Assembly (NCBI GenBank): GCA_016870055.1
Contig: VGCQ01000009.1
Location: 1 to 32,851, forward strand
Origin: Alphaproteobacteria bacterium
GTDB taxonomy: Bacteria > Pseudomonadota > Alphaproteobacteria > Reyranellales > Reyranellaceae
Direction of reading: 5' to 3'
Length of the DNA: 32,851 nucleotides
Position 1 is the first letter of the stretch. Every line of letters starts with the position of its first letter. The position numbers were made by a program, and so were the translations under genes. Below are positions 1 through 32,851 of this stretch, one piece after another. The notes under the pieces are model-generated. The model searched no databases and had not been told where the DNA came from. It saw only the letters and a program-made list of their open reading frames with translations.

Positions 1-1
1 C

Positions 2-1711
2 GCGCCCGCTGCGGTGGCGCCGTCGGCGCCGGCCGAACCGCTCGACGACAATCCTTTCACGCCCGACGCGCTGGCGACCGAGCCGCCGCCCGCCGCGGCG
101 CCCGGCGGCCTCACCATCGTGCCGCGCAAGTCGGTGGCCCAGGGCAAACGCGCCGCCAAGGTCGGCCAGCGCGAGCTCGATCTGGTGAGCGGCGAATACC
201 GGCTGCCGCCGCTCGACATCCTGTCGTTGCCCTCGCGCGTGGCCATCGAGACCAAGATCGACGAGGAGGCGCTGGAGCAGAACGCGCGCCTGCTCGAGAC
301 CGTGCTCGACGATTTCGGCGTCAAAGGGCAGATCGTGAAGGTGCGGCCGGGGCCGGTGGTGACGCTCTACGAGCTCGAGCCCGCGCCCGGCACCAAGTCG
401 AGTCGCGTCATTGGGCTCGCCGACGACATCGCCCGCTCGATGAGCGCGGTGTCGGCGCGCGTCGCGACCGTGCCTGGGCGCAACGTCATCGGCATCGAGC
501 TGCCCAACGCGCGTCGCGAGACGGTGTTCCTGCGCGAGCTGCTGTCGACCCGCCACTACGAGGACACCCGGCTCAACCTGCCGTTGGCGCTGGGCAAGGA
601 CATCGGCGGCGACCCGGTGATCGCCGACCTCGCGCGCATGCCGCATCTGCTGATCGGCGGCACCACCGGCTCGGGCAAGTCGGTGGCGGTCAACACCATG
701 ATCCTGTCGCTGCTCTACCGCCTGCCGCCGGATCGCTGCCGCTTCATCATGATCGACCCCAAGATGCTGGAGCTCAGCGTCTACCAGGACATCCCGCATC
801 TGCTGACGCCCGTCGTCACCGAGCCGCGCAAGGCGATCGTGGCGCTGAAGTGGGTGGTGCGCGAGATGGAGGACCGCTATCGCGCCATGAGCGCGTTCGG
901 CGTGCGCAACATCGCGGGCTACAACGAGCGGCTGGGCGAGGCCAAACGCAAGGGCCAGGCGCTGACCCGCCAGGTGCAGACCGGCATCGATCCCGAGACG
1001 CGCCGCCCGGTGTTCGAGGAAGAGGAGATCGACCTCACGCCACTGCCCTTCATCGTGGTCATCATCGACGAGATGGCCGACCTGATGCTGGTCGCCGGCA
1101 AGGAGATCGAGGCGGCCGTCCAGCGCCTGGCGCAGATGGCGCGCGCCGCCGGCATCCACGTTGTCATGGCGACTCAGCGGCCGTCGGTCGACGTCATCAC
1201 CGGCACCATCAAGGCCAACTTCCCGACCCGCATCTCCTTCCAGGTCACGTCCAAGATCGACAGCCGCACCATCCTCGGCGAGCAGGGCGGCGAGCAGCTG
1301 CTCGGCCAGGGCGACATGCTCTACATGGCCGGCGGCGGCAAGATCGCCCGCGTGCACGGCCCGTTCGTGTCCGACGGCGAAGTCGAGGAGGTGGTGCGCC
1401 ATCTCCGGGCGCAGGGGGCGCCGGCCTACATCGACTCGGTCACCGACGATCCCGAGGGCGAGGAGGGCGGTCTCGGCCTGCCGGGCGAGGGCGAGGAAGG
1501 CGAGAGCGACCAGCTCTACGACCAGGCGGTGGCGCTGGTGGCGCGCGAGCGCAAGTGCAGCACGAGTTTCATCCAGCGCTACCTGCAGATCGGCTACAAT
1601 CGCGCCGCCCGCATCGTCGAGCGCATGGAGCGCGAGGGCGTGGTCAGCGCGGCCAACCATGTCGGCAAGCGCGAGGTGCTGGCACGCGACATCGACAGTC
1701 GCGAGCGATGA
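2..1711 (+). CDS. ftsK: DNA translocase FtsK/SpoIIIE (5' truncated by window edge)
   Basis: Walker [10 protein letters not shown], Walker B-like [30 protein letters not shown]-terminal gamma winged-helix domain ([25 protein letters not shown]); frame is open to the left edge. Confidence 0.96.
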
Positions 1712-1800
1712 GGTCGCGGGTCGGCGCCGTCCCGGCCATGGTGGCAGTCGCGGCGATTTGAGCTACATTGCCCCTTGGGGGCGAACGGGTTGAACGAACC

Positions 1801-3492
1801 ATGACCGACAGCGGAGGGCCGGGAGAGCTGCCGACAGCGGGCGTCCGCCGCCGCCGCCGCATCCCGTTGGTGTGGCTGGTGCCGTTGCTGACCGGCTTGA
1901 TCGCCCTGTGGCTCGCCTGGGACACCTACTCCAAGAAGGGTCCGACCATCACCGTCGCCTTCGACAGCGCCGCCGGCCTCACCGCGGGTCAGTCCCAGCT
2001 CAAGTACAAGAACGTGGTCATGGGCACGGTTAAGGCCATCGGCGTCGCCGCCGACCTCACCCATGTCGTCGTCACGATCGACACCGTGCGCGAGGCCGAG
2101 GCGCTCCTGACCGACAAGACGATCTTCTGGGTGGTGAAGCCCGAGCTTTTCGCCGGCAACATCACCGGGCTGGAGACGCTGCTGTCGGGCTCCTACATCG
2201 GCATGCGCCCGTCGGCCGAGCCGGGCCAGCTCAAGCGCGACTTCGTCGGCCAGCAGGACCCGCCGGTGCTGCAGGCGTGGGCCAAGGGCACGACCTATCG
2301 GCTGGAGACCAAGCGGCTGGGCTCGATCAGCTTGGGCTCGCCGATCTTCTTCCGCGACATCGAGGTCGGCACCGTGCTCGGCTGGGATCTCGGCGACCTC
2401 GCCAGCCGGGTCACCATCCATGCCTTCGTGCGCGCGCCGTACGATCAGTACGTGCGTGTCGACTCGTCGTTCTGGAACGCTTCGGGCCTGTCGATGAAGC
2501 TCAACGCCGAGGGCATCGCGGTGCAAATGGAATCGCTGCGCGCCCTGCTGCTGGGCGGTATCGCTTTTGACAGTCCGCGCGACAGCGGCCAGCCGGTCGC
2601 CGCGGCCAAGCGTCAATTCCCGCTCTATGCCAGCTTCGAGGCGGCGAAGTCGGCGGGCTTCGGCCGGCAGCTTCAGCTGCTGTCGTACTTCCCGGGCTCG
2701 GTCGCCGGGCTCGAGGTCGGCGCCGACGTGACGCTGCACGGCATCAAGGTCGGCGAGGTGACCGACGTCTCGCTGCTGTTCGATCCCAAGCTCGACCGCA
2801 TCGTCGTGCCGGTCCGCTACCGGGTCGAAGCCGACCGCGTCATCAATATCGCCGCCGTCCAGAAGCTCGACGCCCAGTCGCTGGCCGAGAAGATGATCAA
2901 GCGCGGCATGCGGGCGACGTTGCAGGCGCCGAGCCTGCTGACCGGCCAGAAGATCGTCGTACTCGAGCGTGTGCCCGACGCGCCGCCGGCCGAGCTGCAC
3001 CGCGACGGCGACACCTACATCATCCCGACCTCGGAAGTCGGCGGCTTCGACACCATCGCCCGCTCGGCCAACGAGCTCTTGTCCAAGCTCAATCGCATCG
3101 ACTTCGACAAGATCGGCAAGAACATCGAAAGCGCCACCGTCGGCCTGGACAACACCATCAACGGCCCGCAGCTCAAGGCGACGTTGATCAACCTCGACAA
3201 GGCCATGGCGGCAGTGCAGGACTTCACGCGCCGGCTCGACCAGGACGGCGCGCCGGCGCTCAAGCGCCTGCCCGCCATCGCCAGCGAGCTGCAGGAAGCC
3301 ATCGCCAAGGCCAACCGGTTGTTCGGCTCGATCAATGCCGGCTACGGCGACGATTCGCGCTTCCGCCGCGATCTCGACCGGCTGCTGCCGCAGCTGACCG
3401 ACGCTGCGCGCTCGATCCGCGCCCTGTCCGATCTGCTGTCGCGTCACCCCGAGGCCTTGATCAAGGGCCGCACCAACACGGGCAAGGAATGA
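1801..3492 (+). CDS. pqiB: Intermembrane transport protein PqiB (MCE/MlaD repeats)
   Basis: N-terminal TM after RRRRR; repeated MCE-like segments (FDSAAGLTAGQSQLKYKNVVMGTVKAIGV, GSPIFFRDIEVGTVLGW, LEVGADVTLHGIKVGEV); ATG at 1801. Confidence 0.93.
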   Translation: MTDSGGPGELPTAGVRRRRRIPLVWLVPLLTGLIALWLAWDTYSKKGPTITVAFDSAAGLTAGQSQLKYKNVVMGTVKAIGVAADLTHVVVTIDTVREAEALLTDKTIFWVVKPELFAGNITGLETLLSGSYIGMRPSAEPGQLKRDFVGQQDPPVLQAWAKGTTYRLETKRLGSISLGSPIFFRDIEVGTVLGWDLGDLASRVTIHAFVRAPYDQYVRVDSSFWNASGLSMKLNAEGIAVQMESLRALLLGGIAFDSPRDSGQPVAAAKRQFPLYASFEAAKSAGFGRQLQLLSYFPGSVAGLEVGADVTLHGIKVGEVTDVSLLFDPKLDRIVVPVRYRVEADRVINIAAVQKLDAQSLAEKMIKRGMRATLQAPSLLTGQKIVVLERVPDAPPAELHRDGDTYIIPTSEVGGFDTIARSANELLSKLNRIDFDKIGKNIESATVGLDNTINGPQLKATLINLDKAMAAVQDFTRRLDQDGAPALKRLPAIASELQEAIAKANRLFGSINAGYGDDSRFRRDLDRLLPQLTDAARSIRALSDLLSRHPEALIKGRTNTGKE

Positions 3493-4064
3493 ACGTGCTG
3501 TCACTCGACCGTCGCTGCTTCGCGCTCGGCCTGCCGCTGCTCTTGGCTGCCTGCGGTTCCTCGCCCGAGCCGCGCTACTACACCATCGTGCCGCGCTCCG
3601 GCCCGGCCTTGCCGCGCGGGCCCAAGATCGTGCTGCTGAAGGATATCGGTCTGGCAAGCTACCTCGATCGCCGCGAGATCGTGCGCTCGTCGGAGAGCTA
3701 CAAGCTCGACATCATGGCCAACGACTGGTGGGGCGAGCCGTTAGGCAGCCTGCTCGGCCGCGTCCTGGTGGTCGAGCTGTCGCAACGTTTGCCCGGCAGC
3801 ACGGTCTACGGCGAGAGCGGCGCCATCAATGCCGACTACAACGTCTCGGTCGGCGTCAACGTCCAGCGCCTCGACGCCGACAAGGCCGGCGCGCTGATCC
3901 TGGCCGCCCAGGTCGCCGCCGAGTTCAACCGGCCGCGCCGGCTGGCTGCGCGCAACTTCACCATCGCCAAGCCGCTGCCGACGCCGGACATCCCGGGCTT
4001 GGTGGCGGCGATCAGCGATGCGGTGGGCGAATTGGCCGACGGTGTCGCCGCATTGCTGCAGTAG
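3489..4064 (+). CDS. pqiC: PqiC-like ABC-type transport auxiliary lipoprotein
   Basis: Lipobox LLLAACGSS; RYYTIVPRSG start of the PqiC/YmbA domain; overlaps pqiB stop by ATGA. Confidence 0.88.
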   Translation: MNVLSLDRRCFALGLPLLLAACGSSPEPRYYTIVPRSGPALPRGPKIVLLKDIGLASYLDRREIVRSSESYKLDIMANDWWGEPLGSLLGRVLVVELSQRLPGSTVYGESGAINADYNVSVGVNVQRLDADKAGALILAAQVAAEFNRPRRLAARNFTIAKPLPTPDIPGLVAAISDAVGELADGVAALLQ

Positions 4065-4078
4065 GTGAGAACGCTGCG

Positions 4079-5422
4079 ATGACCCGGCCGCAACTGCGCG
4101 AATGCCCGGGCTGCGGGTTGTTCCAGATCGTGCCGGCGATGGAACCAGACACGCGCGCGACCTGCACGCGCTGCGGCACGACACTGCGCGCGACGCGGAC
4201 CAACTCGCTCGACCGTCATCTGGCGCTGACCCTGGCGGCGATGGTGCTGTTCGCCGTCGTGTGGCTCGCCATGCTGATGAAGGTCTCGACCGCGGGCATC
4301 GTGCGGACGACCACGCTCGACTCCGGGCCGGCCGAACTGATCGAACGCGGCCTGTGGCCGCTCGCGATCGCGGTGGCCTTCACCACCGCCTACGCGCCGC
4401 TCGGCAAGTTCCTGGCCACGCTCTACGTGCTGATCGGGCTCAAGATGCGCCGTCCGCCGCCCAACCTGCGCGACGCCTTCCTGTTTTCGCGCCGGCTCAA
4501 CACCTGGTGCATGTTGGAAGTGCTGCTGCTCGGCGTGTTCGTGGCCTACACCAAGCTCGGCGATCTGGTGACCATCGAGCTCGGCCCGGCCGTCTATGCA
4601 CTCGGCCTCCTGACCGTGGTCTGGGTGGCCGCCGAAACGGCGCTCGACCCCCATGCGGTGTGGGACGAAATCGAACGACGCGGCGAGACCCACGCGCCGC
4701 TGCCGGCCGAGCCATTGGCCACGTGGCGGCTGGGCGCGGCGGGCTGCGAGGGCTGCGGCCTGGTCGCGGTGCCGGCCGAGACCGACGGGCAGTGCCCGCG
4801 CTGCGGCTCTTGGCTGCACGAGCGCAAACCCAACGCCATCTCGCGCACCTGGGCGCTGGTGCTGGCCGCTCTGGTCCTCTACATCCCGGCCAACCTCTAC
4901 CCGGTGCTGACGGTGGTTCAGCTCGGCGCCGGCCAGCCCAGCACCATCCTGGGCGGCGTCGAGGAGCTTCTGGCCTCGGGCCTCTATCCGCTCGCCCTGC
5001 TGGTGTTCTTCGCCAGCATCCTGGTGCCGCTGTTCAAGCTCCTCGGCCTCAGCGTCATGCTGGGGGCCGTCCAGCTCGGCCGGCCGCAGGCCGGCGCTGC
5101 GCTGCTGCTGCGCGAACGCACCTGGCTTTACCACGTCGTGGCGTGGATCGGCCGCTGGTCGATGGTCGACATCTTCATGGAATCGCTGCTGGGCGCGCTG
5201 GTCCAGTTCGGCCGCGCCGTGACCATCGAGCCCGGCGTCGGTGCGCTCGCCTTCTGCGCCGTGGTGTTCATCACCATTTTCGCTGCCGAGACCTTCGATC
5301 CGCGCCTGATGTGGGACGCCGCGGGGCGCAATCCGCATCGTCCGCTGCCGTCGGGGAATGCCGACACGGCGGCATCTCCAGCGACCCAGCCGATCAGGGC
5401 TTCCAGCGCAGGAAATTTCTGA
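4079..5422 (+). CDS. pqiA: Paraquat-inducible protein A, two PqiA domains each with a zinc-ribbon
   Basis: CPGC...CTRC and CEGC...CPRC ribbons, each followed by a multi-TM PqiA domain. Confidence 0.92.
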
Positions 5423-6035
5423 TCAGTCGCAACCCGGTGGCTTGGCTCTTTTCGGGATGGAATTGCGTGCCGGCAAGATTGTCGCGCCCGACGATCGCGG
5501 TGACCGGCCCGCCATAGTCGGTCGACGCCAGCACCGTTTCGGCACGGCTGGCTACGAGTTGGAAGGAGTGCACGAAATAGGCATGATCGCCCGCCGCGAT
5601 GCCGTCGAGCAGGGCATGCGGTTTGAGCGCGCCGAGCTCGTTCCAGCCCATATGCGGGATCTTGAGATGGTCCTTGCCGGGATCGATGCGCACCACGTCG
5701 CCCGGGATCCAATCGAGGCCGGTGTGGACGCCGTACTCGACGCCGCGCGTCGCCATGAGCTGCATGCCGACGCAGATGCCGAGGAAGGGCCGGCCTTGCT
5801 CGATCACCGCACGCTGCAGGGTGTCGACCATGCCGGCCACGCCGTAGAGCCCGGCGCGACAGTCGGCGAAGGCGCCGACACCGGGCAACACGATACGATC
5901 GGCCTTGGCGACTTCGCTCGGCTTGGCGGTGACCAGCACACGGTCGTCCGTGCCGGCCTCCCGCGCGGCACGCTCGATGGCCTTGGCGGCGGACCGTAGG
6001 TTGCCCGATCCATAGTCGACGATGGCGACGGTCAT
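5394..6035 (-). CDS. hisH: Imidazole glycerol phosphate synthase subunit HisH
   Basis: [38 protein letters not shown] nucleophile elbow; [10 protein letters not shown]. Confidence 0.96.
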
Positions 6036-6045
6036 CGGAACGTGT

Positions 6046-6717
6046 TCAGAGAACGCCCTTGGTGCTGGGTACAGCCGCGGCCTGCCGAGGGTCGATCTCG
6101 ACCGCGACACGCAGGGCACGCGCCAAGCCCTTGAAGCAGCTCTCGACGATGTGGTGGTTGTTGTCGCCGTAGTGGTTCCACACATGCAGCGTCAATCCGC
6201 CGAGCTGGGCGAAGGCCTGGAACCACTCCTTGAACAGCTCGGTGTCCATGGTGCCGAGCTTGGGCTTGGAGAAGGTTACCTTCCAGATCAGGTAGGGACG
6301 ATTGGATGCGTCGAGCGCCACCTCGGTGAATGTCTCGTCCATCGGGATATGGGCGGCGCCATAGCGGCGGATGCCGGCGCGATCGCCCAGCGCCTTGGCC
6401 AGGCACTCGCCGAGCACGATGCCTGAATCCTCGGTGGTGTGATGGTAGTCGATGTGGAGGTCGCCCTCGGCGCGCAGCGTGATGTCGATCAGGCTGTGGC
6501 GGCTCAACTGCTCGAGCATGTGGTCGAGAAACCCGATGCCGGTCTTGATGTCGTACTTGCCGGTGCCGTCGAGATTGATGGCGGCAGCGATACGTGTCTC
6601 CTTGGTGGCACGCGACACGAAAGCCCGGCGCCCGCCGGTTCCGGGAGTGGCGAGCGTCTGGCTGGCGGCAGGCATGGCTGCAGCCTTCTTGCGGTTGGCC
6701 GGGCGGGCCATTGGCAT
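6046..6717 (-). CDS. hisB: Imidazoleglycerol-phosphate dehydratase with about 35-aa basic N-terminal extension
   Basis: [53 protein letters not shown]-like motif ([18 protein letters not shown]). Confidence 0.96.
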
Positions 6718-6738
6718 CCCTCTAGGTTGTCAGGCCGT

Positions 6739-7650
6739 TCATACAGGAACACGCGCGGCGCGGTCGAGCGCGACGCGCGTCAGAATGACGCCCAAAAGCA
6801 CGATCGAGCCGCCCGCCACCCGGGCAACGGTCAGGGGATCGCCGAAAAACGCCGCCGACAGGCCCACGCCGGCCACCGGGATCAGGTACATGTAGACCAT
6901 GACCCGGCTCACCCCCAACCGGTCGAATCCGGCGGTGAGGCCGAGAAAGGCGACGCCGACCGGGAAGATCGCGGTGTAGAGCCAGTAGCTCAGCAGGCGA
7001 TCGTCGAGCCGTGCGAACTCGCTCAGCGAGTCGAACAGCAAGGACACCGGCAACAACGCCAGCGCGCCGATCAAGGTCGTCCAGGCCATCACCGGCAGCG
7101 CGCCCAGGCACAAATTGTAGGGCGCGCAGCGATCGACATAGAGTGCCCAGGCGAAAGCCGAGAGTATCCAAAGAAACGTGCCGTCGAGGCTGTCGGTGGC
7201 GAGCGTGACGTGGGTGAGCGAGTTGTTGACCACCAGGACGACGCCGGCGAAGGCGATGGCAATGCCGGCCCAACCGGTCGCCGACAGCCGTCGACCGCCG
7301 AGCCACGCCAGGATCGCCGAGAAAGCCGTGGTCGTGGTCATGACGATCGAGCCGACCGAAGGCGCAGTTCGCGCCATGGCGAGGCCCCAGCAGGCCTGGA
7401 ACAGGGCGACGCCGATCAGCGCCAGCACGACCATCGGCACCCAGTCGCGGCGCGGCAGGCCGAGCGGCCGGCGCATCAATGCCATGACGATGAACAGGAA
7501 AAGCGCCGCCACGAGGTAGCGCGAGGCGCTGTAGAGCAGGGGACTCATGGCGCCCAGCACGTCCTTGGCGAACGGATAGCTCGAGCCCATGAGCATGACG
7601 GTACCGAGCATCATGAGGTCGGCGGTGAAGCGGTTGCTTCTCTCCTTCAT
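6739..7650 (-). CDS. DMT superfamily (EamA) transporter
   Basis: About 10 TM helices, duplicated EamA-like pattern, GSSYPFAKDVLG near the N-terminus. Confidence 0.85.
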   Translation of the reverse strand: MKERSNRFTADLMMLGTVMLMGSSYPFAKDVLGAMSPLLYSASRYLVAALFLFIVMALMRRPLGLPRRDWVPMVVLALIGVALFQACWGLAMARTAPSVGSIVMTTTTAFSAILAWLGGRRLSATGWAGIAIAFAGVVLVVNNSLTHVTLATDSLDGTFLWILSAFAWALYVDRCAPYNLCLGALPVMAWTTLIGALALLPVSLLFDSLSEFARLDDRLLSYWLYTAIFPVGVAFLGLTAGFDRLGVSRVMVYMYLIPVAGVGLSAAFFGDPLTVARVAGGSIVLLGVILTRVALDRAARVPV

Positions 7651-7664
7651 TCTTTTCGAATCAG

Positions 7665-7694
7665 GTTCCTCGTCTCTCGGCGAGGGAGAGGAAC
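7665..7694. repeat. Imperfect palindrome (13-bp arms, one bulged G, one wobble) between the acyl-CoA dehydrogenase and DMT genes
   Basis: GTTCCTC(g)TCTCTC-ggc-GAGGGAGAGGAAC read directly. Confidence 0.7.
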
Positions 7695-7708
7695 ATGAAA
7701 AGGAGTGC

Positions 7709-8980
7709 TCATTGCTTGGGCGCTGTCGACGCTTTCTGCGCGCCCCAGAAGCCGAACAGGGCGCCGGCGACGCGGCGAATCTGGATTTCCTCCGAGCCCT
7801 CGGTGATGCGGTAGCGGCGGTGGTGACGGTAGATGTGCTCGAACGGCGTGTGCCGCGAATAGCCGATGCCGCCGTGGACCTGGATGGCGCGGTCGGCGGC
7901 GTCGCACACCAGGCGGTTGGCGCGATAGTTGGACATCGCCACCCACTCGCTCACCTGCATGTGGTGCTGGCGGTCGAGATGCCAGGCGGTCTTGCGCACC
8001 AGGCCGCGCGTCATCTCGGCCTCGGTATGCAGCTCGGCGAGCGGGAACTGGATCGCCTGGTTGGTCGCCAGCGCCTTGCCGAACACCTTGCGGTTCTTGG
8101 CGTAGGCCACCGACATGTCGATGCAGTACTGCGCGGCGCCGAGGCTGGAGGCGGCCTGCCGGATGCGATTCTCGTGCACGAAGGTCTGCGCCACGTCGAG
8201 GCCGCGGCCTTCCTCGCCCAGCATGGTCGAGGCCGGCACTCTGACGTTCGTCAGCGACACCTCGGCATGGTCCGACGGCATGTTGAAGGTCCACCACATG
8301 TGCTCGACCTTGAAGCCCGGCGACTTGACCGGCACCAGGAAGGCCGAGATGCCGCGCGCATCGCCCGGCTTGCCCGAGCTGCGCGCGAACACCAGGTCGA
8401 CGGTGGCGGTATGCATGCCGGTGTTGAACCGTTTCATGCCGTTGATCACCCAATCGGAACTCTGCTTGGTCGCCGTGGTCTCCATGAAGGTCGCGTCGGA
8501 GCCGTGATTGGGCTCGGTGAGACCGAAGGCGATGCGCTCCTTGCCGGTGAACATGCCCTCGAGATAGCGCTCCTTCTGCTCCTTGGTGCCGAAGCGGTGC
8601 AGCAGCAGGGCGACCGGGAAATTGCCGACAATCGAGCTCTCGTTCTGCAGGTCGTTGTGTAGGCCGAGCCCCTTGTGCGCCAGATGCTCGCGGATGACCG
8701 CCATGGCGAGATTGGAGCCGTCCTTGCCGCCCAGTTCCTTGGGCAGGCCGAAGCGCAGATGGCCGGCCTTGTCGGCGCGGCGGCGCATCTCGGCCAACAA
8801 CGCCTCCCATTCGTGGCGCGGCTGGCCGTCATTGTCCCAGTCGGTTCGGGCGTGCTCGCGGCGATGGTCGAAGAAGCGGATATTGTCGTTCTCACGCTCC
8901 AGCGGCCGGATCTCGCGCTCGATGAACTCGTCCAGTTCCCGGAGATAGGCCGCAATATCGGCGGGAATGTCGAAGTCCAT
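7709..8980 (-). CDS. Acyl-CoA dehydrogenase family protein
   Basis: RIAFGLTEPNHGSDATFMET, RGLDVAQTFVHENRIRQAASSLGAAQYC, QVHGGIGYSRHTPFEHIYRHHRRYRITEGSEEIQ. Confidence 0.95.
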   Translation of the reverse strand: MDFDIPADIAAYLRELDEFIEREIRPLERENDNIRFFDHRREHARTDWDNDGQPRHEWEALLAEMRRRADKAGHLRFGLPKELGGKDGSNLAMAVIREHLAHKGLGLHNDLQNESSIVGNFPVALLLHRFGTKEQKERYLEGMFTGKERIAFGLTEPNHGSDATFMETTATKQSSDWVINGMKRFNTGMHTATVDLVFARSSGKPGDARGISAFLVPVKSPGFKVEHMWWTFNMPSDHAEVSLTNVRVPASTMLGEEGRGLDVAQTFVHENRIRQAASSLGAAQYCIDMSVAYAKNRKVFGKALATNQAIQFPLAELHTEAEMTRGLVRKTAWHLDRQHHMQVSEWVAMSNYRANRLVCDAADRAIQVHGGIGYSRHTPFEHIYRHHRRYRITEGSEEIQIRRVAGALFGFWGAQKASTAPKQ

Positions 8981-9007
8981 GGAGTTGCTCCTTCGGTAAA
9001 CGTCCGT

Positions 9008-10282
9008 TCACCTCGTATCATTAGCGGCCGGCAAGTCGACGCGAAAGCGGCTGCCGCCGGGCTCTGTCGCCAAGCAAACGGCGCTGCCGCCGTGGCGCTG
9101 GGCGATCTGGCGCACCAGCGCCAGGCCGAGCCCGCTGCCGCGTCCCGCCTCGCCGGTCTCGGCAAGGCGATAGAACGGCTCGAAGATGCGCTCGCGCTCG
9201 GCTGCGGGGATGCCCGGGCCGTGGTCGACGACCTCCAGCCGGGCGATACCGCCAGGGTCGCCGCCCGAGTCGCTGACTGAGATGCCGATCGGCCCGTCGC
9301 CGCCATATCGTTTGGCGTTTTCCAGGAGATTGCGGATCAACCGGCGCAGCAGCAGGCGGTCCCCTAGGACGATGATCGGCGTACCCGCCGCTTCGAGGTC
9401 GTAGTGCGCCGCCTCCTCGGCGGCGAGTGCCAGAAGGTCGACCGGCTCTCGCCGTTCCAGCGCCGGCTGGGCGTCGAGCCGGCTCGTCAGCAGGATTTCC
9501 TCGATCAGGCGGTCGAGCTCGGCGATATCCTGCTTCAGGGATTCCCGCGTCTTGGCGTCGGCGCCATCGCCCAGCAGCGAAGCGGCGAGCGCGATGCGAG
9601 CCAACGGCGTCCGCAGCTCGTGGCTGCAGTTGGCGAGCAGCAGCCGGTGGGCCGCCACCAGTTCCTCGATGCGTTGGGCCGATCGATTGAAGCTCTGCGC
9701 CAGGGCCGCGACCTCGTCCCGTCCCTCGACTTTGACGCGCGCCCCGAGGTCGCTGCCGAAGCGGTCGACGCCGGCCTGCAGGCGCTCCAGGCGCCGTCCC
9801 AAGCCGCGCACCACGGGGTAGGCGCCGACCGCGACAGCCAGCGCGACCAGCGCCAGGAAGGCGGTGATCCAGAAGATCGGGTTGGTGCGTTCGCGCACCT
9901 GACGGGCGACCAGCCAGCGGCCGTCAGGCAGCCGAAGAGTGAAGTTTGGCCCGCCCGGCCCACGCCGCCAACCCGGGCGCGCCCGGTTGGGATCGAAGCG
10001 CGGTGGCGGCTTGCCCGCCATGGCGATCATGGCGCCGTCGGGCCGGTAGAGGGCGATGTCGAAGCGCAGCTTGCGATGCAACGCCTCGAGGGCCGCCTGC
10101 TGCTCGCGCGCCGGTGCCGCGGCGTCGGGCAGCAAGGCGCCGGTCAGCTCGGCCGCGACCTCGAAGTACTGCGGCGTGCGGCCTTCGTCCTCGGCCAGCC
10201 ACCACAACAGCGCCGCTGCCCCGACGAACACGGCCAGCACCGCCAGGATGGCGAGATAGAACTTGAGGTAGAGGCGCTGCAT
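9008..10282 (-). CDS. Sensor histidine kinase (HAMP, HisKA, HATPase), CpxA/EnvZ-like
   Basis: Two TMs flanking a short periplasmic domain, H-box CSHELRTPLARI, N-box NLLENAKRYGGDG, G-boxes DHGPGIPAAERERIFEPFYRL and GSGLGLALVRQI. Confidence 0.94.
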   Translation of the reverse strand: MQRLYLKFYLAILAVLAVFVGAAALLWWLAEDEGRTPQYFEVAAELTGALLPDAAAPAREQQAALEALHRKLRFDIALYRPDGAMIAMAGKPPPRFDPNRARPGWRRGPGGPNFTLRLPDGRWLVARQVRERTNPIFWITAFLALVALAVAVGAYPVVRGLGRRLERLQAGVDRFGSDLGARVKVEGRDEVAALAQSFNRSAQRIEELVAAHRLLLANCSHELRTPLARIALAASLLGDGADAKTRESLKQDIAELDRLIEEILLTSRLDAQPALERREPVDLLALAAEEAAHYDLEAAGTPIIVLGDRLLLRRLIRNLLENAKRYGGDGPIGISVSDSGGDPGGIARLEVVDHGPGIPAAERERIFEPFYRLAETGEAGRGSGLGLALVRQIAQRHGGSAVCLATEPGGSRFRVDLPAANDTR

Positions 10283-10299
10283 GATGTCTACGCGCGGCT

Positions 10300-10989
10300 T
10301 CAGCGGTCTTGATCCCGCGCGAAGACGTAGCCCGCGCCGCGCACCGTCAATATCCGTCGCGGCTTCCTGGGGTCGTCCTCGATGGCGGCGCGGATGCGCG
10401 AGACATGGACATCGACCGAGCGGTCGAAGGCTTCGAGCTTCTCGCCCGTCAGGAGATCCATCAGCGCCTCGCGCGACAGTACGCGACCGGCGCGCTCGGC
10501 CAGAGCCAGCAGCAACGCGAACTGATAGGATGTGACGGCGCGTTCCTCGCCATCGACGCGCACCACGCGGGCGCCCTTGTCGATCTCCAGCCGGCCGAAG
10601 CGCAACATTTCGGCTCTGGCCGGCGCACTCTTGCGGCGCAGGATGGCGCGCAGCCTCGCCTGCAGCTCGCGCGGCTCGAACGGCTTGGCGAGATAGTCGT
10701 CGGCGCCGATTTCCAGGCCGACCACTCGGTCCATGGGTTCGCCGCGCGCCGTCAGCATCAAGATCGGCAGGTCGGAGACGGCGCGCAACCGACGGCAAAG
10801 TTCGAGGCCGTCGATGTCGGGCAGCATGAGGTCGAGGATCACCGCATCAAAGGCTTCGCGCTTGAGCAACGCCTCGCCCTCACGGCCGGTCTTGGCGAGC
10901 GTCAGGCGAAAACCCGCCCCGCCGAGATAGTCGGAAACCATCGTGGCGAGGCGGTCGTCGTCGTCGATCATCAGGACGCGTTCGGCCAT
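10300..10989 (-). CDS. OmpR/PhoB-family response regulator
   Basis: MAERVLMIDDDDRLATMVSDYL, VILDLMLPDIDGLELCRRLR, ADDYLAKPF, C-terminal wHTH (RILTVRGAGYVF). Confidence 0.95.
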   Translation of the reverse strand: MAERVLMIDDDDRLATMVSDYLGGAGFRLTLAKTGREGEALLKREAFDAVILDLMLPDIDGLELCRRLRAVSDLPILMLTARGEPMDRVVGLEIGADDYLAKPFEPRELQARLRAILRRKSAPARAEMLRFGRLEIDKGARVVRVDGEERAVTSYQFALLLALAERAGRVLSREALMDLLTGEKLEAFDRSVDVHVSRIRAAIEDDPRKPRRILTVRGAGYVFARDQDR

Positions 10990-11033
10990 TGCTGTAGTAT
11001 CGGGCCGCCGCATCCCGGCTGTCATCCGTCTGG

Positions 11034-11519
11034 TCAGCCGCGCTTGGCCCAGTGATCGCCCCAGCTCTTGAAGAAGGCCTGGCGCTGCGCGGCGCTCAGC
11101 ACGTTGCCGGCGTCGGTCAGCGCCCGCGTGAAGCGCCGGGAGGCCTCGTCGGCCGCCTTCATCTGCTCGGCCCGGATAGCCTCGATGCGCGCCGGATCGA
11201 TGGTCGGCGCTTCCATCGCGGCCACCAACGCCTTGCGCGCTTCGACGCGTTTTTCGTTCAGCGGCTTCATGTCCTTGAAGGCGGTCTGCAGGATATCGGT
11301 GACCTTCTTCTTCTGCTCGGCCGTGGCGTCGGTCGCGTTCAGCGCCTTGCCGACGCGCTTCTCGATGCGTTGCTGGAAGGCGCCGGGGTCGAAGGCCTGG
11401 CCGTCGCTGCGCGCCTCGGCGACACCGGCGGTCATGGCAATGCTGCCGGCCAGCAGGGCGGCCATCACGGTTGTCAGGCTCTTGCGCCGGCTGGTGATCG
11501 GCTCGAGGTTGTTCGTCAT
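11034..11519 (-). CDS. Spy/CpxP-like periplasmic protein (LTXXQ family / periplasmic heavy-metal sensor type)
   Basis: Signal peptide (MAALLAGSIAMTAGVAEA), helical LTXXQ-like region with DATAEQKKKVTDIL and LSAAQRQAFFKSWGDHW; directly upstream of RR-HK. Confidence 0.75.
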   Translation of the reverse strand: MTNNLEPITSRRKSLTTVMAALLAGSIAMTAGVAEARSDGQAFDPGAFQQRIEKRVGKALNATDATAEQKKKVTDILQTAFKDMKPLNEKRVEARKALVAAMEAPTIDPARIEAIRAEQMKAADEASRRFTRALTDAGNVLSAAQRQAFFKSWGDHWAKRG

Positions 11520-11599
11520 GGTGGTCTCCATCGTCTTGAAGGGCGGGCTGCCCGTGATCGTGATATGGAGCCGCTCGGTTTCACCTTCCTCTCGCCAGT

Positions 11600-11614
11600 G
11601 TAAAGTTGCGTAAA
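11600..11614. promoter_or_regulatory. Candidate CpxR-type box GTAAA-N5-GTAAA (TTTAC-N5-TTTAC on the minus strand)
   Basis: gtaaagttgcgtaaa read directly; lies between the Spy-like/RR/HK operon (-) and the GNAT gene (+). Confidence 0.6.
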
Positions 11615-11615
11615 G

Positions 11616-12158
11616 ATGATCGCGTTACGGACCGAACGACTGACCTTGCGGCCCCTGGTCGAGACCGATGCCGAGGCCTATGCCGCCATGCGCTACCATC
11701 CCGAGGTGGCGAAGTGGCTGTCGCCGGCTGACGATGAGCCGCTTCGTGCGGCGCGGGCGTCGATCGGCCGCTTCGCCGCGAGCTGGCAGGAGCGCCGTTA
11801 CGCCCCGTGGGGCGTGTTCCGCCAAGGCACGCTGATCGGCCATGGCGGCTTGAACTTCGTGCCGGAATTCGGCGAGACCGAAGTCCTGTGGGCGTTGCAC
11901 CCCGACGCCTGGGGTCACGGCTATGCCACGGAAGTGGCGCGGGTCGCCCTTGCCTACGGCTTCGACGATCTTGGTCTGGAACGGATCTTCGCGATCACGC
12001 TTCCCGACAACACAGCCTCGCAGGCGGTGATGAAACGGCTTGGCCTCACGTACCGGCGCCGCGTCACCTACAAGGGGTTCACCGACATCGTCTGGTTCGA
12101 CACGAATCGCGAGATCTGGAAAGCCGGCGCCATGCCGAACTCTTCGGTCGCATCGTAG
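11616..12158 (+). CDS. GNAT family N-acetyltransferase (RimJ/RimL-like)
   Basis: LRTERLTLRPLVETDAEAYAAM; GHGYATEVARVALAYGFDDLGLERIFAITLPDNTASQAVMKRLGL. Confidence 0.93.
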   Translation: MIALRTERLTLRPLVETDAEAYAAMRYHPEVAKWLSPADDEPLRAARASIGRFAASWQERRYAPWGVFRQGTLIGHGGLNFVPEFGETEVLWALHPDAWGHGYATEVARVALAYGFDDLGLERIFAITLPDNTASQAVMKRLGLTYRRRVTYKGFTDIVWFDTNREIWKAGAMPNSSVAS

Positions 12159-12164
12159 CGGCGC

Positions 12165-12983
12165 TCAACCCAGCGGCCGGTGCCTGTCCGGTTGGGTCGT
12201 ATCCACGCCATTCAGGACCCTCGAGGCCTGGCGATGGACGCCGGCATCACCAGCCGCCAGCACCGAGCCGTCGGAGTTGATGTCGAGTTCGGCGCCTTGC
12301 CAATCGGTGATCAGGCCGCCGGCGCCTTTGACGACCGGGACGAGGGCCGCGAAGTCGTAGAGTTTGAGCGTTGCCTCGACGACCAGATCGACATGGCCCG
12401 AGGCCAGCAGGCCATAGGCGTAGCAGTCGCCACCCCAACGGAAGAGCTTCACCCGCTGGGTCAACGCTTCGTGGCGCTTCTCGAAGGCGCCGGGGAACAT
12501 GATCGGCGCAGTCGAGTACATGTAGGCCTGCGCGAGGTCGGGGCAGGGGCGCACGCGGATCGCCTGGCCGTTGAAGGTCGAACGCTCGCCATCGACGCCC
12601 AGCCAGCGCTCCCCGAGGATCGGCTGATCGATGATGCCCAGCACCGGCCGGCCGCGGCGGAGCAGCGCGATCAGCGTGCCGAAAATCGGGAAGCCGGTGA
12701 TGAACGCCTTGGTACCGTCGATCGGATCGAGCACCCAGACGTACTCGGCGTCGGTCCGCACCGCACCATGCTCCTCGCCAAAGACGCCGTGCTGCGGCAC
12801 GTGCTCGGTAAGCAGAGAGCGCATCGCGGTTTCGGCCTCGCGGTCGGCGATGGTGACGGGGCTGGAATCGGTCTTGTCGTCGATCGCGACGCTGGTGCGA
12901 AAGTAGCGCGAGACGATCGGCCGCGCGGCGTCGGCAAGACGATGCGCCAGAGCGACCAGCTCGGCGGGCACCGATCCGGTCAC
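12165..12983 (-). CDS. hisN: Inositol monophosphatase-family protein, probable histidinol-phosphatase
   Basis: GEEHGAVRTDAEYVWVLDPIDGTKAFITGFPIFGTLIAL, WGGDCYAYGLLASGHVDLVVE, metal-binding motifs of the IMPase family. Confidence 0.88.
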   Translation of the reverse strand: MTGSVPAELVALAHRLADAARPIVSRYFRTSVAIDDKTDSSPVTIADREAETAMRSLLTEHVPQHGVFGEEHGAVRTDAEYVWVLDPIDGTKAFITGFPIFGTLIALLRRGRPVLGIIDQPILGERWLGVDGERSTFNGQAIRVRPCPDLAQAYMYSTAPIMFPGAFEKRHEALTQRVKLFRWGGDCYAYGLLASGHVDLVVEATLKLYDFAALVPVVKGAGGLITDWQGAELDINSDGSVLAAGDAGVHRQASRVLNGVDTTQPDRHRPLG

Positions 12984-12999
12984 GATGATGATTCTGTCC

Positions 13000-13530
13000 C
13001 TAGGGCAGCGGCTTGGGCTGGTCGGACAAGGTGCGCAGGTAGGCGATCACGTCCGCCCGCTCCTGCTCCTTGGGCAGGCCGACAAAGGCCATCTTGGTGC
13101 CGCGCACGTAAGAGGTCGGCTTGAAGATCAGATGGTCGATATCGTCGTAGCTCCAGTCGCCTCCCTTGGCCACCAAGGCCGAGGAGTAGCTGAAGCCCTC
13201 GTGGCTACCCTTCTTGCGGCCGACGATGTTCCAGAGATTGGGTCCGACCTTGTTCAGTCCACCCTTGTCGACGGTGTGGCAGGTGAAGCACTGCTTCTGG
13301 AAGATCGCTTTGCCGGCCTCGATGTTGGCCGACGCGAGCTTGGGTCCGATCGGCGGCAGTTCCTGGGCTGGCGCTGCCGCTGCCGTCTGCGTCGGCGCTT
13401 CGTCGGACACCGCGAGCGCCGGTTTGTCGAGCTTGTGCGGGTGAACCAGGGCGTTGGAGACGTGGCCCAGCACCATCGCAAACAGCGCCGAGGCGAGAAC
13501 GCAGCCCGCAACCGTGTTGAAACTCGCCAT
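13000..13530 (-). CDS. Membrane-anchored class I cytochrome c (CycM/c552-like)
   Basis: N-terminal TM anchor, Ala/Pro linker, CFTCHTVDKGGLNKVGPNLWNIVGR haem site, TKMAFVGLPKEQERADVIAYLRTL distal Met region. Confidence 0.92.
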   Translation of the reverse strand: MASFNTVAGCVLASALFAMVLGHVSNALVHPHKLDKPALAVSDEAPTQTAAAAPAQELPPIGPKLASANIEAGKAIFQKQCFTCHTVDKGGLNKVGPNLWNIVGRKKGSHEGFSYSSALVAKGGDWSYDDIDHLIFKPTSYVRGTKMAFVGLPKEQERADVIAYLRTLSDQPKPLP

Positions 13531-13766
13531 AGTCTGATCCCGCAGCGGCAAAAAATCCGGACGTTGCTGTAGCACGCCCGCGACGCCACCAGTAGTATCC
13601 GATCGCGGTCCGAGGCTCGCGCGGCGGAACGTCGCAAGTGTCGGATTTAGCGGGCTTTTTCGCCTTTTGCTGGACGATTGACGCAGGCGATCCGGCGGGC
13701 GAAACAACCGCGCAACGAGGCCCAGACGGGCGGTCGGCAGATACGCGGGCGCGGGAGAACCGGTCG

Positions 13767-14675
13767 ATGGCAAAGGCGCGAAAGGATGGTCGTGGCGACA
13801 GCGGCGCGGCCGGCAACACCATCGCCTTTCAGGGCGAGCCGGGCGCCAATTCCGACATGGCCTGCCGGGCAGCCTTTCCCTACATGGCGACTCTGCCCTG
13901 TCCGACCTTCGAGACGGCCATGGCGGCCGTGCAGGCAGGCAAGGCCGAACTGGCGATGATTCCGGTCGAGAATTCGATCGCCGGCCGCGTCGCCGATCTG
14001 CACAGCCTGCTGCCCCACACCAGGCTCAAGATCATGGCCGAGCACTTCCAGCGCGTCGAGCATTGCCTGGTCGCCGTGCCGGGCGCGACGTTGAAGTCGA
14101 TCAAGACGGTGAAGAGCCACGTCCAGGCCCTGGCCCAGTGCCGCAACTTCCTGAAGAGGCACCGTTTTGCTCCGGTGGTGCACGCCGACACCGCAGGCGC
14201 TGCGCGCGAGATCGCCCAGGACGGCGACCGTGACGTCGGCGCCATCGCGTCGTCGCTGGCGGCCCGCATCTACGGCCTGAAGGTCCTGGCGCGCAACATC
14301 GAGGACGCCGACCACAACACGACGCGCATGCTGGTGTTCTCGCGCGACGAGGCAACGCCCGACTGGCGCACGGTGCAGTGCATGACGGCTTTCCTGTTCA
14401 GGGTGAAGAGCCGACCCGCCGCGCTCTACAAGGCGCTGGGTGGCTTCGCCACCAACGGCATCAACATCGTCAAGCTCGAGAGCTATCTGTCCGGCGCGCA
14501 TTTCGAGCAGGCGCAGTTCTATGCCGAGGTCGAAGGTCATCCCGAGCAGCGCGGCGTCCGCCTGGCGTTCGAGGAGCTCGGCTTCTTCTCCGAGGAGTTC
14601 AAGCCGCTCGGCACCTTCCCGGCTCATCCCTTCCGTCGCAAGGGCTGGGACGCTCCGACACGACCGGGCACCTGA
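13767..14675 (+). CDS. pheA: Prephenate dehydratase with ACT domain
   Basis: [71 protein letters not shown]. Confidence 0.95.
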
Positions 14676-14676
14676 G

Positions 14677-15335
<659 letters not shown>

Positions 15336-15339
<4 letters not shown>

Positions 15340-15836
15340 CGGCGGCGCAGCAAGCCCTGGCGATCGCCCGCATCGCTGCCGGCCAGGGCACCCCCGAAGC
15401 CAGGGCGCGGGTCATTGCTTGGGACCGCCTGCAGGGCATGCTGTCCAAGCTCGATTCCAAAACCTCGGCGTTGCTGCGCTTCAACGCCATCGTCGTGGCG
15501 GCGCTGGCCTATCTCGTCGTGGTGAGCGCGGCCGATCCGTTCGCCGCAGCCGGTGCTGCCGTCAAGCTGGCCGGCAAGATCGTCGGCCATGTCAGTCTTC
15601 TCGCCAGCGTCGTGAGTTGCGGATTCGCTTTCCCGGTGATCAATGTCGAATGGCAGTTCTTTGGCAGCCGACTGGATCGCGCGGACGATGACGGGACGGA
15701 GTTCGACGACGCCGCTCTGCAACGGTTCGGCGATCTGGTGACGAGTCGCACGCGACTCTACTCCTGGGCATGGCGGCTGGCCGTGACGGGCGGCATTGGA
15801 TTTGCCATGCTGGTCGGCCTCGCTACCTTGCACTGA
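15336..15836 (+). CDS. Uncharacterised small membrane protein, about 3 TM helices
   Basis: ATGA overlap with rpe; hydrophobic segments [51 protein letters not shown]; conserved-looking [16 protein letters not shown] before TM1. Confidence 0.75.
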
Positions 15837-15838
15837 TC

Positions 15839-16762
15839 ATGACCGACCTGATCCTGCATCACTATCCGACCTCGCCGTTCTCCGAGAAGGTGCGCGTCGC
15901 TTTCGGCATCAAGCGGCTCTCCTGGAGGTCGGTGCATATCCCCAACATCATGCCCAAGCCCGAGCTGATGCCGCTCACCGGCGGCTATCGTCGCACGCCG
16001 GTGCTGCAGATCGGCGCCGACGTCTATTGCGACACCCAGCTCATCATGCTGGAGCTGGAGAAACGGGCGCCGCAACCGTCGCTGCTGGCGGCCGGCCAGG
16101 CAGGCGAGGCGCGCGCGCTTGCCATGTGGGCCGATCGCGCCATCTTCTGGCCGGCGGTCGGCGTGGTGATGGGCGCGATCGCCGACAAGCTGCCCGAAGC
16201 CTTCCACAAGGATCGCAGCGAATTTTCCGGCCGGCCGTTCGATGCGACGCGGTTGAAAGCGGCGGCACCGGCGGCGCGCGATCAGACCTACGCCCAGCTC
16301 GCGCTGGCCGAGGCGATGCTGGCCGATGGCCGACCCTTTCTCATCGGCGGATCACCGACCTTGGCCGACTGCGCACTCTACAACCCGGTGTGGTTCCTCA
16401 AAGAGCGCCTGGGGGCGGGAAGGGCCGTGCCGCCTCTCGACCGGCTGCCGGGGGTCGTCGCCTGGTCGGAGCGCATGAAGGCTTTCGGCAACGGGAGCCC
16501 GGCCGCCATGACCGCGGCGCAGGCGCTCGATGTCGCGCGCGCCGCCGCACCGTTGCCGAGCGAGGTCGACCGCGCCGACCCGAGCGGTCTTGCGGCGGGC
16601 CAGGAGGTCAGCGTTACGCCCGACGACACCGGCCGTGTGCCGGTGACGGGTGTGCTCGTCGGCCTGACACCCGACCGCGTTTCGGTGAGGCGCAGCGATC
16701 CCGGCGTCGGCGACATCGTCGTCCACTTCCCGCGTGCGGGGTTTGTCATCTCGGCGTTATAG
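15839..16762 (+). CDS. Glutathione S-transferase family protein with C-terminal extra beta-like domain
   Basis: LILHHYPTSPFSEKVRVAFGIKRLSWRSVHIP, thioredoxin-fold TPVLQIGADVYCDTQLIMLELE, GST-C region; extra about 60 aa after AAAPLPSEVDRADPSGL. Confidence 0.9.
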   Translation: MTDLILHHYPTSPFSEKVRVAFGIKRLSWRSVHIPNIMPKPELMPLTGGYRRTPVLQIGADVYCDTQLIMLELEKRAPQPSLLAAGQAGEARALAMWADRAIFWPAVGVVMGAIADKLPEAFHKDRSEFSGRPFDATRLKAAAPAARDQTYAQLALAEAMLADGRPFLIGGSPTLADCALYNPVWFLKERLGAGRAVPPLDRLPGVVAWSERMKAFGNGSPAAMTAAQALDVARAAAPLPSEVDRADPSGLAAGQEVSVTPDDTGRVPVTGVLVGLTPDRVSVRRSDPGVGDIVVHFPRAGFVISAL

Positions 16763-17647
16763 CGCGACCTCGCCCTTCAGCACCGGCACGCAGCGTCCGC
16801 CGACCGTGGCGCGGATGCCGTCGGCGGCCCGACGGGCCATGCAGGCGAGCCGGCTCGGCCGACCCATCTCGGCACCCTGCGTGATGTCGTAGCGCGCTTC
16901 GCTTGCTTGCGTCAGCGACAGCAGCAAGGCGGCGAGCGGCGCTGCGGCACTGCCGGTCGCCGCATCCTCGATCGTGCCCGACAGCGGCGAGAACATGCGG
17001 GCGCGCAGATTGATCGCGCCCGCGGTGAGGCGATCGCGAGCATAGAGATAGAGCGGCAACCGACGCGGGCCAAGGGCCGGGAACGCGGCAACGGCCTCCC
17101 TGAAGCGAGAGATGTCCGGTGCGGCGCGTCGGAGCGCATCGCTGGTGATTTCCGCGACCACGAAAGCATTGCCGACCGAAGCGATCACCGGACGATGTGC
17201 CGAGACGACGATCTCGCTGGCATCGACGCCGATGCAAGCCGCCAGCAGGTCGACCGGCATCTCGGCGCCGAGCGACAACGGCTGCGGTGCCGCGATGGTG
17301 ACGAGGCCCGCGCCGTCGGCGCGCACCTCGACCAGGCCGGCGATCTCCTCGAAGCGCAGCACACCGTCGTGGCCACGTCCCATGGCGTTGAGCACCCAGC
17401 CGGTGCCGACATTGGGATGGCCGGCAAACGGCATCTCGGCGGTACGGCTGAAGATGCGCACCCGCGCGGTGTTGGCACGATCGGCCGGCGGCAGCACGAA
17501 CGTCGTCTCACTGAGATTGAATTCGGCGGCCAGCGCCTGCATCTCGCCATCGCTCAGCCCGTCAGCGTCGGGAAACACCGCCAGGGGATTGCCGCCGAAA
17601 CGGCGGTCGGTGAAGACGTCGACGGTGACGAAGGAAAAGGCGCGCAT
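16757..17647 (-). CDS. PhzF family isomerase
   Basis: VDVFTDRRFGGNPLAVFPDADGLSDGEMQALAAEFNLSETTFV, MPFAGHPNVGTGWVL, ATGSAAAPLAALL. Confidence 0.93.
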   Translation of the reverse strand: MRAFSFVTVDVFTDRRFGGNPLAVFPDADGLSDGEMQALAAEFNLSETTFVLPPADRANTARVRIFSRTAEMPFAGHPNVGTGWVLNAMGRGHDGVLRFEEIAGLVEVRADGAGLVTIAAPQPLSLGAEMPVDLLAACIGVDASEIVVSAHRPVIASVGNAFVVAEITSDALRRAAPDISRFREAVAAFPALGPRRLPLYLYARDRLTAGAINLRARMFSPLSGTIEDAATGSAAAPLAALLLSLTQASEARYDITQGAEMGRPSRLACMARRAADGIRATVGGRCVPVLKGEVAL

Positions 17648-17656
17648 GGCCGGCGG

Positions 17657-18595
17657 TCAGACGACCTCGACTCCGACCTCGGCGGCAATGCGGTGCAACC
17701 CGGCGATCGACCGCGCCGTGGCGTTGCGTCCGTCCTGCGGGCAATGCGTCTCGATGCTAGCCAGCACCTCCTTGGTTCGCGCACCCTTCAACAGTCGCTT
17801 GAGTTCCGCCGCCCACGGCACGTCACCGTCGCCCAGCGGCACGGTGCGCTTGGTCCCGAGATCGCGATCCTTCAGATGGATCGCCGTCGTCAGCGGCGCG
17901 AGAAAGGCGATGTCGGCGTCGCTCGGCCGTTCGCCGGTCGACCAGGCGTTGGCGAAGTCGACCAGAGGCCGGAGATAGGTCGGCTGCTCCGGTGACGGCT
18001 CGCTCCGCTCGAACGTTTCTTCCTCTTCGTCATCTCCCGGCTCTTTGCCGGCCCATTCCTCGACCGACTTGAAGAAGGCGGCAAGCTCGGCAACGTTGCC
18101 GACGTTGCACACCGGTTCGTTCTCGAGCTGAAGGGTGACGTCGTAGTGGTTGGCCAAGGTCAGCAGCTTGCTGAGATCCTTGGTCAGAGCGATAAGATCG
18201 GCGGGTCGAAAGCTGTCATAGCGCAGGTAGCTGAAGATCCTGAGATGGGGCGCACCCAGGATCACCGCGATCTGCATGGCATGGCCTACCCAGTCCTCGA
18301 TCGGGCAGAGAGTGGGGTCGAAGGCGAAATCGACCTTGCCGTTGGTCGCGTGCCTGCCCGGGGCCTGCCATTTGAATGCCGGAGAGACGAACGCTGGAAC
18401 GCTAATGCCGGCTTTCTCCAGGGTCCGGCTGATATGGATGATCTCCTCGGTCTTCATGGCGAGTAGGTTGCGGCCACCGACCGTTCGCATGTCGAGGCGA
18501 CTGAGGCCGTGTTCGTGGGCAAAGGAGATCATTTCATCGAGTGATGGCCCGATTTCGTCACCGATGACGGAAAGCTGAAGACGGGGGAGAGTCAT
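17657..18595 (-). CDS. Sugar phosphate isomerase/epimerase (AP endonuclease 2-like TIM barrel) with acidic insert
   Basis: [47 protein letters not shown]; insert [18 protein letters not shown]. Confidence 0.82.
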
Positions 18596-18659
18596 TTCGC
18601 GAGCCTACTATGTCGACAATACTTTGGCTAAAGTCGAATGTGCGACCGATGGAGACAGC

Positions 18660-20282
<1,623 letters not shown>

Positions 20283-20285
20283 GGC

Positions 20286-21407
20286 TCAGGCCAGCCGGTC
20301 GAGTTCCTTGACGATGGCGTCACCCATCTCCTGGGTGCCGACCTTCTTCACGCCGTCGGCCTTGCCGCCGGCCAGCAGGTCGGCGGTGCGATAGCCCGCC
20401 TTCAACACGTTCTCGACCGCTGTCTCGACCAGGTCGGCTTCCTTGCCGAGGTCGAAGGAGTAGCGCAGCATCATGGCGTAGGAGAGCGTCTCGGCGAGCG
20501 GGTTGGCGAGGCCCTTGCCTGCGATGTCGGGCGCGCTGCCGTGGATCGGCTCGTACAGCGCCTTGCGCCGGCCGGTGGCATCGGGCGCGCCGAGCGATGC
20601 CGACGGCAGCATGCCGAGCGAGCCGGTCAGCATCGAGGCTTCGTCCGACAGGATGTCGCCGAACAAATTGTCGGTGACGATGACGTCGAACTGGCCGGGT
20701 GCGCGGAGGAGCTGCATGGCCAGCGCATCGGCGTACATGTGCTCGAGCTTCACGTCGGCGTACTTCTCCTTGTGCAGCTTGGCCGCCTCCTCGCGCCACA
20801 GCACGCCGGTGTGCATGACGTTGGCCTTCTCCGACGAGCAGACCTTGTTGCGGCGCTTGCGCGCCAACTCGAAGGCGACGGCGCAGACGCGGCGGATTTC
20901 ATTCGCCGTGTAGCGCTGCGTGTCGAATGCCTCGATCTCGCCCTGGGCGTTGGTGTGCCGGCCGCGCGGTTCGCCGAAATAGACGCCGCTCGTCAGCTCA
21001 CGGATGATCATGATGTCGAGCCCCTTGACGATCTCGGGCTTGAGCGAGCTGGCGTCGATCAGCGCGTCGAACACCTTGGCCGGTCGCAAGTTGGCGAACA
21101 GGTCCATTTCCTTGCGTAGGCGCAACAGGCCGCGCTCGGGCTTCTTGTCGAACTCGACATTGTCCCACTTCGGTCCGCCGACCGAACCGAACAACACCGC
21201 GTCGGCCTCCAATGCCGTCTTCATGGTCGCGTCGGCGAGCGGCACACCGTGCTTGTCGAGCGCCGCGCCACCCACGACGTCTTCGGTGATGTCGAAACCG
21301 ACGGCGCGTTTCTTGCCCATCCAGGCGATGATCTTGCGCACCTCGTTCATGACTTCGGGGCCGATGCCGTCGCCAGGCAGCACCAACAGATTGCGATTGG
21401 ACGCCAT
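20286..21407 (-). CDS. leuB: 3-isopropylmalate dehydrogenase
   Basis: [78 protein letters not shown]. Confidence 0.98.
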
Positions 21408-21433
21408 TGTCTTCTTTCTCTCGAGAGTCGATG

Positions 21434-22045
21434 TCAGGAGGTGTGCAGCCAGGGCTGCGCCTCTTTCTGGCGCGCCTCGAAAGCATCGATGTCGGGCGCC
21501 TTCTCCATGGTGAGCCCGATATCGTCGAGGCCGTTCAGGAGGCAGTGCTTGCGGAACGGATCGATGTCGAAATGAACCGTGCCGCCGTCCGGGCCCTTGA
21601 TCTCCTGCTTCTCGAGATCGATCTCGATGACGGCATTGGAGCCGCGGCTGGCGTCGTCCATCAGCTTGGCGATGATCTCCTTGGAGACCTTGATCGGCAG
21701 GATGCCGTTCTTGAAGCAGTTGTTGTAGAAGATGTCGGCGAAATCCTCGGAGATGACGCAGCGGATGCCGAAGTCGAGCAACGCCCACGGCGCGTGCTCG
21801 CGGCTCGAGCCGCAGCCGAAATTGGGGCCGGCGACGATGATCTTGGCGTTCTGGTAGGCCGGCTGGTCGAGGACGAAATCCTTCTTCTGGCCGTCGGCCG
21901 TCCAGCGCAGCTCGTAGAACAGGCCATCCTTGAGCCCGGTGCGCTTGATGGTCTTCAGGAAGTTCTTGGGGATGATCATGTCGGTGTCGACATTGACCAT
22001 CGGCAGCGGCGCGGCGACGCCGCGCAGCGTCGTGAATTTTTCCAT
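21434..22045 (-). CDS. leuD: 3-isopropylmalate dehydratase small subunit
   Basis: [58 protein letters not shown]. Confidence 0.98.
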
Positions 22046-22122
22046 GAGGTCCCTCGCGAAACGCCGGAATAAACGGGCTTTTGCCGGCGGGGTCAAGCCG
22101 CGCCAGCCGGCCCGGGACGGCG

Positions 22123-22689
22123 CTATTGCCGGGTCAGGACTGCGCCGGCCATCTTGTCGTGCAGACCCTGCTTGCGGGCCGAGAAGGCGACCGCCAGGCA
22201 GGCGATGATCGCAGCAAGCCAAACGATCCAAGACAGGCCGGCCCCGACCAGCCAGGCGGCATTGGGGAGGTAGATCGGCCAGGCGCGCAAGGTCGCCATG
22301 CCGAGACCGAGCTGGGCGCCGTCTGCAGTCGAGACGCGAATGCCGAGGGCCCGCTTGCCCAAGGTGGCGCGCGCCGACGAGCTTTCCTGAAAGGCGAAGT
22401 AGGCCCAGACAACGAGGGACGAAACCGCCACTAAGCCGGTCGGCATCGAAGCTTGAATGTTCTCAATGACGGTTTGCCAATCGACCATCTCGGTGATGGT
22501 GACGGGCATCGGAAAAAACAGCGCGATGATCTGCGTGACGACGATCAGAATGATGCCGTCGATGATCGCCGCGACGACCCGCAGCCAGAATCCGGCATAG
22601 CGCACCGTGCCGTCCTGCCGCGGCTGGGCATCCCATACCGGAGGCGGCGGTGGCGGGTTGGCGGAACCCGAATTCGGCACGCTGGCCAT
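22123..22689 (-). CDS. RDD family membrane protein with N-terminal polyproline tract
   Basis: [21 protein letters not shown] (RDD-type start), [18 protein letters not shown]-terminal [12 protein letters not shown]. Confidence 0.92.
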
Positions 22690-22740
22690 GGCGGTCTCCC
22701 CCGAAGCAATCGTCGAAACGAGCTTATCACGGGCACTGGC

Positions 22741-22774
22741 AAAGAAAACGGGCGGTGCCTTGCGACACCGCCCG
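22741..22774 (-). terminator. Rho-independent terminator after leuC
   Basis: Minus strand: CGGGCGGTG-tcgcaagg-CACCGCCCG followed by TTTTCTTT; 9-bp perfect stem 22749-22757/22766-22774. Confidence 0.88.
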
Positions 22775-22802
22775 AAGCTCGCCGTCGACCGGTCGGGGGC
22801 GA

Positions 22803-24248
22803 CTACTGGAAGTCGCGCACGTCGGCCAGCGTGCCTTTGATCGCCGCCGCCGCCGCCATCGCCGGACTGACCAGATGGGTACGGCCGCCGCGGCCTTGCC
22901 GGCCCTCGAAGTTGCGGTTGGAGGTCGAGGCGCAACGCTGGCCGGGTTCCAGCCGGTCGGCGTTCATCGCCAGGCACATCGAGCAGCCCTGGACACGCCA
23001 TTCGAAGCCGGCCTCGAGGAAGATCTTGTCCAGCCCTTCCTTCTCGGCCTCGGCCTTGACCAGACCGGAGCCTGGCACGACCATCGCCGAGACGCCCGGC
23101 GCCACCTTGCGGCCGCGCGCGATCTCGGCGGCGGCGCGCAAATCCTCGATGCGGCCGTTGGTGCACGAACCGATGAACACTCGATCGATCGGCACGTCGA
23201 CCAGGCGCGTGCCCGGTGTGAGGCCCATGTAGGCGAGCGAGCGCGTCCACGCCTCGCGGCGATTTTCGTCCGGTGCGTTGGCCGGGTCGGGAATCACGTC
23301 GGTGATGGGCAGCGCATCCTGCGGGCTGGTGCCCCAGGTCACCATCGGCGGGATGTCGGAGGCGTTGAAGTCGAGCCGGACGTCGAAATTGGCGCCCTTG
23401 TCGCTCGGCAGGCGTCGCCACTGGCCGAGCGCCAGGTCCCAGGCACCGCCCTGGGGTGCGTAGGGCCGATCCGCGAGATACTTGAAGGTCGTCTCGTCGG
23501 GCGCGATCAGGCCGGCGCGGGCGCCCGCTTCGATCGACATGTTGCAGACCGTCATGCGGCCTTCCATCGTGAGCTCGCGGATGGCGCGGCCGGCATACTC
23601 GATGACGTAGCCGGTGCCGCCGGCGGTGCCGAGCCTGCCGATGATGGCCAGGATCACGTCTTTGGCCGTGACGCCGAGCGGCAGGCTGCCTTCGACGGCG
23701 ACGCGCATGTTCTTGGCGGGCCTCTGGATCAACGTCTGGGTGGCGAGCACGTGCTCGACCTCCGATGTGCCGATGCCGAAGGCGAGCGCACCGAACGCGC
23801 CGTGCGTGGAGGTGTGGCTGTCGCCGCACACGATGGTCATGCCGGGCAGGGTCAGGCCCTGCTCGGGGCCGATCACGTGCACGATGCCGCGCCGCGGGTC
23901 GTCCATGCCGAAATAGGGCACCCCGAAATCGGCGACGTTCTTCTCCAGCGTCTCGACCTGGACGCGCGATTCCTCGTCCATGCCGCCTTCGCCGACCGGC
24001 GTGGTCGGCGTGTTGTGATCGGCCACCGCGATGGTGGCGTCGGTCCGGTGCACCGGGCGGTTGGCCATGCGCAGGCCCTCGAAGGCCTGCGGGCTGGTCA
24101 CCTCGTGCACCAGATGCCGGTCGATGTAGAGCACGCAGGTGCCGTCGTCCTGGCGATGCACGACATGGGCGTCCCAGATCTTCTCGAACAAGGTGCGCGG
24201 CGGCGGTGGCGGTGGCGGCGGCTCAGCCGACTTCTTGCGGAAGGCCAT
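22803..24248 (-). CDS. leuC: 3-isopropylmalate dehydratase large subunit with N-terminal polyproline extension
   Basis: [73 protein letters not shown]. Confidence 0.98.
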
Positions 24249-24255
24249 GGCCTGC

Positions 24256-24741
24256 CTACTTCTTGCCGCCGCTCTTGGCGGCGCGCACGTTCTTGTCGTC
24301 CCGGGGCTTTTCCTTCTTGATCTTCTCGCGCTTGGGCCGCTTGGTCGCCTCCTCGGCCTGCTCGGCGATCAGCTCGCGTTGCGCTTCGATGTCCTCGGCG
24401 ATGCGGCTCGCCTTGCCGCGCAGGTCGCGCAGGTAGTAGAGCTTGGCGCGGCGCACCACGCCCTTGCGCACGACCTCGATCTCCCAGATGCCGGGGCCGT
24501 ACAGCGGGAAGACGCGCTCGACGCCTTCGCCGAAGCTGATCTTGCGCACCGTGAACGAGGAGTTCACGCCGGCATTCTTGCGGCCGATGCACAGGCCTTC
24601 GTAGACCTGGATGCGCTCGCGGTTGCCTTCCTGCACTTTGACGTGCACGCGCAACGTGTCGCCAGGTTCGAAACGCGGCACCGGCCGTTCGGCCTGCACC
24701 TTGTCGATCGTGGCCTGAGCCAGCGTGTCGAGAATGTTCAT
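24256..24741 (-). CDS. rplS: 50S ribosomal protein L19
   Basis: [58 protein letters not shown]. Confidence 0.98.
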
Positions 24742-24757
24742 CGCATCCGTCCTTTCG

Positions 24758-25489
24758 TCACTTCTCTTCGTTCACCTTCGCGGTCCGCCGGCGAGCCCAT
24801 AGGTCGGGCCGCCGCCGCCGCGTGATCTCTTCCCGCTGGGTCCTCCGCCAATCCGCGACCTTGCCGTGGTGGCCCGAGACCAGAACCTCCGGCACGCGCC
24901 GTTCGGTCCCATCGGGCCCGATCCAGCTCGCGGGCCTGGTGTAGTGCGGATACTCCAGCAATCCGTCCTCGAAACTCTCCTCACTCGCCGACAGGGGCTC
25001 GCCCATGACGCCGGGCAGCAGCCGCACGCAGCAATCCATCACCGCCAATGCCGCGATCTCGCCGCCCGAAAGCACGAAATCGCCAACCGAGATCTCCTCC
25101 AGCGCGTGGGCTTCGATGACGCGCTCGTCGACGCCCTCGAACCGCCCGCATACCAACACCACGCCCGGCCCCGCCGCCAGTTCCCGGCCGCGCGCCTGGG
25201 TGAACGGCGCGCCGCGGGGGGACAACAGGACCTTCGGCACCGCCGCCATGTCCGGCGATCGGACGACAGCCGCGATCGCCGCCGACAGGACGTCGGGCTT
25301 CATCACCATGCCGACGCCACCGCCGAACGGAGCGTCGTCGACCGTGCCGTGGCGGTCCATCGCGAACCGGCGAATGTCGACCGCTTCCAGCGACCACACG
25401 CCTTCCGTCAATGCCTTGCCGGCCAGACTTGCGCCCAGCGGGCCCGGAAACATCTCCGGGAAGAGCGTCAGCGCCACGGCGCGCCACAC
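24758..25489 (-). CDS. trmD: tRNA (guanine(37)-N1)-methyltransferase
   Basis: [70 protein letters not shown]. Confidence 0.98.
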
Positions 25490-25495
25490 CTTGCC

Positions 25496-26029
25496 TTACC
25501 CCTCCTTCATCTCTGCGCCCGCCAGCACACCGGCTGGCGGATCGACCACGATCTTGCCGCCTTCGACGTCGACCTCGGGCACCGCTTCGTCGGTGAAAGG
25601 TAGCATCACAGAACCGCGTGACGCCGTGCCGCCCGAAATCTCCATCGTCCGTCCTGCGCCGAAATCGTGGAAGGCAACGACCTTCCCCCAATCGCGGCCG
25701 TCCCGACCGACAGCCGGCAGACCAACCAAGTCCGCCTCGTACCACTCCCGCTCGCCAGTCGCCGGCAATCGCTCGCGCTCGACGTAGAGTCGCAATCCAC
25801 GTATCGCCTCGGCCGCCGTCCGATCGGCTACGCCCTCGATCCGGGCCAGCACGGCACCCTTGCTGGTGCTGAGCGCCTCGACCCGGTACCGCCTGCTCCC
25901 CGTCTCGTCCGACAGGTCGCCGTAGGAGGCGAGCGCCATCGGATTCCCGGTGAAGCTCCTGATGCGCACCAGGCCACGCACGCCGTGCGGCGCCGCCACG
26001 ATGCCGAGCAGGACGCGGCCCTTACTCAT
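25496..26029 (-). CDS. rimM: Ribosome maturation factor RimM
   Basis: VLLGIVAAPHGVRGLVRIRSFT, GLRLYVERERLP, YEADLVGL; genomic context rpsP-rimM-trmD-rplS. Confidence 0.97.
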   Translation of the reverse strand: MSKGRVLLGIVAAPHGVRGLVRIRSFTGNPMALASYGDLSDETGSRRYRVEALSTSKGAVLARIEGVADRTAAEAIRGLRLYVERERLPATGEREWYEADLVGLPAVGRDGRDWGKVVAFHDFGAGRTMEISGGTASRGSVMLPFTDEAVPEVDVEGGKIVVDPPAGVLAGAEMKEG

Positions 26030-26041
26030 CGCGCAGGCTCG

Positions 26042-26407
26042 TCAGCTTGCGGCCGCCTCCTTCTCGCCGCCTTCGGCCGCGCCGGCCGCGGCCTTCATGC
26101 GCTCCTGCGCCTTGGCGCGCGGCTGCGGCTTCTTGGTCTGCTCGCGCCGCTCGCGCGGCTTCATCATCTCGGCCTGGGCCAGGAAGCGCGCCACCCGGTC
26201 CGACGGCTGGGCGCCGGCCTTCAGCCAATGCGCGATGCGCTCCTTGTCGAGCGTGACGCGCTGGGCGTGTTCGCGCGGCAGCAGCGGATTGTAGGTGCCG
26301 AGCTTCTCGATGAAGCGGCCGTCACGCGGGCTGCGCGAATCGGCGACTACGATGTGGAAGAACGGCCGCTTCTTGGCGCCGTGACGGGTCATGCGGATAG
26401 CAAGCAT
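26042..26407 (-). CDS. rpsP: 30S ribosomal protein S16 with Ala/Lys-rich C-terminal tail
   Basis: [42 protein letters not shown]. Confidence 0.98.
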
Positions 26408-26426
26408 TCTTTCTCCTTCGACAATT

Positions 26427-27827
26427 TCAGCGCGGGAAGCCGGGCGGCGGCATCATGCCTCCGAGGCTGCGCATGAATCCTTTCTCTCCGAGCTTGTTGA
26501 CGCGTTTCATCATCTTCAGCATGTCGGCATGCTGCTTGAGCAGCTTGTTGACGTCCTGCACCTGAACGCCCGAGCCTTTGGCGATGCGCTTCTTGCGCGA
26601 GGCGTGGATGATGTCGGGGTTGCGCCGCTCCTTGGGCGTCATGGCGAGGATCACCGCCTCCTGACGCTTGAGCTGGCCCTCGTCGATCTTGGCTTTGGAC
26701 ATCGCGGCCTTGGCCTGCATGGCGCCCGGCAGCATGCCCATCAAGCCCGACAAGCCGCCCATCTTGCGCAGCTGGCGGAGCTGGCTCAGCAGGTCGTCCA
26801 TGTCGAACTGACCCTTGCGGACCTTGGCCGCGAGTTTCTCGGCGTCTTCCTTCTCGATCGTCTCGGCGGCGCGCTCGACCAACGAGACGATGTCGCCCAT
26901 GCCGAGGATGCGGCCGGCGATACGGTCGGGGTGGAACGGTTCCAGCGCATCGAACTTCTCGCCGACGCCGATCAGCTTGACCGGCCGGCCGGTGACGGCG
27001 CGCATCGAGAGAGCCGCACCGCCGCGCGCATCGCCGTCGACGCGGGTCAGCACGATGCCGGTCACGGCAAGCCGCTCGTTGAACGCCTTGGCGACGTTGA
27101 CCGCATCCTGGCCGGTCATGGCGTCGGCGACCAGCAGGGTCTCCTTGGGCTTGGCGAGGTCGCTGATCTCGGCGACCTCCTTCATCAACTCCTCGTCGAT
27201 GGCGAGCCGGCCCGCCGTGTCGAGAATCAGGACGTCGAAGCCTTCGCGCCGCGCCGCCTCCAGCGCCCGCCGCGTGATGGCGAGCGGCATCTCCAAGGGC
27301 ACGATCGGCAGCGTCGGCACGCCGGTCTGCTCGCCCAGCACCTTGAGCTGCTGCTGCGCTGCCGGGCGGCGGGTGTCGAGCGAGGCCATCATGACCTTGC
27401 GTTTGGTGGCGAACGTGCCGCCGAACTCGGCGGACATGCCCTGCGGGCCCTGGCTCAGGCGATAGCCGATCTTGGCCGACGTCGTGGTCTTGCCGGAACC
27501 CTGCAGGCCCACCATCAGGATCACGACCGGCGGGATGGCGTTGAGATCGAGGTCGGCCACGGTGCCGCCCAGCATCTCGACCAGGTGATCGTTGACGATC
27601 TTGATCACCATCTGGCCGGGCATCACCGAGCGGATCACATCGGCGCCGATCGCCTTCGGCCGCACCTGGTCGACGAACTGGCGCACCACGGGCAGCGCCA
27701 CGTCGGCCTCGAGCAACGCCGTGCGAACCTCGCGCAGGGCCGCGTCGACATCGGCCTCCGACAGCGCGCCGCGTCCGCGCAGCCTGTCGAAAACATCGCC
27801 TAGCCGTTTGCTGAGACCTTCGAACAT
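26427..27827 (-). CDS. ffh: Signal recognition particle protein Ffh (SRP54)
   Basis: [49 protein letters not shown]-terminal M domain [13 protein letters not shown]. Confidence 0.98.
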
Positions 27828-27849
27828 CTCTCTCCGCTCGCTCAAACGC

Positions 27850-27926
27850 GGTTCGCGCCGATGCGCGAACCTTCGCGGATCAGCGGAGCTCCCCGCCGGG
27901 GGAACCATAAATCGGCACGACCGATT
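27850..27926 (-). promoter_or_regulatory. Structured ffh leader with three stem-loops
   Basis: GGTTCGCGC/GCGCGAACC (27850-27871, 9 bp, 4-nt loop), TCCCC/GGGGA (27890-27903), AATCGG/CCGATT (27910-27926). Confidence 0.6.
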
Positions 27927-27936
27927 GAACGGGCGG

Positions 27937-27965
27937 GGTATAAGGCCTGCCGGGCGAGGAGTCAA
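27937..27965 (-). promoter_or_regulatory. Candidate sigma70 promoter for ffh: TTGACT-N17-TATACC
   Basis: Minus strand TTGACT(27965-27960) cctcgcccggcaggcct TATACC(27942-27937). Confidence 0.65.
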
Positions 27966-27976
27966 AAGACTTGGCG

Positions 27977-28627
27977 ATGGATCCTAATGCGTTGATTCAA
28001 AGGGATTTAAAGGCAGTTCCGGGATGGGCAGTCGTGGCCTTCCTGACGATCATGCCGCTGCTGGTGCTGCCGGCGGCGTGGCTGCTGCGGGACCGCGGCA
28101 TGGTGGTGCTGCTGGCGGCCTTCTTCGGCTCCGCACTGCTGGCGATCGGTTTGACCATGGCGCCGCTCGGCCGCCAAGCGCTGCCGGCGCTGGCTCTCGG
28201 CCGGATGGCCTGGCGGTCGATCCTGGTCGGAACGATCGGCGCCTTGGTGGTGTCGTTCGCCGTCACGCGGTTCGGGGTCGAGCCGCAGGGGGTGAAGGAA
28301 GCCCTGGACGTGGCGCGCGGGCCGGGCTTTTTTCTCGAGAGCCTGGTGGTGATGGCGATCTTGGCGCCGCTGGCCGAGGAGCTGGTCTTTCGCGGTCTGC
28401 TCTATGGCTGGCTGGCCGGCCGCTGGGGCGGCAGCGTCGCCTGGCTCGTGAGCTCGCTGGCCTTCGCCGCGGCCCATGTCGAGCCCGCTCACGCGATCCT
28501 GGTCCTACCGCTCGGTCTGTGGTTCGGCTGGCTGCGCCGTAGGTTCGACTCGCTGTGGCCATCGTTGGTGGCGCACACGGCCAACAACGGCTTGGCTGTT
28601 GTCGCCGCTACACTGCTCGACGTTTGA
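27977..28627 (+). CDS. CPBP family intramembrane glutamic endopeptidase
   Basis: APLAEELVFRGLLYGWLAGRWG, SLAFAAAHVEPAHAI, HTANNGLAV. Confidence 0.92.
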   Translation: MDPNALIQRDLKAVPGWAVVAFLTIMPLLVLPAAWLLRDRGMVVLLAAFFGSALLAIGLTMAPLGRQALPALALGRMAWRSILVGTIGALVVSFAVTRFGVEPQGVKEALDVARGPGFFLESLVVMAILAPLAEELVFRGLLYGWLAGRWGGSVAWLVSSLAFAAAHVEPAHAILVLPLGLWFGWLRRRFDSLWPSLVAHTANNGLAVVAATLLDV

Positions 28628-28635
28628 CCCGAGCA

Positions 28636-29238
28636 CTATGCCGCGAGCTTGCGGTCGACGAACTCGAGCCGGTCCTGACCCCAGAAGATCTCGCCGTCGA
28701 TCACGAAGGACGGCGCGCCGAACACGCCGTGGTCGATCGCATGCTTGGTATAGGCCTCGCGCTTGGCCGCCATCTCGGGCGCCTCGCTCGACCTGATCAC
28801 AGCGTCGGCGTCGAGCCCACAACCCGCGATGATAGCCCGCAGGGTGGCGGGATCGCCGGTGTTATTCTCCTCGGCCCACAAGGCATGCAGCACGGCATGG
28901 GCGAGCTTGACGGCGTCGGCCATGCGGCCCTGCTCGCGTAGTGCGATCACGCACTTTGCCGCCGGCACCTCGTTGGCGGGGAAGAACTTGGGCTCGAGGT
29001 TCAGCTTCACGCCGAGATGGTCGCGCCAGCGCTTCAGCTCCATCATGCGATAGGCTTGGCGCTGTGGCGCGCGTTTGGGCAGCGGCAGGCCGCCCGACAC
29101 CGCGAACACCGAACCGAAATCGACCGGCCAGATCGTGATGCTGGCGCCGTGCTTGCCGGCCATCGCCTCGAAGCGCTTGGATCCGAGATAGGTCCAGGGC
29201 GAGTTCAGCGAGACGTAGTAGTCGACATGCTTGGCCAT
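28636..29238 (-). CDS. 2-hydroxychromene-2-carboxylate isomerase / DsbA-like thioredoxin-fold protein
   Basis: HVDYYVSLNSPWTYLGSKRFEAMA, KRAPQRQAYRMMELKRWRDHLG, GVFGAPSFVIDGEIFWGQDRLEFVDRKL. Confidence 0.9.
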   Translation of the reverse strand: MAKHVDYYVSLNSPWTYLGSKRFEAMAGKHGASITIWPVDFGSVFAVSGGLPLPKRAPQRQAYRMMELKRWRDHLGVKLNLEPKFFPANEVPAAKCVIALREQGRMADAVKLAHAVLHALWAEENNTGDPATLRAIIAGCGLDADAVIRSSEAPEMAAKREAYTKHAIDHGVFGAPSFVIDGEIFWGQDRLEFVDRKLAA

Positions 29239-29267
29239 GAGCGGTCCTCCGTCGCGACTGTGGCGCA

Positions 29268-30194
29268 ATGACAGGCGACAGCAAAGAGCCGATCGGCCAT
29301 GCTGACCACGTGACGGAACGGGCCATCGCCATCACCGGCGGCGACGCCGGCTACTTCGACCTAATCGTCGATTGCATCGGCTCGCTGCGCGCCACGGCCG
29401 AGGGTCGCGCCCTGGCATTGGGCGTGCTCGATTGCGGTCTGACCGAGGCGCAACGTGCCTGGTGCCGCGCGCAAGGCGCGATGCTGGTCGTGCCGCAGTG
29501 GGACTTCGACTTTCCCGGCCGCGACACGCTCAAGGACGGATACAAGGCTCTGACGGCGCGGCCTTTCCTGCCGCGCTACTTTCCGGGTTTCGACCTTTAT
29601 TTCTGGATCGACGGCGACTGCTGGGTGCAGCAGGGCGACGCTGTCAGCCTGTTCCTGCGGGCGGCCCGTACCGGGGCGCTCGCCGTGGCGCCCGAGATTC
29701 ACCGTTCGATGCGCCACTACCGGCACGCTTGGGGTGAGTTCTCGTCGGTCAATGGCGCGGCCTTCGAGGCCTGCTTCGATCGGCCGACCGCCGAGCGGCT
29801 GGTCCGCTATCCCATGATCAATGCCGGCGTCTTCGCGCTGCGCGCCGATGCCCCGCACTGGGTCGGCTGGGCCGATTTGCTGCGCCAGGCGCTGCAGCGG
29901 TCGACCAACATGACCGACCAGGTGGCGCTGAATGTCCTGATCTACGACCGGGGCTATTCCTGCGAACCTCTGCCCAGTCGCTGCAACTGGCCGGTCCATC
30001 ATGCGACGCCGGCATGGGATGCCGAGCGCTCGCTGTTCGTCGAGCCCGCCATGCCCTACGACCCCTTGGGAATCCTGCATCTTACGATCTACACCAAGAA
30101 GCTTGCCGCCCTGGACGTGCGCGAGCTGGGTGGGCCGCATGCCGGGCAGGTCCGGCCACGCTCGTTGCGCTGGCTCGGACGAACCGCCATATAG
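29268..30194 (+). CDS. Putative glycosyltransferase (GT8-like fold)
   Basis: DLYFWIDGDCWVQQGDAVSLFL (DxD-like), YPMINAGVFALRAD, MTDQVALNVLIYDRG. Confidence 0.55.
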   Translation: MTGDSKEPIGHADHVTERAIAITGGDAGYFDLIVDCIGSLRATAEGRALALGVLDCGLTEAQRAWCRAQGAMLVVPQWDFDFPGRDTLKDGYKALTARPFLPRYFPGFDLYFWIDGDCWVQQGDAVSLFLRAARTGALAVAPEIHRSMRHYRHAWGEFSSVNGAAFEACFDRPTAERLVRYPMINAGVFALRADAPHWVGWADLLRQALQRSTNMTDQVALNVLIYDRGYSCEPLPSRCNWPVHHATPAWDAERSLFVEPAMPYDPLGILHLTIYTKKLAALDVRELGGPHAGQVRPRSLRWLGRTAI

Positions 30195-30200
30195 CCAGCC

Positions 30201-31049
30201 ATGTCAGGCATGCCGTTCCTCAAGATGCACGGGCTGGGCAACGACTTCGTCGTGCTCGACGCACGGCAGGCTGCCGTCGACCTGACGCCGGCGCGGCGGC
30301 GTGCGATCGCCGACCGCCGTCTGGGCGTGGGCTGCGACCAGTTGATCGTGCTCGAGCCGCCGACCGAGCGCGAGGCCGACGTCTTCATGCGCATCTACAA
30401 TCCCGACGGCGGCGAGGCCGGCGCCTGCGGCAACGCCACACGCTGCGTCGCCTCGGTGGTGATGGACGAGCGCCGGACCGACCATGTGACGGTGCAGACG
30501 ATCGCCGGCCTGCTCGATTCGCAGAAGACCGGGATGGGCAGCAACGGCCTGCCCGTGATCTCGGTCGACATGGGACCGGCACGGCTCGACTGGCGCGAGA
30601 TCCCCGTCCGCGATGCCTGCGACACCAACCACATGCCGGTCGGCGTGGGTCCGCTTCAGGATCCCGTCGGCACCAACATGGGCAACCCGCACGCCACCTT
30701 CTTCGTCGCCGACGCCGTTGCGATCCCGCTCGACGAACTCGGCCCCAAGCTGGAGCACGACCGCTTCTTCCCCGAGCGCGCCAATGTCGGCGTCGCCCAG
30801 CTCATGGGCGAGGGTCGGCTGCGCCTGCGCGTCTGGGAGCGCGGTGCGGGCATCACGCTCGCCTGCGGTTCGGGCGCCTGCGCCGCCGTGGTCGCGGCGA
30901 GCCGGCGCGGCCTCGTGCAGCGCAAGGCCGACGTGATCCTCGACGGCGGCACGCTCACGATCGAATGGCTGCGCGACGGCCATGTGCTGATGACCGGCGA
31001 GATCGCGCTTGCCTTCAAGGGCGAGCTCGACCACTCGCTGCTTTCATGA
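30201..31049 (+). CDS. dapF: Diaminopimelate epimerase
   Basis: FLKMHGLGNDFVVLDAR, YNPDGGEAGACGNATRCVA, NMGNPHATFFV, ITLACGSGACAAVVAA. Confidence 0.98.
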   Translation: MSGMPFLKMHGLGNDFVVLDARQAAVDLTPARRRAIADRRLGVGCDQLIVLEPPTEREADVFMRIYNPDGGEAGACGNATRCVASVVMDERRTDHVTVQTIAGLLDSQKTGMGSNGLPVISVDMGPARLDWREIPVRDACDTNHMPVGVGPLQDPVGTNMGNPHATFFVADAVAIPLDELGPKLEHDRFFPERANVGVAQLMGEGRLRLRVWERGAGITLACGSGACAAVVAASRRGLVQRKADVILDGGTLTIEWLRDGHVLMTGEIALAFKGELDHSLLS

Positions 31050-31058
31050 GGTGATCCG

Positions 31059-32147
31059 GTGAGCGAATCACCCAAGCCTGAAGACGCCACAAGGGAAGCC
31101 CCGAAAAAAGGCTGGCTGTCGCGATGGCGGTCGAGGGGTGACGCGGGCAGCGCCACCCCCGAACCCGCGGCGGCGAGCGCGCCGCCCGAACCTGCGGAGC
31201 GCGAGCCGGCCGAGCCGGAAGTCGAGAAACAGGGCTGGCTGGCGCGGCTGCGCGAGGGACTTTCCAAGTCGACCAAACGGGTCACCGAAAGCATCACCAG
31301 CCTCCTCACCAAGAAGAAGCTCGATCAGCAAACGCTCGACGAACTGGAGGATGCGCTGATCCAGGCCGACCTGGGCGTCGGCGTCGCCGCCCGTCTGGTC
31401 GAGAAGCTCGGCAAGGAGCGGTTCGGCAAGGAGGTGACCGACGAGGCAGTGCGGGCCGCCTTCGCCGACGACATCGCCGAGATCCTGCAGCCGGTGGCGA
31501 CCGAGCTGGTCATCGATCCCGGGCGCAAGCCGCATGTCGTGCTGGTGGTCGGCGTCAACGGCAGCGGCAAGACCACGACCATCGCCAAGCTCGCCAATCT
31601 TTACAAGCGCCAGGGCCGCACGGTCATGCTGGCGGCGGGCGATACCTTTCGTGCCGCCGCCGTCGAGCAGCTCAAAGTGTGGGGTGATCGCGCGCAAGTG
31701 CCGGTGGTCGCCAAGGACACCGGCGCCGATGCCGCCGGGCTCGCCTACGAGGCGCTCGAGCAGGCCAAGGCCGAGGCCTGCGATGTCCTGTTGATCGACA
31801 CGGCCGGCCGGTTGCACAACAAGGCGAACCTGATGGACGAGCTCGCCAAGATCGTGCGCGTGCTCGCCAAGCTCGATCCGACGGCGCCGCATTCCTGCCT
31901 GCTGGTGCTCGATGCCACGACCGGCCAGAACGCCCACGCCCAGGTCGAAACCTTCAAGACGATGTCGCCGGTCGACGCCTTGGTGCTGACCAAGCTCGAC
32001 GGCAGCGCCAAGGGCGGTGTCCTGGTGGCGCTGGCCGAGAAGTTCAAGCTGCCGGTGGTGGCGATCGGTGTCGGCGAAGGCATCGACGATTTACGGCCGT
32101 TCGAGGCGCGGGCCTTTGCGCGCTCGCTGATGGGGTTGCCGGCATGA
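31059..32147 (+). CDS. ftsY: Signal recognition particle receptor FtsY (GTG start)
   Basis: VVGVNGSGKTTTIAKLANLYKRQGRTVMLAAGDTFRAAAVEQLKVWG, DTAGRLHNKANLMDEL, TKLDGSAKGG. Confidence 0.98.
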   Translation: MSESPKPEDATREAPKKGWLSRWRSRGDAGSATPEPAAASAPPEPAEREPAEPEVEKQGWLARLREGLSKSTKRVTESITSLLTKKKLDQQTLDELEDALIQADLGVGVAARLVEKLGKERFGKEVTDEAVRAAFADDIAEILQPVATELVIDPGRKPHVVLVVGVNGSGKTTTIAKLANLYKRQGRTVMLAAGDTFRAAAVEQLKVWGDRAQVPVVAKDTGADAAGLAYEALEQAKAEACDVLLIDTAGRLHNKANLMDELAKIVRVLAKLDPTAPHSCLLVLDATTGQNAHAQVETFKTMSPVDALVLTKLDGSAKGGVLVALAEKFKLPVVAIGVGEGIDDLRPFEARAFARSLMGLPA

Positions 32148-32746
32148 CCGAGCAGGCGGGTGAGGAGAAGGGGTCGCGGCGGCTCTACGCAACGCTGCTG
32201 GAGTTGGGGCCTTTGGTGCTGTTCTTCATCGCCAACGGCAAATGGGGGATTTTCGTCGGCACCGGCGTGTTCATCGCCGCCACCGCGGTGGCGCTGCCCT
32301 GCTACCGCTGGCTGGAGAAGCGTTGGCCGGTCATGCCGGTGGTCGGCGGCATCTTCATCCTGCTGTTCGGCGGACTGACCATCTGGCTGCAGGACGAGAC
32401 CTTCATCAAGCTGAAGCCGACCATCGTGAACTGCCTGTTCGGCGTGATCCTGGGCGGCGGCCTGCTGCTGTTCCGCCGACCACTGCTGAAGCCGATCTTC
32501 GGTGCGGCCTTCCGGCTGACCGACGAGGGCTGGTACAAGCTCACGTTGCGCTGGACGGCCTTCTTCTTCGTGCTGGCCGCCGTCAACGAGGTGATGTGGC
32601 GCGGCTTCTCGACCGACACCTGGATCGCCAGCAAGATGTTCCTGAGCTTCCCGCTCACCATGATCTTCGCCTTCCTGCAGGTGCCGCTGCTCAAGCGCTG
32701 CTGGGACGGCGACGACAATCCATTCGCTAGTGTCCTGATCGAATAG
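32144..32746 (+). CDS. ispZ: Septation protein A / YciB family inner membrane protein
   Basis: LLELGPLVLFFIANGKWGIFVGTGVFIAAT, RWTAFFFVLAAVNEVMWRGFSTDTWIASKMF; overlaps ftsY stop. Confidence 0.93.
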   Translation: MTEQAGEEKGSRRLYATLLELGPLVLFFIANGKWGIFVGTGVFIAATAVALPCYRWLEKRWPVMPVVGGIFILLFGGLTIWLQDETFIKLKPTIVNCLFGVILGGGLLLFRRPLLKPIFGAAFRLTDEGWYKLTLRWTAFFFVLAAVNEVMWRGFSTDTWIASKMFLSFPLTMIFAFLQVPLLKRCWDGDDNPFASVLIE

Positions 32747-32759
32747 TTCGTGTGATTAT

Positions 32760-32782
32760 AGCCTCTGTAACGGACGGAGGCT
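32760..32782 (+). promoter_or_regulatory. Hairpin sequestering the transposase Shine-Dalgarno
   Basis: AGCCTCTGT-aacgg-ACGGAGGCT: 9-bp stem with one G-U pair; right arm contains GGAGG (32776-32780), 6 nt before ATG 32787. Confidence 0.6.
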
Positions 32783-32786
32783 CGTG

Positions 32787-32851
32787 ATGGGAAGGCCAGC
32801 TGTTGCCATTGAACTTTCGACGGCGGAACGCGGCGAACTGGAAGGTTTGTC
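32787..32851 (+). mobile_element. 5' end of an IS630-like transposase gene, truncated by window edge
   Basis: Translates MGRPAVAIELSTAERGELEGLS, matching the usual N-terminal style of IS630-family transposases (MGRP...L(S/T)xxERxxLE); GGAGG ribosome-binding site. Confidence 0.62.

Follow-up and report, generated by a model that had tools for sequence, protein, structure and literature searches.

Analysing a 32,851-nucleotide stretch of Reyranellaceae DNA (here, the window), we found that a CpxR-type box in front of an operon for a Spy/CpxP-like periplasmic protein, a response regulator (RR) and a histidine kinase (HK), all on the minus strand and in this order, makes up the distal part, two of four half-sites, of a 38-bp element (11578-11615). 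With a probability of roughly 0.8, its sequence points to an auto-activating operator-promoter of this operon, to which two tandem dimers of the operon's own regulator would bind. Reyranella species and Enhydrobacter aerosaccus are the close relatives that carry names.

A four-half-site element upstream of a Spy-like operon

An earlier, sequence-only reading of this DNA had reported two GTAAAG half-sites 10 bp apart, forming an exact GTAAA-N5-GTAAA, and this is confirmed: GTAAAGTTGCGTAAAG at 11600-11615 holds the exact repeat as GTAAAGTTGCGTAAA (11600-11614), with the hexamer starts 10 bp apart. The positions it gave for the Spy start (11519), the regulator (10989-10300), CATATC (11567-11562) and the ATG of the divergent GNAT acetyltransferase (11616) are likewise right. 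The repeat is the sole match to GTAAA-N5-GTAAA in the window even when one mismatch is allowed (0.04 expected in shuffles). The genome search that the same reading had proposed did return a single exact match from all 5.0 Mb of the genome, yet the reversed control pattern had one match as well, and one-mismatch matches were rarer genome-wide than those of the reversed control (11 vs 30). Since the control pattern is as frequent, the bare 15-mer is weak evidence that does not go beyond chance genome-wide; the evidence is its position and its conservation.

Table 1. Features of the operon and of its upstream region
Feature	Position	Strand	Remarks
Half-site H1, CTTTAC (GTAAAG on +)	11610..11615	-	distal dimer; 51-52/52 Spy promoters per position, a conservation inflated by row selection
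Half-site H2, CTTTAC	11600..11605	-	10 bp from H1; H1+H2 = CpxR-type box
Half-site H3, CGAGAG here (consensus SGARAN)	11589..11594	-	11 bp from H2
Half-site H4, TGAAAC here (consensus CGAAAC)	11578..11583	-	11 bp from H3; -35 place
-10-like hexamer CATATC (consensus CATNTC)	11562..11567	-	fixed distance from H4; putative -10
Probable transcript start ACGGG and small 5' hairpin cggg(CAG)cccg	11544..11555	-	putative start site
Spy/CpxP/CnrX-superfamily periplasmic protein, 161 aa	11034..11519	-	Pfam Metal_resist, LTXXQ above cut-off
OmpR-family response regulator, 229 aa, candidate ligand of element	10300..10989	-	
HAMP-HisKA-HATPase sensor histidine kinase, 424 aa	9008..10282	-	
GNAT acetyltransferase, divergent neighbour	11616..12158	+	probably incidental to element

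Read in the Spy direction, the half-sites CTTTAC, CTTTAC, CGARA(C) (SGARAN) and YGAAAC (CGAAAC) start at 0, 10, 21 and 32 of the element, in steps of 10/11/11 bp, and a CATNTC hexamer lies at 48 from the element start. The 52 Spy promoters aligned were selected by a pattern over H1/H2, so that only the conservation of H3, H4 and the hexamer is unbiased. H3, which played no part in row selection, carries a mean information of 1.35 bits vs 0.52 in the spacer before it, H4 carries 1.74 bits, and the hexamer counts are C51 A52 T51 N T52; these three blocks are constant while the spacers vary. H3/H4 differ from H1/H2 in the central three bases. No sigma-70 consensus promoter was found in 11400-11750 and the element shows no -35 hexamer; the lack of a sigma-70 consensus agrees with a promoter in which an activator site takes the place of the -35. 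The stem of the 5' hairpin has at least 4 bp in 49 of the 52 Spy loci (shuffled mean 2.6), with a variable loop, and is not common to the non-Spy promoters that bear the element. The window has no match to Rfam families.

The first gene product scored above the Pfam gathering thresholds of both LTXXQ (39.9 vs 29.2 bits) and Metal_resist (32.2 vs 24.3 bits), and belongs to the Spy/CpxP/CnrX superfamily. Its AlphaFold model is helical (mean pLDDT 81) and has CnrX, CpxP and ZraP as best Foldseek matches in the PDB, at probability 1.00 and with no E-value below 0.001, suggesting a CpxP-like fold.

Conservation within and beyond the Reyranella group

Relatives were fetched by similarity of the Spy protein and not by the motif, making this an unbiased test of conservation. 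The element was present upstream in all 28 untruncated Reyranella-group loci, where it scored 23-27 of 27 specified positions as against a maximum of 19 in 2800 shuffles; the box was exact in 26 of these loci, and in the other two a half-site differs by one substitution. Of 61 genus genomes, 56 contain the 38-bp motif, with zero control matches; the own genome has one copy at up to 3 mismatches, again with zero control matches. Conservation of the repeat in orthologous loci, on which the earlier reading had made its box depend, was thus found throughout the 28 untruncated genus loci and in operons of other lineages. Its proposal that the box lies upstream of the Spy operon and may autoactivate it is strengthened by this conservation and by the fixed distance to the -10-like hexamer, which bear out a placement suited to autoactivation.

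Two loci of the group depart from this arrangement. At L127 (G069:C26) the regulator and kinase were not found beside the element and Spy looks truncated, but GNAT and HisN are still there, as is the element in a slightly decayed form. At L020:120-160 (G009:C207) Spy and GNAT are separated by a reading frame that resembles an IclR-family regulator; a degenerate second half-site array stands beside the GNAT start, and the array on the Spy side is intact.

Outside the genus, five loci of other Alphaproteobacteria (L188, L190-L193) have the same operon head, with regulators 67-71% identical to that of the window, and carry the element at 24-26/27 (shuffle maximum, 19). Promoters of Burkholderiales match weakly, at 16-19/27. 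The exact motif, at up to 2 mismatches, is absent from 381 sampled genomes of the same class outside the genus, and a relaxed motif gave one match beyond the genus, at L216 (G245, of another family), where a similar four-half-site array stands upstream of a methyltransferase-like gene with no Spy-like gene recognised nearby.

An OmpR-family regulator that is not CpxR by curated models

By curated equivalog models, the RR scored below the cut-offs of CpxR (164 vs 341 bits) and OmpR (238 vs 331 bits) and failed that of PhoB as well; the HK reached 119.7 bits against a CpxA cut-off of 486, and its best model, RstB, was also under cut-off. Its identity to E. coli proteins is higher for OmpR (46.5%) than for CpxR (37.6%). 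In the tree the RR falls into a clade of 19 rows (support 98/99) that includes S. meliloti SMb21561 along with proteins of Burkholderiales and Myxococcota; this clade lies in one group with OmpR, CpxR and RstA, on long branches throughout, and the tree does not decide on CpxR orthology. Of the earlier designation as a CpxR-type box, what stands is an OmpR-family box before an LTXXQ gene; the RR itself is not a CpxR by the curated models and is closer to OmpR. The recognition-helix region is nearly invariant across the clade, and as far as sequence can tell the operon's own regulator likely binds the element. The literature searched gave nothing relevant on two-component systems of Reyranella.

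The element before other genes

Some of the 61 genus genomes carry an extra copy of the element. Those looked at have an unchanged spacing and precede other genes. At L078 (G009:C734) the gene set is a pump made of an MdtA/MuxA adaptor and an MdtB/MuxB permease. Elsewhere the element stands before class-C beta-lactamase-like serine hydrolases (L072, L073, L074, L076/L056 and L124), a diverged Spy paralog (L123), an alpha/beta hydrolase (L071) and a reading frame without assigned function (L122). These promoters are not all mutually orthologous, and descent of one locus therefore does not explain their common pattern.

In the own genome, the search for a wider regulon gave no further site of the extended motif at up to 3 mismatches, and one-mismatch boxes were not above control; with one exact site in the genome, a regulon of many boxed envelope genes of the enterobacterial type is not seen. 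Three other genomes (G018, G072 and G012; loci L079, L080 and L081) have GTAAATTTATGTAAA or GTAAACTTATGTAAA in a similar context; these sites lack the extended element, are probably coding sequence and were left aside. Tentatively, and less likely than not, the regulators may form an OmpR-family clade apart from CpxR, spread over Alpha- and Betaproteobacteria and Myxococcota, whose operator has four half-sites and no -35 and whose regulon is, at least in the Reyranella group, nearly limited to a single promoter. Such a regulator would target little beyond the operon that encodes it, its kinase and the Spy-like chaperone; in some species an efflux pump or a hydrolase would be recruited occasionally.

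Model of autoregulation and its alternatives

Starting from an element whose conservation, spacing and recurrence before unrelated genes are observed, we infer as follows what binds it, how this activates the operon and which signal sets it off. The phosphorylated OmpR-family regulator encoded by the operon would bind the four direct half-sites from 11615 to 11578 on the minus strand, sitting as two head-to-tail dimers in the 10/11/11-bp steps. The proximal dimer would occupy the -35 place and recruit RNA polymerase to the CATATC -10. The kinase would sense envelope stress, and chaperone, regulator and kinase would be raised together, the Spy-like protein being the presumed main effector.

That the repeat arose by chance and has no function would agree with the frequency of the bare 15-mer, which is about that of the reversed control genome-wide, but position and conservation in 28/28 untruncated Spy-fetched loci contradict it and leave it a negligible chance of being true. 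A more serious alternative, though still one we consider doubtful, takes H1/H2 alone as the operator, a CpxR-type box for a single dimer, and H3/H4 as conserved on some other account, for instance as an element of an alternative sigma factor or the site of a second protein. The sequence of H3/H4 is indeed unlike that of H1/H2, and the box of E. coli cpxP is not followed by a recognisable H3/H4; given the central-base differences, the regulator might not be what recognises the proximal pair. However, H3 and H4 continue the 10/11/11-bp register and accompany H1/H2 in unrelated promoters too.

The remaining alternatives concern the acetyltransferase. The earlier reading had proposed a two-way switch, in which a single dimer bound at 11600-11615 would switch on the Spy operon and, lying over the GNAT start codon, repress the acetyltransferase; the second GTAAAG does abut the GNAT ATG in the window, as it does in most loci that have an adjacent GNAT. 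Yet the distance between box and GNAT varies among the Spy loci (0 bp in 26, 9-10 bp in 19, and 24 and 30 bp in the other two), 13 distinct Spy loci keep an intact box with no adjacent GNAT, and no GNAT match lies beside the box in L188, L190, L192 and L193 outside the genus. The varying distance and the 13 GNAT-less loci mean that the switch is not a conserved feature; this part of the earlier reading was not upheld, and we regard it as unlikely. The same abutment in 26 loci, along with the fact that no Shine-Dalgarno sequence was seen in the window, could also suggest that the block serves chiefly the acetyltransferase, as its promoter or start region and perhaps for a leaderless transcript. 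This is very improbable, given that the element is kept in the 13 loci without GNAT, stands before unrelated genes in the Spy direction and is followed by a -10-like hexamer and an ACGGG start that face the Spy way. Under the autoregulation model, the divergent acetyltransferase is probably incidental and outside the mechanism.

Comparison with known systems

The closest known case, S. meliloti SMb21562-SMb21561-SMb21560, encodes an LTXXQ protein, an RR and an HK in the same order as the window, and its regulator is about 68% (67-69%) identical to the window RR and shares a supported clade with it. Its promoter on pSymB, in a locus of strain AK57 that we equated with SMb21561 by replicon, gene order and content and not by locus tag, has TTTAC-N5-TTTAC in the same orientation before the operon; it keeps H1, H2 and H4, but H3 is displaced, unlike in the window. 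In 2010 the SMb21562-60 promoter was reported to match GTAAAN5GTAAA, with expression of the three genes raised 69-, 27- and 14-fold in a tolC mutant (PMC2912261). That induction is a measurement in S. meliloti. The two-half-site box alone was reported there; four half-sites are resolved in the window. As this case had already been reported, novelty is limited: the window holds a Cpx-like operon of a known sort, akin to that of S. meliloti, and what is new is the better-resolved operator anatomy.

As in the window, the LTXXQ periplasmic accessory gene of E. coli, cpxP, is preceded by a box of the GTAAA-N5-GTAAA type that has the same orientation; however, cpxP is divergent from cpxRA, whereas the Spy-like gene is the first of its operon, and the TTTAC-N5-TTTAC-like box of cpxP has no recognisable H3/H4 after it. 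The window thus shares with enterobacterial CpxRA systems a box before an LTXXQ accessory gene, but its RR and HK fall under the CpxR and CpxA cut-offs and it has no broad set of sites. In P. aeruginosa, a Cpx-type box lies before an LTXXQ gene and before the MuxA/MdtA pump, with overlapping tandem sites at muxA (PMC5063474, PMC12802237). The pump link of L078 parallels CpxR-muxABC but was seen in this one relative and not in the window genome, and against 37 transcriptional units predicted in P. aeruginosa PAO1 the window genome has one exact site. PhoB sites overlap the -35 (PMC3348028), and pho box promoters resemble the window in having direct repeats at about one helical turn that overlap the -35 region. 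The window appears to share with them direct repeats in the putative -35 position without a -35 consensus; it differs in half-site sequence, in having four half-sites and in its AT-rich distal pair.

Together, the analysis maps precisely the putative operator of a Cpx-like stress system in Alphaproteobacteria, for which the literature searched offers one other source, a transcriptome study. It marks the GNAT part of the switch model as the one to drop, and hints that a system of this sort may regulate almost nothing but itself.
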